A stretch of DNA of 64,000 nucleotides, taken from positions 1,990,356 through 2,054,355 of the forward strand of contig NZ_KE124774.1 of assembly GCF_000188155.2 (NCBI RefSeq), read 5' to 3'. A program made the translations under genes and the position numbers. The notes beneath the pieces were generated by a model that was given only the letters and a program-made list of their open reading frames with translations, was not told the DNA's origin and did not search any database. Shown piece by piece: positions 1-64,000 of the stretch (position 1 is its first letter; each line of letters opens with the position of its first letter). Origin of the DNA: Methylocystis sp. ATCC 49242 (GTDB lineage: Bacteria > Pseudomonadota > Alphaproteobacteria > Rhizobiales > Beijerinckiaceae).

Positions 1-873
1 CGCGTTCAGCGCATTGTGATGGCCCGGCATGGGCAGCACGAGATTTTCGAGATAGGTCGCCTGCGCCGTCTTGCGGTCGCGCAGCAGGACATTGAAGCGC
101 GAGACCCCGCCTTCCAGATTGACGTCGAGCAGCCGAACGTCCGCCTGCGGATTTTCGCCGTAAGTGATGACGCGGCGATCCTCGATCCTGCCGACGAGCT
201 CCTGAACCGTCGGATGATCGAGACACATCACCGCGAAACCGTAGAAAGGAAGGTTCTCGATGAAATTGCGGAAGGCTTCCTTTATGGCGTCGAATGTGTG
301 GAAATGGTCGAGATGCTCGGGGTCGATATTTGTGACGATCGCAACGTCCGCGGGGAGCTTGAGGAAGGTGCCGTCGCTTTCGTCGGCCTCCACAACCATC
401 CATTCGCCGGCGCCGAGCCGCGCATTGGTGCCATAGGCGTTGATGATGCCGCCGTTGATGACCGTCGGATCGAGTCCGCCGGCGTCGAGCAGCGTGGCGA
501 CGAGCGAGGTCGTCGTCGTCTTGCCATGCGTGCCGGCGATGGCGACGCATTGCTTGAGGCGCATCAGCTCCGCGAGCATCTCCGCGCGACGCACGACCGG
601 CAGGCGCTTCTCGCGCGCGGCCGCGAGTTCCGGATTGTCGCGCTTTATCGCGGTCGAGACGACGACGACGGCTGCGTCGCCGAGGTTCTTTGCGTCGTGT
701 CCGATAAAAACGGAAGCGCCCTTCTCGGACAGGCGCTTGACGTTGGCGTTTTCGGAAGCGTCCGAGCCCTGCACCGTATAGCCGAGATTGAGCAGCACTT
801 CGGCAATACCTGACATGCCGATGCCGCCGATGCCGACGAAGTGAATGGGGCCGAGATCGCGCGGCAGCTTCAT
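1..873 (-). CDS. murC: UDP-N-acetylmuramate--L-alanine ligase MurC (3' end beyond window)
   Basis: Cytoplasmic ligase that adds L-Ala to UDP-MurNAc, the first amino acid of the peptidoglycan stem. The N-terminal 291 residues are visible; the family is about 470, so the C-terminal third lies outside. The N-terminus carries the nucleotide-binding [18 protein letters not shown] motif at residues 11-28, and the ATP loop GTHGKTTT is near residue 113. The ATG at 873 overlaps the murG stop (ATGA) and has GGAGACAGGT directly upstream, inside murG. It is the last visible gene of the dcw operon. Confidence 0.97.
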
Positions 874-1985
874 ACCTGTCTCCGTTCCAAAGCGCGGGCA
901 TGGGCCACGCTCAAAATTAGATCCGCAAGCCGCTCGGCGGCGTCAGCAACGCCGACATGTTTTGCGGCCTGCGCGCGCGCGGCAAGCTGCTGCGGCGCGT
1001 CGATGAGTTCCGCGAGGCGCGCCGTGAGAAACGCGGGCGTGAAATCGCTCTGTCTCACGGCCTCCGCCGCGCCCGCCTGCTGCAGGAAGGCCGCGTTGGT
1101 CGCCTGGTCCTGATCGAGAGCATGGGGCAGCGGCACCAGCATCGCAGGCCGTCCGATGACGGCGAGTTCCGACACAGTTCCCGATCCGGCGCGCGCGATG
1201 ATGAAATGCGCGGCGGCCATGCGCGCGGGAAGATCGGTGAAGAATGGCGCGATTTCGGCTTTGACATTAGCGCTATTGTAAATCGCCTCGACGCGAGAAA
1301 TGTCCTCGGCGCGCGTCTGCTGCACGAGGCGGATGCGCGCGCGCAGATCGTCCGGCAGCGCGGCGATCGCTTCTGGCACGATGTCCGCCATCACGCGCGC
1401 GCCCTGCGAGCCGCCGGTGACGAGAAGGCGGAAAAGCCCGTCCGCGAAGTCGGGATAGGGAAGCTTCGCCGCCTCCAGCACATTGGGACGCACCGGATTG
1501 CCAGTGACGACGACCTTCCCCTGCAACGGGCCCGGCACGGCGAGATTGGGCAGGCCCGCGGCGATCCTGTCGACATGGCCCGCGAGAAAGCGGTTCGCTT
1601 TTCCCATCACGCCATTCGACTCATGCAGCGCGCTTGGAATGTGCAGCATGGACGCCGCGAGCAGCGGCGGCACCGTGGGGTAGCCGCCAAAACCTATGAT
1701 CGCGCGCGGCTGCAATTTGCGCAGCAGCGCCGCCGCCTGCGCGGTTCCGTAAGCGAGACGCGCCACGGCCTGCGCGCGCGCGAGGAGCGAACCGCCGCGC
1801 GGCGTCGCCGCAGGGATCGTGTGCATGGCGCGCGCGGGAAAGCTCGCGCCATATTTCAGCGCGCGTTCGTCGGTGACGAGCTCCACCGCGACGCCTCGTG
1901 CGGCAAGCGCATGGGCGAGAGCCTCGGCCGGGAAGAGATGGCCGCCGGTGCCGCCGGCGGCGAGAAGGATGGGCGCTTCGCTCAT
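870..1985 (-). CDS. murG: Lipid II synthase MurG (UDP-GlcNAc transferase)
   Basis: Peripheral membrane GT28 glycosyltransferase that transfers GlcNAc onto lipid I to make lipid II. The N-terminal glycine loop [17 protein letters not shown] (residues 6-22) and the C-terminal donor-binding stretch [20 protein letters not shown] with [10 protein letters not shown] are both present. Length is 371 residues, normal for the family. The ATG at 1985 was chosen, one base after the ftsW stop. A TTG nine bases upstream is possible but would overlap ftsW without a better ribosome site. Its stop overlaps the murC start. Confidence 0.97.
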
Positions 1986-1986
1986 G

Positions 1987-3141
1987 TCACGCAACCGCCG
2001 GCTGACCGCTCACGGCGACCTCTGTGAGAACGCGCGTGCGCGGACGCTTGCGCGTGACGGCGAGCAGGAAGCCCATGCCGAGCGAGAGCGAAATCAGCGA
2101 CGAACCGCCATATGAGACGAAGGGCAGCGTCATTCCCTTCGCGGGCATCAGATGAACGTTCACAGCCATGTTGATGCAGCTTTGCAGACCGAAGAGCATG
2201 ACCAGTCCCGCCGTCGCGAAGCGGCAGAAGGGATCTTCATTTCGCGCCGCGGAGAAGAGCCCGCGCACGACGATGAAGGCGAAGACGGAGGCGAGCGCGA
2301 TGCAGACGATCACGCCGAACTCCTCGCCGATCACCGCAAATATGAAGTCCGTATGCGAGTCGGGAAGGATACGCTTCACCGTGCCCTCGCCCGGCCCCTT
2401 GCCGAACCACGAGCCGGCGATGAAGCTTTCCAGCGCCGTCTCGGACTGGAAGTTCGACGGCACGCCCGCGACGGGCGGCGGCGGCTCGAGAAAGGCGTCG
2501 ATGCGCGCCCGCACGTGCGGCGCGAATTTATAGGCGAGCAGCGCGGAGAAGCCGCCGAGACCGCCAAGCCCCACGACCCAGATCCAGTGCAGCCCGGCCA
2601 TGAAGAACAGCGCCGCCCAGACGATGGAGATCAGCATGGTCTGGCCGAAGTCGGGTTGCAGCACCAGCGGGCCGATCGTGAGCGGAAAGAGCAGCAAGGC
2701 GATCGTGTTGCCCGGCACGTCCTTGCGGCGCGCGCCCTCCGAGAAGGCCCATGCGACGACGACCACGAAGGCGGGTTTCAGGAACTCCGAGGGCTGGATG
2801 CCGAAGATCCAGCGCTTCGCGCCCTTCACCTCCTGCCCGAAGAACAGGGTCGCGACGACGAGCGCGAGCGAGATGACGAAGATGACGAGCGCCGTGCGGC
2901 GCACATGACGCGGGGAGAGGAAGGACGTCCCGATCATCACCGCAAGCGCCGGCAGCAGATAGGCGACCTGCCGGTTGACGAAATGGAAGGTCGCCAGATG
3001 CAGGCGCTCGGCGACAGGCGGACTGCCCGCCATCGCGAAGACGAGCCCCGCGACGATGAGAAGGCCGATGCTGGCGAGAAGCCAGCGGTCGACCGTCCAC
3101 GCCCAGTCCGAGAAGGGCGTCCGCTCCGCGCGCGAAATCAT
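1987..3141 (-). CDS. ftsW: SEDS peptidoglycan glycosyltransferase FtsW
   Basis: Polytopic inner-membrane SEDS polymerase that works with the division transpeptidase FtsI at the septum. About ten hydrophobic segments are visible. Diagnostic stretches are [20 protein letters not shown] and, near the C-terminus, [13 protein letters not shown]. The ATG at 3141 gives 384 residues and overlaps the murD stop as ATGA; AGAGGAG lies about eight bases upstream. Longer upstream readings run through murD and are not supported. It lies between murD and murG, the usual dcw order. Confidence 0.96.
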
Positions 3142-4565
3142 GTGTGTGCTCCTCTGCGCGCCGCGAGTATCGCGGGCAGTCCATGCACGATTCCGCGAAA
3201 GGCGTCGCCGCGCACTTCGAAATTGGGAAATTGATCGTATGAGGCGCAGGCCGGCGACAGCAGGACGACAGGCTCCTGCGCCTCGCCCGCGAGCGCGTCG
3301 AGCGCCGCACGCGTCGTTGCGACATCGAGCGTCTCGCAACGCTCGAAGGGAAGCGCGCCTTCCAGCGTGCGCGCAAATTCATCGCTCGCGGCGCCGATGA
3401 GATAGGCCTTGCGGATGCGCGGGAAATAGTCGCGCAAGGGCTCGATGCCGCCCTCTTTCGATTTGCCGCCGATGATCCAGTAAATGTCGTCGAAGCTCGC
3501 CAGCGCTTTTTCCGCCGCGTCGGCGTTGGTCGCTTTCGAGTCGTTGACGAATAGCGTGCGCTCGATGCGTCCGACTTCTTCCATGCGATGCGGCAGGCCC
3601 GGATAGCTCAGCAGGCCTTGCGCAATCTCGTCATCCTCGAGGCCGCATTCCCATGTGGCGGCCGCGGCGAAGGCGGCGTTCTGCGCATTGTGCGCGCCGC
3701 GCAGCGCCCGAGCGCCCTTGAGCGTTCCGATCAGCTCCGCCTCCTCCGGCGGATGTCCCTTCTCGCGAAAATAGACGCTGCCGTCCTCGACATAGAAACC
3801 CCAGTCCAGCGTGCGCGCGCCGGAAACCGGAACGACCCTTTGATCGGGCCGCGCCGCGGCCAGGAGACGCCCACCGATCGCATGAGTGTAAATGTCATCG
3901 ACGCCGACAAGCGCGACCTCGGCGCCGGCGACGAGCCGCTCCTTGACCGCCGCGTAATTTTCCATCGAGCCATGACGGTCGATGTGATCGGGCGTAAGGT
4001 TGATCAACAGGCCGATGGTGGGGTTCAGAGACGGCGCCAGATCGATCTGGAAGGACGAGCATTCGATGACATGGATGCGCTCGTCGGAGGGCGGCTCGAG
4101 ATCGAGGATCGGCACGCCGATATTGCCGCCGAGCTGCACGTCGCGACCGGCCTCGCCCAGAATATGCGCGATCAGCGCGGTCGTCGTCGACTTGCCATTG
4201 GTGCCGGTGATGGCGACGAAAGGCGAGCCGCCGGTATGGGCCGCACGCTCGCGACAGAAGAGCTCGACGTCGCCGATAATCTCGACGCCCGCCGCCTTCG
4301 CAAGCGGCACGGTCCAGTGCGGGGTCGGATGCGTCAACGGCACGCCGGGCGTGAGAATGAAGGCCGCGAATTGCGACCAGTCGGCCTGCGAAAGATCCTC
4401 CAGCGGCACGCCCTGCGCGACAGCCTTCAGACGCCCGGCCTCGCCGTCGTCCCAGGCGTGCACATGCGCGCCGCCGGCCATCAGCGCCCGGGCGGTCGAA
4501 AGGCCAGAGCCGCCGAGACCGAAAAGCGCGACGCGCTTGTCCTTGAATGTCGTAACGGGAGTCAT
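3138..4565 (-). CDS. murD: UDP-MurNAc-L-Ala--D-Glu ligase MurD
   Basis: Cytoplasmic Mur ligase that adds D-glutamate to UDP-MurNAc-L-Ala. The N-terminal Rossmann segment [18 protein letters not shown], the ATP loop [15 protein letters not shown] and the domain-3 motif [12 protein letters not shown], which includes the family lysine and aspartate/asparagine, are all visible. Length is 475 residues. The ATG at 4565 lies two bases after the mraY stop, which implies translational coupling. Confidence 0.97.
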
Positions 4566-4567
4566 CG

Positions 4568-5650
4568 TCACCTCAGCTTCAGGGTCGCGAGGCCCGTCAG
4601 GGCCAGAACGAAGGCGATGATCCAGAAGCGGATGACGATCTGCGGCTCCTTCCAGCCCTTCTGCTCGAAATGATGGTGGATCGGCGCCATCAGGAAGATG
4701 CGCTTGCCGGTGAGCTTGAAATAAGCCACCTGGATGATCACCGAAGCGCCCTCGAGCACGAAAAGGCCGCCGACGATAACGAGCACGAATTCCTGCTTCA
4801 CCGCCACGGCGACAGTGCCGAGAAGGCCGCCGAGCGCGAGAGAGCCCGTATCGCCCATGAAGATCTGCGCCGGCGGCGCGTTGAACCACAGGAAGCCGAG
4901 GCCGGCGCCGATGAAGGCCGAGCAGACGATGGTGAGTTCGCCGACGCCCGCGACATAATTGACGCCGAGATAATTCGAGAAGATCGAATTGCCGACGAGA
5001 TAGGCGAAGATCGCGAAGGTTCCCACGGCAATCATCGAGGGCACGATGGCGAGGCCGTCGAGACCGTCCGTGAGATTGACGCAATTTCCGGCCGCCACGA
5101 TGACGAAGGCGCCGAAGACGACGAAGAACAGGCCGAGCGAACCTATGTAGCCCTTGACCATCGGGATCGCGAGCTTCGACATGTTCTCGCCGCCGACCCG
5201 CATGAGAAAGTAACATGCGAGTCCGGCAATGAGGAATTCGAGCGCCAGCCGCGCCTTTCCGGAGAAGCCGGCGTGCGACTGCTTCGTCACCTTCAGATAG
5301 TCGTCGTAGAAGCCGATCGCGCCGAAGGACACTGTGACGAAGAGCACGATCCAGACATAGTAGTTGCGCAGATTCGCCCAGAGCAGCGTCGCGGCGACGA
5401 GACCCGAGAGGATCATGAGCCCGCCCATGGTGGGCGTGCCCTTCTTCGTCACGAGGTGAGAGGCGGGTCCGTCCTCGCGAATCGGCTGGCCCTTGCCCTG
5501 CTTGATCCGCAAGGCGGCGATGCTGGTCGGACCAAAGAAGAAGACGAAGAACAACGCCGTCGCGGCCGCCATCGCGGCGCGAAAGGTGATGTAACGGAAG
5601 ATGTTGAGCGGACTGAAGAGATACGACAGGTCCGCGAGCAGCGTCAGCAT
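4568..5650 (-). CDS. mraY: Phospho-MurNAc-pentapeptide transferase MraY
   Basis: Integral membrane enzyme that makes lipid I from UDP-MurNAc-pentapeptide and undecaprenyl phosphate. The 360-residue protein has about ten transmembrane segments and the family loops: [30 protein letters not shown] and the C-terminal [12 protein letters not shown]. These contain the Asp and His residues of the Mg2+ site. It starts at 5650, one base after the murF stop. Confidence 0.98.
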
Positions 5651-5651
5651 A

Positions 5652-7079
5652 TTATTGTCCCTGGTTCGCCTTCTGCGGCGCGAATTTCTGCCTGACGGCG
5701 GCGACGATCCGCGACATGCGCGAACTGTTCGAGCCCTTCACCATCACCACGTCGCCGGCGCGGAGGGCGGCGAGAACGGCTTCCTCCAGCTCCAGCGCCG
5801 TCCGCCGATGCGCGGCGCGCATGGCGTTGGGCGCGGCGTAATAGAGGCTCGCCATCAGCGGTCCGGCGGTAAAGAGCAGATCACACTTGGCGCGCGCAAG
5901 GTCCACCGCGAGTTCGCCATGCAGCTCGGCGCCGCAAGGGCCAAGCTCGAGCATGTCGCCGAGCACCGCGATACGCCGTCCGCCCGCGCCGGGCGTGGTC
6001 GCGCCGAGCAGCTCGAAAGCCGAGCGCATGGAGGTCGGATTGGCGTTGTAGCTCTCGTCGATCAGCGTGAACGGGCCGCTCGGCGCCATCAGTTTCTCGC
6101 GCGCGCCGCGCCCCGACGGCGGCGTGAAATCGGCTAACGTGAGCGCGGCCTTTTCCACATCGATGTCGAATACGGCGGCGATGAGCAGCGCGGCCAGCGA
6201 GTTGAGGGCGATATGTTTACCCGGCGCGCCGATACGATAGGCGAGGCGCTTGCCGAGAATATCCGCCTCGACTTCGCAACCGTCGTCGATGCCCTTGTAG
6301 GACAGAAGACGCGCCTCGGCGCCTTCCGACTCTCCGAAGCTGAAGATATGACCCGCCGTCGGCGCTGCGGCGGCGGCAAGCCGCTCATAGGTCGCATCGT
6401 CGCGGTTGATGATCGCGACGCCGCCATCGAGCGCGGAGAAGATCTCCGCCTTCGCGTCGGCGATGCCCTCGACCGAGGCGAAATGTTCGAGATGCACGGC
6501 TGCGACGCGCGTCACCACGGCGACATGCGGGCGCACTTGCGCGACGAGGCCCGTAATTTCGCCAGCGTGATTCATGCCGAGTTCGAACACGCCGAAGCGC
6601 GAGGCCGCCGGCATTCGCGCCAGCGTGAGCGGCACGCCCCACTGGTTGTTGTAGGAGGCGACGGAAGCATGCGTCTCGCCGAAACGCGACAGCATCAGCC
6701 GCGTCATATCTTTGGTGGAGGTCTTGCCGACGGAGCCGGTGATCGCGGCGATGAAGGCGCTGCTGCGCTCTCTCGCGCGCTTGCCGAGCATTTCTAGCGA
6801 GCGCTGCACGTCCTTGACGATGAGGAGCGGTCCCGCGCCGGAAAATTCCGCTGCATGCGCTTCGTCGATGACCGCGGCGGCGGCGCCTTTCTCGAAAGCC
6901 GCGCGGACGAATTCATGGCCGTCGCGCGCCTCGCCCTTGATTGCGAAGAAGAGGTCGCCCGCCTTCAGCGTGCGCGTATCGATCGAGACGCCGGTCGCCT
7001 CGCGCGCGAGCGCGCCGCTCACGCGCGCATGCAGCGCGCCGACGAGCGCCAGACCCGACCACAAAGGTTCCTGCCTCAT
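5652..7079 (-). CDS. murF: UDP-MurNAc-tripeptide--D-Ala-D-Ala ligase MurF
   Basis: Cytoplasmic Mur ligase that completes the pentapeptide by adding D-Ala-D-Ala. The 475-residue protein has the P-loop [15 protein letters not shown] around residue 115, the [10 protein letters not shown] motif and the [12 protein letters not shown] motif typical of MurF. Its ATG overlaps the murE stop as ATGA. The gene lies between murE and mraY. Confidence 0.97.
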
Positions 7080-8527
7080 GAACGATGCTCCTGCAACGCT
7101 TGCGCTATTGCCTCGTGATCCGAAAAGGGCAAGACGCGATCGCCGACAATCTGGCCGGTTTCATGGCCCTTGCCCGCGACCACGAGCACGTCGCCGGCGC
7201 GAAGGTCGGCGACGGCCTTCGAGATCGCCTCGCCCCGGTCAGCGATTTCGATGATCTCCGCCCCGCCGCCGCGCGCGCCTTCGATGATCGCCGCGCGAAT
7301 GGCGTTTGCGTCTTCGCTGCGCGGATTGTCGTCGGTGACGATGGCGACATCGGCGGCGCGCGCCGCGATCTCTCCCATCAGCGGACGCTTGCCCCTGTCG
7401 CGGTCGCCCCCGCAGCCGAAGACGACGATGAGGCGTCTTTTTGTCAACGGCCGAAGGGTCGCAAGCACTTTTTCGAGCGCATCGGGCTTGTGCGCATAAT
7501 CGACGAAGACCGGAGCGCCGTCGCGCTCGCCGATGAATTCGAGCCGGCCGGGAGCGCCCTTCAGCTCGTTGAGCGCTGAGAAAACGCGCGCCGGATCATC
7601 GCCGGCTGCGATTGCGAGGCCGGCTGCGACGAGCGCGTTCGACGTCTGGAAGGCGCCGGCGAGCGGAAGCTCGACACTGTAATCGACGCCGGCGTGACGC
7701 AGCTTCAGACTCGTCGCCAGCGCATGAGCGCGCGCCTCCCGCACCGCAATCGCCTCGCCTTTGGCGCCGACGCCGAAGACGTTCAATCCGCGCTTTTCGC
7801 ACACCGCAGCCACACGCGGCGCAACATCGCTGTCGGCGTCTATCACCGCCGTTCGCCCAGGCTGCGACAGCGTATCGAACAGCCGCATCTTCGCCGCGAA
7901 ATATTCTTCCATGTCGCGATGATGATCGAGATGATCGCGCGAGAAATTGGTGAAGCCGGCCACCGAGAGGCGCACGCCGTCGAGGCGGCGCTGATCGATC
8001 CCGAGCGACGAGGCCTCCATCGCGAGATGCGTCACGCCGCGCCCCGCAAGGTCGTCGAGGATCCGATGCAGTTCAACGGGGCCCGGCGTCGTCAACGCGC
8101 CATAATGCGCGCCCTTGGAGTCGACGACCCCGACCGTGCCGAGCGACGCCGCTTCATGGCCCATCGCCGTCCATATCTGGCGCAGAGAGGCGACGACGGA
8201 GGTCTTGCCGCTCGTGCCCGTGACGGCCGCGATCACTCGCGGCTGCCGCGGATGGAAGCGCGCGGCCGCATGCGCCAGCTCCGCGCGCACATCGTCCACC
8301 ACGACGAGCGGCAGCGAACATTCCGACTGACGCTGGGCGACGACGACGCGGGCGCCGCGCGCCCTGGCGTCGTCAACATAGGAGAGTCCGTCCCCCGCGT
8401 GACCGGGAATGGCGAAGAACGCGAACCCCTCGCGGATCGCACGGCTGTCCGCCGACAGTCCCGCAATCTCGATTCCCGCCAGAGCGGGATCGAGGTCGTT
8501 TCTCGCGAGGAGTTCAGTGAGACGCAT
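7076..8527 (-). CDS. murE: UDP-MurNAc-L-Ala-D-Glu--meso-DAP ligase MurE
   Basis: Cytoplasmic ligase that adds the third stem residue. The ATP loop VTGTSGKTSVV is near residue 106. The substrate-specificity motif DDNPRSEDAN in the C-terminal domain carries DNPR, which in the family marks meso-diaminopimelate rather than lysine. The 483-residue length is normal. The ATG at 8527 overlaps the ftsI stop by one base (TGATG). Confidence 0.97.
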   Translation of the reverse strand: MRLTELLARNDLDPALAGIEIAGLSADSRAIREGFAFFAIPGHAGDGLSYVDDARARGARVVVAQRQSECSLPLVVVDDVRAELAHAAARFHPRQPRVIAAVTGTSGKTSVVASLRQIWTAMGHEAASLGTVGVVDSKGAHYGALTTPGPVELHRILDDLAGRGVTHLAMEASSLGIDQRRLDGVRLSVAGFTNFSRDHLDHHRDMEEYFAAKMRLFDTLSQPGRTAVIDADSDVAPRVAAVCEKRGLNVFGVGAKGEAIAVREARAHALATSLKLRHAGVDYSVELPLAGAFQTSNALVAAGLAIAAGDDPARVFSALNELKGAPGRLEFIGERDGAPVFVDYAHKPDALEKVLATLRPLTKRRLIVVFGCGGDRDRGKRPLMGEIAARAADVAIVTDDNPRSEDANAIRAAIIEGARGGGAEIIEIADRGEAISKAVADLRAGDVLVVAGKGHETGQIVGDRVLPFSDHEAIAQALQEHRS

Positions 8528-10329
8528 CAGTGGCCGTGGCCTCCCGTGGCCGGAACATTGGCCATGCCAAAGCCGAGTTTCGCAAGCAAGGGGAAGGGCT
8601 GATGCGGCGGCTCGAAACGCGGCGCGAGGCCGAGGATGGGACCGACGCGCTCGATGATCTCGCCCGTGACATGGCCCGAGTTATAAGCCGCCGTCGCATA
8701 GCCGCCGGTTTCCGGCAGGCCCTGCGGTTCGTCCATGATGGTCAGGAACAGATATTTCGGCTTGTCGGAGGGCGCGACGGCCATAAAGGTCGTGAACAGG
8801 CGGTTCTTGGAGTAATGGCCGCCGATCACTTTCTCCGCGGTGCCGGTCTTGCCGCCGACGAAATAGCCGTCGATGTTGACCTTCTTGGCCGTGCCGATTT
8901 CAGCGTTGAGGCGCATCAGATAGCGCATCGCCTCGCTCGTCTCGGGCTTGACGACCTGCACCGCCGTCTTCATCGCCTCTTCCGGGGTGCGCTTCAGGAA
9001 GGTCGGCGTCATCAGATAGCCGCCGTTCATGAGGGCGCCCACGGCCATCATCGCCTGCAGCGGCGCGACCGCGAGACCGTGACCGAAGGCGATGGTCATC
9101 GTATTCAGCTCGCCCCAGTTCTTGGGCACGATCGGCTCGGCGCTTTCGGGCAGCTCCGTGCGCATGCGTGTGAGCTGGCCCATCTTGCGCAGGAAGGCCT
9201 TGTGCTTCTCCACGCCCTGCCCCATCGCCATGCGCGCCGTGCCGACGTTGGAGGAATAGGTGAACACTTCCGGCACGGTGAGCGCGCGATTTTGCGCGTG
9301 ATAATCGTGGATCTTGAAGCGGCCGAAGGAGAGCGCGCCGCGCGCGTCGAGCCGCGAGTTGAGATTGACCTTGCCGGAGTCGAGCGCCATGGCGATCGTG
9401 AGCGCCTTGAAGGTCGAGCCCATCTCATAGACGCCGACGCTCATGCGATTGATGTGCAGCGGATCGAGCGCGTCGGTCGGCTTGTTGGGGTCATAGTCCG
9501 GCAGGGACGCCATCGCGACCACTTCGCCCGTGTTCACGTCCAGGATGGCCGCAGCGCCGGCTTTCGCCTTGAAGTGAATGACGCCCTTTTCAAGTTCGTC
9601 GCGTAGCGCATGGGTTGCGCGAATGTCGAGGGAGAGCGAGATCGGCTTCAGATCGTCGGGCGTCGCGCCGAAGCCCATATTGTGCAGATCGGCCAGTCCC
9701 TGTCCGTCGATATATTTCTCGACGCCGGCGATGCCCTGGTTGTCGATATTCGCAAAGCCCAGCACATGCGCGCCGATAGGGCCGTTGGGATAAACGCGCT
9801 TGTTTTCCGCGATCAGGCCGACGCCGGGAAGGCCCAGATGGAAGACCTCGTCGCGCTGATGCGGCGTGACTTCGCGCTTCACCCAGACGAAGCCTTTCTT
9901 CGAACCGAGGCGCTCGCGCAATTCCTTGGAGTCGACGTCCGGCAGGACGGCGGTGAGAAGCTCGGTCGCCTCATCCTTGTCGATGAGGCGGCGCGGCTCC
10001 GCGAACACCGACATCACCTTCACATCGCTCGCCAGCACCTCGCCATTCCGGTCGAGAATATCTGGACGCGAGGCGGCGACGGCTTCCGCCGCGGCGCGGC
10101 GCGTCGTCGCCGGCTCAGGCCTGAATCCGAGATAGACGAGCTTGGCGCCGATCACGCCGTAAAGCGCGAGAAAGCCGAAGGCGGCAAGCTTCATGCGCGG
10201 CGCGCTCGACGACAGGCTCGTCGAGAAGGCCGCATGCATGAAGCGGCGAAGGCGGGAGCTCTTTCGCGCCTGCCCCGGCGCCAGAGTTTCACGCATGTCC
10301 TGCTCGCGCATGTGCTGTTGCTGTGTCAT
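8527..10329 (-). CDS. ftsI: Division transpeptidase FtsI (PBP3)
   Basis: Septal D,D-transpeptidase anchored by one N-terminal membrane segment (about residues 46-68), followed by a PBP dimerisation domain and a transpeptidase domain. The three active-site motifs are STFK (Ser305), SSN (359-361) and KTGT (494-497). The 600-residue length is usual for alphaproteobacteria. The cytoplasmic tail before the membrane segment is long and basic. The start overlaps the ftsL stop (ATGA). Confidence 0.97.
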   Translation of the reverse strand: MTQQQHMREQDMRETLAPGQARKSSRLRRFMHAAFSTSLSSSAPRMKLAAFGFLALYGVIGAKLVYLGFRPEPATTRRAAAEAVAASRPDILDRNGEVLASDVKVMSVFAEPRRLIDKDEATELLTAVLPDVDSKELRERLGSKKGFVWVKREVTPHQRDEVFHLGLPGVGLIAENKRVYPNGPIGAHVLGFANIDNQGIAGVEKYIDGQGLADLHNMGFGATPDDLKPISLSLDIRATHALRDELEKGVIHFKAKAGAAAILDVNTGEVVAMASLPDYDPNKPTDALDPLHINRMSVGVYEMGSTFKALTIAMALDSGKVNLNSRLDARGALSFGRFKIHDYHAQNRALTVPEVFTYSSNVGTARMAMGQGVEKHKAFLRKMGQLTRMRTELPESAEPIVPKNWGELNTMTIAFGHGLAVAPLQAMMAVGALMNGGYLMTPTFLKRTPEEAMKTAVQVVKPETSEAMRYLMRLNAEIGTAKKVNIDGYFVGGKTGTAEKVIGGHYSKNRLFTTFMAVAPSDKPKYLFLTIMDEPQGLPETGGYATAAYNSGHVTGEIIERVGPILGLAPRFEPPHQPFPLLAKLGFGMANVPATGGHGH

Positions 10330-10805
10330 TGCTTGTGCCGCTCATGGCTGGCGCTCTGGCTTGCGCCTTGCGCCCTGGTGTTCGTTGCGGGCTTGGCGGG
10401 CGCAGTCTTCGGGGTCGTCGGCGCGGCCTTCGGCGTCGTCGTCGGCGCCTGCGGAGCGGCGATCGGCGTGGCGGCGGCGCTCAGGCCGAGCGAATCCAGC
10501 TTGCTGCCAATGGCGTCGACGCGGGCCGCTTTCTCCGGCAATGACTGCGCCGCGACGAGCTGCGTCACCTGCAGCGGCTTCAGGTCGGCGAGATATTTGT
10601 CCGCGAGCGGCTGCAAACGCTCGGGGCGCGTCATATAGGACCATTCAGCGCGCAGCACCGCGATGGCGTCGCGCTCCGCCTTGATCTCGATCTTCGTCTT
10701 CGCGATCTGCTCGGCGCGATAGCTCGTCTGATATTTGATCGAATAGGCGTAGACCGCCGATCCGACGAGCGAAAGAATTGCGACGATGTTGAGAAGCCGC
10801 AGCAT
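10326..10805 (-). CDS. ftsL: Cell division protein FtsL with long low-complexity tail
   Basis: Small bitopic division protein of the FtsQLB complex. A short cytoplasmic end is followed by one membrane segment (about residues 5-23) and a heptad-like coiled coil (about 28-60). ERLQPLADKYLADLKPLQ is the typical FtsL C-terminal motif. The protein is 159 residues; the last 60 or so are an Ala/Pro/Thr/Lys-rich low-complexity extension absent from short FtsL proteins. The ATG at 10805 overlaps the rsmH stop by one base. The assignment also rests on its position between rsmH and ftsI. Confidence 0.88.
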   Translation of the reverse strand: MLRLLNIVAILSLVGSAVYAYSIKYQTSYRAEQIAKTKIEIKAERDAIAVLRAEWSYMTRPERLQPLADKYLADLKPLQVTQLVAAQSLPEKAARVDAIGSKLDSLGLSAAATPIAAPQAPTTTPKAAPTTPKTAPAKPATNTRAQGASQSASHERHKQ

Positions 10806-11845
10806 CAGGGTTTTCCTTTGTCGCGGACGGGCAGACGGGCGAGCCGCGCGAGCCTGTCGTCGAGCGGAAGCGCCGGCCCCGCCGTGCGCGTGGCGAAGCG
10901 CAGCTTCGCGGAGCGGGCGCGCGGATTCCGCTCGGTCTCCTCGCGCGTCGGCGCCACGGGCTGGCGCCCCTCGCAAATAAAGCTCCTCGGCGGCGGCGCG
11001 GCTTCGCCCGGCAGGCGGCGTGAACCGGTTTCGCCGCGCCCGCAGCGCTCGGCGAAAAACTGCTTCACGATGCGGTCTTCGAGCGAATGGAAAGTGACGA
11101 CGGCAAGCCGTCCGCCCTCGGCCAGCGCGCGCTCCGCGCCGGCGAGACCGTCGAGCAGTTCGCCGAGTTCGTCGTTGACCGCGATGCGCAGCGCCTGAAA
11201 GCTTTTCGTCGCCGGATGAATGTCGCCCGGCCGGCCGGGCGCGACGCGCGCGATCATCTCGGCCAGCGCTCTGGTCGAGGCGAAGGGCGCGAGTTTCCGG
11301 TCGTGGACGATGGCGCGGGCGATGCGGCGCGCGGCGCGCTCCTCGCCGTAGAAATAGAGAATGTCGGCGAGGGTCTCTTCGTCCGCCTCGTTGACGATGT
11401 CGGCGGCGGTCTGGCCACGCCCTTCCATGCGCATGTCGAGCGGGCCGTCGCCGCGGAAGGAGAATCCACGCTCGGCCTCGTCGAATTGCATAGAGGAAAC
11501 GCCGATGTCGAAAACGACGCCGTCGAGCGGCGCGAAGCCCCGCGCGCGCGCGACCTCATCGAGCTGCGAAAAGCGCGCTTCGACGAGCGTGAGCCGCCCC
11601 CGCGCCACTTCGACCAGCGGCCGGCCGTCACGCACGGCGTTCGGGTCGCGGTCGAGCGCCAGCACGCGCGTTTCCGGATGGGCGAGGATCGCGCGCGTAT
11701 AGCCGCCTGCGCCGAATGTGGCGTCGAGATAGCGACCGCCGGGCGTGGGGCGAAGGGCGTCGATCACTTCGCGCAGCAGCACGGGAACATGGCGAGCCGC
11801 TCCGCCTGTGGCGGCGAGGCCGTCCGCGCCGCGACCCGTCGTCAT
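10805..11845 (-). CDS. rsmH: 16S rRNA C1402 N4-methyltransferase RsmH (MraW)
   Basis: SAM-dependent methyltransferase that modifies C1402 in the ribosomal P site. Visible motifs are HVPVLLREVIDAL, the SAM loop YLDATFGAGGYT (residues 39-50), FDIGVSSMQFD, and the C-terminal TFHSLEDRIVKQFF. The ATG at 11845 with GGGAGCTGGGG upstream gives 346 residues. A second candidate ATG at 11878, with AAAGGGGCGG upstream, adds 11 residues. It is the first gene of the visible dcw operon; mraZ, which often precedes it, is not here. Confidence 0.95.
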   Translation of the reverse strand: MTTGRGADGLAATGGAARHVPVLLREVIDALRPTPGGRYLDATFGAGGYTRAILAHPETRVLALDRDPNAVRDGRPLVEVARGRLTLVEARFSQLDEVARARGFAPLDGVVFDIGVSSMQFDEAERGFSFRGDGPLDMRMEGRGQTAADIVNEADEETLADILYFYGEERAARRIARAIVHDRKLAPFASTRALAEMIARVAPGRPGDIHPATKSFQALRIAVNDELGELLDGLAGAERALAEGGRLAVVTFHSLEDRIVKQFFAERCGRGETGSRRLPGEAAPPPRSFICEGRQPVAPTREETERNPRARSAKLRFATRTAGPALPLDDRLARLARLPVRDKGKP

Positions 11846-12145
11846 CCCCCAGCTCCCTGCCTTGACGCCAATCGCCATCCGCCCCTTTGCACGCCTGTAT
11901 CGGGACGCAACTCCCCGCGCATGAGCCCCTCCGCCGGCGGCAAACCGGCTCCCGGTCTCTGGTCGTCGCGACGAAATCAGTTGGACGGGCATTGGTTTTT
12001 CGAAGCGTCGAAGAGACGGCGGCGGGCCGAAGCGCCTCTATGGCGCCTTACTCCATTAAGCTTTGTTAGTGTTAAGGGAGCGTTTACGCCGGGCCGGGAT
12101 CGGCGCGCCGCGCGCAGCCGGCCGCCGGCGCGGACGCAAAAAATT
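11846..12145. other. Intergenic region between rnpB and rsmH
   Basis: There is no convincing gene, and no trace of mraZ on either strand. The only AT-rich patch is around 12050-12080, where two TTAA words flank the sequence on the rsmH strand. It may hold the dcw promoter, but no clean -35/-10 pair could be fixed. The T-run at 12137-12145 (read on the minus strand) belongs to the end of rnpB. Confidence 0.5.
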
Positions 12146-12546
<401 letters not shown>

Positions 12547-12549
12547 TCA

Positions 12550-12578
12550 GGGATAGGGAGACGGAGCGCCAAATGCAA
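12550..12578 (-). promoter_or_regulatory. Probable rnpB promoter
   Basis: On the minus strand TTGCAT (12578-12573) and TATCCC (12555-12550) are separated by exactly 17 bases. The predicted start is at the 5' strand of the P1 helix. TTGCAT resembles the alphaproteobacterial CTTGAC-type -35. The position relative to the RNA is the main support. Confidence 0.5.
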
Positions 12579-12651
12579 GCCTTGCGAAGGCGCCGCCCCC
12601 TCCCGTGACACGCAAGGAGCCGACGAATCCGCCGCGCGGCGCCCGCCAAGC

Positions 12652-15645
12652 TCAGCGACGGCAGTGCTCGGAAGCGCGTTTTTCGAGATCGATCGAAAAC
12701 GAACGCGGTTCGCCCTGTCCGCCGAATACTTTCAACCCGATGTGATAGCCAAGGCGCCGGTAGCTCTCGAACTGCGACTCGCTGAAGAACTGGTCGCCCG
12801 TCGATTCATGCGGAAAATCGGGATGGGCGGCGGCGTAGCTCCATATGTCCTCCGGCTCGTCGCCATGGATCGCCGCCTTGATATAAATGAGCGCGCCCAT
12901 CCCCTCGCCGTCCGGATATTGAACGCTGCCGATGTTGCAGTAAGGGGCGGCGCAGAGCGCGGCGGGGCGATTTGTGAGGCCGAGACGCCTGGGATCGCCG
13001 CCGGTCGCCGCGGGCTGCGGTTTGTTGAAAGTTATTTCCACCCCGAGGTCGATGCGGGCCTTGCGCACCAGATTGCCGAGGTCCTCGTATTTCAGGTCCG
13101 CGTCGCAGCCGGCGTCGATCACCACTATGGTGCAGCAGCGGCGGCGCAGCATCTCGTAGACGCCGAGATTTTCGAAATGGCCGCCATCGCTGAGATATAC
13201 GTAATATTGTTGTTCGTTGGTGAGGCCGAACAGCTCCATCATGAAAGGCCACAGCGCGAGGCTTGGTCCCGGCTTTTCCCAATTGCTCTTTTTCGGATTG
13301 CCCAGCCACCACCCCAGTCGCGCGTTGAACAGCGTCATGATGAATGTCAGGAACGGCGACGAGTGATATCCCATGTTGGGGCTCACCGCCGCGCCCGAAA
13401 TCGCCATCGCCGTGGCGAGGCTGACCTGGTCGCCGTAGCGCTCGGCGGGCCGATAACCCAGCCGCGGATTGCCGGCGGTCAGCGGCGTGAAAGCGTAGGA
13501 TGACGCCTTGCGCTCCTGTAACGCGAGCGAGTCGCCGTGAACGATATTGAGCGCCGTATTGACGACATGCAGCGGCTTCACCCTGGTCAGTTCGCTCATC
13601 ATGACGTTGTCGTACTGATCGAGCCCCGTGAAGCGGTTGGGGCGGCGCTCCGCATTGGACGCGCCGAGATAGGCGCGCATCAGCCGATAACGATAATAGG
13701 CGTGCAGGGAGAATTTGTTGACGTTGATCATCCAGGCGGCGAGAGTCACCCAGATCAGCATCACGATCGCGGCAATCAGAAAGACGGAGACCGTGTCGTC
13801 GGAGACCCTGTGATGCGCGACGATTTTCGCGAGAGAATCGGGCAGCAGGATTAAATCCATCAGTCGTGACAATTCATAGACCAGCGCGACCGTGAACAGC
13901 AGCGCGCCAGCCACCGCCACGCGGCTCCAATTGACGGCGCTCATGCTTTTCGTATCGCCTTGTGTCGCCGCCGTAGATTTGCTGTGTCCGAAGAGCGCCG
14001 CCGCGAGGCCCGTCGCGCCGCCGACGGAGGCTATGATCCCGTTGGCCCATTCGCCGAGCCAGTCCTTCATGTCGACGCCGTGCAAATCCTGCCTCGGATC
14101 CCAAAGGACCAACGTAGCGTAAACCGTCCAGGCCAGCCCTATGACGATGAACCAGCCGCCGGAGCGCGCCGTCCATTCGAGCAGATCGTCGAGCCGCGCA
14201 TTCTTGCTGCTCGTGGCCGCAAACAGGATGCTGCCGGCGAGATGGGCGACAAAGCAGCAGGTGACGCCGAAGACCACCGCATAGCGGGAGTCCCGCACAC
14301 CGACGACCTCTCCAATAAGATGAAAGGCAATCAGCAGAAAGACGCCGAAAACCGCGCCGGCGAAGATGCGCGAAACGGTCATTCGCGGCAATTCGCATAG
14401 ATGCCTGTTTGCGCCGTCGTCGCAATCGCTGGAAGAAAACTGCGCTCCGAGATTCTCGCCCCACTCGCCGCGAATAAACGAAATGAAAACTGCGATGGCG
14501 AAAGGCGCGGCCCATAAATTCGCGCCGGCGGCCGCGAACCAGAACCATGTCGATGGATCGTCGAAGGCGATGCTGTCGCGGAAATAAACGAGCACCGCCG
14601 TCGTCAGACAGGCGGCCAAATATATCGGAACAATCACACATACGAAGTGCATGACCTCGCCCGCGCCATAGGGCGTCGCCTCGACGTGATCGGATTGCAT
14701 TCGGGCCAAAGGCTGTTCTCGCTCCAGCCGTTCCCGACGTTTTTGCGCCTGTATGGAAACCAGTTGCTTGCTCGTGAACAGTTCTGCAACGGCGTAAAGA
14801 AAAGCCGCGCTCATGAGGAGCGCCCAGGGCGAAACGCCGCCGCCGGCGTCGAACTCGTAATGCAACCTCTCCAGAAGCAGAACGGTGCTTTTCGGAACCC
14901 AGACAAGCAACAGGAACAGCGGCAGGAATAGCAACCAGTTGATGAGCAGATTTCGAACGACCGTCGCCGCGCCGGTCCAGGTGTCGGACGACATCAGCCC
15001 CGCGCGAGGCGTCAGATAATTGGAAAATTCACGAAGGCCGGTGAGCTCCGGGGGCTCGCCCTGCTGGTTCAGCCGCTCTTCGACGCCCTTCATCCCGCCC
15101 GCTTCGCGCGACGCCCAGGCCGAGAGCCAGGAGCCGATGTAGCCGCCGCCGGAAACCGTCGAGAGGTAATCGAATTTTCGCAACAGACCCTGTTTAGCAA
15201 GGGCCTGGATGACACCGAGGCAGAACGTCGCGCTGCGGATGCCGCCGCCCGAGAGACAAAGCGCAGTGAGCTCCGCATCGAACAGCTTTTTTTCGAAATC
15301 TTCCGCCAGCCACGGCGGTTTCGCATCCGGCGACGCCGATCCATCCCGCATCTCCGCGCTCGCCTCTCCCGACGACGACTGCTCGCCTGCGACGCCTCTG
15401 CCCAGAGTCTTTGCGATAACGGCAATGCTGTCGAGCGCCGCCGAAAACGGGCCGATCGGCTCCTTCGGCTTTTCCTTTTGCGGGAGCGGCGACGCAAGCC
15501 CGCTCTTTCGTCGCGTCGCGTTGATACTTTCAATTTGCGCGAGCTCGGCGCAAATGACGCGCTCCAGGCTAAATGGCCCGTCCGGATTTTCCGCACCATT
15601 CACGCGCCCCGCGCTTTTGGCGGAAGTTGAAAATTCATTCGTCAT
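12652..15645 (-). CDS. Patatin-like phospholipase with internal multi-pass membrane region
   Basis: About 997-residue membrane protein. The patatin catalytic parts are split: the oxyanion loop CLSGGGIRSATFCLG and nucleophile motif STVSGGGYIGSW are near residues 130-170, whereas the catalytic Asp motif YLSDGGHFENLGVYEML is near residue 860. Between them lie about ten hydrophobic helices from about residue 225 to 640. By family this should be a serine acyl hydrolase on membrane lipids; the substrate is unknown. The ATG at 15645 was chosen because AGGGA sits eight bases upstream; an ATG at 15654 has no room for a ribosome site. It stands alone, reading toward rnpB. Confidence 0.85.
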   Translation of the reverse strand: MTNEFSTSAKSAGRVNGAENPDGPFSLERVICAELAQIESINATRRKSGLASPLPQKEKPKEPIGPFSAALDSIAVIAKTLGRGVAGEQSSSGEASAEMRDGSASPDAKPPWLAEDFEKKLFDAELTALCLSGGGIRSATFCLGVIQALAKQGLLRKFDYLSTVSGGGYIGSWLSAWASREAGGMKGVEERLNQQGEPPELTGLREFSNYLTPRAGLMSSDTWTGAATVVRNLLINWLLFLPLFLLLVWVPKSTVLLLERLHYEFDAGGGVSPWALLMSAAFLYAVAELFTSKQLVSIQAQKRRERLEREQPLARMQSDHVEATPYGAGEVMHFVCVIVPIYLAACLTTAVLVYFRDSIAFDDPSTWFWFAAAGANLWAAPFAIAVFISFIRGEWGENLGAQFSSSDCDDGANRHLCELPRMTVSRIFAGAVFGVFLLIAFHLIGEVVGVRDSRYAVVFGVTCCFVAHLAGSILFAATSSKNARLDDLLEWTARSGGWFIVIGLAWTVYATLVLWDPRQDLHGVDMKDWLGEWANGIIASVGGATGLAAALFGHSKSTAATQGDTKSMSAVNWSRVAVAGALLFTVALVYELSRLMDLILLPDSLAKIVAHHRVSDDTVSVFLIAAIVMLIWVTLAAWMINVNKFSLHAYYRYRLMRAYLGASNAERRPNRFTGLDQYDNVMMSELTRVKPLHVVNTALNIVHGDSLALQERKASSYAFTPLTAGNPRLGYRPAERYGDQVSLATAMAISGAAVSPNMGYHSSPFLTFIMTLFNARLGWWLGNPKKSNWEKPGPSLALWPFMMELFGLTNEQQYYVYLSDGGHFENLGVYEMLRRRCCTIVVIDAGCDADLKYEDLGNLVRKARIDLGVEITFNKPQPAATGGDPRRLGLTNRPAALCAAPYCNIGSVQYPDGEGMGALIYIKAAIHGDEPEDIWSYAAAHPDFPHESTGDQFFSESQFESYRRLGYHIGLKVFGGQGEPRSFSIDLEKRASEHCRR

Positions 15646-15965
15646 GGAATTCATCCCTGCTCAAATACGCCAAGCCGAAAAAAGCGCTCAACCCGTAGCA
15701 GAACCGACGCCCATGCGATGGAAAATAATCCGGTCCCCCGACTAACTTGTCGTATCGATGGCCCGCCGGCAAGGGCGACTTTCGACTTCGTCCCAATTCA
15801 AAACAGGCAAGGCCAAGGCGAGGAACTCCCGCGTCAATTTGTTCCATCCTGAAAGGCGCGGCCACGCTGGCGCGCGTTCACAGGAGCGCTATGTCCAAGC
15901 TGTGTGAAAACGCGTGACATGGCGCGACCGCGCCGGCGCCGCGTTATCGAGAGGGAGGAATATTC
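15646..15965. other. Divergent intergenic region, patatin / SmbP-like gene
   Basis: About 320 bases separate the divergent patatin and SmbP-like genes. No gene is supported on either strand. GAGGGAGGAA just before 15966 is the ribosome site of the SmbP-like gene. No EcfG-type or clear housekeeping promoter could be identified. Confidence 0.4.
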
Positions 15966-16331
15966 ATGATCAATCGTCGACTCGTCTTCGCCGCGCTGGG
16001 CCTCGGCTTCGCTCTCGCGCTGGCGCCGCGCGCCGCGCTGGCGGGGAACCACCATGTCACCCAGGCGGTCGCCGAGACCAGGGAGGCGATCCACGAAGGC
16101 AAGCAGCACATGTTTTCATCCTTCGCGGAGCATACGCATAACGCGCTCGACCACGCGCGAGAGGCCGTCGCTGGCGGGTTCGATCCTAAGGGCCATGTGA
16201 AAATGGCGATCACTCATCTTCGTCAGGCCATCAAGACCGCGAAGCGGACGCATGACGCAAAACGTCTCGCCGCCGGCGTCCGTCATGCGGAACGCGCCCT
16301 GATCCACCTGAAAGTGGCGGCGGAGCATTAA
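15966..16331 (+). CDS. SmbP-like small metal-binding periplasmic protein
   Basis: A 121-residue exported protein with a signal peptide (cleavage likely after ALAG-type residues near 26). The mature part is Ala/His-rich with helical repeats such as VTQAVAETREAIHEGKQH and NALDHAREAVAGG, and histidines recur along amphipathic helices. This matches Nitrosomonas SmbP, a copper/metal-binding four-helix protein, in size and repeat style. The ribosome site GAGGGAGGAA is strong. A role in copper buffering would suit a methanotroph but is inferred. Confidence 0.75.
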   Translation: MINRRLVFAALGLGFALALAPRAALAGNHHVTQAVAETREAIHEGKQHMFSSFAEHTHNALDHAREAVAGGFDPKGHVKMAITHLRQAIKTAKRTHDAKRLAAGVRHAERALIHLKVAAEH

Positions 16332-16400
16332 TAATTAATAACGCGAAGCCTACGCATTCCGCGGGCGCGAGCCGCCCGGACGGAACGCTACAGGATTGAT

Positions 16401-16427
16401 CTGGAGGCGGCCTTGTCCCGCCTCCAG
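16401..16427 (+). terminator. Perfect 10-bp stem-loop after SmbP-like gene
   Basis: CTGGAGGCGG, a 7-base loop, then CCGCCTCCAG. No U-tract follows, so it may be a weak terminator or an mRNA 3' stabiliser for the SmbP-like transcript. Confidence 0.5.
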
Positions 16428-16445
16428 CCTTATTGCGTGACGCAG

Positions 16446-16470
16446 GGAACTTCTCCCGTCCCCCGACGTT
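16446..16470 (+). promoter_or_regulatory. Predicted EcfG (general stress sigma) promoter
   Basis: GGAAC at 16446-16450, a 16-base spacer, then CGTT at 16467-16470. This is the alphaproteobacterial EcfG consensus (GGAAC-N16/17-CGTT). It lies about 70 bases before the M4 protease start on the same strand, with no other gene between, so the protease and its partner are probably stress-induced. Confidence 0.7.
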
Positions 16471-16540
16471 TCTTTATGTGCCGATACGCGCCGCAAGCGC
16501 GTGGATTGCGACAAATCATTTTTTCCAAAAGGAGGGTTTC

Positions 16541-17827
16541 ATGAGAATGGATACGTCCTGCGAGTGTGGTTTTTGCTCGATCATTCCGCCCTATATTTTC
16601 ACCGGCATGGAGCGCTCCGGCGATGAGCGCCTGAGGCGTATCGCCGAGCATGTCCAGCAAGTGATGAAGCGGTTGCGTGAGCGCCGCATCGAACGCTTCT
16701 CCGCGACCGCGGTCGTGAAGTCGCTCGCAGCCAAACCCGCGCCGCTCAAGCGGATCATCTATGACTGCGAGCGGGGCGGGGATTTGCCGGGCAAACAGGT
16801 GCTCGTCGAAGGCGGTCAGCCGCCCGCTGATCCGGCGGTGCGCGAAGCCTATGAATATTCCGGCGTGACCTGGGACTTCTTCAAGAAGCTGTTCGACCGC
16901 TCCTCGATCAACAACGCCGGACTCACCCTGACTTCCTCGGTTCATTATCAGGAGGGCGCCGAGGGTCTCGACAACGCCTTCTGGGACGGCCGGCAGATGA
17001 TCTACGGCGACGGCAGCGGGATCGCGTTCGATCGCTTCACCAAGTCGATCGACGTTGTCGCGCATGAACTCACCCATGGCGTCACGCAATATGAAGCGAA
17101 TCTGGTCTATGAGAACCAGCCCGGCGCGCTGAACGAACATTTCTCCGACGTTTTCGGCATTCTGGTGCGTCAGTGGCACGGGGCGAACAAGGGCGACGCG
17201 AAGCAGAATGATCCGATGACCGCCGATTGGAACATTGGCGGCGACCTGCTGCTCCCCGGCGTGCATGGCGTCGGACTGCGGTCGATGAGCAATCCGGGCG
17301 GCGCCTACGACGATCCGCGTCTGGGCGGCAAGGACCCGCAACCCAAGCATATGTCGCAATATGTCGATCTTCCCAACAACGCCGACGGCGATTGGGGCGG
17401 GGTTCACTACAATTCCGGAATCCCCAACCATGCTTTCTATCTCGCGGCGGTCGCGGTCGGAAAGCCGGCTTGGGAAGTTCTCGGAAAGATATGGTACACG
17501 ACCCTCACCGAACGCCTCAAGGCGGATGCGGACTTCGCCAAATGCGCCGCGGAGACGATCTCCGTCGCACGCGACTATTTCGGCGATGACGTCGCGCACA
17601 AGGTTGCGGCGGCGTGGTCCAGCGTCGGCGTGACGGAGGTAGAACCGCGTGCCATGGCCGCGGCCTTCAGGACGAGCCTGCTGAAGCCGGCGGATGTGCT
17701 CGGATTGACCGAAAAGTCGACCAAGGCCAAGGAGAGCTTGAAGAAACTCGAGAAGACCGCCGTCGGCCGGGCGAAGAAAAAGGTTGCGGACGCCAGGAGC
17801 GCGATCGAGGCCGCAGCCCATAAGTAA
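16541..17827 (+). CDS. Protealysin-like M4 family metallopeptidase
   Basis: Zinc metallopeptidase of the thermolysin family without a signal peptide, hence probably cytoplasmic and protealysin-like. The short N-terminal pro-region contains CSIIPPYIF, the conserved propeptide motif. Zinc and catalytic residues are HELTH (175-179), the third ligand Glu199 in GALNEHFSDVFG, and His289 in GGVHYNSGIPNHAF. About 45 Lys/Ala-rich residues extend the C-terminus beyond the usual fold. The ATG at 16541 follows GGAGGG. The next gene is an emfourin-like inhibitor, the usual partner. Confidence 0.93.
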   Translation: MRMDTSCECGFCSIIPPYIFTGMERSGDERLRRIAEHVQQVMKRLRERRIERFSATAVVKSLAAKPAPLKRIIYDCERGGDLPGKQVLVEGGQPPADPAVREAYEYSGVTWDFFKKLFDRSSINNAGLTLTSSVHYQEGAEGLDNAFWDGRQMIYGDGSGIAFDRFTKSIDVVAHELTHGVTQYEANLVYENQPGALNEHFSDVFGILVRQWHGANKGDAKQNDPMTADWNIGGDLLLPGVHGVGLRSMSNPGGAYDDPRLGGKDPQPKHMSQYVDLPNNADGDWGGVHYNSGIPNHAFYLAAVAVGKPAWEVLGKIWYTTLTERLKADADFAKCAAETISVARDYFGDDVAHKVAAAWSSVGVTEVEPRAMAAAFRTSLLKPADVLGLTEKSTKAKESLKKLEKTAVGRAKKKVADARSAIEAAAHK

Positions 17828-17858
17828 CAGTCATTCTCGCGCAAAGGGGAACGGTCTT

Positions 17859-18185
17859 ATGTCGCCGGGAACGGAGAAAAGCGAAAGCCCTTCCGATAAC
17901 CCGGCGGCGGACCCGGACAAGGGACCCCTGCTCCGCATCACCCGCCTCGGCGGGCATTTGCCGTTACTCAAGCCGAAGCGCGAAGTTCTGTTCAACACAT
18001 TGTCGCAGGTCGAGCGCGGCGCGATCGAAGCCATACTTTCGCTCGAGACGCCCGAGGAGAGCATAGAGGCGCGGCGTCCCGACGCGACGAGCTACAAATT
18101 TGAACTCGAGGGGCCAACGACCAACCTCTGCGTGACCGTTCCGGGTCTGAAAATCCCCAAACCGCTATCCAGGCTGCTGCCGTGA
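17859..18185 (+). CDS. Emfourin-like inhibitor of the M4 protease
   Basis: A 108-residue soluble protein. The conserved core runs from LLRITRLGGHLPL to the C-terminal TVPGLKIPKPLSRLLP, a pattern seen in small proteins encoded next to protealysin-like proteases and shown for one member (emfourin) to inhibit its protease. The first 20 residues are disordered-looking. It starts 31 bases after the protease stop with AAAGGGGA upstream, and is likely co-transcribed. The inhibitory role is transferred from the family. Confidence 0.75.
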   Translation: MSPGTEKSESPSDNPAADPDKGPLLRITRLGGHLPLLKPKREVLFNTLSQVERGAIEAILSLETPEESIEARRPDATSYKFELEGPTTNLCVTVPGLKIPKPLSRLLP

Positions 18186-18375
18186 ACGTCTCTTAGTCGA
18201 CCCTGCGGCAGGGAGTCCTCGCGACGATCGAAATATGGTCTATGACGACGCGTGACCTCCGCAGTTCTTGTGCTGAAACATTATTGCTGGCCGGTTCGTT
18301 GCACGATAGGCGGCAAGACTGCGTTAGAAGAAAAGCCGCAATGCTTACTCCGACTCGACGAAGCGCGGCTGGAGA

Positions 18376-19602
18376 TTATGAATGGTTCTGTAGATTGAGA
18401 TAGTCAGCGGTCGCCGACCGAATTCGCGGACGCAGGACATTGACGAATGCGTTCACCCGCCGGCCCAGCCACTCGAACGCTTTTGCGCGCTCGTCCGCTT
18501 GATCCAACGGCCCAACTGTCAAGGAATCGGCGATCGACCAGCGTCCGTCGTCCTCACGCAACGACACCGTATCTCCGAGCTGAGCCTTGATGCTTTCCCA
18601 CTCCTCAGTGACCATTCTCATGATGTATTCTCCGGCGCCTTCATTAGATCCAACGAAACTCAACCCGACCCTGTTTTTGTTGATTTCGCGATAGACCAGC
18701 AACGAACAGCAGCCCTTGGGAACTGGAAGCGAAAAATATACAAAGCCCTGCCGCGGTGGCCGCGGCTTCGGCTGCTCAGGATCGTCCAGCATGAGACGAT
18801 CAAGAAACTCTTGCCAAAACTTTTGCTGCTCATCGCCGATCGAGCTGCGTTGTGGATCAACGGCCAACGCCTTCTCATCCTCTGGCGCCTCCTCGATCAC
18901 ATACCCGTCCGGCGAGGCGACGACGTATCGTGTGATATTAACCGTCCGCGCGAGCACGCGCGGAGCCACCAGACGCCCACCATCCGGAGTGAGGTAAATC
19001 GGGAGCTCGACCAGCCCCAGAGAAAAATGCAGGCCTGCGTGCTCTTGAAGATATTCAGCGATCGCTTCGACGTTTTCCCGAATGCCGTCGCCGACGATAA
19101 GAAGCAGAAACCGTCCGCGTCGAAGATTGCCGGTCAGCGCGTCGTTGAACTGCGCCTCGTCTATGTCGGGATCAACCTTTCGAACAAGTTCGAGAATCGG
19201 ATCGCCGGAGCGCTTCAGCCGGCGACACACTTCACGCTGAAGATCGGAAGACGACCAGCGTCGCAACTCCTTCGCATAGTCGAGAATTTGCCCGACCACC
19301 TCACGGCGCGCTTCAGCGTTGCGCCACAACTTGCATTCCACGATCACGGGAAGGCCCGTCGGCGTTATCATCAAATTGTCGATCTGCCCGGCAGGCGTGC
19401 TCAACTCCCTGCAGACAGGGACCGGTCGCGTGAACATCGGATCGATCTCGTCAATGGGGAGAATTTCCGGATGTTCGTGGACAAGCGCCTGAATGTCCGC
19501 CTCCGCCACCGACGAATCCAGCCCAACCTGGCGCATTGGCGTGAGTCGCACGGCTCCCGAATTCGGCGGCAAAAGGACAGGGCAGCAATGTTGTCTCGCC
19601 AA
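18376..19602 (-). CDS. PD-(D/E)XK nuclease-like protein of unknown role
   Basis: A 408-residue soluble protein. The N-terminal part contains AGQIDNLMITPTGLPVIVECK followed by REVVGQILDYAKEL. The spacing of D, E and K in ID...VECK is that of a PD-(D/E)XK endonuclease core. The C-terminal half has no domain that I recognise. The start is read as TTG at 19602, because GGAGG sits eight bases upstream; the first in-frame ATG is at 19536 and lacks a ribosome site. It is divergent from priA. Nuclease activity is not proven by sequence. Confidence 0.65.
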   Translation of the reverse strand: MARQHCCPVLLPPNSGAVRLTPMRQVGLDSSVAEADIQALVHEHPEILPIDEIDPMFTRPVPVCRELSTPAGQIDNLMITPTGLPVIVECKLWRNAEARREVVGQILDYAKELRRWSSSDLQREVCRRLKRSGDPILELVRKVDPDIDEAQFNDALTGNLRRGRFLLLIVGDGIRENVEAIAEYLQEHAGLHFSLGLVELPIYLTPDGGRLVAPRVLARTVNITRYVVASPDGYVIEEAPEDEKALAVDPQRSSIGDEQQKFWQEFLDRLMLDDPEQPKPRPPRQGFVYFSLPVPKGCCSLLVYREINKNRVGLSFVGSNEGAGEYIMRMVTEEWESIKAQLGDTVSLREDDGRWSIADSLTVGPLDQADERAKAFEWLGRRVNAFVNVLRPRIRSATADYLNLQNHS

Positions 19603-19749
19603 GCGGAGATCCTCCAGATCGCACGGGACGCAGGATGTGCGTATCGCGAATCGTAAACTTTTAAAGTAACGCTTAAGGTGTTCCGCCAAATTTGCAAAGT
19701 GAGCCCCGCCTCTACCTTCGACCTGAGAAAAATGATCTAAAAGCGGCCC

Positions 19750-22032
19750 ATGACCGAAGCGATCCGCGCGTCCGCGATCGGCGCGGCAGACCCCCAGCAA
19801 TCGCCGGCTTGCGCTGGCGCGCAGATCGTCGAGGTCCTGCCGCCGGTCGCCGTCGATGCGCCCTACTCCTATTTCGCGCCGCCGGCGCTGGGGCTTCAGC
19901 CCGGCGACAGCGTGAAAATTCCGCTGGGGACGCGCGAGGCCTATGGCGTCGTCTGGTCCGTCGACGCGGCGCCCGCCGCCCGCGGCAATCTCAAGACGGT
20001 CATCGCGCGGCTCGATCGGCCGCGGCTGTCGCAGAAGCTGCGTGACTTCATCGACTGGCTGGCGCGCTACACGCTCGCGCCGCGCGGCATGGCGCTGCGG
20101 CTCGCGACGCGCGCGGCCGAGGAAGCCGCGCCAGACGCCCCGCGCACGCTCTATCGCGCAACCGGCGCAACGCCCGAACGTCTCACGCCCACGCGCGGGC
20201 GCGTGCTGGCCGCGGCGGAAGGCGGCATGGCCTTCACGAAAAAGGCGCTGGCCGACGCCGCCGCCTGTTCCCCGGGCGTCATCGACGCCCTGGTCGACGA
20301 CGGCGCGCTGGAGACGATCGCCGCGCCGCCCGACCCGATTGCGCTCCCGCTCGATCCCGATCATGGCGCGCCGCTGCTGGAGCCCGCGCAACTCGCGGCC
20401 GCGCAGGCGCTGACCGCGGCGGTGCGGGCGCATGCATACAAGCCGTTCCTTCTCGAAGGCGTCACCGGCGCCGGCAAGACGGAAGTCTATTTCGAAGCCA
20501 TCGCCGCCGCGCTGAAGGAAGGCGGACAGGCGCTGGTGATGATGCCGGAGATCGCGCTCACCGCGCAGTTTCTCGAACGCTTCGCGACGCGTTTCGGCGA
20601 GAAGCCGGCGGAGTGGCATTCGGGCGTCTCCCCGCGCAAGCGGGCGCGCATCTGGCGCGCGGCGGCGACGGGCGACCTCAGCGTCGTCGCCGGCGCGCGC
20701 TCGGCGCTGTTTCTTCCCTTTCGCGACCTGCGCCTCATCGTCGTCGATGAGGAGCACGAAGGCGCCTACAAGCAGGACGACGGCGTTTCCTACCACGCGC
20801 GCGACATGGCCGTGGTGCGCGCGCGCATGGAGGACGCGACCATCGCGCTCGCTTCCGCGACGCCGTCGATTGAAACGCGGGTGAATGCCCAACGCGGCCG
20901 CTACGGACATCTGAAACTCGACGCGCGCGCCGGTTCTCGGCCGATGCCGCTGCTCGAATCCATCGACATGCGCGTCGAAGGGCCGCCGCGCGGACGCTGG
21001 ATCGCCCCTCGTCTGGCCCTCGCCGTCGGAGAAACAATCTCGCGCGGCGAACAGGCGCTGCTTTTTCTCAATCGTCGCGGCTATGCGCCGCTCACTCTGT
21101 GCCGCGTTTGCGGCCATCGTTTCCGCTGCGAGAACTGCGACGCGTGGCTCGTCGAACATCGCTTCCGCCGCGCGCTGGTCTGCCATCATTGCGGACATGT
21201 CGAACGCCGCCCCGACGTCTGCCCCGAATGCGAGAGCGAAGATTCGCTCGCCGCCTGCGGACCCGGCGTCGAGCGTCTCGCGGAAGAGGCGGCGACGCTG
21301 TTTCCCGACGCGCGCATTCTCGTTCTGTCGTCCGATTTCCCCGGCGGGGCGGAGCGCCTCAGGCGCGAACTCGAGGAAATCGCCAAAGGCGCCTTCGATA
21401 TCGTCATCGGCACGCAACTCGTCGCAAAGGGGCATAATTTCCCGCATCTCACGCTCGTCGGCGTGGTCGACGCCGATCTGGGCCTCGGCAGCGGCGATCC
21501 GCGCGCCGCCGAGCGCACCTTTCAATTGCTCAATCAGGTTACCGGACGCGCGGGGCGCGGCGACAAGCCCGGCCGCGCGCTGATCCAGACCTTTCAACCA
21601 GACCATCCCGTCATCGCGGCGCTGCTCTCCGGCGACGCCGAAAAATTCTACGCGCAGGAAATCGCGCTTCGCGAGCGCGCGGGGCTGCCGCCTTTCGGCC
21701 GTCTGGCCGCGCTCATCGTTTCCGCCAGGGCCGCCGCCGCCGCCGAGGCGCACGCCCGCGCAATTGCGCGCGCCGCGCATGATCTGCCGCCCTCGCCGCG
21801 CTACCGCGTCGCGGCGCTCGGCGGACTGCCGGAGGCGGACGAAATCATGCTTCTCGGCCCGGCCGAAGCGCCGATCGCGCTCATTCGCGGCCGTTATCGT
21901 TATCGCCTGCTCGTGAAGGCGCCGCGCAGCGCCGATGTGCAGAGCTTCCTGCGGGACCTCATCGGCGCAAGCCCGAAGGAACGCGGCGGCGTGCGCGTGC
22001 AGATCGACGTCGATCCGCAGAATTTCATGTGA
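19750..22032 (+). CDS. priA: Primosomal replication helicase PriA
   Basis: Replication-restart 3'-5' helicase. The 760-residue protein has the N-terminal DNA-binding part, the Walker A loop GVTGAGKTEVYFEA near residue 239, the DEEH box (VVDEEHEGAYKQ), and two zinc-binding clusters spelled by CRVCGH, CENCD, CHHCGH and CPEC. It ends with helicase motifs IGTQLVAKGHNFP and QVTGRAGRGDKPG. The Walker A serine is Ala here (GAGKT rather than GSGKT). No strong ribosome site precedes the ATG at 19750. Confidence 0.97.
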   Translation: MTEAIRASAIGAADPQQSPACAGAQIVEVLPPVAVDAPYSYFAPPALGLQPGDSVKIPLGTREAYGVVWSVDAAPAARGNLKTVIARLDRPRLSQKLRDFIDWLARYTLAPRGMALRLATRAAEEAAPDAPRTLYRATGATPERLTPTRGRVLAAAEGGMAFTKKALADAAACSPGVIDALVDDGALETIAAPPDPIALPLDPDHGAPLLEPAQLAAAQALTAAVRAHAYKPFLLEGVTGAGKTEVYFEAIAAALKEGGQALVMMPEIALTAQFLERFATRFGEKPAEWHSGVSPRKRARIWRAAATGDLSVVAGARSALFLPFRDLRLIVVDEEHEGAYKQDDGVSYHARDMAVVRARMEDATIALASATPSIETRVNAQRGRYGHLKLDARAGSRPMPLLESIDMRVEGPPRGRWIAPRLALAVGETISRGEQALLFLNRRGYAPLTLCRVCGHRFRCENCDAWLVEHRFRRALVCHHCGHVERRPDVCPECESEDSLAACGPGVERLAEEAATLFPDARILVLSSDFPGGAERLRRELEEIAKGAFDIVIGTQLVAKGHNFPHLTLVGVVDADLGLGSGDPRAAERTFQLLNQVTGRAGRGDKPGRALIQTFQPDHPVIAALLSGDAEKFYAQEIALRERAGLPPFGRLAALIVSARAAAAAEAHARAIARAAHDLPPSPRYRVAALGGLPEADEIMLLGPAEAPIALIRGRYRYRLLVKAPRSADVQSFLRDLIGASPKERGGVRVQIDVDPQNFM

Positions 22033-22277
22033 TCGAGGCGCGTCGAAATAATACGGGTCGTGGCGAGGGCGCCACGGCGATTGGATTGCAACGCGACTTT
22101 TCACCGCATTCATGTCGGCCGCGAGCGTAGCCATGTCATGTGACGGCGGGAATGTGCGTCCCCGGGACCGCGCAGGAGGAGGCGGCAGCGTCAACACTCC
22201 AGAAAGTGCCCTGGCTCGGACCGTTGACGTTCGCAATTTCCGACACAGTTACAAGGCGATATCAGGGAGAATTGAAA

Positions 22278-22574
22278 ATGGCTTATCGGGCGTCAAACTT
22301 CATACACGGCGCGATTGCGGCCGTTGTCATGGGCGGCAGCCTGTTTGCGGCGCCGCCGCCGGCGCGAGCGCAGCATCCATCGGACATGTCCTGCGACGAA
22401 TTGTGGTACGAGCGAAACAAGATCTACGCGCGTAACGGATATTGTTTCAAAACGGCCCGCGCCAGGGCCGAATTCGGCCCCGGATGCTTCCCCCCCTACG
22501 GCGATTTGCGCGGCTGGGAGAGAAGGCGCGTAAACGAAATTCAGATGTGGGAGAGCCGCAACGGCTGCAATTGA
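22278..22574 (+). CDS. Small exported YARHG-domain protein
   Basis: A 98-residue protein with a signal peptide (about 30 residues, ending PPARAQ). The mature part is a YARHG-type domain: CDELWYERNKIYARNGYC, which matches the LWYxRNxIYARxG pattern, followed by a second pair of Cys. Four cysteines suggest disulfides in the periplasm. CAGGGAGA is seven bases upstream of the ATG. The function of the domain is unknown; it is often found in cell-envelope proteins. Confidence 0.75.
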   Translation: MAYRASNFIHGAIAAVVMGGSLFAAPPPARAQHPSDMSCDELWYERNKIYARNGYCFKTARARAEFGPGCFPPYGDLRGWERRRVNEIQMWESRNGCN

Positions 22575-22614
22575 TTGCCCAATTTAGGTGAAACCTCATC
22601 CACAAGGAGATGAC

Positions 22615-22962
22615 ATGGTGAAGCATGTGAATTTACTCGTTGCCGCCGCTGTGGCGGTCGGCGCCCTGTCCATGACCGCGACGAACGCCTCGGCCATGCC
22701 GGCGGCGCCGAAAGACGCTGTCGCGCAATCAGGCGAAGCCGCGGGTCTGGAACAGGCGCATGCGGTGTGGGTCTGTCGTTACGGCCGTTGCTTCTGGACG
22801 CATGGTGGTCACCATCACAGCGGCCATGGATGGGGCGGACACGGACACTGGGGCGGTCACCACGGCTGGGGCTGGGGCGGCCACCACGGCGGTCACTGGG
22901 GCCATCATGGTCATCATGGACATCATCACCGTGGCCACCACCACGGCGGCCACCGCCGGTGA
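22615..22962 (+). CDS. Exported Gly/His/Trp-rich protein
   Basis: A 115-residue protein. A signal peptide (to about residue 27, ASA-M) is followed by a short linker, a VWVCRYGRCFW segment with two cysteines, and then about 55 residues made almost only of Gly, His and Trp (GGHHHSGHGWGGHGHWGG type repeats). AAGGAGATGAC precedes the ATG. The His-rich tail may bind Zn, Ni or Cu, but this is inferred from composition only. It is likely co-expressed with the YARHG gene 40 bases upstream. Confidence 0.65.
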   Translation: MVKHVNLLVAAAVAVGALSMTATNASAMPAAPKDAVAQSGEAAGLEQAHAVWVCRYGRCFWTHGGHHHSGHGWGGHGHWGGHHGWGWGGHHGGHWGHHGHHGHHHRGHHHGGHRR

Positions 22963-23033
22963 TCATCGGGTTGAGACGCTGAAACAGGCGAGCAAGACGC
23001 GGGCGGGGGCTGACGGTCTCCGCCCGTTTCTTT

Positions 23034-24119
23034 TCATCCGCCGCTGACGACGCGCGCAACGACTTTCGCGGTGTAGTCCACCATCGGCACGATGCGCGCG
23101 TAATTCAGCCGCGTAGGGCCGATCACTCCGAGGGCGCCGATGATGCGCCGCTCGCTGTCGCGCAGGGGCGCGGCGATCAGCGAGGAGCCGGAGAGCGAGA
23201 ACAGCTTGTTCTCCGAGCCGATGAAGATGCGGACGCCCTCGCCCTCTTCCGCGCGTTCAAGCAAATCGATCACGCCGGTCTTGGTTTCTAGATCGGCGAA
23301 AAGCAGCCGCACGCGCTCGAGGTCGGCGGCTGCGGTCAGATCCTCGAGGAGATGCGCCTGTCCGCGCACGATGAGCTGACGGGCGCCGCTCGATGCGCCC
23401 GCCCAACTCGCCATCCCTTCCTCCACGAGACGCGCGGTCAATTCGTCGAGCTCCATCTGCGCGGCCCGGCGCGACGCCTCTATGCCTTCGCGCGCTTCCG
23501 CCAATGTGCGGCCGGTGATGCGCGCATTCAGATAATTCGCCGCCTCGGTGAGCGCCGACGCCGGCAGATCGCGCGCGACGGGAATGACGCGGTTCTCGAC
23601 CGTGCCGTCGTCGGCGACGAGGATCGCCAGCGCGCGTTCGGGCTCGAGCCGCACGAAGTCGATCTGCTTCAGGCGGACATTTTCCTTCGTCGCGACGACG
23701 ACGCCCGCGACGCGCGTCAGGCCTGAGAGCAGGCTGGTCGCCTCCGACAGCACGCCCTGGAAATCATGCCCCTTCGAGGCGGCCTCGACCTCGGCGGCGA
23801 TGCGGGCGCGCTCCGAGTCGTCGAGATCGCCGACCTGCAGCATGGAGTCGACGAAGAAGCGCAGGCCGAGTTCGGTCGGCAGGCGTCCCGCGCTCGTGTG
23901 CGGCGCGTAGATGAGGCCAAGCTCTTCGAGATCCTGCATCACATTGCGCACGGACGCAGGCGACAGCGTCATCGGCAGAAGACGCGACAATTGCCGCGAG
24001 CCGACAGGCTCGCCGGAGGCGAGATAGCTGTCGACGATCTGGCGGAAGATCTCTCGGGACCGATCGGTGAGCTGGGCGAGACCCGAGGCCGGCGAAATTA
24101 TCGGTGTTGTGCGGATCAT
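23034..24119 (-). CDS. hrcA: Heat-inducible transcription repressor HrcA
   Basis: DNA-binding repressor of CIRCE-controlled chaperone genes such as groESL. The 361-residue protein has an N-terminal winged helix ([20 protein letters not shown] then [18 protein letters not shown]) and the C-terminal [30 protein letters not shown] block. The ATG at 24119 has a weak ribosome site. No CIRCE inverted repeat was seen upstream, and grpE, the usual neighbour, is not adjacent on either side. Confidence 0.95.
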
Positions 24120-24171
24120 GACACAAGACAATATCGCATCCCGCCGCGCCGTCGAGGCCGCGCCGCGAAAC

Positions 24172-24199
24172 AAAAAAGCCCGGCCAAACCGGCCGGGCT
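24172..24199 (-). terminator. Rho-independent terminator of the porin gene
   Basis: On the minus strand AGCCCGGCC, a 5-base loop and GGCCGGGCT form a perfect 9-bp stem followed by a run of six T. It lies about 37 bases after the stop of the Omp25-like gene and before hrcA. Confidence 0.88.
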
Positions 24200-24235
24200 C
24201 GAACGACGCGCGCGGCGTCGGTTGCTTTGCGTCGA

Positions 24236-25015
24236 TCAGAGGCCGAGGCCATCCCATCCGAGCAGCGCGCCAATGCTCTTCACATTGTAGTTCAGGCCGA
24301 CGCGGGCGAGATGCGTGTCGAAGCCGCGGCCGTCGAAGGTGCGGAAACCGTTCGGGAAAGCGAGGCCGGTGCCGCTCGGGCCCTTCATGCTCGTGTAGAG
24401 ATATTCGGCCTTGATCGAGAACTTGTCCCAGAAGGCGTATTCGAGACCCGCGCCGACCGTCCAGCCGGCCTGCCAGGTCGAGGCGTTGGTCGGGAACAGG
24501 AAGCCGCCGATGGAATCCGTGCCGGAAGCCTTCACCCGGCCATAGGCGAGACCGCCGGTGACGTAAGGCAGGATGCGGCCGAAGGCGTAGCCGAAGCGGA
24601 GCCGCTCGGCGCCGAACCACTCGAGGCGATTGCTCACGCCGCCGAACCAGGAGTTGGTGTTGTTGCTGCGCACGTCGGCGTAGCTGAACTCCGACTCGTA
24701 GCCCAGAACGAAATTGTTGGAGAACTGCCACGTGTAGCCGCTCTCGTAACCGACGAGATAGCCGCTCGTGCCCCGCGAGGTGTTGACGTTCCATACGGCG
24801 GGAACGGCGCCGAAGTCCCATATCCAGGAGCTGGTGCTGGACGAGCCGCCGCCATAGCCGCCAACGACGCCGATGTGCCAGCCTTCCCAGCTGAAAACCG
24901 GCGGCGGGGGAATGTATTCCGGCGGGGCCTTTCGGCTGGGGAGATCCGCGGCCGAGGCGGCGCCGATCATGAGGACCGACGCCAATGCGCCGACAACGGT
25001 AGCCTTGAAAGTCAT
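24236..25015 (-). CDS. Omp25/RopB-like outer membrane beta-barrel protein
   Basis: A 259-residue outer membrane protein. The signal peptide ends [11 protein letters not shown], the mature start typical of rhizobial Omp25/RopB porin-like proteins. The mature part alternates aromatic and small residues in the manner of eight beta strands (for example [12 protein letters not shown] and [20 protein letters not shown]). It ends without a terminal Phe. The ATG at 25015 follows GGAGACGGG. It has its own terminator. Confidence 0.85.
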
Positions 25016-25188
25016 GTTACCCGTCTCCAATGCAAGGCCGCCGGGGACCCCGCGCAGCACGTCGATATGCAAGGTAACACCACTGAATTGATGAAGAAAT
25101 TCTAACAACCGCCGGCCGCGTGATTTTCACGCCGGCGTTGCGATTGCGCCACACTTTCTCCAAGGCCGTGTTTTCACAGCGTAAAAAG

Positions 25189-26445
25189 TCACGCATCGCG
25201 CGCAAGAAGCGGAGCCGTGAGCATGGCGAGATTGCGCTCGTAGGCGGAGGATGAAAAGCGCGCGTCGTAGTAGGCGCGCGTCGCGCTCGCCCTCCGCGCC
25301 GATTCGTCCGCGGCCGGCGCCCGCGCGGCCTGGACGAGCGCGCGCGCGAAATCCTCCGCCGTATCCGCCAGGCTTACGCCGGGCAGCGAGAGCGCTTCCG
25401 CGTCCATGCCGCGCAGCGCCTGCGGCGTCGCGATCAAAGGGACGCCGCTGGACATGGCCTCGACCGTCTTGATCGAAAGGCCCGTGCCGCTGATCGTCGG
25501 CAAGAGCGCCAGACGGGCCGTCGCATAGACGGCGCCGGGATCGTCCACCCGGCCGAGAAACCAGTGCTTGTAGGAAGCATATTCCTCGGGGGCGCGGGCC
25601 TGCACGCCGGCGTCGACATTGCCGGCGATCTTCACCGTCACGCCCGCCGCTTTCGGCGCGACCTCGCGCAGGAACCAGATCACGCTTTCGACATTTGCCG
25701 TGTTGTTGCTCGCGACAAGCACGATGTCCTCGCCGCCGGGGCCGGTCGGAGCGGGCGGCGTCGCGGGATAGAGCAGCGAATGGCGCTTCTCCGGCAACAT
25801 GGCGCGAAAGGCGTCGGATTCCTGCGCATTGAGATGCAACAAACGATCGGCGCCGCGCATCGCCTCCAGCTCCTGCGCCAGCATCGCCTCATAGGTGACG
25901 CGCGGCGGGAGCCAGGGCATGCGCTCGTTGATCAGCGCGAACTGGCGGGCCTGCAGATCGTGGGTGTCGAGCATGATCGGCGCGCGCCCGCGCGAGAGGC
26001 GGCGCGCGACCGGCATCAGGAAGAAATGGTTGCAGTGGACGAGGTCGTATTCCGCCGCCTCGACCTCCGGCGAGAGGACGGCCCGTTCCGCCATGCCGAG
26101 GCGTATGACGGCCTGATCGCCATGGATATAGGGCCACAACACGTGCGTTAGGAACCGCGGATCGAGCATGGCGAGAAAGGATGCGCCGCCATAGAAGCGC
26201 GCGCCGGCGTCGAGCTCCGGCGTCGAATCGCTGAAGGATTTCCAGATCCACGCGCGCCCCGGAACGAAACCGGGATCGGAGCTGATGGCGACGGGGAACA
26301 CCTCCGCGCCCAGCGCGCGATAGGCGGCGATCTGGCCCAGCACGACGCGATAGGTGCCACAGGAGTGCCACGCCGGATGCGTCAGCGCGACACGACGGCC
26401 GGCCAGCGGGCGGGAATCCGTTTCAACTTTGTAATTGTCCATCAT
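25189..26445 (-). CDS. Family 4-type glycosyltransferase
   Basis: A 418-residue predicted GT-B glycosyltransferase. The N-terminal strand RRVALTHPAWHSCGTY is followed by a nucleotide-sugar half with ISGTGLSIKTVEAMSSGVPL, a GT4-style E-x7-E region. It is a close paralogue of the next gene, sharing the AWHSCG, QIAAYRALGA, IHGDQA and GLSIK(T/A)VEA segments, so the pair arose by duplication. The locus continues with polysaccharide export genes, which suggests a role in surface polysaccharide assembly. Donor and acceptor are unknown. Confidence 0.75.
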   Translation of the reverse strand: MMDNYKVETDSRPLAGRRVALTHPAWHSCGTYRVVLGQIAAYRALGAEVFPVAISSDPGFVPGRAWIWKSFSDSTPELDAGARFYGGASFLAMLDPRFLTHVLWPYIHGDQAVIRLGMAERAVLSPEVEAAEYDLVHCNHFFLMPVARRLSRGRAPIMLDTHDLQARQFALINERMPWLPPRVTYEAMLAQELEAMRGADRLLHLNAQESDAFRAMLPEKRHSLLYPATPPAPTGPGGEDIVLVASNNTANVESVIWFLREVAPKAAGVTVKIAGNVDAGVQARAPEEYASYKHWFLGRVDDPGAVYATARLALLPTISGTGLSIKTVEAMSSGVPLIATPQALRGMDAEALSLPGVSLADTAEDFARALVQAARAPAADESARRASATRAYYDARFSSSAYERNLAMLTAPLLARDA

Positions 26446-26513
26446 CCCGCCGCGAGTAGAGTGTTTGTCAACGGCGCGACCTTAGCACTACCTGTCCGCC
26501 TCAAGAAGGATCG

Positions 26514-27653
26514 TTACTGAAGGAGCGGCTCCACCGCCGCCGCCAGCGTGCGCGCATAAGCCTGCGGGCTGAAGGAAGATTCATACAGACGCCGCGTGTC
26601 GCTCTCCAGAGGCGGCGTGTCGCCCCTGTCGGCCCGCTCCTGCGCCTCGCGCCAATGTCGCGCGAATTGCGCGGCGTCGTCGGCGAGAGCGACATTGCCC
26701 AGCGCATGCGGATCGACCTTCATGCCGCGAAACGCCAGCGGCGTCGCGACGAGAGGGGCGCCGCAGCAGAGCGCCTCGACCGCCTTGATCGACAGGCCGT
26801 GACCTTCGATAGTGGGCAGCAGGACGGCGCCGGCGTTGGCGTAGACGGAGCCAATGTCGTCGACCCGCCCCCTGAACAGGGCGCGATGGGCCTCGTAAAG
26901 GGCCCCGTCCCGACGCTTCACGCCGCCGTCGATATTGCCGTAGATCGCAACGCGCGCGCCCCCCGAGAGCGGGACGACCTCCTCCAGAAACCAGCGCAGG
27001 CTGACGTAATTGGCGTAATTGTCGCTCGCGACGATGATGACGTCGCGCCCGGCCGCGCGAGGGACTTCGGGCACGGCCGGATAGATCAGCGCGTGACGGG
27101 AATCGGGGAGGAGATCCCGGAAATCGTGAAACTCCTCCTCATTCAGATGCGCGGAAAGATCAGCGCGGCGCATCCAGTCGAGCTCTACCTTCAGCATGTT
27201 GTCATAGGTCGCATAGGGCGGGATGAAGAAGCCGCCCTTGTTGCGCAGCACATATTGGCGCGCCTGAATGTCCTGGGTCTCCAGCACCACGGGAATGCGC
27301 CGCCCGTTCTTCAGGGCCTCGACGAAGGGCAGCGTGAAATAATGGTTGGCGTGGATGAGGTCGACGGTCTCCTCCCAGAAGCCGTCCGGCAACGGCGCGC
27401 GCCTTGCGAGTTCGATCAGCCAGCTGGCCTGATCGCCGTGGATGAGCCGCCACCAGCCGTCGACGAGGAGGCGCGACGCCAGACCCGCGAACGGCGGGCC
27501 GGAAAAGAAGCGACGGTCGGCGCCGATGTCATGCGTGGCCGCAACATAGGCCCGCCACCGCGCCCCGCACGGCGGCCGCGACGCAAGATCGTCCATCATC
27601 GCGACGGACAGGACCCGCGCGCCCAGCGCCCGATAGGCCGCAATCTGGGCCAC
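26514..27653 (-). CDS. Family 4-type glycosyltransferase, paralogue, start uncertain
   Basis: Paralogue of the preceding gene, with IEGHGLSIKAVEALCCGAPL at the nucleotide-sugar site. The first usable start is GTG at 27653, giving 379 residues. However, the in-frame codons upstream to a TAA at 27779 translate to KTVAVVHAAWHSCGSYQV, which aligns with the true N-terminus of the paralogue. No ATG, GTG or TTG occurs in that stretch; an ATC at 27749 has AAGGGGG five bases upstream. The real protein therefore probably begins upstream of 27653. Confidence 0.7.
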   Translation of the reverse strand: MAQIAAYRALGARVLSVAMMDDLASRPPCGARWRAYVAATHDIGADRRFFSGPPFAGLASRLLVDGWWRLIHGDQASWLIELARRAPLPDGFWEETVDLIHANHYFTLPFVEALKNGRRIPVVLETQDIQARQYVLRNKGGFFIPPYATYDNMLKVELDWMRRADLSAHLNEEEFHDFRDLLPDSRHALIYPAVPEVPRAAGRDVIIVASDNYANYVSLRWFLEEVVPLSGGARVAIYGNIDGGVKRRDGALYEAHRALFRGRVDDIGSVYANAGAVLLPTIEGHGLSIKAVEALCCGAPLVATPLAFRGMKVDPHALGNVALADDAAQFARHWREAQERADRGDTPPLESDTRRLYESSFSPQAYARTLAAAVEPLLQ

Positions 27654-27795
27654 ATTGACCTGATAGCTGCCGCAGGAATGCCAGGCGGCGTGGACTACGG
27701 CGACTGTCTTGCCGGCCAGAGGCTGACCGGCGGGCGGAAGAGGTCCGATCTGCGCCCCCTTGCTTTTGCCTGAACTTTACAAGTACACCCCCTAT

Positions 27796-28689
27796 ATGAG
27801 CCTTCGTCTCCCGAATCCACCCCTCCGCGCCCCGGACGCCGAGACCGGCGCGGGGAGCGCCGGCAAACGTTACGGCATAGCCATCGTCGGCAACGACAAG
27901 ATCATCGACTGGCTGCTGCCGTTCCTCGAGAGCTACCGCGACACCAATTCGTCTCTGCCGATCTACCTCATCCCCTATGACGACAATGTCGCCATGACGC
28001 GGAAGGCCGCCGACATCTACGGCGCGACCTATATCGCGGAGGAGCCGGTCGAGATCGACAGGCTCTCGCATGAGCTGTACCCCGGCTTTTTCAACAACAA
28101 CCGCCGCCGGCTGCGCAAGCTGCAGGCGCTCGCCCTGCCGCTCGACGAAGTGGCCTATGTCGACGTCGACGTGATTCTCTTTCGCGACTTCACGCCGGCT
28201 TTCGGAAAGCTGGAGGAGGGCAAGACCGAGTTCATCGTCGCCTCTCCGAGCTTCGAATATGTCTACAACGAGCGTCGCGAAAAATATCCGTTCCTGAAGG
28301 ACGTGCTGCTCTTCAACGACGGCTTCTGGGTCACGTCCAACAAATATCTGAAGCTCTCCGACTTCATCGACACGATGCGCGACGACGCCGCGATCTTCCA
28401 CGACGTGCGCAAGCGCGGCCAGCTGTTCGCGCAGCCGCTCGTCAATTTCGTCACCCATCGGCGCGGCCTGAAGATCGAGCTGCTGCCGAATGTCGTTGAA
28501 AACGCCTCGCACGAGAGCTTCTACAAGGCGCCGGGCGTCACTTTCAGGGACGGCAAGCCGGTCGATTACGAAGGCAAGGAGATCTATTTCGCGCATTGGG
28601 CCGGCGCGACCGCCCTGCCCTCGCGCGGCGTCTTCGACCCCGCCTGGACGGAATATTCCAGGGCCGCCTGGGCGAGGTTCAAGAAATGA
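27796..28689 (+). CDS. Putative GT-A glycosyltransferase
   Basis: A 297-residue protein with the pattern of a nucleotide-sugar-dependent GT-A fold: RYGIAIVGNDKIIDWLLPFL at the start and a DxD-type metal site in YVDVDVILFRDF near residue 125. LLFNDGFW and a late FAHWAG resemble GT8-like product-site motifs. The ATG at 27796 is preferred over an upstream TTG at 27760. It is divergent from the two GT4-type genes, and the LptF/G-like gene starts 26 bases after its stop. The sugar is unknown. Confidence 0.65.
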   Translation: MSLRLPNPPLRAPDAETGAGSAGKRYGIAIVGNDKIIDWLLPFLESYRDTNSSLPIYLIPYDDNVAMTRKAADIYGATYIAEEPVEIDRLSHELYPGFFNNNRRRLRKLQALALPLDEVAYVDVDVILFRDFTPAFGKLEEGKTEFIVASPSFEYVYNERREKYPFLKDVLLFNDGFWVTSNKYLKLSDFIDTMRDDAAIFHDVRKRGQLFAQPLVNFVTHRRGLKIELLPNVVENASHESFYKAPGVTFRDGKPVDYEGKEIYFAHWAGATALPSRGVFDPAWTEYSRAAWARFKK

Positions 28690-28714
28690 CGCGGCCCCAC
28701 AGGTAAGACCGGCC

Positions 28715-29881
28715 ATGCCGCGGCTGCTTTTTTCCTACCTCTTCAAGCGCGTCGGATTCGGCGTGCTGATCGTGCAGCTCGCGCTGTCGGTTCCCGTCGT
28801 CCTTTCCTACCTGCTTTATCAATTGCCGCCGGCGGCGGTGCGCGGCGGCTTGGTGATTCCCGCGCTCGTCGGCATCACGCCGACCGTGGCCTATGTCACG
28901 CTGCCGATGGCGGTCGGCGTCGCGACGGCGCTCGAATTCTCCCGCATGGCGAGCGAAGGCATGATCGCCGTGCTCTACGCGCTGCGCCTTTCGGCATGGT
29001 CGATCTGCCGGCCGGCGCTGACCCTCGCGGCGGGAATCGTCGTGCTGGGCTATGCGCTCGCCAATTTCATCGCGCCGCATTATGCGACCAACATGCAGGA
29101 CGTGCTCAACGTCGTGCGCAATTCGCTCAACCACCGCATGCTGGACGCGGCGCATTTCTACACTTTCGACAATGGCGTGAAGACGCTCTACATCGAGCGC
29201 TGGGTCACGCCCGATCTCGCCGCCAATCTCTTCGTGCGCCAGCTCTCGATCGAGAAAATGCAGGAAGAGACGATCACCGCGGCGCGCGCCGAGTTCCGCC
29301 GCAATGAATCAGGCGTCATCGTCGCGCTGTCGAACGGCAGCATCCAGACCCGCTCGCTGTCGTCCGGCGACGTTCGCATCGCCAATTTCGACGAATACGC
29401 CATGGCCCTGCCGATGCAGGGCAGCGGAGGCCTGCCGGACCGCGGCTGGCGCGGCGTCTATGAATTGTCGGCCGGCGCCTTCCTCGCCAATTACGAAAGC
29501 GCGAAAGGCGATCCGCGCCAGCTCGGCGAATGGCGGGCGGAGGCGGCCAAGCGTTTCGGCGTGCCGGCGCTGGCGCTGGCGCATACGCTTCTGGCCATGG
29601 CGCTCGTGCTCAGTTTCGGCAACATCACCGGCCGGCGCGGCGCCGGAGGCAGTCTCATCATCATCGCAATTCCGGCGGCGCATATCGCTTTTCTGGTGGG
29701 GCTGGAATCCCTCCTGCGCATCAGCGGGTTCTTTTTCCTGCTGCTGGCAGGGCTAGCGCTCGCCGAAGTCGGCGTTTCCGTATGGCTGATCGCGCGGCTC
29801 AATCGCAGCGCGGCGCCGGCCCGGCTCTCCGCGGAATATGGCGCGCCGCAGAGCGACGGTTACGCAAGCCCGCTCGCCTGA
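28715..29881 (+). CDS. LptF/LptG-family permease
   Basis: A 388-residue YjgP/YjgQ-family protein with hydrophobic helices at both ends (about residues 12-130 and 275-365) flanking a periplasmic beta-jellyroll-like middle. This is the layout of LptF and LptG, the LPS-export permease subunits. The opening LFSYLFKRVGFGVLIVQLAL resembles their first helix. The ATG at 28715 was chosen over longer readings inside the upstream gene. Only one such gene is here; whether it is LptF or LptG cannot be decided. Confidence 0.8.
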   Translation: MPRLLFSYLFKRVGFGVLIVQLALSVPVVLSYLLYQLPPAAVRGGLVIPALVGITPTVAYVTLPMAVGVATALEFSRMASEGMIAVLYALRLSAWSICRPALTLAAGIVVLGYALANFIAPHYATNMQDVLNVVRNSLNHRMLDAAHFYTFDNGVKTLYIERWVTPDLAANLFVRQLSIEKMQEETITAARAEFRRNESGVIVALSNGSIQTRSLSSGDVRIANFDEYAMALPMQGSGGLPDRGWRGVYELSAGAFLANYESAKGDPRQLGEWRAEAAKRFGVPALALAHTLLAMALVLSFGNITGRRGAGGSLIIIAIPAAHIAFLVGLESLLRISGFFFLLLAGLALAEVGVSVWLIARLNRSAAPARLSAEYGAPQSDGYASPLA

Positions 29882-29885
29882 GCCG

Positions 29886-30626
29886 TCAGGCTCCCGTCCC
29901 CATCGCCTTGCGATAGTCGGCGATCACCTGCGCGGGGTCGCCGACCTCACGAATGACGCCGTTCTCCAGCCACAGCACGCGGTTGCACAGCGTCTGCAGG
30001 AAATTGAGATCGTGCGAGACCATCAGGATCGTGCCGTTCCGGCCGAAATCCGCGATGTATTTCTCGCATTTGCGCTGGAATATTTCGTCGCCCACCGAGA
30101 GCGCCTCGTCGACGATCAGCACGTCGGCGTCCGCATGAGCGCAGATCGCGAAGGCCACGCGCGCGATCATGCCCATCGAATAGGTGCGCATCGGCTGGTC
30201 GAAGAAGGGGCCGATGTCGGCGAAGGCGGCGATGTCGTCGATGCGCGCGTCGACCTCCTTGCGCGAGAGGCCGAGAATCGCCGCGCCGATGCGGGCGTTC
30301 TCACGCCCCGTCAGCAGCACGTCGAAGCCGGAGCCCAGCGCCAGGATCGGCGCGATGCGGCCCTGGACCTTGAACTCGCCCTTCGTCGGCAGGGTAATGC
30401 CGCAGAGAATCTGCAGCAGCGTGGTCTTGCCGGCGCCGTTGCGTCCGACGATGCCGACGCGCTCGCCCTTGTTGACCGTGAAGGTCACGTCGTGCAGGAC
30501 CCACTTCTCCTTGTAGAATTTCTTCCACAATCCGAACAGGACCTGCTTCAACTGGTCGTTCTGATGCGCATAGAGCTGAAACGCCTTGCCGACGCCCGCG
30601 CAGCGGATGGAGGGCTCAGATGACAT
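29886..30626 (-). CDS. Polysaccharide export ABC ATPase (Wzt/KpsT-like)
   Basis: A 246-residue ATPase with Walker A VGRNGAGKTTL, a signature region TYSMGM in place of LSGGQ (typical of Wzt and TagH types), Walker B VLIVDEALSVGD and the switch MVSHD. It lacks the C-terminal carbohydrate-recognition domain of some Wzt proteins. The start at 30626 overlaps the permease stop by 11 bases. With the permease it should export an undecaprenyl-linked glycan across the inner membrane. Confidence 0.9.
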   Translation of the reverse strand: MSSEPSIRCAGVGKAFQLYAHQNDQLKQVLFGLWKKFYKEKWVLHDVTFTVNKGERVGIVGRNGAGKTTLLQILCGITLPTKGEFKVQGRIAPILALGSGFDVLLTGRENARIGAAILGLSRKEVDARIDDIAAFADIGPFFDQPMRTYSMGMIARVAFAICAHADADVLIVDEALSVGDEIFQRKCEKYIADFGRNGTILMVSHDLNFLQTLCNRVLWLENGVIREVGDPAQVIADYRKAMGTGA

Positions 30627-31440
30627 CGACGATGACCGATTTGTAGCGCATGAAGAACTGGTAGCCGCCGAGGAAGACCGCATAGGAGACGGCGACGACG
30701 GCGAGATAGCCGAAGACGTTCGGAATGGAGCCGTCGAGCGCCACGTCGCGCAGCATCTCGATGTAGTCGCCGACGATGTTGAGCCGCAGCCAGATCGCCG
30801 TCGTGGGCGACATCTGCGCAATCTGGTCGAGCCGGTAGAAGATCGGCGTCGCGAACATCAGCACCGGCACGATCGAGGCCATGATGTGCGCGACGTCGCG
30901 CGTGAAGGCCCCGAGCGCCATCAGGAACCAGACGACGCCGAGAATGAAGAGCGCAAAGGGCGCGATCAGCAGCGGCGACAGCACGATCGTCAGGGGGATC
31001 GTCCCCGCCACGATGAGCCGGAAGACGATGTAGACAGCGAAAGCGACGCCGGCGTAGGTGAAGGCGCGAATCGTCGCCGTCCAGGCGATGGTTTCGCTCG
31101 GAAAGATCGAGCGCTTGACGAAATTGACATGCTCGTGGAGCAGGATCGGCGCGCGATAGGCGAGTTCGCTGAACAGATTGAAGACGATCAGCCCGATGAA
31201 GATGCCGCTGGCGTAATCGGTCACGCTCATGCCGGCGGAGAGCTGGGGCACGGTGATCGAGAACAGCGCCGTATAGGTCAGCAGCATCACGAGCGGCGAG
31301 ATCACCGCCCACGCCGGCCCGAGAAGCGAGCCGCGGAAGCGCGAAATGAACTCGCGCCGCACAACGGCGCGGATGAGCTCCCGGTGACGCCACGCCCGCT
31401 CGAAGGGGGCGACATAGGCGGGAGGGATCGAGGCGAGCAA
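30616..31440 (-). CDS. ABC-2 type polysaccharide export permease (Wzm-like)
   Basis: A 274-residue permease with six predicted membrane helices and the N-terminal motif RRELIRAVVRREF-SRFRGSLLGPAW that marks Wzm/KpsM/TagG proteins. The start is a TTG at 31440 with AAAGGAC ten bases upstream; the next in-frame Met lies inside the second membrane helix. It is the partner of the overlapping ATPase. Confidence 0.9.
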   Translation of the reverse strand: MLASIPPAYVAPFERAWRHRELIRAVVRREFISRFRGSLLGPAWAVISPLVMLLTYTALFSITVPQLSAGMSVTDYASGIFIGLIVFNLFSELAYRAPILLHEHVNFVKRSIFPSETIAWTATIRAFTYAGVAFAVYIVFRLIVAGTIPLTIVLSPLLIAPFALFILGVVWFLMALGAFTRDVAHIMASIVPVLMFATPIFYRLDQIAQMSPTTAIWLRLNIVGDYIEMLRDVALDGSIPNVFGYLAVVAVSYAVFLGGYQFFMRYKSVIVDVI

Positions 31441-31582
31441 CAGGCGAAACGTCCTTTCGCTGAGAGGGGCGCCCGGGGCGCGACCGCCACCGCATAGACC
31501 AGTTCGGCCCGCCCACTGTCAATGGCGCGTCTGCGCCCCCTCCGGGGCGCGACAGTCCGCCGGCTCCGGCGGGGCGATGGCC

Positions 31583-33019
31583 TTACCCCCTTCCAGCCGC
31601 CGCGATTTTGCCGTCGCCCGCTTCGCCGTATTCTCCGCATCCCTGCGCGGATTGAGCCGCCGCCACGCCCGGCGCGCGGGGCTTTTCGAAGCGGCCGCCC
31701 GCCTTCCATAGCCCCACGCGACGCGAAATGGCCCGGCGCGCCAGAGGCGCCCGCATCAGTCCGGCGAGCGGCTGATCCGCCAGACGTGATTCGGCGCGGT
31801 CGACGAACTGGCGCAGCCGGCGGCGCGCGACGCCGACCTTCGCCTCCGTCACGCGCGACAGCGCATAGGCGAAGGCCACGGTCACGCCGGCCGAGACGGC
31901 GAGAACCTCCCACTGCTCGGCTCCCGCCGTGCTTTGAGCCCATTCCAGACCGAGAAACTGCGAGGCCGCCGCGCGGAGAAACACGATGGTCGGATTGTGG
32001 ATCGCATAAAGCGTGAAAGAGAAATCGGCGAGCCGCTTGTGGCCGGACCAGTCGAGAACACGCCAGTCCTGGAGCGTCGAAAAACGCATCGTGAGGATCA
32101 GATTGGCGAAGGCGGCGGCCGTGATGGCGTCGGGAATGCAGAGAAGCGCCGGATAGTCCCGCATCATCGCGCCGGTGAAAATCACGCGCAGCGCGACGAT
32201 GACAGTTGCGGTCAGGACGAGGGCCCGCGCGGGAGAGCGCATCAGCGGCCGCCGCGCGAGCGTGAGCGCTGCGCCAAGGCCCCAGACCAGGAAGCCGAAC
32301 GCGAACCAGATCTGCCTGATCGTCACCGCAATGCAGACGGCGAATATGACGGCGGCCACGATTTTCCGCGTTCCCGGCGAATAGGCGCGCCCGAAGGGGA
32401 GCAGGAGCAGAGGGAAGAAAATATAGTACCAGAATTCATAGGCGATGGACCACAAGGGTCCGTTCGTGCCGTAGAATTTCGTGATGATCCCCTGCAAATT
32501 CACAAAGTCCGCCAGCATCAGACGCAGGTCGTAATGCCCCTCGAAATAGGAGACGCCATAGGCGCCGAATTCGACAGGGAAAATGGAGCGGCCGGTCGTG
32601 TCGAGAACGAAGGTCAGCACGATCGCCGGGATCAGCACCAGATAGATGCGCGCGAAACGGTGAATGCAATAATCGAGAAGAAACGGCTTGTCCTCCCGCA
32701 GCCGCGCAATCGCCGCGCCGCCAACGAGAAAGCCGGACATCACGAAAAAGCCGATCACTCCCTGCCGCGCGAACTCGTAACTGACGAGGAAACGCCAGGC
32801 CGCCACGAAGGCGGACTCGTCATTCGGGTCGAGGCGGTTGAAATTCAGGAATAATGCTGAGCCGTGAACAGAGAGAACAAGCAACGTGCCCGCCCAGCGC
32901 GCAAGGTAAAGCAGTTGCGACAATTGCTCAGGCACAGCCGCATCAGCTCTTGTTTGAACCTGAGGCGAAAACTGCCACGATGTTCTCGATGGCGATGAAA
33001 AGATGCGGTCTGAGATCAT
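31583..33019 (-). CDS. Acyltransferase 3 (OafA/YrhL) family membrane protein
   Basis: A 478-residue membrane O-acyltransferase. About ten hydrophobic segments, an early LVLSVHGSALF containing the candidate catalytic His, and the RFARIYLVLIPA motif are typical of the family, which acetylates surface sugars. The last 100 residues are basic and Ala-rich, without membrane segments. Its place next to glycosyltransferases and an exporter suggests modification of the exported glycan. Confidence 0.82.
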   Translation of the reverse strand: MISDRIFSSPSRTSWQFSPQVQTRADAAVPEQLSQLLYLARWAGTLLVLSVHGSALFLNFNRLDPNDESAFVAAWRFLVSYEFARQGVIGFFVMSGFLVGGAAIARLREDKPFLLDYCIHRFARIYLVLIPAIVLTFVLDTTGRSIFPVEFGAYGVSYFEGHYDLRLMLADFVNLQGIITKFYGTNGPLWSIAYEFWYYIFFPLLLLPFGRAYSPGTRKIVAAVIFAVCIAVTIRQIWFAFGFLVWGLGAALTLARRPLMRSPARALVLTATVIVALRVIFTGAMMRDYPALLCIPDAITAAAFANLILTMRFSTLQDWRVLDWSGHKRLADFSFTLYAIHNPTIVFLRAAASQFLGLEWAQSTAGAEQWEVLAVSAGVTVAFAYALSRVTEAKVGVARRRLRQFVDRAESRLADQPLAGLMRAPLARRAISRRVGLWKAGGRFEKPRAPGVAAAQSAQGCGEYGEAGDGKIAAAGRG

Positions 33020-33217
33020 CGGTCAGGTCTCAGTTGCGGCTGTGAATTGTTTCAATTCTTAACAGACGCGCGCCCTGTTGCACGCATTTGGTGACGACAA
33101 ACCAAAAATTCCGCAGCGACTGTGGCGAGTTAGTCACAATATGTGGAATCGGTCGGGGCGCATGGTCCCAACCGCTGAAATGCAAGCGCAGCCTTTCCGC
33201 AAAACACGAAAGCCGGG

Positions 33218-35047
33218 CTATTCCACGGTCACGCTCTTGGCGAGATTGCGTGGCTGATCCACGTCTTTGCCCATGAAAACAGCGACATGATAGGCGAGCA
33301 GCTGCACCGGCGCGGCGTAGACGATGGCCGCGAAGGGGCCTGACACGGCTTCCGGAAGCTCAATGAAGCCGGCGAGTTCGGCGGCCGCCTCCCTGCGCGC
33401 GTGCGGCGACCCGATGAGAATCAGATGGCCGCCGCGCGCCGCCACTTCCTGAAGATTGGAGACGGTCTTTTCCAGGCTCGCGTCCGGCGGGGCGAGAACG
33501 ATTACCGGCATGGCGTAATCGATGAGCGCGATAGGGCCGTGCTTGAGCTCGCCCGCCGCATAGCCCTCGGCGTGGATATAGGACAATTCCTTGAGCTTGA
33601 GCGCGCCCTCCATCGCCAGCGGGAAGGACGGCCCGCGGCCCAGATAAAGCACGCTGGAGGCGCGCGCCACATCTCGGGCGACGGGTTCGATCCTCGCCTC
33701 ATGCTTCAGAACGTCGGCCATCTGGCCGGGCGTGGCGATGAGTTCGGCGACGAGCTCGCGCTCGCGTTCACGGGTGAGCACGCCCCGGGCGCGGCCGAGC
33801 GCCAGCGCCAGGCAGGCGAACACGGCGAGCTGGCAGGTGAAGGCCTTCGTCGAGGCGACGCCGATTTCCGGCCCGGCGAGGGTCTTGGCGACCGTGTCGC
33901 TCTCGCGGGCGATGGTCGAGGTCTCGACATTGACGATGGAGAGGATGTGCTGGCCATGCTCGCGCGCATAACGCAGCGCGGCGAGCGTGTCGGCGGTCTC
34001 GCCCGACTGCGAGACCACGATCATCAGCCCGTTCTCCGGCAGCGGCGGATCGCGGTAGCGAAACTCCGACGCAATGTCGATTTCGACGGAGAGCCGGGCG
34101 AAACGCTCCAGCCAGTAGCGCGCGACGAGGCCCGAGTAATAGGCCGTGCCACAGGCGGAGATCGTGACGCGGGTGAGGCTTTGGGGATCGAAGCCGAGTT
34201 CGAAGGGCAGCCGCACCACGCCCTCGGAGAGATCGAGATAATGCGCCAGAGTGCGGCCGACGACCTCCGGCTGCTCGTGGATTTCCTTGGCCATGAAGTG
34301 GCGGAAATTGCCCTTGTCCACCAGGAAGGAGCCCGCCTGAAGCGGCTGGCGGCGGCGCTCCACGACGGCGTCCGTCGCGTCGTGAAACTCGGCGCCGGCG
34401 CGGCGCAGCGTCACCCAGTCTCCCTCGTCGAGATAGGCGATCGAGGTGGCGAAGGGAGCGAGCGCCAGCGCGTCCGAGCCGAGATACACCCCTTCGTCGC
34501 TGAAACCGACGGCGAGCGGGGAGCCGCGCCTCGCGCCGATGAGGAGATCGGTCTCGCCCTCGAACAGAAATGCCAGCGCGAAGGCGCCCTTGAGACGCTT
34601 GAGCGCCACGGCGACGGCGGCCTCCGGGGTCGCGCCGCCGGCCATGCTCTCGGCGACGAGATGCGCGACGACCTCGGAATCCGTTTCGGAGGCGAAGACA
34701 TGGCCCTTGGCCGTCAGCTCCTCGCGCAGCTCGCGGAAATTCTCGATAATGCCATTGTGCGCCACGGCGACATGGCTGCTGGCGTGAGGGTGGGCGTTGT
34801 TCTCGGTCGGCCGGCCATGCGTCGCCCAGCGGGTGTGGCCGATGCCGATCGCGCCGGTCAGCGGCTCGCCCGCGAGTTTTTCCTCGAGGTTCTTCAGCTT
34901 GCCGCTGGCGCGCAAACGCGTCAGCCGCCCGTTCTCCAGCGTGGCGATTCCCGCCGAATCATAGCCGCGATATTCGAGGCGCTTGAGCGCTTCGACGAGC
35001 TGGCCCGCAACCGGACCCTTGCCGAGGATTCCCACAATGCCGCACAT
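33218..35047 (-). CDS. glmS: Glucosamine-6-phosphate synthase GlmS
   Basis: Glutamine:fructose-6-phosphate aminotransferase, the first step to UDP-GlcNAc. Cys2 of MCGIVGILGKG is the glutaminase nucleophile. HTRWATHGRPTENNAHPH follows, then two SIS sugar-isomerase domains and the C-terminal LAKSVTVE tail. Length is 609 residues. The ATG at 35047 has GGAGGTCGTC upstream. It lies 121 bases after glmU on the same strand, so the two are probably co-transcribed. No glmS ribozyme is expected or seen. Confidence 0.98.
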   Translation of the reverse strand: MCGIVGILGKGPVAGQLVEALKRLEYRGYDSAGIATLENGRLTRLRASGKLKNLEEKLAGEPLTGAIGIGHTRWATHGRPTENNAHPHASSHVAVAHNGIIENFRELREELTAKGHVFASETDSEVVAHLVAESMAGGATPEAAVAVALKRLKGAFALAFLFEGETDLLIGARRGSPLAVGFSDEGVYLGSDALALAPFATSIAYLDEGDWVTLRRAGAEFHDATDAVVERRRQPLQAGSFLVDKGNFRHFMAKEIHEQPEVVGRTLAHYLDLSEGVVRLPFELGFDPQSLTRVTISACGTAYYSGLVARYWLERFARLSVEIDIASEFRYRDPPLPENGLMIVVSQSGETADTLAALRYAREHGQHILSIVNVETSTIARESDTVAKTLAGPEIGVASTKAFTCQLAVFACLALALGRARGVLTRERERELVAELIATPGQMADVLKHEARIEPVARDVARASSVLYLGRGPSFPLAMEGALKLKELSYIHAEGYAAGELKHGPIALIDYAMPVIVLAPPDASLEKTVSNLQEVAARGGHLILIGSPHARREAAAELAGFIELPEAVSGPFAAIVYAAPVQLLAYHVAVFMGKDVDQPRNLAKSVTVE

Positions 35048-35168
35048 GACGACCTCCGAAGCGGTTATAGCAAGAGCGCCGCCAGCGCGGCCCGGCGCCC
35101 GGATCAGACGACGATCAGGGTTAAGGGCGACAGCCCGCTCAATCCTTTTCGCAGGGCGGAGCGGCCGA

Positions 35169-36536
35169 TTACTTCTTTTCCTTCCGCTCCGCCTGCGCGG
35201 CGCGGAACGCCGCGGCCCAGCCGGCTTTCTCCATCTGGCGGCCGCGGGCGACGGCGAGCGCGTCGGCGGAGACGTCCTTGGTGACGACGGAGCCGGAGCC
35301 GACATAGGCGCCCGCGCCGACCTTCACCGGCGCGACGAGCGCAGAGTTGGAGCCGATGAAGGCGTTTTCGCCTATCTGGGTGCGGTATTTGAAGAAGCCG
35401 TCGTAATTGCAGGTGATCGTGCCCGCGCCGATATTGGCGTTCGCGCCGATGTCGGCGTCGCCGATATAGGTCAGATGATTGACCTTGGCGCCCCTGGCGA
35501 CCGTCGCGTTCTTGATCTCGACGAAATTGCCGACCTTGGCGTTCTCCGCCAGCGCCGTTCCCGGCCGCAGCCGCGCGAAGGGACCGATCGTCGCGCCGGG
35601 CCCAACCTTCGCGCCCTCGAGATGGGAGAATGAATGGATGACGGCGCGGTCGGCGATTTCGACTCCGGGACCGATGACGACATTGGGCTCGATCAGCACG
35701 TCGCGGCCGAAGCGCGTATCGGCCGAGAGAAAAACGGTTTCCGGCGCGATCATGGTGGCGCCGGCGGCCATGGCGGCGCGGCGCAGGCGCGTCTGTGCGA
35801 TCGCCTCGGCCCGGGCGAGCTGGATGCGGTCGTTCACGCCGAGCACTTCGGACTCGTCGGCGACGACGATGCGCGCCTCACGACCTTCCGCGCGGGCGAG
35901 TTCGACGACGTCGGTCAGATAATATTCGCCATTCGCGTTGCTGTTGCCGATCTTTTCGAGGAAGCCCAGCGCGCAGGCGCCGTCGATCGCCATGAGCCCG
36001 GCGTTGCAGAGACTTATCGCGCGTTCGGCGTCGCTCGCGTCCTTCTGCTCGCGGATCGCCATGAGGCGGCCCGCGTCATCCCGAATCAGCCGTCCGTAGC
36101 CGAAAGGATCGGCGGCCTCGAAACCGAGGACGGCGACGCCAGCTCCCGCCGCGAGGGCGGCGCGCAGGGCGATGATCGTCTCCCTCGTGACGAGCGGCGT
36201 GTCGCCGAAGAGCACGAGAAGATCGTCGCATCCCCCGGCGATGGCGGCGCGCGCGGCGAGAACGGCGTGGGCCGTGCCGAGCCGTTCGGCCTGCACGAAG
36301 GTCTGCGCCCCGGGGACGAGGCGCTCGGCCTCGGCGCGCACGTCGTCGCGCCCCGGCCCGACGACGACGGCGACGTTCCCGACCTGCGCCCCGCCGACGG
36401 CGGCGAGCACATGGGCCAGCATGGAGCGGCCGGCGACCTCGTGCAGCACCTTCGGAATGTCGGACTTCATCCGCGTCCCCTCGCCGGCGGCGAGGACGAT
36501 CGCGAGCGCTTTTCGGCTCTTTATCGCCTCAATCAT
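35169..36536 (-). CDS. glmU: Bifunctional GlmU (GlcNAc-1-P uridylyltransferase / GlcN-1-P acetyltransferase)
   Basis: Makes UDP-GlcNAc for peptidoglycan and LPS. The N-terminal uridylyltransferase has [20 protein letters not shown] at residues 16-35. The C-terminal left-handed beta-helix shows hexapeptide repeats and the acetyl-CoA-site stretch [21 protein letters not shown]. Length is 455 residues, normal. It is upstream of glmS. Confidence 0.98.
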
Positions 36537-36759
36537 CGAAGCTTCATCGCATTTTCTTCAACTGGAGCTCGGCGACGGGCGCCGTCCTCCGGCTACTTCG
36601 CAGATTCGGGCCGTGGAGAGCAAGTTTTCGCGAGAGCGTCGGAACCGGCGGCGCCTGCGGCAAAAGTCCCAAGAAAACCGTTTTGCTCCCTCATTTTCTT
36701 GTATAGATGAGCGACGCGCGATCCTCATTGACCGCTTTCTTCCACGCTCCCGGTTGCTC

Positions 36760-38295
36760 ATGTTCGAACGCAGAGAAGTTTTGAAGGCGGCCTTCGGCGC
36801 GATCGCCGCAGGCGTCGCGTCGGCGCAGGCTCGCGCGCAGGGAGCTACGCCGCCGTCACCCCCGCCCCCGGCGCCCTTCTCCCGCGACATGGTGGTCGAT
36901 CTGGCGCATGCGCTCGCCGCAAAGCCCTATGTGGCGCCGCCGACCGATTTGCGGGAACCGTTCGAGAGCCTGAGCTACGAGCAGTTCGTCGGCATAAGGA
37001 CAAAGCCCGGAGCCGCCGTCTGGGCCGGCGAAAACAGGGGCTTTTCGATCGAGCCGCTGCATCGCGGGCATATATTCACCGCCGCCGTCGATATTTTCAT
37101 CGTCGAGAACGGGGCCGCGAGCCGTCTCGCCTACGACCAGTCGCGCTTCGATTATGGCGGCCTGAAAGTCCCGGAAAAACTGCCGGATCTCGGATTTTCC
37201 GGTTTTCGGGCGCTTCATGGGCGGGATGGCGGCGCGGAAGCGGAGCTCGCCATCTTTCAGGGGGCGAGCTTTTATCGAGCCGTCGCCAATGGCCAGAACC
37301 TCGGAGTGACGGCGCGCGGACTCTCGATCCGCACCGCCGACCCGCATGGCGAGGAGTTCCCCGCTTTTCGCAGTTTCTGGATCGAGAAGCCGGCGCCGGG
37401 CGACAATGCGCTCGTCATTCACGCCCTGCTCGACTCCCCCAGCGTCGCGGGCGCCTATCGCTTCACCGTGCGGCCGGCCGAAGCGACCATCATCGACACC
37501 GAGCTGACGCTGTTTCCGCGCACGAACGTCGATCATTACGGGCTCGCGGGATTTGCCGCAGCCTCTCTCTACACGCCCCTCGACAGGCGCCGCGCCGACG
37601 ATCTGCGCCCGATGGTGGCCGCGACGAACGGTCTGCAGATGCTCACCGGCAAGAACGAATGGCTCTGGCGTCCGGTCTCCAACCGCGAGAGCCTGCAGTT
37701 TTCCTCCTTCGTCGACGCCAATCCGAAAGGATTCGGGGCGCTGGTGAGAAGCCGCGACATCAACGATTATCAGGACGACGACCAGCATTGGGAGCGGCGC
37801 CCCTCGCTGTGGATCGAGCCGCTCGGCGAATGGGGCGAGGGGGCCATGCAGCTCGTCGAAATCCCGTCCGAATCCGAGAACAACGAGAATATCGTCGCCT
37901 ACTGGCGTCCCAAGGCGTCGCTTTTCGGCGGGGCGGCCGCGACATTCGCCTATCGGCAGTTCTGGTGCTGGGAGCCGCCGATCAGCCCGCCGATGGCGGC
38001 GGCGACGCAAGCGCGTTCCGGCCGCGCCCCGGGCGGCAAGCTCCGCCGTTTTCTTGTCGTTTTTTCAGGCGATGTGCTGGCCGATCCGAAAAAGACGGAG
38101 CGGCTCACCGCCGCCCTGACCACCTCGCCGGGATCGGCGACCAACATCCGCACGTTTCTCAACCCGTCGGCGAAAACGTGCCGGGTCTCCTTCGACGTCG
38201 ATCCCGCCGGCGAAAATTTCTGCGAATTGCGCCTTGTCCTGAAAGCGGGCGAGGAGCCGATCAGCGAAACCTGGCTTTATAGATGGACTCTTTGA
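36760..38295 (+). CDS. opgG: Osmoregulated periplasmic glucan biosynthesis protein OpgG/OpgD
   Basis: Periplasmic MdoG-family protein that shapes osmoregulated periplasmic glucans. The N-terminus FERREVLKAAFGAIAAGVA is a Tat-type signal (RRxVLK), as in OpgD. Family blocks include YEQFVGIRTKPGAAVW, GYGLAGFAAASLYTP-like and FWCWEPPISPP. Length is 511 residues. The ATG at 36760 lies after 223 bases without genes. It overlaps opgH by 13 bases. Confidence 0.92.
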   Translation: MFERREVLKAAFGAIAAGVASAQARAQGATPPSPPPPAPFSRDMVVDLAHALAAKPYVAPPTDLREPFESLSYEQFVGIRTKPGAAVWAGENRGFSIEPLHRGHIFTAAVDIFIVENGAASRLAYDQSRFDYGGLKVPEKLPDLGFSGFRALHGRDGGAEAELAIFQGASFYRAVANGQNLGVTARGLSIRTADPHGEEFPAFRSFWIEKPAPGDNALVIHALLDSPSVAGAYRFTVRPAEATIIDTELTLFPRTNVDHYGLAGFAAASLYTPLDRRRADDLRPMVAATNGLQMLTGKNEWLWRPVSNRESLQFSSFVDANPKGFGALVRSRDINDYQDDDQHWERRPSLWIEPLGEWGEGAMQLVEIPSESENNENIVAYWRPKASLFGGAAATFAYRQFWCWEPPISPPMAAATQARSGRAPGGKLRRFLVVFSGDVLADPKKTERLTAALTTSPGSATNIRTFLNPSAKTCRVSFDVDPAGENFCELRLVLKAGEEPISETWLYRWTL

Positions 38296-40484
38296 ATAGC
38301 TCGCCAGCCGAAGCTCCCGCGCCGGCGGCCCCCTTCGCCGACGCCGCGCCGCCGACTCCGGTCGAGAACCGGCTTTCGATGCCGGCGCAGAATCTCTTCA
38401 AATTCGATGCGCGCCAGATACGCAGGCCCGCCGCGCCCTGGCTGTGGCATACGCCGTGGCTGGCGCGTCTCGTTGCTTTCGGCGGCGGCCTTGCGCTGAC
38501 CGCCTATGGCGGCCACGAGATGTACAAGGTCATCGACGTCGGCGGCGTCACGACCCTGAAATGGGCGCTGCTCGGGCTCTTCGTTCTCAACTTCTCATGG
38601 ATCGCGCTGAGCTTCACGAGCAGCATCGTCGGCTTCGTGATATTGCTGCGTAGACGTCCCCCCGTCAGCCTGCCGACGGCGCTCAACGAGAAGACCGCCG
38701 TCGTCATGCCGATCTACAATGAAGCGCCGAGCCGGGTCTTCGCCGCGCTTCAGACGATCTACGAGGACGTGCAGGCGACGGGGCTGGGCGATCATTTCGA
38801 CTGGTTCTTTCTCTCCGACACCACCAATCCGGACGTATGGATCGCCGAAGAACGCGCCTTCATCGGCATCCGCCGCCGGCTGGGGCCGCAGGCGCGCGTC
38901 TTCTACCGCCGCCGCGAGAAGAATGTCGGCCGCAAGGCCGGCAACATCGAGGATTTCGTCACGCGATGGGGCGGCGCCTACGCCCATATGGTCGTGCTCG
39001 ACGCCGATAGCCTGATGACCGGCCCGACGATTGTGAAACTGGCCGCCGCAATGGAGTCGGACCCGGACTCGGGCATCATCCAGACGCTGCCGCTCATCAT
39101 CAACCGCAACACGCTCTTCGCCCGCGTGCAGCAGTTCGCGGCGCGCATCTATGGCCCCGTGATCGCCATGGGCCTTTCCGCATGGATGGGCCGCGACGGC
39201 AACTACTGGGGCCACAACGCCATCATCCGCACGGAGGCCTTCGCGCGCCACTGCGGCCTGCCCGACCTGCGCGGCCGCCCGCCGTGGGGCGGACATATCC
39301 TTTCCCACGACTTCGTCGAGGCGGCGCTGATCCGCCGCGCCGGCTATGCGGTCTACATGATGCCGACGCTCGGCGGCTCTTATGAGGAAAGCCCGCCCTC
39401 GCTCATCGACCTGTCGATCCGTGATCGGCGCTGGTGCCAGGGCAATCTCCAGCATTCGCGCGTTCTCTTCACGCGCGGCCTGCACTGGGCGTCGCGACAG
39501 CATTTCCTCACCGGCATCTTCGGCTATCTGACCTCGCCGCTGTGGCTGCTGCAGCTCCTCATCGGCATCGTGATCGTCTTTCAGGCGAGCTATTTCCGCC
39601 CGGAATATTTCACCAGCGAATTCGCGCTGTTCCCGACCTTCCCGCGATTCGACGCGGAGCGTTCGCTCGAGCTCTTCGCGCTCACCATGGGCATTCTGCT
39701 GGCGCCGAAACTCTTTGGCCTGCTCGTCGCGATCTACGAGCCGGAGACGCGCAGGGGCTCCGGCGGCGTCATCATGCTGTCGATCTCGACCCTGTTCGAG
39801 GTGGTGCTCTCGGCCCTGCTCGCGCCGATCATGATGCTGATCCAGACGGGCCATGTCGTTCATATCGTCTTCGGATTCGACACCGGCTGGGACCCGCAGC
39901 GGCGCGACGACGGATCGGTGCCTTTCATCGATATCGTGAAGCGCCATCGCTCGCATGTGGCGCTCGGCGCGCTGAGCCTCATCGCCGGCCTGTTGATCTC
40001 CCCCTCGCTCGTCGCCTGGATGTCGCCGACGATCGCCGGCCTCATCCTGGCGATTCCGATTTCCTGGCTGACGAGCCAGCGCTGGCTCGGCCTCGTCTTC
40101 CGCCGCGCCGGCGTGCTGACGACGCCCGAGGAAACGACGACCCCGCCCGTCGCCAAGCGCGGCAAGGCGCTCTCCAAGGCGCTGGCCCGCGCGGACGAGG
40201 ACGAAGTCAACGGAATCGTCGCGATCCACGCCGACCCCGAGCTTCGCGCGCTGCACGAAGCCTGGCTGCCGATGCGCAAGCCGCGCCAGCGCGGCGTCGT
40301 GACCGCCGACCGCGCAGTGGCGGAGGCGAAGATCGCCGACGCAGAGACGATCGAAGATGCAGTGGCGTGGCTCAATCGGGGCGAGCGTCTGGTCGCGCTC
40401 TCCGACCGCGCTTTGATCGGCATGATCGCGCGCCTGCCGCGCAAGGCTGACAAGCAGGCGGAAACCGCGCGGGCGGCGGAGTGA
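38283..40484 (+). CDS. opgH: Glucan biosynthesis glucosyltransferase OpgH
   Basis: Inner membrane GT2 glucosyltransferase that builds the OPG backbone from UDP-glucose. Active-site residues sit in VVLDADSLMTGP (D-x-D-S) and IRDRRWCQGNLQHSR (QxxRW-type). Several membrane helices precede and follow the catalytic domain. Length is 733 residues. The C-terminus after residue 630 is soluble and charged. It overlaps opgG upstream, and the next gene starts on its stop codon (GTGA). Confidence 0.95.
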   Translation: MDSLNSSPAEAPAPAAPFADAAPPTPVENRLSMPAQNLFKFDARQIRRPAAPWLWHTPWLARLVAFGGGLALTAYGGHEMYKVIDVGGVTTLKWALLGLFVLNFSWIALSFTSSIVGFVILLRRRPPVSLPTALNEKTAVVMPIYNEAPSRVFAALQTIYEDVQATGLGDHFDWFFLSDTTNPDVWIAEERAFIGIRRRLGPQARVFYRRREKNVGRKAGNIEDFVTRWGGAYAHMVVLDADSLMTGPTIVKLAAAMESDPDSGIIQTLPLIINRNTLFARVQQFAARIYGPVIAMGLSAWMGRDGNYWGHNAIIRTEAFARHCGLPDLRGRPPWGGHILSHDFVEAALIRRAGYAVYMMPTLGGSYEESPPSLIDLSIRDRRWCQGNLQHSRVLFTRGLHWASRQHFLTGIFGYLTSPLWLLQLLIGIVIVFQASYFRPEYFTSEFALFPTFPRFDAERSLELFALTMGILLAPKLFGLLVAIYEPETRRGSGGVIMLSISTLFEVVLSALLAPIMMLIQTGHVVHIVFGFDTGWDPQRRDDGSVPFIDIVKRHRSHVALGALSLIAGLLISPSLVAWMSPTIAGLILAIPISWLTSQRWLGLVFRRAGVLTTPEETTTPPVAKRGKALSKALARADEDEVNGIVAIHADPELRALHEAWLPMRKPRQRGVVTADRAVAEAKIADAETIEDAVAWLNRGERLVALSDRALIGMIARLPRKADKQAETARAAE

Positions 40485-41131
40485 ATTCGGACGCCCGCTT
40501 CTACGGGGTGTATCGCGCCCGCGTCGCGGAATCGCAGGACCCGGTAAGCCGGGGCCGCGTGAAGGTCGTCGCGCCGAACCTGTTCGGGCCGGAAATGTTT
40601 TGGGCGCGTCTGGCGACGGCCGTGGGCGCAAATGAGATAGCGACCGCGCCCGCAATCGGCGATGAAGTGCTGATCGCATTCGAAGCCGGAGACGCAAGTC
40701 TGCCTTTCGTCATCGGCGTTCTCTGGAAGGAAGGCGCTCCGCCGGCGTCTCACGACGCCGCGCGGTCCGACGCAGCCGTTGGCAGCATGAAACGCATTTA
40801 CAAGATCGTCTCCGCGTGCGAATGGCGCGCCGCCGAGGCCGCGGGCGTCTTCCTCGGCGCGGCGATAGACGTCACCGACGGCTTCATCCATTTTTCGAGC
40901 GTAGAACAGGTTGAAGAAACGGCGGCGAAACATTTCGCCGGACAGACGGACCTTCTCCTCGTTTCCATCGACGCCCACAGGCTCGGCGATGCGCTGAAAT
41001 GGGAGGTCTCGCGCGGCGGCGCGCTGTTTCCCCATCTCTACGCGCCGCTCTCCCTCGACGCCGTCGCGCGCGTCGACCCGTTGCGGCTCGGCCCGGACGG
41101 GCGCCATGATTTTTCAGGGCTTCTCGCATGA
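40481..41131 (+). CDS. Fusion of a phage gpV/VgrG-type OB domain with DUF952
   Basis: A 216-residue single reading frame. Residues 5-95 ([20 protein letters not shown], a WARLAT segment, [24 protein letters not shown]) match the OB-fold of phage baseplate protein V, Gp5 and VgrG N-terminal regions. Residues 103-216 ([29 protein letters not shown]) match a complete DUF952 protein. The start GTG at 40481 overlaps the opgH stop, and the stop overlaps the pyrD ATG. No tail or T6SS genes lie nearby. Met103 (40787) has no ribosome site, so a fusion rather than two genes is favoured. Confidence 0.7.
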
Positions 41132-42273
41132 TCGACGCTTTCGGCCTCCTGCTTCCATTGTTGCGTCTGCTCGACGCCGAGGATGCGCATCGCGTGACGA
41201 TCGCCGCGCTGAAATTCCTGCCGAGGCGCACGCCCGAGAAGGACGATCCGCGTCTCGCCGTCTCCGCCTTCGGCCTCGATTTTCCCAATCCGGTCGGCCT
41301 CGCTGCGGGCTTCGACAAGAATGCGGAAGTCGCCGACGCCATGCTGGGTTTCGGCTTCGGCTTCGTGGAGGTCGGCACGCTGACGCCGCGCCCGCAGCCG
41401 GGCAACCCGCGCCCGCGCGCCTTTCGTCTCGTCGCGGACCGAGCGGTCATCAACAGATACGGCTTCAACAACGACGGCCATGCGCCGGCGCTGGATCGGT
41501 TGACGCGCCGCCTCGCCCGATTGGGCGAGACAAAGGAGCGGCGCCATTACGGCGCCGGACCTTTTCGCGGCGCGCATGACGGCGCTGGCGTCGTCGGGGT
41601 GAACGTCGGCGCCAACAAGGACTCGGAAGATCGCGCGGCGGATTATGTCGCGGGCGTCGCGGCATTCGCCGACGCGGCGGATTATTTCACAATCAACGTC
41701 AGCTCGCCGAACACGCCCGGCCTTCGCGATCTGCAGGAGCCGGCGGCGCTCGCCGACTTGCTTGCACGCGTCATCGACGCTCGCGACGCTTTGCCGACGC
41801 GGCGGCCCGTGCTCTTGAAAATCGCTCCGGATCTGGCTCTCGACCAGCTCGACGGCATTGTCCGCGTCGCGCGCGACAGGGGCGTCGACGGCATGATCGT
41901 CTCCAACACGACGATCTCGCGCCCCGATACGCTGCGCTCGCCGCTATCCAAGGAAACCGGCGGCCTTTCAGGCAAACCGCTCTTCCTGCTTTCAACCCGC
42001 ATGCTCGCGCAAACCTGTTTGCGCGTCGAAGGACAGTTTCCGCTCATTGGCGCGGGCGGCGTCGATAGCGCTGAGGCGGCCCTCGCCAAGATCGAAGCAG
42101 GGGCGACGCTCGTGCAGCTTTATTCCGCGCTCGTCTACGAGGGTCCCGGCCTCGTGACGCGCATCAAGCGCGGGCTCGTGGAGGCGCTTCAGCGCGAAGA
42201 CGTCGCGCTTTCCACGCTCGTGGGACGCCGGGCGAGAGAAATCGCGCAGGGGAAGACATATGACCGACGATGA
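41128..42273 (+). CDS. pyrD: Dihydroorotate dehydrogenase, class 2 (quinone)
   Basis: Membrane-associated FMN enzyme that oxidises dihydroorotate to orotate in pyrimidine synthesis. Motifs are [37 protein letters not shown] (including the class 2 catalytic Ser), LKIAPDL and VSNTTISRP. The N-terminal helical extension (first 40 residues) marks the quinone-linked class 2. Length is 381 residues. The ATG overlaps the preceding stop, and the end overlaps the next gene by 14 bases. Confidence 0.97.
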
Positions 42274-42634
42274 AAAGGCGATCCGCGCCTTCGTGGATGA
42301 ATGGTTCGCCGCGAGCAGAAGCGGCGACGTCGACGCGATCCTGCGGCTGATGGACGAAGATGCGGTCTTCATGTCGCCCGGCGCGGAGCCTTTCGGCGCG
42401 CAGGCCTTCAAGGCCGCCGCCGCGCAGATGAAGAACATGAAGATCGACATGGCGAGCGACATTCAGGAAATCAAAATCCTCGGCGACTGGGCGATCATGC
42501 GTAACCGTCTCGAACTAACCGTCGCGCCGCCCGGCGCAAAGCCGATCCGGCGCGCCGGCCATACGCTGACGATCCTGCGCAGGACCGAAGACGGCCGCTG
42601 GGTGCTCTCCCGCGACGCCAACATGCTCGTCTGA
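42260..42634 (+). CDS. SnoaL-like / DUF4440 family protein
   Basis: A 124-residue protein with the opening pattern [35 protein letters not shown], typical of SgcJ/EcaC and DUF4440 small NTF2-like proteins, and the late VLSRDANML ending. Such proteins form a cone-shaped ligand pocket; no substrate can be named. GGGGAAGACAT precedes the ATG, within the pyrD end. It is translationally coupled to pyrD. Confidence 0.8.
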
Positions 42635-42699
42635 CGCCCCGCCTTTCATATGACCGCGCGCGATGCTATCGAGCGCGCATCCAACGAAGAGGGACAATC

Positions 42700-43242
42700 A
42701 TGAGCGAACAAATCTGGCTGGCGACGGGCGAAGCGACGGTTCTGGCGGCTGACGGGCAATATACCGACGCAATGCCGGAAGTGCTGATCGGCAATGTGAA
42801 GGGCCCGGTCGGCCATGCGCTGGCCTCGATGACCGGACAGGTGGCGGGCCATCCGCGCATGTTCGTCATCCGCGACCTCAATCAGCAGGTGCGCCCGGCG
42901 ACCATGATGACCACCAAGATGACGGTGAAGTCGGAAGCCTATGTCGAGCTGCTCGGCGGAATCGTGCAGGCGGCGACGGGCGACGCCATCGTCGACTGTG
43001 TGGCGGAAGGGATCATCCCCAAGGCGCAGGTCAACGAGCTGTGCATGATCATCATGGTCTGGCTCGACCCGCGCTGCGCGACGGATGAGAATCTCGACAA
43101 GAGAGACCTCTACCGCACCAATTACGAGGCGACGAAGCTCGCGATCTCGCGCGCGATGAAGGGCGAGCCGACGGCCGACCAGCTCATCGCCAACCGCACG
43201 ACGGTTTCCCACTACGCGCTGGAAGGCGTGTTCGACGAGTAA
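42700..43242 (+). CDS. Formaldehyde-activating enzyme family protein (Fae paralogue)
   Basis: A 180-residue homologue of Fae, which condenses formaldehyde with tetrahydromethanopterin in methylotrophs. Family features are GEATVLAADG, VLIGNVKGPVG, CVAEGIIPKAQVNEL and YEATKLAISRAMKGEP. By eye alignment the position of the Fae general-base histidine (AHIDLIIG in canonical Fae) is Met25 here (AMPEVLIG). It may therefore be a divergent Fae2/Fae3-type paralogue rather than the main enzyme. AGAGGGACAATC precedes the ATG. It is convergent with the next gene: the two stop codons abut at 43242/43243. Confidence 0.85.
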   Translation: MSEQIWLATGEATVLAADGQYTDAMPEVLIGNVKGPVGHALASMTGQVAGHPRMFVIRDLNQQVRPATMMTTKMTVKSEAYVELLGGIVQAATGDAIVDCVAEGIIPKAQVNELCMIIMVWLDPRCATDENLDKRDLYRTNYEATKLAISRAMKGEPTADQLIANRTTVSHYALEGVFDE

Positions 43243-44043
43243 TCAGTCCTCCTGTCGAGGGCGGGCGGAAATCACCATCCCGTCCTCGAACCAGCTGGCG
43301 AGAAACTGCGCGAGCCGCTCCGGCTCGATCTCGCCGGACTGCTGGAAAGCCGCCATCTGGCATATATCGCCGAAGGCGCGACCGGCCCGCGCCTCGCTCA
43401 ATGCGACAAATTCGTCTGGCTCCAGCCCACGGAAGGCGGATTCTTCATTGACGCGCCACACCGCGACGGCCTCGACGCCATCCGCTTCCGGCGCCTGCGC
43501 GCCTTCGTCGTCCGGCGACGGGTCATAGGCTTCGAGCGTGCCTGCGGCGAGCTCCAGAACGATGAGACTCGGATGGAAGCCGAAGACGAGGCGCGGCCAG
43601 TCTTCCGGCGCAAATTGAGCCAGCGCCTCGATCGTCAGCGGCTCGGCGTCGGCGGCGTCGAAGGCGTCCACCATCGCACGCTCGAACAGCGCCATCGAGA
43701 CGGCGCGCCGGTCGTCGCGCCAGCGCGGGCTTTCGCGCATGAAATCCGGCAGGCCGGTCGTGTACCAGCGCGCATTGCGGTTCCGCGGCGGAGTTGCGGC
43801 GATATAATCCTCGACGAGCGCGTCGAAGGCCTCATCGCCGAGGAGCGCGCGCAGGCCGGGGTGGTCTTCGCCGAGAAAATCCGCAAGCCGCGCGCGATAG
43901 CCATGCTGATAAACGCCGAGCAGCGTCTCGCGCTCCGCGCCGCGTTGCGAGGGGCGCAGCGCCGACAGCAGGGGCTTGTCGCCCTCCCCTGCCCCTTCCA
44001 GTATGCGGCCCTGGAACAGCGCCTGAAAGTCGGCGAGCTTCAT
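43243..44043 (-). CDS. DUF2063 RiPP partner protein (HvfC/BufC/MbnC-like)
   Basis: A 266-residue DUF2063 protein. The N-terminus has the LADFQALFQGRIL helix, LLGVYQHGYRARLADFLGEDHPGLRALLG and then a YIAATPPRNRN segment, all family marks. In characterised systems the DUF2063 protein binds the precursor and the DUF692 enzyme and is needed for peptide modification. Its start overlaps the DUF692 stop (ATGA), so the two are made together. It ends flush against fae. Confidence 0.88.
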   Translation of the reverse strand: MKLADFQALFQGRILEGAGEGDKPLLSALRPSQRGAERETLLGVYQHGYRARLADFLGEDHPGLRALLGDEAFDALVEDYIAATPPRNRNARWYTTGLPDFMRESPRWRDDRRAVSMALFERAMVDAFDAADAEPLTIEALAQFAPEDWPRLVFGFHPSLIVLELAAGTLEAYDPSPDDEGAQAPEADGVEAVAVWRVNEESAFRGLEPDEFVALSEARAGRAFGDICQMAAFQQSGEIEPERLAQFLASWFEDGMVISARPRQED

Positions 44044-44885
44044 GCGGCGTTCAGCGCGCCGTCGGCGGCGATGCGCGCGTCGATGTCGCGCATGTGCTGA
44101 AGCTCGTCGAGCAGTTCGGAGAAGGGCGGGAAATTGTCGTCGCGCTCGATCATCGCCGAAACATTTCCAAAGCGGCGGCGAGCATGTTCGTAGAGCGCCC
44201 AGACTTCCTCGCAGACGGGCTGATCATGCGTGTCCACGCGATGCGTCTCGTTGTTGGTGTGACCGGCCATATGAAACTGCACGACGCGCTCGACAGGGAT
44301 GGCGTCGATAAAGGGGATCGGATCAAAGCCGTGATTGAAGCTCGACACGAAGACATTGTTGACGTCGAGCAGCAACAGGCAATCGGCCCGCTCCGCCATC
44401 TCGCGAACGAAATCTTGCTCGCTCATCTCGGAGGCGACGAAAGAGACGTAGGTCGAGGCGTTTTCGACGACGAGTTGACGTCCGAGGAAATCCTGAACGC
44501 GCCGGATGCGATCGACGATATGGTCGAGCGACTCGCGCGTGTAGGGGATGGGCAGGAGGTCGTGCAGCGTCACGCCATGCACGCCCGTCCAGGCGACGTG
44601 GTCGGAGATCCAGGCCGGCTCAACCCGCTCGGCGAGCGCCTTCAGCTGCTTGAGATAGTCGAAATCGAGCGGGTCGCAGGAGGCCAGCGACATCGACACG
44701 CCGTGCATGACGATCGGATAGTTGGCGCGCACGCGGTCCAGCATGGCGAGCGGCCGACCGCCCGCGAGCATGTAATTTTCGGAGATGATTTCAAACCAGT
44801 CGACCGGCGGATTGGTCGAGAGAATCTCATCGTAATAGACGGGCCGCAGGCCGAGGCCGTATCCGAGCGGCGCGGGCTTATTCAT
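44040..44885 (-). CDS. DUF692 multinuclear non-heme iron oxidase (MNIO, HvfB/BufB-like)
   Basis: A 281-residue TIM-barrel protein of the MNIO family (MbnB, TglH, HvfB/BufB), which oxidises Cys or other residues in precursor peptides using two or three irons. Conserved metal-site residues are visible: His61 (VMHGVSMSL), Asp95-His96, Glu141 (VVENAS), Asp174/Asn176 (LDVNNV), His185 (NHGFDP), His205 and His209 (FHMAGH), and Glu247 (IERDD). It starts 92 bases after the Cys-rich precursor stop, with a hairpin between. Confidence 0.92.
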   Translation of the reverse strand: MNKPAPLGYGLGLRPVYYDEILSTNPPVDWFEIISENYMLAGGRPLAMLDRVRANYPIVMHGVSMSLASCDPLDFDYLKQLKALAERVEPAWISDHVAWTGVHGVTLHDLLPIPYTRESLDHIVDRIRRVQDFLGRQLVVENASTYVSFVASEMSEQDFVREMAERADCLLLLDVNNVFVSSFNHGFDPIPFIDAIPVERVVQFHMAGHTNNETHRVDTHDQPVCEEVWALYEHARRRFGNVSAMIERDDNFPPFSELLDELQHMRDIDARIAADGALNAA

Positions 44886-44945
44886 CGCGCATATCTCTTC
44901 TCAAGGCCGCGCTTCAGCTCGGCGGGACATAATCAAAGACTGGGA

Positions 44946-44961
44946 CGGCCGCGAGCGGCCG
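44946..44961 (-). promoter_or_regulatory. GC stem-loop between precursor and DUF692 genes
   Basis: CGGCCGC-GA-GCGGCCG, a 7-bp perfect inverted repeat without a T-run, about 16 bases after the precursor stop and 60 before DUF692. Such hairpins in RiPP operons can stabilise or partly stop the transcript, giving more precursor than enzyme. Function inferred. Confidence 0.45.
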
Positions 44962-44977
44962 CCCCAAATTACGCAAC

Positions 44978-45244
44978 TTACTTGCTCTTGCAATGGCTCT
45001 TGTGATGGCAGCCGGCCTTCGTGTGATGACAGCCGTGCTTGTGATGGCAATTGCCCTTGTGATGGCTCATGTGATGCTTGCACACGCCGGTCTTCGTCAT
45101 GCACTTCATCTTGCCGCCGCACTGGCCCTTGGCCATGTTGCAGGTGTGGCCCTTGGCGTATGCCGGCGTGACGGCGGCTCCGCTCAGCGCGAGCGCGACT
45201 GCGGCCGCGGCCAGAGCCGCGCCTGAAACGACTTTCGTCTTCAT
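44978..45244 (-). CDS. Cys/His-rich exported peptide, probable MNIO RiPP precursor
   Basis: An 88-residue peptide. The signal sequence ends TPAYAKG near residue 32. The core has eight cysteines: CNMAKGQCGGKMKC, GVCKHH, then GNCHHKHGCHH and AGCHHKSHCKSK, with eleven histidines concentrated in the C-terminal 30 residues. AGGAG lies eight bases before the ATG. Position just upstream of DUF692 and DUF2063 is that of bufferin/HvfA precursors, but the core differs from DUF2282. Cys modification and Cu/Zn binding are inferred. Confidence 0.78.
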   Translation of the reverse strand: MKTKVVSGAALAAAAVALALSGAAVTPAYAKGHTCNMAKGQCGGKMKCMTKTGVCKHHMSHHKGNCHHKHGCHHTKAGCHHKSHCKSK

Positions 45245-45318
45245 ATGGTTCTCCTCAGTAAAGCCCCCGACGGGAGCGAAAGGTCGTGCAAACCGGACGC
45301 CGCTGGCGACGCGGATGA

Positions 45319-45609
45319 CTATCGGTTCATCGGCGCCGCGGAGGGAGCGGCGCTCGCCGGCGCCGCGCCTGAAGCCGGAGCGCCGGGGGCGGCGTTGGCG
45401 GGCGCGGCCTCGTTGGTCGCCGGAGCAGCGGCTCCCTCGGCCTTGCCCTTCGCCGGGCACCCGGCTTTCGCGCTGCAGGCCATTTTCTCGGACGAGGCCG
45501 CGCCGCGATGATGCTTCTTGCCTTTGGCGGCGGCCGGAGCTGCGCCAGCGAGCGCGAGAGCCATGGCGGCAGCAGCGATGGCGGCTCCCTGGAAGGTCTT
45601 TGTCTTCAT
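45319..45609 (-). CDS. Second exported peptide of the MNIO locus
   Basis: A 96-residue peptide. Its signal sequence (MKTKTFQGAAIAAAAMALAL) is nearly the same as that of the next peptide (MKTKVVSGAALAAAAVALAL), pointing to duplication. The mature part begins KGKKHHRGA and has one Cys pair, CSAKAGC, followed by a 45-residue Ala/Pro-rich tail. AGGAG precedes the ATG. It is first in the operon, 74 bases upstream of the Cys/His-rich peptide. It may be a second substrate or a chaperone-like partner; not resolved. Confidence 0.7.
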   Translation of the reverse strand: MKTKTFQGAAIAAAAMALALAGAAPAAAKGKKHHRGAASSEKMACSAKAGCPAKGKAEGAAAPATNEAAPANAAPGAPASGAAPASAAPSAAPMNR

Positions 45610-46055
45610 GAACAAAACTCCTGAAAAAGAGCGCGGCGCTTCGACGTCGCGCGAAGCAAAGACCACGCCACAATGGTCAAGCTTACCATCCGATCGCCAT
45701 TCCGCCAGCGCGTTTTCGGTCAGACCCCCAACAATCAAGGACATGGATAACGCCGACCGTGATTCTCCACAGCGTCAGATTGCTGCAACGCAGCGAATTT
45801 GGCAATGCGCCGCACCATCGAAACCCGGGCGGCTAGGCTTGCCGGGACACCGCCCCGCTGTTAGATAGCAGCGCATCGTCGGACGAGTCTCGTCCGGCGT
45901 AAACTGGTGTTCGATCGTCGGGCCGCGCCGGCCAGTTCAGTCATGAACCTTTCGTCTTTCGCGCGCACGCGCAGGGACCTCCGACTATCGAAAGCCGATC
46001 CGTAACGCCAACCCATAGCCGGCGCCCGCCCGCAAAGGGCTCCTCAGGAGAAACA
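45610..46055. other. Divergent intergenic region, MNIO RiPP locus / rpsA
   Basis: 446 bases without a supported gene. It should hold the promoter of the RiPP operon (minus) and of rpsA (plus). On the minus strand TTGACC lies at about 45680 but has no good -10. A short inverted repeat CGCTG-N8-CAGCG sits at 45856-45873. No ECF consensus could be assigned. CTCAGGAGAAACA before 46056 is the rpsA ribosome site. Confidence 0.4.
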
Positions 46056-47801
46056 ATGTCATCCGCAACGACTCAGCGCGCCCCCACGCGCGAAGATTTT
46101 GCCGCCCTGCTCGACGAAAGCTACGGCAATAACGAGGCTTTCGAAGGGTCCGTCATCAAGGGCCGCGTCGTCGCCATCGAGAAGGACGTCGCCGTCATCG
46201 ACATCGGTCTGAAGACCGAGGGCCGCGTCGCCATCAAGGAATTCACCGGCTACGGCCGCGATCCCGCTCCGAATGTCGGCGACGAGGTCGAGGTCTATCT
46301 CGAGCGCGTCGAGAACGCGCTGGGCGAAGCCGTCATCTCGCGCGACAAGGCGCGCCGCGAGGAGAGCTGGGTCAAGCTCGAAAAGGCGTTCGAGACCAAT
46401 GAGAAGGTCGACGGCGTCATCTTCAACCAGGTCAAGGGCGGCTTCACCGTCGACCTCGACGGCGCCGTGGCCTTCCTGCCGCGCTCGCAGGTGGACATCC
46501 GCCCGATCCGCGACGTCGCGCCGTTGATGAACGTGCCGCAGCCGTTCCACATTCTCAAGATGGACCGCCGCCGCGGCAACATCGTCGTCTCCCGCCGCAC
46601 TGTGCTGGAGGAGAGCCGCGCCGAGCAGCGTCACGAGATCGTGGCGAACCTCGAAGAAGGTCAGGTGATCGACGGCGTCGTGAAGAACATCACGGACTAC
46701 GGCGCCTTCGTGGATCTGGGCGGCATCGACGGCCTGCTGCATGTCACCGACATCGCCTGGCGCCGCGTCAATCATCCGTCCGAGGTGCTGACCATCGGTC
46801 AGACCGTCAAGGTGAAGATCATCAAGATCAATCACGAGACGCACCGCATCTCGCTCGGCATGAAGCAGCTGCTCGAGGATCCGTGGCAGGGCATCGAGGC
46901 CAAGTATCCGATCGGCGCGAAGTTCCATGGCCGCGTGACCAACATCACCGACTACGGCGCCTTCGTGGAGCTGGAGCCGGGCATCGAGGGCCTCGTCCAC
47001 GTCTCCGAGATGAGCTGGACCAAGAAGAACGTCCACCCCGGCAAGATCGTTTCGACGAGCCAGGAAGTCGACGTTCAGGTTCTCGAAGTCGATCCGGTCA
47101 AGCGCCGCATCTCGCTGGGCCTCAAGCAGACCCTGCAAAATCCGTGGGAGGCCTTCGCGGAGAAGCATCCGATCGGCTCGACCGTCTCCGGCGAAGTCAA
47201 GAACAAGACCGAGTTCGGCCTGTTCATCGGCCTCGACGGCGACGTGGACGGCATGGTCCATCTCTCCGATCTCGACTGGAACCGTCCGGGCGAGCAGGTG
47301 ATCGAGGAATACAAGAAGGGTGACGTGATCAACGCTCAGGTTCTCGACGTGGACGTCGAGAAGGAGCGCATCTCGCTCGGCGTGAAGCAGCTTGCGGGCG
47401 ATCCCTTCGCCTCGGTCGGCGGCGGGGAGGAAGGCGGCGACGTCCGCAAGGGCGCCGTGGTCACCTGCGAGGTGGTCGAGGTCAAGGACTCCGGCATCGA
47501 CGTCAAGATCGCCGGCACCGATCTCACGACCTTCATCAAGCGCAGCGAGCTCGCCCGCGACCGCGCCGACCAGCGCCCCGAGCGCTTCGCCGTCGGCGAG
47601 AAGGTCGACGCCCGCGTGACCCTGTTCGACCGCAAGGCGCGCAAGGTCGCCGTCTCCATCAAGGCGCTCGAGGTCGCCGAGGAGAAGGAGGCCATCGCGC
47701 AATACGGATCCGCCGATTCCGGCGCGTCGCTCGGCGACATCCTCGGCGCGGCGCTGAAGGCCCGCGAGGGCGAAGCAAAGAAGGGCAAGAAGGACGAGTA
47801 A
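46056..47801 (+). CDS. rpsA: 30S ribosomal protein S1
   Basis: mRNA-binding ribosomal protein with six S1 OB-fold repeats over 581 residues. The repeats are visible as NITDYGAFVDLGGIDGLLHVTD, NITDYGAFVELEPGIEGLVHVS and similar units (the third to fifth are the most regular). The C-terminus is Lys-rich. GGAGAAACA precedes the ATG. cmk, a frequent upstream neighbour, is absent. It has a terminator of its own. Confidence 0.98.
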   Translation: MSSATTQRAPTREDFAALLDESYGNNEAFEGSVIKGRVVAIEKDVAVIDIGLKTEGRVAIKEFTGYGRDPAPNVGDEVEVYLERVENALGEAVISRDKARREESWVKLEKAFETNEKVDGVIFNQVKGGFTVDLDGAVAFLPRSQVDIRPIRDVAPLMNVPQPFHILKMDRRRGNIVVSRRTVLEESRAEQRHEIVANLEEGQVIDGVVKNITDYGAFVDLGGIDGLLHVTDIAWRRVNHPSEVLTIGQTVKVKIIKINHETHRISLGMKQLLEDPWQGIEAKYPIGAKFHGRVTNITDYGAFVELEPGIEGLVHVSEMSWTKKNVHPGKIVSTSQEVDVQVLEVDPVKRRISLGLKQTLQNPWEAFAEKHPIGSTVSGEVKNKTEFGLFIGLDGDVDGMVHLSDLDWNRPGEQVIEEYKKGDVINAQVLDVDVEKERISLGVKQLAGDPFASVGGGEEGGDVRKGAVVTCEVVEVKDSGIDVKIAGTDLTTFIKRSELARDRADQRPERFAVGEKVDARVTLFDRKARKVAVSIKALEVAEEKEAIAQYGSADSGASLGDILGAALKAREGEAKKGKKDE

Positions 47802-47829
47802 TCCTTCCCCGCAAAAAAAAAGATCAAAG

Positions 47830-47864
47830 GCCCGCGGCGCGCAAACGTCGCGGGCTTTTTCTTT
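47830..47864 (+). terminator. Rho-independent terminator of rpsA
   Basis: GCCCGCGGCG, a 6-base loop, CGTCGCGGGC (10-bp stem with one G-T pair), then TTTTTCTTTT, 29 bases after the rpsA stop. Confidence 0.92.
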
Positions 47865-48008
47865 TGGTTCGGCGCCGCCGAACCCGCGTCAACCTTTCAT
47901 TCACCATAACGCAACCTGTTTTATCGGCGTTAACCCTAGTTTTGGCCGCGCAGGGCAAGATCGGCGCATCGTTAATGCTTGCCGAACGCGAGCCCCTGGA
48001 GTTGCGTC

Positions 48009-48929
48009 ATGAGTGCGAACTCTTTTGATCATGAATATGTCGCCAGTCCTTACATGGGCCCGCTACGCGCCCGACCGCTCGGCGCGCTTGCCGCTTTCGG
48101 CATGGGCGCGGGCGCCTCGCTCATTCTCGCCGCGGCCGTGATCCTGACCCGCCATGCGGCCGACCCCCAGTCTGTCGCCAATGCGGACGCTCCCCCAGCC
48201 GCGGCGGCGCCCGCCGCCAAGATCGCCAACAAGATCGCCGCCGCCGGCCCGGACCAGGCCGGCGACGCCAGGGCGACGCCCTTCAGCGCCTTCGACCTCA
48301 ACGCGCCGGAATTCGAGCGTGAGAAGAAGGTCATCTCGGTGCGCGAGTCCGAAGAGGGCGGCGGCCGCGTCGACAGCCTGACCATGGGCCAGTTCGCGAT
48401 GGGCGCGCCCTTGCTGCGGATCGACATTCACCAGAATCTGACCGCCAGGGACACCAATCCCGACTTCTTCCTCGACATGACCCGTCACGCCGCGCAGCTT
48501 GGCCTCAATGTCGCGAAGATCGGCCAGCCGACGGCGCTGACCACGCGCTTCGGCGCCTTCGAGACCGCCGACATCCGCCTGACCCAACCCGCGAGCGAAG
48601 GGGTCGCGGCGAGCGAGCGCTCCTGCCTTGCCACGCGTCTCGTCGACGGCAAGCTGCCGCTCGAGATCGCCGGTCTCGCCTGCGGCGCGGCAACCCTGCC
48701 GATCGAGCGCGCCTCGCTGGGCTGCATGCTCGACCGGCTGGAATATGTCGCGCCCGGCGACAACAAGGCGCTCAACGAGTTCTTCCTCAACGCCGAGGCG
48801 GCGCGCGGCAAGGGCTGCGCCAATGTCTCGCGTGACGACGTGACAGCGAGCATTCCCGCCCGCAAGCCGCCTGCGAAACGGGCCGCCAGGGCCAAGCCGG
48901 TCGTTCACAAGACCCAGGCCGCCCGCTGA
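48009..48929 (+). CDS. Predicted single-pass membrane protein of unknown function
   Basis: A 306-residue protein not recognised as a known family. One hydrophobic helix at about residues 25-46 follows a short cytoplasmic start. The periplasmic part has an Ala/Pro linker and then a folded region (about 95-270) with five cysteines, among them the pairs SCLATRLVDGKLPLEIAGLAC and LGC...KGC. The tail is Lys/Arg/Pro-rich. GGAG lies before the ATG. It stands alone between rpsA and a small exported protein gene. Confidence 0.7.
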   Translation: MSANSFDHEYVASPYMGPLRARPLGALAAFGMGAGASLILAAAVILTRHAADPQSVANADAPPAAAAPAAKIANKIAAAGPDQAGDARATPFSAFDLNAPEFEREKKVISVRESEEGGGRVDSLTMGQFAMGAPLLRIDIHQNLTARDTNPDFFLDMTRHAAQLGLNVAKIGQPTALTTRFGAFETADIRLTQPASEGVAASERSCLATRLVDGKLPLEIAGLACGAATLPIERASLGCMLDRLEYVAPGDNKALNEFFLNAEAARGKGCANVSRDDVTASIPARKPPAKRAARAKPVVHKTQAAR

Positions 48930-49061
48930 CGCGATGGATGGCGGAGGCGCGACCGCCATTCACTCTAACGGGAAAAAGCCGGATCGCGGATCAAGTCTTG
49001 TCGCTTTTGCGAAACGATCCGCTATTATGATCGTAACCGGTTCAACTTGATGGGGATGGAG

Positions 49062-49388
49062 ATGCGCAAAGCTTCGGTTATTTCGGCGGGACTTGCTTGC
49101 CTGATCGCGCTGGCGGCGGGCGGCGACGCGCTCGCCAAATCGCGCAATCGCCAGCCCGGCTATTCCGTCTCGCAGAGCCGCGGCCCCATCGAGGTCGAGC
49201 GCCGCAGCTTCCTCGACCCGGGCACCAAGGTTCCGACAGGCAGCACGAACCGCTACATGGTGCAGCAGACTTTCAACAATCAGGATCCGATCGAGGCCAA
49301 TCAGCGCAGCTGGTACATGCAGGAGACCCTGCCCCGCAAATATGAAGTGCCTTACGACGACGGCTTCACGCTCGATCTTTTTCCGTAA
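49062..49388 (+). CDS. Small exported protein of unknown function
   Basis: A 108-residue protein with a signal peptide (residues 1-25, ending GDALA). The mature part, rich in polar residues, includes SRGPIEVERRSFLDPGTKVP and ends FTLDLFP. No cysteine occurs in the mature part. Three in-frame ATGs (49050, 49056, 49062) are possible; the last was chosen because GGGG lies six bases upstream. No family was recognised. Confidence 0.6.
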   Translation: MRKASVISAGLACLIALAAGGDALAKSRNRQPGYSVSQSRGPIEVERRSFLDPGTKVPTGSTNRYMVQQTFNNQDPIEANQRSWYMQETLPRKYEVPYDDGFTLDLFP

Positions 49389-49401
49389 GACCGGGTTATT
49401 C

Positions 49402-49430
49402 TTGACACGGGGGACGGGCTGCTGTAGCTC
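49402..49430 (+). promoter_or_regulatory. Possible promoter of rpsD
   Basis: TTGACA (49402-49407), a 17-base spacer and TAGCTC (49425-49430). The -35 is consensus but the -10 matches poorly. It is placed 240 bases before rpsD, which would leave a long leader, as is common for autoregulated ribosomal protein genes. Confidence 0.35.
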
Positions 49431-49669
49431 CCCCTCAGCCTGACGCGGCACCGACCGCGCCGGGCATGCACCCGTGGCTGCTCTCTTCAGTAAAAGACGA
49501 GCGCCTGTCGGCCGGATATCCGGCAGAGGAGGGCGCGTTCCGGACCCCGGCGACGCCGGGAGCGTGCGGGAAACGCGATTGCGGCGAAGCGCCCCGGGCA
49601 TAGGCTCGCGGCGCATTTTCGTCTTTTCGCCTCTCGCGCGCAACGCGACCATGAGAGGACGAAAGTAAA

Positions 49670-50287
49670 GTGACGAAGCGCGCAGAAGCCAAATACAAGC
49701 TCGACCGCCGACTGGGCCAGAACATCTGGGGCCGCCCGAAGAGCCCCGTTAACCGCCGTGAATATGGTCCCGGCCAGCACGGCCAGCGCCGCAAGGGCAA
49801 GCTCTCCGACTACGGCACGCAGCTGAAGGCGAAGCAGAAGCTGAAGGGCTATTACGGCAATATCTCCGAGAAGCAGTTCCGCAAATATTACGCGGAAGCG
49901 ATTCGCATGAAGGGCGACTCGGGAGACAATCTGATCGGCCTGCTGGAGCGCCGTCTCGACGCGGTCGTGTATCGCGCCAAATTCGTGCCGACGGTCTTCG
50001 CCGCGCGCCAGTTCGTTAACCACGGTCACATCCGCGTCAACGGCCGCCGTGTGAACATCCCGTCCTATCTCGTGAAGGTCGGCGATGTGATCGAGGTGAA
50101 GGAAGCCTCGAAGCAGGCGGTGACGGTGCTCGAGTCCGTCGCTCTCGCGGAGCGCGACACGCCGGAATATTACGACGTCGACCACTCCAAGATGACCGCA
50201 AAGCTGACGCGCGTTCCGCACGCGACGGAAGTTCCCTACCCGGTCCAGATGGAGCCGAACCTCGTGATCGAGTTCTATTCGCGCTAA
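49670..50287 (+). CDS. rpsD: 30S ribosomal protein S4
   Basis: Primary 16S rRNA-binding protein of the small subunit. The 205-residue protein has [31 protein letters not shown] N-terminal sequence and an S4 domain ([36 protein letters not shown]). The start is GTG at 49670, with GAGGAC nine bases upstream. A GTG here gives the conserved [13 protein letters not shown] start. It is the last core gene before the AT-richer island. Confidence 0.98.
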
Positions 50288-50299
50288 AGATTTTTAGCG
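50282..50299 (+). repeat. Perfect inverted repeat over the rpsD stop codon
   Basis: CGCTAAA-GATT-TTTAGCG: 7-bp arms and a 4-base loop, with the rpsD TAA inside the left arm. It marks the last base pairs of core-like sequence before the composition changes. Confidence 0.6.
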
Positions 50300-50335
50300 T
50301 CGAATACACAATATATAGTAGCAAAAACAAAGATT

Positions 50336-50373
50336 TAGGCGTCAGCATACTAGATGTTGACGCCTATTTTTTT
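50336..50373 (+). terminator. Rho-independent terminator of rpsD
   Basis: TAGGCGTCA, a 13-base loop, TGACGCCTA (perfect 9-bp stem), then a run of seven T. It lies about 50 bases after the rpsD stop. Confidence 0.9.
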
Positions 50374-50480
50374 ACACACGCACTACACAGAACAAAGCAT
50401 GAACTGAATTGGTTTGGTGAGTTTTAAACGTGCGATGAGCGTGGATTTGGGAGGGAGTTTACACAGACGTTACACAGGCG
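50371..50480. repeat. Two pairs of TACACA repeats with 11-base periodicity
   Basis: TACACA occurs at 50373, 50384, 50460 and 50471. Within each pair the copies start 11 bases apart (one helical turn); the pairs are 87 bases apart. The 23-base units (50371-50393 and 50458-50480) agree at 16 positions. They may be protein-binding arm sites of a recombinase, or an operator for the island genes. Confidence 0.5.
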
Positions 50481-50551
50481 ATTAGCAGGAGGTTGGGGGA
50501 AGAGGGTCGGTGCCCCAAACTCCTGAACTCAGATCTATAGGGGAAAGGCAC

Positions 50552-52135
50552 CTAAGCCCCTACAAGCGTGTACGCTTTAGCATGCAATAATTCAGCGCGA
50601 CGACGAAGAAACTCATCGTAAGAACCCGAATCTAAGGCAGCAATCGAGTCTTTGTCGATAAACTGTGAGATCAGAACGTCTACACGCCCCTCTTCTCCAA
50701 GCTTTAGAATGTGGCTTCGCCAATCCACTGGTCCGGGATGATCCAAGTCCGCCAAACTTCTGAGTAACACATTAGGGAAAATCCTCGGCGAGGGCCCCAC
50801 GTCCAGACCCGATTCCTTCAATTCTTTGCCGGTTAGAATGCTCTCAAAGGCCCTCAAATCAGAGGTAGCCATGAACTCCGATGAGTTTATTTTTTCGCCA
50901 GTCATAAGGCTTTTAGCTTCGTGAATCGCAAACATCGCGGCAAAAGCCCCCGAAAGAGCCTTACCACGTATCAGGCGACGCTCGAAAAAGTCGTCCTTGG
51001 ACAAACGCAAGCGTGTTTCAAGGCCACGAATCTGCCCGTTGATCAATGCACGCCAATCCGATACGGCACGAACTACGTAATGGTCGGGCTTACCTCGAAG
51101 GCTCTCGTTAAATCCTACTGCCCAGAACCAGCGTTTAATCTGATCCAACTCAATAGGTGATTTCGCCTCGCTCATCCCGATTGTCTTGAATAAAACTAAA
51201 AGCTGCCCTTCGTATGGAACAAACGCAATATTTTGAATGCCGAATCCCTGTCGAAGGAACTCTCGGACGGCGTTGAATTTATCCGGAAACGACAGAAACG
51301 CATCCCGCAATTCGCCCGGGCTTCGATTGCGAAGCGACAACAGACCTTCACCAGATGGCGACACCCCGAGGAGAAGACCGACACATTTAATGATCGTCTC
51401 ATCAGATAGTTCAAATCCGGTCACCTGTAGAGGCTCGCGGACTAGGTCCAGATAATGATTGAGATCGAACGACTGATTCCATGTTATCGCACGCATGAAA
51501 TCAATCGTATCAAGACGTGTTCCTGTCGAATTTGTTCGCTCGAAAATTCCAACGATCCGATCAATATCATTACCTTGAATTCTCACGACCGGAACCATGT
51601 AATCTTGAAACGCTGCTTGAGTGCGAAGCAGCTCGTCTAAGAGCGCATCGCCGTCGTTCATTCTCGCAAGACGTGCCTGATGCTCAAGTAATGATCGAGG
51701 CGAAATTAGTGCTGAGAGTGGAATTGCTGAATTAATCTCATCAGCTACGAGGTCACGTTGATGGATAAACCGACGCCCACGCAGATCATAATAAACATTA
51801 AAAGATTCGCACTGTCCCGCTTGGAAATGAAAAGTCCCGTACAACGTTGATAAACGCTGCATCCCATCCAGAATGTAATTCGTCGGGTAAGACTCTGGAA
51901 CATCAGGAAACGCTGTTAATTGGTGACTAGCAATCTCCATCATCTTTCGATCTACATACCAAAGAAGGATGCTTCCGATTGGAAAATGGTCACGAACACT
52001 ACTCAATAGGTCAATGATCTGATTATCCTTCCAGACAAATTCTCGTTGGAAGGCAGGAATGCGCAAGTCCCCCGCCCCGATCTGGCGGAACAGCGTGAAC
52101 AAATGCACGACCGCGGGTTGAGGAGCGCTAATCAT
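50552..52135 (-). CDS. DUF262 protein (GmrS-like domain, no HNH domain)
   Basis: A 527-residue protein. The N-terminal DUF262 (ParB/Srx-like NTPase) domain shows IPAFQREFVWKDNQIIDLLSS, PIGSILLW, LDGMQRLSTLYG and FERTNSTGTRLDTIDFM. The usual DGQQR box is DGMQR here. The C-terminal half has no DUF1524 His-Asn nuclease motif. DUF262 proteins are parts of type IV restriction and other defence systems. The ATG overlaps the stop of the RelA/SpoT-like gene (ATGA), which suggests one functional unit. Base composition is lower in GC than the core. Confidence 0.85.
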   Translation of the reverse strand: MISAPQPAVVHLFTLFRQIGAGDLRIPAFQREFVWKDNQIIDLLSSVRDHFPIGSILLWYVDRKMMEIASHQLTAFPDVPESYPTNYILDGMQRLSTLYGTFHFQAGQCESFNVYYDLRGRRFIHQRDLVADEINSAIPLSALISPRSLLEHQARLARMNDGDALLDELLRTQAAFQDYMVPVVRIQGNDIDRIVGIFERTNSTGTRLDTIDFMRAITWNQSFDLNHYLDLVREPLQVTGFELSDETIIKCVGLLLGVSPSGEGLLSLRNRSPGELRDAFLSFPDKFNAVREFLRQGFGIQNIAFVPYEGQLLVLFKTIGMSEAKSPIELDQIKRWFWAVGFNESLRGKPDHYVVRAVSDWRALINGQIRGLETRLRLSKDDFFERRLIRGKALSGAFAAMFAIHEAKSLMTGEKINSSEFMATSDLRAFESILTGKELKESGLDVGPSPRIFPNVLLRSLADLDHPGPVDWRSHILKLGEEGRVDVLISQFIDKDSIAALDSGSYDEFLRRRAELLHAKAYTLVGA

Positions 52136-53046
52136 GAGTCCGCCTCGCTCGGAGAATCTCGTCCTGCCATTGCTTCTGCATTCACAGTCGGCGCACTCCC
52201 AGAAATGGGCGCTGAAGCGGATTCCATCTCGGAAATAGCCATGTCCTTTCCAGGCATAAGATCGAGCACCTCATCACGAAAGGTCTGAATCACCCCCTCA
52301 AGCAAATGAAGGGTATGACCAAGATACGCTGACCTGAATAGCTGGGAACGTGGCTCCCATCGCCATTTCTGATCGGTGTGGTTTGAAGGCTGAGTGCTAC
52401 GCCGCCCTTCATACAACCCGTGAGTCAAACCGGTGATGAGCTCCGACAACTGAGTCGTTAATTGGAGCTCAAACCATATACATTTTTCTTCAACACCTTC
52501 ATTTACCATGATCTCAACCGGAATTCGGAAGTAAAAGTGCCATGCATAGTATCCTAAATCATTATTCATTGAATAGTATTTCGATTTAATACACCTTTCT
52601 TTACAGAAACTTGCAAGAGCACTAGCAACGAATTTTGGTCCATCCATGTATTTGCATACAAGTCTAGCTCGCAATAAATCATTCATGTTTTCATGCTCGT
52701 ACATGCTGCTATAATCGACAAATCCTTTATCGGGTCTATCTGGAAACCTACGATTGTTAATGCAGTTTATGCGATATACCTTGTTCAGAAGGCTTTGGTA
52801 TGGCTTCGTAAAAACAGACAAGTCGGACGGACTAACCGGGTAATATAAAAGGTGCGGCCTGCCGCCTGCATACTCGGCCGCTATCTCATTCAGGTAGCGT
52901 ATCAAATCATTCATAAACTCTCCGGTTTGAAGCTTCGACTGTGCGGACGCGATATTAAACTCATAGGTCTTGGCACCCGACATAGCCGGATTCGGAAATC
53001 CTAGCTGTGCACCATACCGCGCAAAATAAGCTTCTTCCGAGAGCAT
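52132..53046 (-). CDS. RelA/SpoT-like nucleotidyltransferase domain protein
   Basis: A 304-residue protein. Read by motif, it has a (p)ppGpp-synthetase-like core: KPYQSLLNKVYR (ATP-binding, RxKxxxSxxxK style) at 81-92, Asp123 in NDLLRARLVCKYMD (Mg2+ site), GYYAWH (G-loop style, 165-170), and WFELQLTTQLSELITGLTHGLYE with Glu193 of the ExQ motif. No HD hydrolase domain is present. This is the plan of small alarmone synthetases and toxic variants (ToxSAS, CapRel). The ATG at 53046 was preferred to a TTG at 53064. It is coupled to the DUF262 gene. Confidence 0.65.
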   Translation of the reverse strand: MLSEEAYFARYGAQLGFPNPAMSGAKTYEFNIASAQSKLQTGEFMNDLIRYLNEIAAEYAGGRPHLLYYPVSPSDLSVFTKPYQSLLNKVYRINCINNRRFPDRPDKGFVDYSSMYEHENMNDLLRARLVCKYMDGPKFVASALASFCKERCIKSKYYSMNNDLGYYAWHFYFRIPVEIMVNEGVEEKCIWFELQLTTQLSELITGLTHGLYEGRRSTQPSNHTDQKWRWEPRSQLFRSAYLGHTLHLLEGVIQTFRDEVLDLMPGKDMAISEMESASAPISGSAPTVNAEAMAGRDSPSEADS

Positions 53047-53050
53047 TGAA

Positions 53051-53254
53051 TCACCCGCGATCAATCAGCATTCTTCTCGTCTGATCATTCTCGTCAAGAA
53101 TCATGAGCCTGTGCGCACAAATCGAGCACAGCCGTCTGCTGGAGGGCTCAGCACCGCGCAACATCACAAAAATCATATTCTGTGATGCTGACTTGTAACC
53201 CACTGAAATCATTGGATTCACTTCGGCAATCTCTTCGGTTGCTCTCCTGAACAT
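53051..53254 (-). CDS. Possible small CxxC protein ahead of the RelA/SpoT-like gene
   Basis: 67 codons, from ATG 53254 to TGA 53051, ending four bases before the RelA/SpoT-like ATG. The residues RRLCSICAHRLMILDEND contain one CxxC and read like real coding sequence. No ribosome site is clear, and no family is recognised. It could be the first gene of the operon (for example an antitoxin) or the remnant of one. Confidence 0.35.
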   Translation of the reverse strand: MFRRATEEIAEVNPMISVGYKSASQNMIFVMLRGAEPSSRRLCSICAHRLMILDENDQTRRMLIDRG

Positions 53255-53303
53255 CAGAAAACATGCTTGTTCCGAGCAAATTGTTAGCCAAGAGGAACAA
53301 GCA

Positions 53304-53519
53304 ATGAAACAGGCTCCCGTCCTCACCGAGCGAGATATGAAGCGGGTGCTACAGCACGTAGCCCGAGCACGCTTCCCTGCCCGCAACCGTTGCTTGCTGA
53401 TGCTGAGCTGGCTCGCGGGCATGCGTGTGGCAGAAATAGCCGCGCTGAAGCTAAACGACGTCCTCGCGCCTGACAAGACCATCCGAGCCGAAATCCAACT
53501 CTCCCCTGAACAGACCAAG
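53304..53519 (+). pseudogene. N-terminal fragment of a tyrosine recombinase
   Basis: Codons for MKQAPVLTERDMKRVLQHVA through RNRCLLMLSWLAGMRVAEIAAL and KLNDVL match the N-terminal part of a phage-type integrase catalytic domain; RVAEIAALKLNDV holds the first catalytic Arg. The frame is cut at about 53519 by the left end of the IS21-family element, and the missing C-terminal part is not found after the right end. GAGGAACAAGCA precedes the ATG. Confidence 0.75.
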
Positions 53520-53673
53520 TGTCAATGGCGGGGACAAAATGTGCATGAAGGCGGGGTAAAAGTGTACCGGTCTGGTTTCGAGAAAAGGGCCGCACGGCCC
53601 TTGTAGTTTAGTTGACGCGGGCGTTGAGGCGCGCGGAGCGTAGCGCAGCGCGGTTCAACGCGCGCGACGGCGA

Positions 53674-54516
53674 TCAGTTCGTCGTGTCGGCGCCTCCTTT
53701 GTCGATTGCGGGCGCGTCGGGGAGATCGCGGTTTCGCCGTTGCGCTTTCTTTGCGGTCGAGAGCCGATAGCTCTCGCCGTTCATTTCCAGAATGTGGACA
53801 TGATGGGTGAGCCGGTCGAGCAATGCGCCGGTGAGACGCTCGGAGCCAAACACCGACGTCCATTCATCAAAGGGCAGATTGCTGGTCACCAGCGTCGCAC
53901 CGCGTTCATAGCGCTGGCTGAAGACCTCGAAGAGCAGCTCTGAGCCGACCGCCGTGAACGGCGCATAGCCCAGTTCGTCGACGATCAGCAGTTTGACGGT
54001 GTTGAGATGCTTTTGCAGCGCGCGCAGGCGGCGCTCGTCGCGCGCCTCCATCAGTTCGTGCACAAGAGCCGCGGCGGTCGTGAACGCGACGCTGAACCCC
54101 TTCTGGCAGGCGGCGAGCCCCAGGGCGAGCGCGACGTGGGTCTTCCCCGTTCCGCTTGGCCCAAGGGCGATGCAGTTCTGTCGCTTCTCGATCCATTCGC
54201 ACCGCGCCAGCTCCAGCACGAGCGGCTTGTTGAGTGAAGGCTGGGCGGTAAAGTCAAATGTGTCGAGGCTTTTGACCTGCGTAAAGCGCGCCAGCCGGAT
54301 GCGGCGCTCGACATTGCGCCGCTCGCGATCAATGCGCTCCAGTTCGCACAGGCGTAGCAGATAGCGCGGGTAATCGGCGCGGTCCTGCGCCGACTCCAGC
54401 GCCACCTTCTCATATTCGCGCGCGAAGGTGGGAAGCTTCAGCGCCTTGAGATGATTACCCAGCAGCACCTGCGGCGCGACGATCGTCTGCGAACCCGTCT
54501 CATGCGAGGTGGTCAT
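53674..54516 (-). CDS. istB: IS21 transposition helper ATPase IstB
   Basis: A 280-residue AAA+ ATPase that assists the IstA transposase. It has Walker A ALGPSGTGKTHVALALG near residue 118, Walker B LLIVDELGYAP near residue 175, and SNLPFDEWTSVFGSERLTGALLDRL-like sensor sequence. Complete. The start overlaps the istA stop. Confidence 0.95.
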   Translation of the reverse strand: MTTSHETGSQTIVAPQVLLGNHLKALKLPTFAREYEKVALESAQDRADYPRYLLRLCELERIDRERRNVERRIRLARFTQVKSLDTFDFTAQPSLNKPLVLELARCEWIEKRQNCIALGPSGTGKTHVALALGLAACQKGFSVAFTTAAALVHELMEARDERRLRALQKHLNTVKLLIVDELGYAPFTAVGSELLFEVFSQRYERGATLVTSNLPFDEWTSVFGSERLTGALLDRLTHHVHILEMNGESYRLSTAKKAQRRNRDLPDAPAIDKGGADTTN

Positions 54517-56054
54517 GCCGGACCTCCCGCGGTCGTCTCCATGACGCCCGCGATGACGCTCGCGCCGGCGACGAGCCCGAGATAGGCGCGCGGATCCGTC
54601 GCGCCGACCGTAGCCGCCGGCAGGTAGGGGTAGAATGTCAGATCGAGCCGCGCGGGCCGGTTCTCCAGCCTGGCCAGCAGCAGCATCTTCACTGCGTCAA
54701 AGCTGATCGCGCCAAGACGCAGCGCCTCCGCGACCGCCTGTTCGACCTGATGCTGATGAAAGTCCTCCATCAGCCGCAGCACCTGGATGAACTCGCGGCG
54801 CCCGCTATTCCCCATGCGCGCCTCCATCAGCCGCCGCAGACGATGCACGCAGTCGGCAAGCCGCCAGTCGTCGAGCGGCGCGGCCTGATCGAGCGCGCGG
54901 CTCTTGTGTTCGAGTAAAGCGAGATAATGCAGCGGGTTGTAGATGAACTCGGCCTTGCCGTAGCTGCGCGCATGCACGGCGATGGTCTCCCCGCCGCAGA
55001 CAATCTCGACCCGATCGACATAGCCCTTGGCCAGCGCCTCCCGATGGCCGAAGCGCATCGGGACCGAGTAATCGTTGTTGCGGTAGCGCACCAGCGCCAT
55101 CGACGACACGCGCGTCGCGACCTTGTGACAGGCGTCATAGGGAGCCGGCGGCGCCGGCAGGAATGCCGCCATATCCGCCTGCATGCGTTCGCCGATCGGC
55201 GTCGACTGGCCCGCGCAGGATCGCCCGCCGTCGTTTCGTGCAGGCGTCCAGGAACCTCGCGTTCAGCGCCTCGAAACTCTCCGCCACGGGCAGTGGCGTC
55301 ATGAAGTTGCGCCGGACATAGCCGACAAGCCCCCTCGACCTTGCCCTTGTCATTCCCCTTGCCGGGCCGGCCAAAAGCGATCAGCAAAAAGGTAATGGCT
55401 CTGGAGTTCCGCAAACATTTGCGAACGCAGACGCTCTCCACCCTTCACGATCCTGGCGACCGCGAGACGCGTATTGTCGTAAAGAATGGACTGGGGGACG
55501 CCGCCAAAGAAGGCGAAGGCCGCGACATGGCCGTCGCAGAAGGCTTCCGCCGTCTCCGCCGGATAGGCCTTGACGAAGCAGCCGTCCGAATGCGGCAGGT
55601 CCATGCAAAAATAATGAAAGCGGACCTTCCTGCCGGCGATATAGGCGTCCGCCTCGCCAAAATCCGCCTGCGCATTCCCCGGTCGATGGCTGAGTGGAAT
55701 AAACATCTCGCGCGACCGCAACTGCGCCTGCGCGACATATTCCCGGACGATCGTGTAACCGCCGGAAAACCCTTCTTCGTCCCGCAGCCGTTCGAATATC
55801 CGCTGTGCCGTATGACGCTGCTTGGCGTGAACAAGCCGATCATCCGCCAGGACCTTGTCGATCCAGGCCATATACGGCCCCAGCTTCTTCGAGATCGGCC
55901 GCTCCCGACGCCGATACCCCGGCGGAACCGAATATTGAAGCATCTTCGTGATCGTATTGCGGTGCACGCCGAAGCGCCTGGCCGCTTCCCGCCGGCTCAG
56001 CCCTTCCGCCATCACCGCGCGTCTCACCCGGGCATAGAGTTCCACTGTGAACAT
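54513..56054 (-). pseudogene. istA: IS21 transposase IstA, frame broken three times
   Basis: DDE transposase. The N-terminal helix-turn-helix (RREAARRFGVHRNTITKML), the first Asp (NAQADFGEADAY) and the second Asp (ILYDNTRLAV) are in one frame. Three single-base shifts follow: near 55373 (TTTT for TTT), near 55330 (GGGGG for GGGG) and near 55208 (GGCCAG for GGCAG). The third catalytic Glu (NDKGKVEG) lies between the first two. The frame is then open to the end. Either a dead copy or homopolymer sequence errors. Confidence 0.88.
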
Positions 56055-56215
56055 CCTTTCGGCCTCTCCATGCCAGTCGATGACATCGAGTTCGGCCTAT
56101 CAGGACCGGTACACTTTTGCGCCGCCGTCAAAGCAGCCCCCAAAGCCGGTTCAGTGGTACACTTTGCCGCCGCTGTTCATACTCCTCTCTGTTCGGTTGA
56201 GGGGAGGCAGGGACC

Positions 56216-56584
56216 ATGACTTCCGAAAACAAGCTCGATCCTGCCATCATGGCGCAGTTCACCGGCTCGGAGACATTCTACCGCTACGGGCTCGCTGGCG
56301 ACGTTCTCTTCACGGAGGGCGTCAAATATGTCGCGGACACAGCCGGGGCGTACTGGCTGCTCGATCTGATCTGCATCGCCAATGTCTATGAGCCCAAGGT
56401 CCGGGGTGAAGAATTTCAGCTGTGGACGCTCGGGGTGCGGGACAACGCCACGGGAATGGTGACCTGCGACGATGGGAACGGTCGCATCGTCTCCGAGCAG
56501 GCGCTGAACTTCACCGATTTTCCTAAGCCCGGGATAAAGCTGTATTTTTGCAACGGGACGATTATGCTGCCGACCGAGTACTGA
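56216..56584 (+). CDS. DUF6876 family protein
   Basis: A 122-residue soluble protein. The sequence FTGSETFYRYGLAGDVLFTEGVKYVADTAGAYWLLDLI is the mark of DUF6876, and the end IKLYFCNGTIMLPTEY is conserved too. The function is unknown; homologues are common in plasmids and integrative elements. GAGGGGAGGCAGGGACC gives a strong ribosome site. It lies just inside the right end of the IS21-family element. Confidence 0.8.
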   Translation: MTSENKLDPAIMAQFTGSETFYRYGLAGDVLFTEGVKYVADTAGAYWLLDLICIANVYEPKVRGEEFQLWTLGVRDNATGMVTCDDGNGRIVSEQALNFTDFPKPGIKLYFCNGTIMLPTEY

Positions 56585-57306
56585 CCTTTTCCCTCGCAAT
56601 CGCCGCCACCGATATCCGATGTCCTCGCTAGAAAAACCAGCTTGGGCGTGAGATATTCTTGGGTGGAAGCCATGGCCACAGCCATTTGTCCGCGATCGAG
56701 GGAATTCACCATTGCAGCCGTCAAAACTTTCTATCTCGGAGCTCTTTCAGCAACGCGAGCAGTACCTGATTCCACTCTTCCAACGTGGGTATGTTTGGAC
56801 ACTGACAAATCAGATTATGCCTCTTTGGGAAGATGTAGCGGACAGATTGAATGCACTGAAAGAGCATCGAGAAGATGCTCACAAAATTGGTAGCGCAGAG
56901 AAGTTGCGCCCTCTTCGCAAGCATTTTTTGGGAGCCATTGTCGTCGGAAGCCCCGCAACTTTCGACAGCAAGGCCGTTCCTACACGCGAAGTGATAGATG
57001 GTCAGCAACGGATCACGACACTGCAGATAATGCTTCTCGCTCTGCGTGATGCTATCGCGCCATTGGACGATCCCGCGATTGGCGACGATGTGCTGAGCCT
57101 AACCTATAACAAGGGGAATTACGAAGCAAAGAAGGACCATTTTAAGGTATGGCCCACGAATGCTGGGCGCGATGTCATGCAGGTCCTGTCATCCGCTGGA
57201 AGCATGAAGGAGGTCTGCAACAGATACCCAGCAAAAGACAAAAGCCGACAAAAGGTTGAGCGGCCACTAATGGTTCAGGCCTATCTGTTTTTCTATTCCA
57301 TGCTAA

Positions 57307-58240
57307 GTGTCCGTCCTGAAAGATGTTGAATCGAATGAATCTGTTGTGATGGATGGGAGGCGGTCTGATTCGTAGGAGGCCGTCGATGTGGACGAAGGCA
57401 AACCGGGCGAAATACAATCGCGACAGGTTACGTTATCCGAGTGATGTGACGGACGAGGAGTGGGGGCATGTGGCGCCGCTTATTCCTCCGGCCAAGCGTG
57501 GCGGGCGCAAGCGTGAAGTGGACATGCGGGCGGTGTTCAACGCCATCATGTATGTGCTGAGCACGGGATGCCAATGGCGGTACATTCCCAAGGATTTTCC
57601 CCCGAAGAGCACAGTGTATCGTTATTTTTGCGATTGGGCCTGGTGCGGCGTTCTGGATCGCATGCACGACGCGCTCTACGTCATGTGTCGCGAACGAGCG
57701 GAACGAGAGGCGAGCCCCACCGCGGCGATCATCGATAGTCAGAGCGTGAAGAGCGCGGAAAAAGGGGGGCGCGCATTGATCCGCATGGCTATGACGCCGG
57801 CAAAAAGATCAAAGGCAAGAAACGCCACGTACTCGTCGATACGCAAGGTTTGTTGATGGGCGCCGTCGTTCACGGCGCCGACATTCAGGACCGAGACGGC
57901 GGCGTCTTGCTGCTTTCGACGTTGCATGGGCGGTTTCCCTTTCTTGAAAAGCTGTTGGCTGACAGCGCCTATCAGGGACCGATCTTCGCCGACGCAACGG
58001 GCAAAATCCTACCGTGTCTCAAAATCGAGATTATAAAACGATCCGATCAGGCGAAGGGCTTCGTGAAATTGCCCATGCGCTGGATCGTCGAAAGATCAAT
58101 CGCCTGGCTAAACCGCTGTAGAAGACTGGCCAAGGATTGGGAAAACCTCAATATCATAGCGCTCGTGTTCCTGCGTTTCGCGTCGATTCGGCTCATGCTA
58201 CGAAAGCTCTGCAATTGTTGACTAACTTCTGGGACGGACT
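57307..58240 (+). mobile_element. IS5-family element (IS427-like group)
   Basis: A 934-base element flanked by direct repeats CTAA (57303-57306 and 58241-58244), which fits the YTAR target duplication of this group. Its ends are GTGTCCGTCC on the left and, reverse-complemented, AGTCCGTCCC on the right. It carries one transposase in two overlapping frames. Confidence 0.92.
57386..58221 (+). CDS. IS5-family transposase made by a -1 frameshift
   Basis: The first frame (57386-57856) gives RYPSDVTDEEWGHVAPLIPP, GCQWRYIPKDFPPKSTVYRY and IIDSQSVKS (first Asp). The second frame gives ADSAYQGP (second Asp) and WIVERSIAWLNRCRRLAKDWE (Glu). The frames cross at AAAAAGGGGGG (57759-57769), a plausible slippery site. 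After a -1 shift the product reads GGARIDPHGYDAGKK, as in intact relatives. AGGAGG precedes the ATG. Confidence 0.85.
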
Positions 58241-59679
58241 CTAATGGCTTTGATGAGAGGTAAGAACCATGATGATTTGGCGCATGAGCAAGAGACGAAT
58301 GAAGGCAACACAATCGCGCATGCAGTGATACGCAGCATTGATAAGGACAACGATATCCTCATTCCATATATCAACCTTCCGGCTTCGATAGAGCCAATAT
58401 CCTTATTGCTAGACTCACTGCAAACCTGCTTCCAAATTATGCGGCTACAGCTGGATAACGAAGACGATCCGCAAATAATATTCGAAACACTCAATGCTCG
58501 CGGCGCACCTTTGCAGCCGAGCGATCTTATCCGAAATTTCCTATTTCTGACTGCGTCACGACAAAATGAAGACGTAGACGATCTCTATAAGAATTATTGG
58601 CAGGAATTTGACGAAAAGACGGAAATCGGCACCACAGTAAAAGGCCAAAAATTCTGGAAAAAGGAAGAGCGTCAAGGACGCCTGAAGAACTCTCGCCTAG
58701 ACCTGCTACTCTATCATTATGTCGGCCTACGCAAGCAGGAAGAGACAAAAGTTGCGTACGTGTTCGAGGAGTTCAAGAATTGGTGGGAGCTTGAAAGACG
58801 CGACACCGCACAGGAATTGCAAAAATTGACACGCATATCAGGACCCTTTGAAACACTCATTGCCCCGGGTCAATCGAGTCGATTTGAACTATTTTGTCGC
58901 CGAATGAAGCTGCTTGACACCACAACTCAGACGCCGCTCATATTCCACCTTATCGAACACAACGAAATTGATGGTCCAGATTTTTTGCAAGCAATAGACT
59001 ATCTAGAATCATATTTCGTGCGGCGATTTATTTGTGGACTCACGGCAAAAAGCTACAATCGAGTATTCCTCAATAGGTTGCTCGCGGAAATGGTAGCGGA
59101 AAGAAAATCCGATTCCGCTACGTTACGGAACCTGCTTCTCAGATTGGAAGGGGACAGCCAACGCTGGCCAGACGATGCAGAATTTAGATCAGCATGGAGT
59201 CACCGGCAGCTATATCAAGGACGAAACACACGCAAGGTCCGCGCTGTATTGGAAGCGCTGGAATTCGCGCAGCGAGGCTCCAAGCAAGAATTCACCCCGA
59301 CGCTTGATACCCTTTCTGTAGAGCACGTTCTACCACAGAGCTGGAAGCCAGAGGACTGGCCGCTCGTGGACGATTCATCGGAAGGTAAGGAAAAGCGTGT
59401 GCGTCTTTTGCACAGCATCGGAAACCTGACTCTCGTTACTCCATCGTTCAATTCAGCATTGAGTAACGAGCCGTTCAGGGTAAAACGTCCAGAATTAGCG
59501 AAAAACAGCAGCCTGATGCTAAACGCATATTTTCAGAGTTTCGCAGATAGCGACGCTTGGAATGAGCTAACGATCGTTGATCGGGCTGATAAGTTGTTCG
59601 GCTACGCTACAGCCCTGTGGCCTCGGCCATCGCCTTAGTGTCTAATGCTGGCATTAACCAGTTACCAAGAACACCACCT

Positions 59680-61932
59680 ATGCGAGATGCATCTTCATAT
59701 CTCATGTCGAAGATAGAAGCGGCCTCAACACCAGAGCGCGAGGTTATCGCTGGATTAGTCGAGCGTGTGACATTTCACAATGGTGATAACGGTTTTTGCG
59801 TACTCCGGGTTAAAGCCAGATCACATCGGGACCTTGTTACCGTTATCGGGCATGCCGCAACGATTTCCGCCGGTGAGTGGGTGACTGCTTCGGGTGAATG
59901 GGTCAATGATTTCACTCACGGTAAGCAATTCAAAGCGCACTTCCTGCGCTGCTCAACGCCGACCTCGGTCGAAGGCATCGAGAAATATCTCGGCTCGGGG
60001 ATGATCAGAGGCATCGGGCCGGTGTACGCCAAGAAGCTGGTCAAGGCTTTCGCCGACAAAGTCTTCGATGTGATTGAAGCCCAACCGGATCGCCTGAAAG
60101 AGATCGCTGGCATTGGCCCCGTACGAGCCGAAAGAATCACAGGCGCATGGGCTGAACAGAAGATCATTCGGGAAATCATGGTCTTCCTCCATAGCAATGG
60201 AGTGGGCACAGCGAGAGCCGTTCGAATTTACAAAACCTACGGGGCAGACGCCGTGCAGGTGATGAGCGAGAATCCCTATCGCTTGGCTCGCGATATTCGA
60301 GGGATTGGCTTCAAGACAGCCGACGCGATCGCCATGAAGCTGGGGATCGAAAAGACAGCCATGATTCGTGTGAGAGCGGGCATTTCCTATGCGCTTACGG
60401 ATGCCATGGATGATGGGCATTGCGGCCTGCCAAAAGATCAGCTCCTCCCCCTTGCCGTTGAGCTACTCGAAGTAGCGAAGGAACTCATCCAGACCGCTCT
60501 CGACCTCGAACTCGCCGAGGGAACAGTCGTTGCTGATTCTGTAGGAGACACATTCTGTATTTTCCTCTCTGGATTCTATCGGGCGGAGCAGGTAATTGCC
60601 GAGCGGCTCCTGAGATTGATCCAAGGTGGACTACCATGGCCCGCGATTGACGCTGACAAAGCCCTTCCGTGGATCGAGCAAAGAACGGGCCTCACTCTCG
60701 CCCAGAGTCAGGCAACCGCAATCCGTCTCGCGATTGCGTCAAAGGTGACGGTCATCACTGGCGGCCCTGGGGTGGGCAAAACGACAATTGTCAATTCGAT
60801 CCTGCGCATCCTCGCCGCCAAGGGTGTCAAACTTTTACTGTGCGCTCCGACAGGGAGAGCTGCAAAACGGATGAGGGAAGCGACTGGCTTCGAAGCGAAA
60901 ACGATCCATCGGTTGTTAGAGGTCGATCCTAAAACTGGCGGCTTCAAACGCGGCCCCGATCTTCCAATTGAGTGCGAACTGGTCGTGATTGACGAAGCCT
61001 CGATGGTCGACGTGATGCTGATGCAGGCGTTGCTGAAGGCGATTCCCGATGGCGCCGCTTTGCTGATCGTAGGCGATATCGATCAGCTGCCGTCCGTTGG
61101 TCCCGGGCAGGTCTTGGCCGATATCATAGCTTCCGGCGCGGTTCCGGTAGTTCGACTAACGGAGGTATTTCGTCAGGCTGCCAAAAGCCGAATTATCACC
61201 AATGCTCACCGGATCAACCAAGGCTCGATGCCGGACCTTTCGAAGCCGGACGGTGAAAGTGATTTCTATTTTGTTGAAGCCAATGAGCCTGAGATCGCCG
61301 CGACCCGCATCGTCGAAATGGTCAAGTCGCGCATCCCGAAGCGCTTCGGCTTCGATCCGATCCACGACATTCAGGTCCTCTGCCCGATGAATCGTGGGGA
61401 TGTGGGCGCGAGGTCCCTAAACGTCGCCCTGCAAGCGGCGCTGAATCCCGCTGGCGATCGCAAGGTCGAGCGATTTGGCTGGGTTTTTGCTCCCAAAGAC
61501 AAAGTCATGCAGATCGAAAATGACTATGACAAAGAGGTCTACAACGGCGATGTTGGCTACATCGAAGACGTAGACCCAGATACAGGGGAGCTGACGACCG
61601 ACTTTGATGGCCGTAGCGTTACCTATGGGTTTGGGGAATTGGACACACTGGTTCCGGCCTATGCCGCCACTATCCACAAAAGCCAAGGCTCAGAATATCC
61701 GGCTGTCGTGATCCCGATCCTGACCCAGCACTACACGATGCTCCAGCGGAACCTACTCTATACGGGGATTACTCGCGGGAAAAAGCTTGTGGTTTTGGTG
61801 GGTCAGAAGAAAGCGGTCGCCATGGCGGTTCGGAACGCCTCCGGACGGCGACGTTGGTCGAAACTGGACGAATGGCTTAAACAAGCCGCCATTGCTTCGA
61901 CCACGCAGATTGCAAAAAGCGGGGAGGCGTAA
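59680..61932 (+). CDS. RecD2-like DNA helicase
   Basis: A 750-residue superfamily 1B (RecD-like) 5'-3' helicase. An N-terminal OB/helix-hairpin-helix part (SGMIRGIGPVYAKKLVKAF and IAGIGPVRAERI) is followed by Walker A GGPGVGKTTIVNSILRIL, Walker B VVIDEASMVD, VGDIDQLPSVGPGQVL, and the late TIHKSQGSEYPAVVIP. The ATG at 59680 was chosen, 41 bases after the preceding stop; a GTG at 59617 lies within the preceding gene. It is likely island cargo, in addition to the host's own repair genes. Confidence 0.88.
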   Translation: MRDASSYLMSKIEAASTPEREVIAGLVERVTFHNGDNGFCVLRVKARSHRDLVTVIGHAATISAGEWVTASGEWVNDFTHGKQFKAHFLRCSTPTSVEGIEKYLGSGMIRGIGPVYAKKLVKAFADKVFDVIEAQPDRLKEIAGIGPVRAERITGAWAEQKIIREIMVFLHSNGVGTARAVRIYKTYGADAVQVMSENPYRLARDIRGIGFKTADAIAMKLGIEKTAMIRVRAGISYALTDAMDDGHCGLPKDQLLPLAVELLEVAKELIQTALDLELAEGTVVADSVGDTFCIFLSGFYRAEQVIAERLLRLIQGGLPWPAIDADKALPWIEQRTGLTLAQSQATAIRLAIASKVTVITGGPGVGKTTIVNSILRILAAKGVKLLLCAPTGRAAKRMREATGFEAKTIHRLLEVDPKTGGFKRGPDLPIECELVVIDEASMVDVMLMQALLKAIPDGAALLIVGDIDQLPSVGPGQVLADIIASGAVPVVRLTEVFRQAAKSRIITNAHRINQGSMPDLSKPDGESDFYFVEANEPEIAATRIVEMVKSRIPKRFGFDPIHDIQVLCPMNRGDVGARSLNVALQAALNPAGDRKVERFGWVFAPKDKVMQIENDYDKEVYNGDVGYIEDVDPDTGELTTDFDGRSVTYGFGELDTLVPAYAATIHKSQGSEYPAVVIPILTQHYTMLQRNLLYTGITRGKKLVVLVGQKKAVAMAVRNASGRRRWSKLDEWLKQAAIASTTQIAKSGEA

Positions 61933-62205
61933 GTGGTTGATCGCGATCCGAATATCGTCATTTCTGGGCTGTCTGGGGATTTCACCAAAGATGGCGTGAC
62001 TGTCGAGGTCCACATCATCCGGCTTGAGGATGGAAAGGACTGGACGCTTGAGGTGGTAAACTCGGCGGGCACGTCGATTGTCTGGGACGATCCCTTCGAA
62101 AGTGACGAACAAGCTTACGCGGAATTTTACCGCACGGTCGCCGAAGAAGGGATGCAAGTGTTCAGTGACGAGAGCAATGTAATCCCGTTCAGACGTCCTC
62201 ATTGA
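61933..62205 (+). CDS. Small conserved-looking protein of unknown function
   Basis: A 90-residue acidic protein starting at GTG directly after the RecD2-like stop, with GGGGAGG upstream. It contains VHIIRLEDGKDWTLEVVNSAGTS and ends VIPFRRPH. No family was recognised. Direct abutment suggests co-translation with the helicase. Confidence 0.7.
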   Translation: MVDRDPNIVISGLSGDFTKDGVTVEVHIIRLEDGKDWTLEVVNSAGTSIVWDDPFESDEQAYAEFYRTVAEEGMQVFSDESNVIPFRRPH

Positions 62206-62289
62206 TGATACCAAAGCACGAAGTTGCGTACCGTGTATTCGAGGTAAAGCCAAAGCTCGTCGAGTGAAAAGCACACTGGAGCAGACCAA

Positions 62290-62838
62290 ATGCGCGGACA
62301 TCTCTTCCTCGTTGTCGCCTTGTTCTTATCATCACCGACTGCCGTAGCAGCAGATGAATTTTCATGCAGCTTCGCTGCCATCGATTCATATCTCAAAGCT
62401 GACTGGGAGAAATATGCTCGGGCCGATCCGTCCGTATCGAAGGCGGAAAAAATCGGTATCGTGCCGAGATATGCAAAGTGCCCGCCTATGGAACAAAGGG
62501 GGATGCTGGAATATATGGACAGCTTCCAGTTGGTCCCGGTTGATGAGCGTACCGATGCAATCCTGATCGACACGCATCAGTGCGGCGGCGGCAACAAGCA
62601 TGGTCAGTATTTCTTGATTTCACGGAGCGGCAAATGCGATGTGATCACAAAGCCGGAGATCGGCGACATGGCGTTTATCGCAGAGAATATATACGCGAAT
62701 GAAAACATTGTGATCTTGAAAGGGGTTAAGTGGGCGGAGAAAGATCCTCACTGCTGCCCATCTAGCGAAGGGACGCTGGATTACAATGTCCAAACGAATC
62801 AATACTCCTTCAAACTACACAAAATAAAGCAACGCTGA
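62290..62838 (+). CDS. Exported Cys-containing protein of unknown function
   Basis: A 182-residue protein with a signal peptide (about residues 1-20, ending AVAA). The mature part has six cysteines (FSCSF, AKCPP, HQCGGG, GKCD, HCCPS), suggesting disulfides. No domain was recognised. Its ribosome site is weak. It lies 84 bases after the previous gene. Confidence 0.65.
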   Translation: MRGHLFLVVALFLSSPTAVAADEFSCSFAAIDSYLKADWEKYARADPSVSKAEKIGIVPRYAKCPPMEQRGMLEYMDSFQLVPVDERTDAILIDTHQCGGGNKHGQYFLISRSGKCDVITKPEIGDMAFIAENIYANENIVILKGVKWAEKDPHCCPSSEGTLDYNVQTNQYSFKLHKIKQR

Positions 62839-62908
62839 ACCAGCAGCTTCCTGCGCTCGATATCACGGCCTACTTTTCTCCACGAGCCTTATCACTTGCA
62901 TTCGGGCT

Positions 62909-64000
62909 TTACGGCATCAAGAAAGCCGTCGCATCGCCATGCTTGATCATGTCTTTTCGCTTAACCCACGTGAAGCCTTCGCATTTTGCGATGATCGCCA
63001 CGTCGATTGGGCCACCGACTGTTTCCTGCTGCTCGACCGACATTCGAGCCTTGAAAGCGGTCAAACTCACGAGTGCTTCCGCCATTTTCGCAAGGTCATG
63101 GCACGAAAGCACTTCGACAGCGCTAATCAACGGCAGTGTGTATTTCACCTGAAATTCCTTTTCAATCGCGGTCATCACATCTTTTTGCACGACCTTTGAT
63201 CTGCTCTTTGATGGCGCCTTGCCCTTCGGGTGCGGAAGGTGCTTCGAGAGAATATCCGCCAATCGGTCTTTCAGAGTTGGATGAATCCCGCTGCAAAATA
63301 GATCGATCATATCAGTCTGAGCGAAGGGGATTATGATGACAGGATGCTTGCGATCAACATGCGCCTCATCAGCTTTGGCCCATCTCAATTTGGAGGAAAC
63401 AACGGTGCCAACGCTATAAATATAGAGACTGGGGAATGGCTCAGGCTCGCCAAATCCCGCAAACACCATGCCGCTGAAATGATCTGGATGAAACCATTGC
63501 CGCGTGTGCAGGAGTTTCACGAGCAAATTGAGCGCATCGCTGATCTCATCCGAGAGAGCAACATCTTGGAAAAGCGAATCTTGCAGCTTCTGAATAATCT
63601 CCGCGTGATCTGAGATGACCTTTTCCCCAAATGCATGATCAAGCTGTTCGATTGGCAGGATCTTTTGCAATGAAGTGATTTCATTTTTTATGGTCTGCAG
63701 GAGCAACGAAGCTGCCTTACGACAATGGCTTTTAGGTTCGCCGCCCAATTTCTTCTTCCACTGATCCCGTATATTCGCTTTGAGAACGGACTCAACAACC
63801 GACGAAAACCACTCGTCCTGCACCGACACTGGGAACAGCATTTCCGACGTTTCTATAAAGCGCAGGAAGTCCAGAGCGTATTGTTCAACCGTCGGGAACC
63901 GACGCTCTCCGAATTGCTTGACATAGGTCTTTATCGCGATTTCCCAAGGCACCCCCATTATCTCAGCGCAGCCATAAGTCATGATGGCGATCGGCGCATT
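62909..64000 (-). CDS. Unknown protein, C-terminal part (start beyond window)
   Basis: 363 codons are visible, open to the right edge, so the true start is outside. The Met at 63982 is preceded in frame by residues NAPIAI. Residues such as IMTYGCAEIMGVPWE near the left and VGGPIDVAIIAKCEGFTWVKR at the C-terminus recall a family of large conserved proteins that may have a proteasome-like Ntn-hydrolase N-terminal part; this is recollection, not a firm assignment. It converges on the exported Cys protein. Confidence 0.55.
   Translation of the reverse strand, partial: NAPIAIMTYGCAEIMGVPWEIAIKTYVKQFGERRFPTVEQYALDFLRFIETSEMLFPVSVQDEWFSSVVESVLKANIRDQWKKKLGGEPKSHCRKAASLLLQTIKNEITSLQKILPIEQLDHAFGEKVISDHAEIIQKLQDSLFQDVALSDEISDALNLLVKLLHTRQWFHPDHFSGMVFAGFGEPEPFPSLYIYSVGTVVSSKLRWAKADEAHVDRKHPVIIIPFAQTDMIDLFCSGIHPTLKDRLADILSKHLPHPKGKAPSKSRSKVVQKDVMTAIEKEFQVKYTLPLISAVEVLSCHDLAKMAEALVSLTAFKARMSVEQQETVGGPIDVAIIAKCEGFTWVKRKDMIKHGDATAFLMP

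Follow-up and report, generated by a model that had tools for sequence, protein, structure and literature searches.

Four genes follow each other on the minus strand of the window, i.e. the 64 kb stretch of DNA that was analyzed, in the order pep1, pep2, MNIO and DUF2063, exactly as an earlier note on this DNA had read it from the open reading frames.

45319-45609, minus strand: pep1, ORF of 96 aa with 2 Cys
44978-45244, minus strand: pep2, ORF of 88 aa with 8 Cys and 13 His
44040-44885, minus strand: MNIO (DUF692), assigned to the BufB2 lineage, 281 aa
43243-44043, minus strand: putative DUF2063 plus RRE-type partner (PME-type 1, BufC-like), 266 aa
44941..44966, minus strand: GC-rich hairpin between the pep2 stop and the MNIO start, predicted by folding
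45681..45709, minus strand: possible pep1 promoter, GCTGGC-N17-GTAAGC, a tentative comparison by eye

The ATG of the DUF2063 gene overlaps the stop codon of the MNIO gene. Directly upstream of the MNIO gene lies a Cys-rich precursor with a predicted signal peptide, the arrangement by which MNIO-PME1 operons are recognized. Judged by sequence, the locus is an MNIO RiPP operon with Cys-containing precursors that are predicted to be exported. Its relatives belong to Methylocystis and Methylosinus.

A GC-rich stem was predicted in 16 of the 16 spacers that were folded. The z-score of the hairpin was -2.55 at the window spacer and ranged from -0.50 to -2.55 over eight spacers, so that its support is modest. 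Possibly it acts as a partial terminator or as an mRNA stabilizer that holds the precursor level above that of the enzyme. At a place similar to that of the pep1 promoter candidate, some relatives seem to carry GCTAGC-N17-xTAATC, again tentatively and by eye. A MerR-type operator common to the upstream regions was not found; the sequence TTGACC was present at the window's place in the window alone, and elsewhere in one relative (L038). No Rfam family was found in 44800-46100.

The enzyme, its partner and the host genome

The MNIO matched the Pfam family PF05114 with 367.6 bits and the NCBIfam model MNIO_BufB (NF050167) with 376.4 bits, above the cut-off of 310. The score with the MbnB model was 80.4 bits (cut-off 325), and a methanobactin system was rejected on this basis, in agreement with the earlier note. 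The eight iron ligands of VcMbnB, as listed in the available part of PMC8888699, map through the MbnB alignment to H61, H96, E141, D174, N177, H205, D218 and E247 of the window enzyme; MbnB is also treated in the available part of PMC3621798. All 8 ligand positions are kept, so that the metal site is intact as had been claimed, and none of them varies among the 122 MNIOs compared. The motif ERDDN contains the catalytic Asp249 and the selectivity residue Asp250. According to section 13 of PMC12668002, an Asp beside the catalytic Asp is the selectivity site for Cys-Lys (BufA2) substrates. Asp250 was found in 31/31 window-type MNIOs, in 71/72 Buf2 MNIOs, and in none of the 19 Buf1 MNIOs. An oxazolin system was rejected because the HvfB model yielded 279 bits (cut-off 360) and Asp, not Phe, occupies the selectivity site. 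Ala98, near the iron site, was considered as a mark of the core change and proved to be wrong: seven Buf2 MNIOs, that of genome G203 included, also have Ala98.

For the tree, a length of at least 240 aa was required, and identical MNIOs as well as the duplicate locus L032 were removed. All 31 window-type MNIOs nested among the Buf2 MNIOs; together with the canonical-Buf2 enzymes of genomes G203, G057 and G332 they formed a branch of 34 (SH-aLRT 94), and the Buf1 MNIOs split off at an SH-aLRT of 100. The same nesting had been obtained with an earlier tree that lacked two of these three canonical enzymes. In the fuller tree, canonical-Buf2 enzymes fell between the Methylosinus and the Methylocystis window-type groups, indicating that the core was not changed once and for good in place; either two origins are needed, or both precursors were present in the ancestor and losses followed. 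By its phylogenetic placement, the MNIO is a BufB of the Buf2 lineage. A plasmid search with the MNIO returned 354 records, all of which were less than 60% identical.

The adjoining gene encodes the DUF2063 partner named in the earlier note, as it matched PF09836 with 67.6 bits (cut-off 27.2). A profile of 47 partner relatives matched PDB entry 3dee over the C-terminal part (E 1.1e-4), and the AlphaFold2 model of the partner had a mean pLDDT of 92.3. Profile and predicted structure suggest that it is a partner of the DUF2063 plus RRE type typical of MNIO-PME1 operons.

The host had been taken to be a probable methanotroph, which its two PF02461 (pmoA-family) genes and its Methylocystis relatives bear out. 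Its genome contains a single MNIO, that of the window; genomes G287, G312 and G322 have another MNIO besides the BufB-type enzyme. An orphan canonical BufA2 (89.9 bits) is encoded at an unlinked site of the host genome, so that one enzyme probably serves three precursors, namely pep1, pep2 and this BufA2. In a genome of the same genus (G057), a canonical BufA2 gene and a pep1-like gene lie between rpsA and fae, at the syntenic site of the window's pep1-pep2. The window neighbors tested (fae, pyrD and rpsA) included no copper genes, and the operon has no adjacent DoxX gene, the genome's single copy being located at a distance of 1.1 Mb.

As there is no second MNIO, the host lacks an MbnB of this family and with it an MNIO-type maturase for methanobactin. 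A methanotroph in this situation might be thought to secrete a copper-scavenging chalkophore that acts like methanobactin. For the window operon this is very improbable, considering the predicted Sec-type signal peptide, the DUF2063 partner, the large distance between the MNIO and MbnB, and four genes that do not include a transporter.

Precursor peptides with BufA2-like signal peptides

Signal peptides were assigned by eye and tested with a profile built from 67 BufA2 signal peptides (loci L078-L141). The profile was run on 1087 ORFs, each taken from its first ATG and truncated to 70 residues. The top 30 of the 1087 ORFs comprised only BufA2, pep2-type and pep1-type peptides, and the best unrelated ORF scored 7.5 bits. 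With 32.2 bits for pep2, which thereby has a BufA2-type signal peptide, and 17.7 bits for pep1, the earlier description of both as exported peptides holds as a prediction. The profile missed at least three family peptides, among them pep1 of L144 and pep1 of L145, and pep2 of L153 scored only 5.9 bits, under the best unrelated ORF.

The ORF of pep1 contains the single Cys pair described earlier, with the spacing C-x5-C (...CSAKAGCPAK...), followed by an Ala/Pro-rich tail. In a family alignment of 11 rows both Cys were invariant, the consensus was EKHKCxGKNGCPAK, and the C-x5-C spacing was present in 9/11 rows. Matches to pep1 were found in 14 of 39 genomes of the genus, its own included, a count that missed a pep1-like gene of G203. 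No match of pep1 was found in NCBIfam at E 1, including the BufA2 model NF050166, nor in Pfam above a cut-off.

The mature part of pep2 consists of a 4-Cys core, CxMxKGxCGGKxKCMTKxGVCKH, and a tail of three Cys-His-His units with a final HC. Within the family the core is conserved and the Cys/His tail is variable. From this alignment were left out L156 (wrong strand), L040 (cut row), the second-form rows L148:3772 and L144:3089, and P0021, P0025, P0027 and P0028 of the 30 related proteins found. Several observations argue against a chance ORF. In Cys plus His content, the pep2 stretch ranked second among the 53,867 open-frame windows of 54 residues in the 64 kb. In both Methylocystis and Methylosinus, orthologous MNIO genes are again preceded by precursors of the pep2 type. 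Over 15 pairs, dN/dS was 0.05-0.37, showing that pep2 is conserved under purifying selection.

As a query, pep2 was used as 87 aa without the first Met, except in the NCBIfam search at E 10. It had no match in NCBIfam at E 1 or at E 10 and none in Pfam above a cut-off, and neither peptide matched DUF2282 in Pfam at E 1; a DUF2282 bufferin was rejected for this reason. Searches against curated families thus placed neither peptide in DUF2282 or in any NCBIfam precursor family, and the view of the earlier note that the His-pair/Cys core is unusual is borne out in so far as the core lies outside the families searched. Supplementary Table S2 of PMC12452194 contains hundreds of unclassified small precursors, and pep1 and pep2 may figure among them.

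Comparison of the pep2 core with BufA2 did not yield uniform results. The BufA2 model NF050166 (cut-off 60) gave 13.5 bits for pep2 in the genome scan and 6.6-22.4 bits for four pep2-type relatives. With the core alone, a Buf2 HMM gave 2.9 bits, equalled by 451 of 1000 Cys-fixed shuffles, and the profile-profile comparison of pep2-type with Buf2 mature cores was not significant (probability 1.5, E 0.034). By these two tests, the close identity to a described bufferin that would have spoken against novelty is absent. Pep2 has the motif CMT-x4-CK in common with the canonical BufA2 of G203, G057 and G332, a weak similarity; in identity permutations, 6.3%, 2.5% and 2.9% of shuffles, respectively, were as good, compared with 12.1% for the host's own orphan BufA2, 22.4% for a Rhodoblastus BufA2 and 52.2% for a Bradyrhizobium BufA2. 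Graded metagenomic intermediates scored 40.5, 37.7, 35.9 and 20.2 bits with BufA2, all below the cut-off of 60. The intermediate P0057 matched both cores, with 24.8 bits to Buf2 (0/1000 Cys-fixed shuffles as good) and 10.5 bits to pep2 (5/1000). At the level of sequence, these intermediates appear to bridge the pep2 and Buf2 cores.

These results bear on the possibility that in pep2 a captured BufA2 signal peptide precedes a core that is new, and that this fusion took the place of BufA2 in the operon or was added to it, so that enzyme and leader would be Buf2 and the substrate a new class. The core homology is not significant, the signal peptide alone accounts for much of the profile similarity, and pep2 need not descend from canonical BufA2, since the latter survives elsewhere in the genome. 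Nevertheless, the graded intermediates, P0057 in particular, and the shared, albeit weak, CMT-x4-CK motif argue for descent, and we regard a captured signal peptide as possible but rather unlikely.

Cys followed by Lys, the hallmark of Buf2, accounts for 65% of the 456 Cys in Buf2 and for 20% of the 288 Cys in the pep2 set; in pep2 itself 2/8 Cys are directly followed by Lys, and the preference of the MNIO may therefore fit the pep2 core poorly. One might take these few Cys-Lys sites, and the canonical BufA2 still present in the genome, to mean that pep2 stays unmodified as a metallothionein-type His/Cys metal binder and that the MNIO acts only on pep1 and the orphan BufA2. However, pep2 occupies the bufA position just upstream of bufB and has a BufA2-like signal peptide. 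At nine Methylosinus-type loci, moreover, the script detected no precursor candidate upstream of the MNIO other than a pep2-type peptide, although some of these loci also contain a dehydrogenase-like gene fragment, identified by eye. An unmodified pep2 is accordingly given only a small probability.

A probable His-rich offshoot of type-2 bufferins

Taken together, the operon is best read as a His-rich side branch of the type-2 bufferin (Buf2/BufA2) operon, specific to methanotrophs and serving to buffer periplasmic copper, with a probability of roughly 65%. In the cytosol, the DUF2063/RRE partner would bind the precursors at their BufA2-type signal-peptide region, which would thus serve as the leader, and present them to the MNIO. 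The enzyme would oxidize selected Cys to 5-thiooxazoles, and the Sec system would export the modified peptides. Mature pep2 would then hold periplasmic copper via thiooxazole, thiol and paired-His ligands. As part of the same reading, pep1 would be an accessory precursor, a one-pair companion substrate of the MNIO, and the unlinked canonical BufA2 would be modified in trans by the sole MNIO of the genome. According to section 10 of PMC12668002, thiooxazole formation is common to all characterized MNIO-PME1 cases, with products that as a rule bind copper. The available part of a 2026 Methylosinus copper transcriptome (PMC12811070) makes no mention of bufferin, DUF, RiPP or hypothetical protein.

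The same machinery could instead serve nickel, zinc or mercury, the His pairs marking the change of metal. The Cys-His-His units set pep2 apart from the copper thiooxazole peptides of the literature surveyed, MerC-bufferin fusions have been reported (PMC12452194), and in G203 (Methylocystis bryophila, going by the name of P0065) a His-rich BufA2-like orphan has HupE/UreJ-like and NicO genes within about 3 kb. But CopC is also close to this orphan, described bufferins respond to copper, the host relies on a copper enzyme, and fae, pyrD and rpsA are the window neighbors tested; another metal is therefore decidedly unlikely.

The earlier note had proposed a new class of copper-buffering peptide. 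The precursor variant is indeed new among bufferins, but the note had overlooked Buf2, and for the system as a whole "new class" is too strong in view of the Buf2-lineage BufB, the BufA2-like signal peptide and the BufA2 operon at the G057 locus. The machinery belongs to the bufferins, a known kind, and the novelty lies in the precursors. The usual picture of bufferins is one of copper-stress peptides whose core does not vary within a family. The present operon kept its enzyme, partner, signal peptide and locus while acquiring a His-rich core of variable length, in hosts that depend on a copper enzyme. Nature has thereby set up an experiment that asks which substrates a BufB2 enzyme tolerates and whether additional metal ligands come from His. 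Since the host combines a single MNIO with two precursors in the operon and a BufA2 outside it, modification in trans can be put to a direct test, and methanotroph research gains, next to methanobactin, another candidate for an MNIO-type copper peptide. It is conceivable, albeit doubtful, that a copper-stress bufferin became a high-capacity periplasmic copper reservoir in Methylocystis and Methylosinus, with mixed thiooxazole and paired-His ligands and one MNIO acting on three precursors (BufA2 in trans). If so, copper would be buffered or supplied around methane monooxygenase in a host without a methanobactin maturase of the MNIO family.

Among known systems, methanobactin (MbnA/B/C) has in common with the window operon the copper-relevant methanotroph host, the MNIO fold and the iron ligands. 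In contrast, the window MNIO scores far below the MbnB cut-off, a DUF2063 partner replaces MbnC, and the window precursor has a predicted export signal peptide. The oxazolin/EGKCG captophorins (HvfA, fontiphorin, bulbicupramide) share the Cys-rich principle, the MNIO-PME1 pair and a Lys-Gly-x-Cys-Gly run like that in the pep2 core, but the enzyme is below the HvfB cut-off and has Asp for Phe at the selectivity site, and pep2 has no EGKCG repeats and a His-rich tail. Precursors of the CxxxxC type (PMC12452194) resemble pep1 as signal-peptide precursors with one short Cys pair, whereas pep1 peptides mostly have C-x5-C, a comparison by description. Type-1 bufferins (DUF2282, BufA1) agree in the kind of operon, Sec export and the DUF2063 partner, but their MNIOs (19 loci) are 39.7-46.0% identical to that of the window, and the window peptides have different cores that do not match DUF2282. 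The BufA2-BufB2-BufC2 system (NF050166/NF050167; Buf_6/12Cys; 'Cys-Lys' captophorins) shares the MNIO lineage, the selectivity Asp, the signal peptide, the gene order precursor-MNIO-DUF2063 and, in a genome of the same genus, the chromosomal locus. The window operon differs from it by a second, 2-Cys precursor and by the lack of an adjacent DoxX gene, and pep2 differs from BufA2, in which about 4/6 Cys are followed by Lys, by a core without this pattern and by its 8 Cys, 13 His and Cys-His-His tail.

Operon layout, host and chromosomal place

The operon was read on the minus strand as two predicted exported precursors, the MNIO (DUF692 oxidase) and its DUF2063 partner, preceded by a promoter-like element:

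45681-45709, minus: promoter-like GCTGGC-N17-GTAAGC before pep1
45319-45609, minus: pep1, the 96-aa peptide with two Cys
44978-45244, minus: pep2, the 88-aa peptide with 8 Cys and 13 His
44040-44885, minus: MNIO
43243-44043, minus: DUF2063 protein

AGGAG sites were seen by eye before the starts of pep1 and pep2, and the ATG of the DUF2063 gene overlaps the stop codon of the MNIO gene. Profile searches of NCBIfam and Pfam returned no curated family for pep1 or pep2. Folding of 16 spacers that separate the MNIO gene from the last precursor gene predicted a GC-rich stem in every one, and the eight spacers tested gave z-scores of -0.50 to -2.55; such a stem may hold the enzyme transcript at a lower level than the precursor transcript. 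In some relatives, pep1 is preceded by a GCTAGC-N17-xTAATC-like layout. Of 12 regions upstream of pep1, which include near-copies of one another, seven contain GCTAGC; the background was 15 occurrences in 184,519 bases that include most of these 12 regions. As a lead only, the layout suggests a regulator common to the window and some relatives.

The window's genome, G000 (six contigs, 100% complete), contains two AMO/PmoA family genes (PF02461), and fae, pyrD and a gene for an rpsA-like S1 protein are neighbors of the operon. Pep2-type precursors were found in organisms named as Methylocystis, Methylosinus or a Methylocystaceae bacterium, and in some others for which the name stops at order or class. 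Together, these genes and carriers indicate that the host is a Methylocystis-like methanotroph, the relatives being the basis for the genus. In the eight named loci L062-L069, rpsA always adjoins the operon and fae lies on the opposite side in five, while neither gene was seen in three Methylosinus-type loci (L070, L071, L151). G057, a genome of the same genus, has a canonical BufA2 (88.1 bits), the Buf2 bufferin precursor, in the same rpsA-fae place with a pep1-like gene upstream. G203 and G332 also contain a canonical BufA2 and a pep1-like gene; at the G203 locus fae was seen, and rpsA was not seen within the stretch fetched. The shared place and the canonical BufA2 in genomes of the same genus argue for an operon long established in the genus, in which the precursor core is the differing part.

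Two further features of the window were recorded. A 124-aa ORF (22588-22962, plus) is hydrophobic at its N-terminus and rich in Gly and His at its end, where 23 of 54 residues are His; this end is the stretch richest in Cys plus His of the window, and the ORF product is possibly another exported metal-binding protein. GmrSD-type restriction pieces lie within 50555-59635, namely an N-domain protein (50555-52135, minus) and a C-domain protein (58244-59635, plus), separated by an IS21 IstB gene (53677-54516, minus).

Lineage of the MNIO and unlinked precursors

The window MNIO scored 376.4 bits with the NCBIfam model of the bufferin maturase, MNIO_BufB (cut-off 310), and stayed under the cut-offs of the HvfB (279 bits; cut-off 360) and MbnB (80 bits; cut-off 325) models. 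The BufB model matched in 135 of 397 family genomes, 133 of them above cut-off; pep2 matched in 52 of 397, and several weaker matches proved on inspection to be canonical BufA2. Two additional kinds of MNIO are seen in many genus relatives and are absent from G000: one scores 271-288 bits, and a weak one, possibly MbnB, scores 58-88 bits.

The locus set comprised the best 30 MNIO loci, the best 30 pep2 loci and 80 named loci, with upstream precursors read by script. The 127 non-identical MNIOs were labelled as 72 Buf2, 31 window type (with a pep2-type precursor upstream), 19 Buf1 and five without a recognized precursor. For the first tree, 72 MNIOs were used (all 31 window type, 32 Buf2, eight Buf1, one unlabelled). 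Buf1 was separated with an SH-aLRT of 100, and a branch of 32 (94) united the canonical-Buf2 MNIO of G203 with the window-type rows. In the second tree (74 rows), three canonical-Buf2 MNIOs, from G057, G332 and G215, took the place of the unlabelled row. A branch of 34 (94) then divided into a group of nine rows of Methylosinus type (96) and a group of 25 (88), in which G203, G057 and G332 stand beside 22 window-type rows from Methylocystis (100). Both trees were quick searches without bootstrap; their topology places the window type inside Buf2, with canonical Buf2 recurring within the window-type range. Either both precursors were present in the ancestor and were differentially lost, or the window type has two origins; tandem and orphan precursor genes suggest the former. 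Asp250, next to the catalytic Asp249, is Asp in 31/31 window-type, 71/72 Buf2 and 0/19 Buf1 enzymes. According to PMC12668002, Asp at this site marks Cys-Lys (BufA2) enzymes and Phe is found in Lys-Cys (EGKCG) enzymes. All eight VcMbnB iron ligands listed in PMC8888699 have counterparts in the window MNIO.

G000 also contains an orphan precursor gene, 1.5 Mb from the genome's only MNIO:

G000 contig C6:512965-513186 (L164, L166): canonical BufA2, unlinked, 89.9 bits

Of the 39 genus genomes, only G000, G057 and G332 have a single MNIO match. Because G000 has exactly one MNIO, its orphan BufA2, if modified at all, must be served by the window enzyme. BufA2 exceeded the cut-off in 32 of the 39 genomes, 30 of which have at least one BufA2 lying outside the 1-kb stretch upstream of any MNIO; this applies to 49 of the 64 genus BufA2 genes above cut-off, some being about 2 kb from an MNIO, and contig ends may hide neighbors in these counts. 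Precursors away from MNIO genes have already been reported (PMC12452194). The only DoxX gene of G000 is 1.1 Mb from the operon. At G203 locus L174 (contig C1:1294500-1301000), a His-rich BufA2-like orphan, P0065, lies near HupE/UreJ-like, NicO and CopC genes, a hint that such peptides may also serve metals besides copper.

Kinship and diversity of the precursors

Sequence comparison suggests that pep2 probably descended from BufA2. A signal-peptide profile built from 67 BufA2 of loci L078-L141 was run on 1087 ORFs; the top 30 were exclusively BufA2, pep2-type and pep1-type, and the best other ORF reached 7.5 bits, in a lenient test, as most of the ORFs are not real secreted proteins. The profile missed at least three family peptides. 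A scan of the whole of G000 with the pep2-family profile also found pep1 (28.5 bits) and the orphan BufA2 (29.8 bits); in 397 sampled genomes of the order, the profile matched just two other peptides, both canonical BufA2.

The main rival to descent, a BufA2 signal peptide captured by another core, appears less likely. It draws on the window pep2 core, which fitted the Buf2 model no better than Cys-fixed shuffles (451/1000 as good), and on a profile-profile comparison of pep2-type and Buf2 cores that was not significant. However, database peptides gave graded scores with the BufA2 model (P0057 40.5, P0065 37.7, P0056 35.9 and P0053 20.2 bits; cut-off 60), and the P0057 core matched both the Buf2 core (24.8 bits; 0/1000 Cys-fixed shuffles as good) and the pep2 core (10.5 bits; 5/1000). 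P0057 and its relatives combine Cys-Lys units with His residues that precede Cys, an intermediate state between BufA2 and pep2.

Thirty aligned pep2 relatives have in common the core CxMxKGxCGGKxKCMTKxGVCKH and the signal peptide before it; after the core comes a tail with two to five Cys (one in P0027, outside the alignment). Among 41 distinct pep2-type cores, 22 have six Cys and ten have nine. These cores contain on average 7.6 His (3-13), in contrast to 0.9 in 76 canonical Buf2 cores, and 20% of their Cys are followed by Lys, compared to 65% in Buf2; as Cys-spacing patterns served to pick both sets, the spacings do not count as independent evidence. A second form, HCGGKxxCRGMAKCHHKAQCHHHKGHCNMK..., replaces pep2 in many loci of the genus, occurs in tandem with it in G302 and G282, and is related to it (profile probability 97.5). 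Pep1 is a shorter member of the precursor family, with both Cys invariant in 11 aligned rows and matches in at least 14 of 39 genus genomes. The dN/dS values were 0.05-0.37 for pep2 (15 pairs) and 0.06-0.14 for the MNIO (10 pairs), with some dS values above 1 that are rough.

Proposed function and relation to known bufferins

We favor, with a probability of about 0.65, that the operon is a methanotroph-specific His-rich offshoot of the Buf2 bufferins, buffering copper in the periplasm. The fuller, 74-row tree led us to set this reading slightly lower and signal-peptide capture slightly higher. By analogy, the partner would bind the precursor leader and the MNIO would convert chosen Cys to thiooxazoles; Sec would then export the modified peptide, and the product would buffer periplasmic copper. 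This chemistry is taken from characterized relatives, as described in PMC12668002 and PMC12538549, and the His pairs would be extra metal ligands.

Open-literature searches found no paper joining Methylocystis with MNIO, or bufferins with histidine-rich. A combined search (Methylocystis, BufA2, captophorin, bufferin-type) found the captophorin paper alone, without mention of Methylocystis, and wider searches, at the level of titles and abstract beginnings, found none on this pep2 peptide. According to PMC12452194, such MNIOs are preceded by small precursors with 1-18 Cys, hundreds of them unclassified, so the pep1 and pep2 ORFs may figure in its Table S2 without a family. In comparison with the known systems, the kind of machinery, that of bufferins, is known, and the precursor variant is new.
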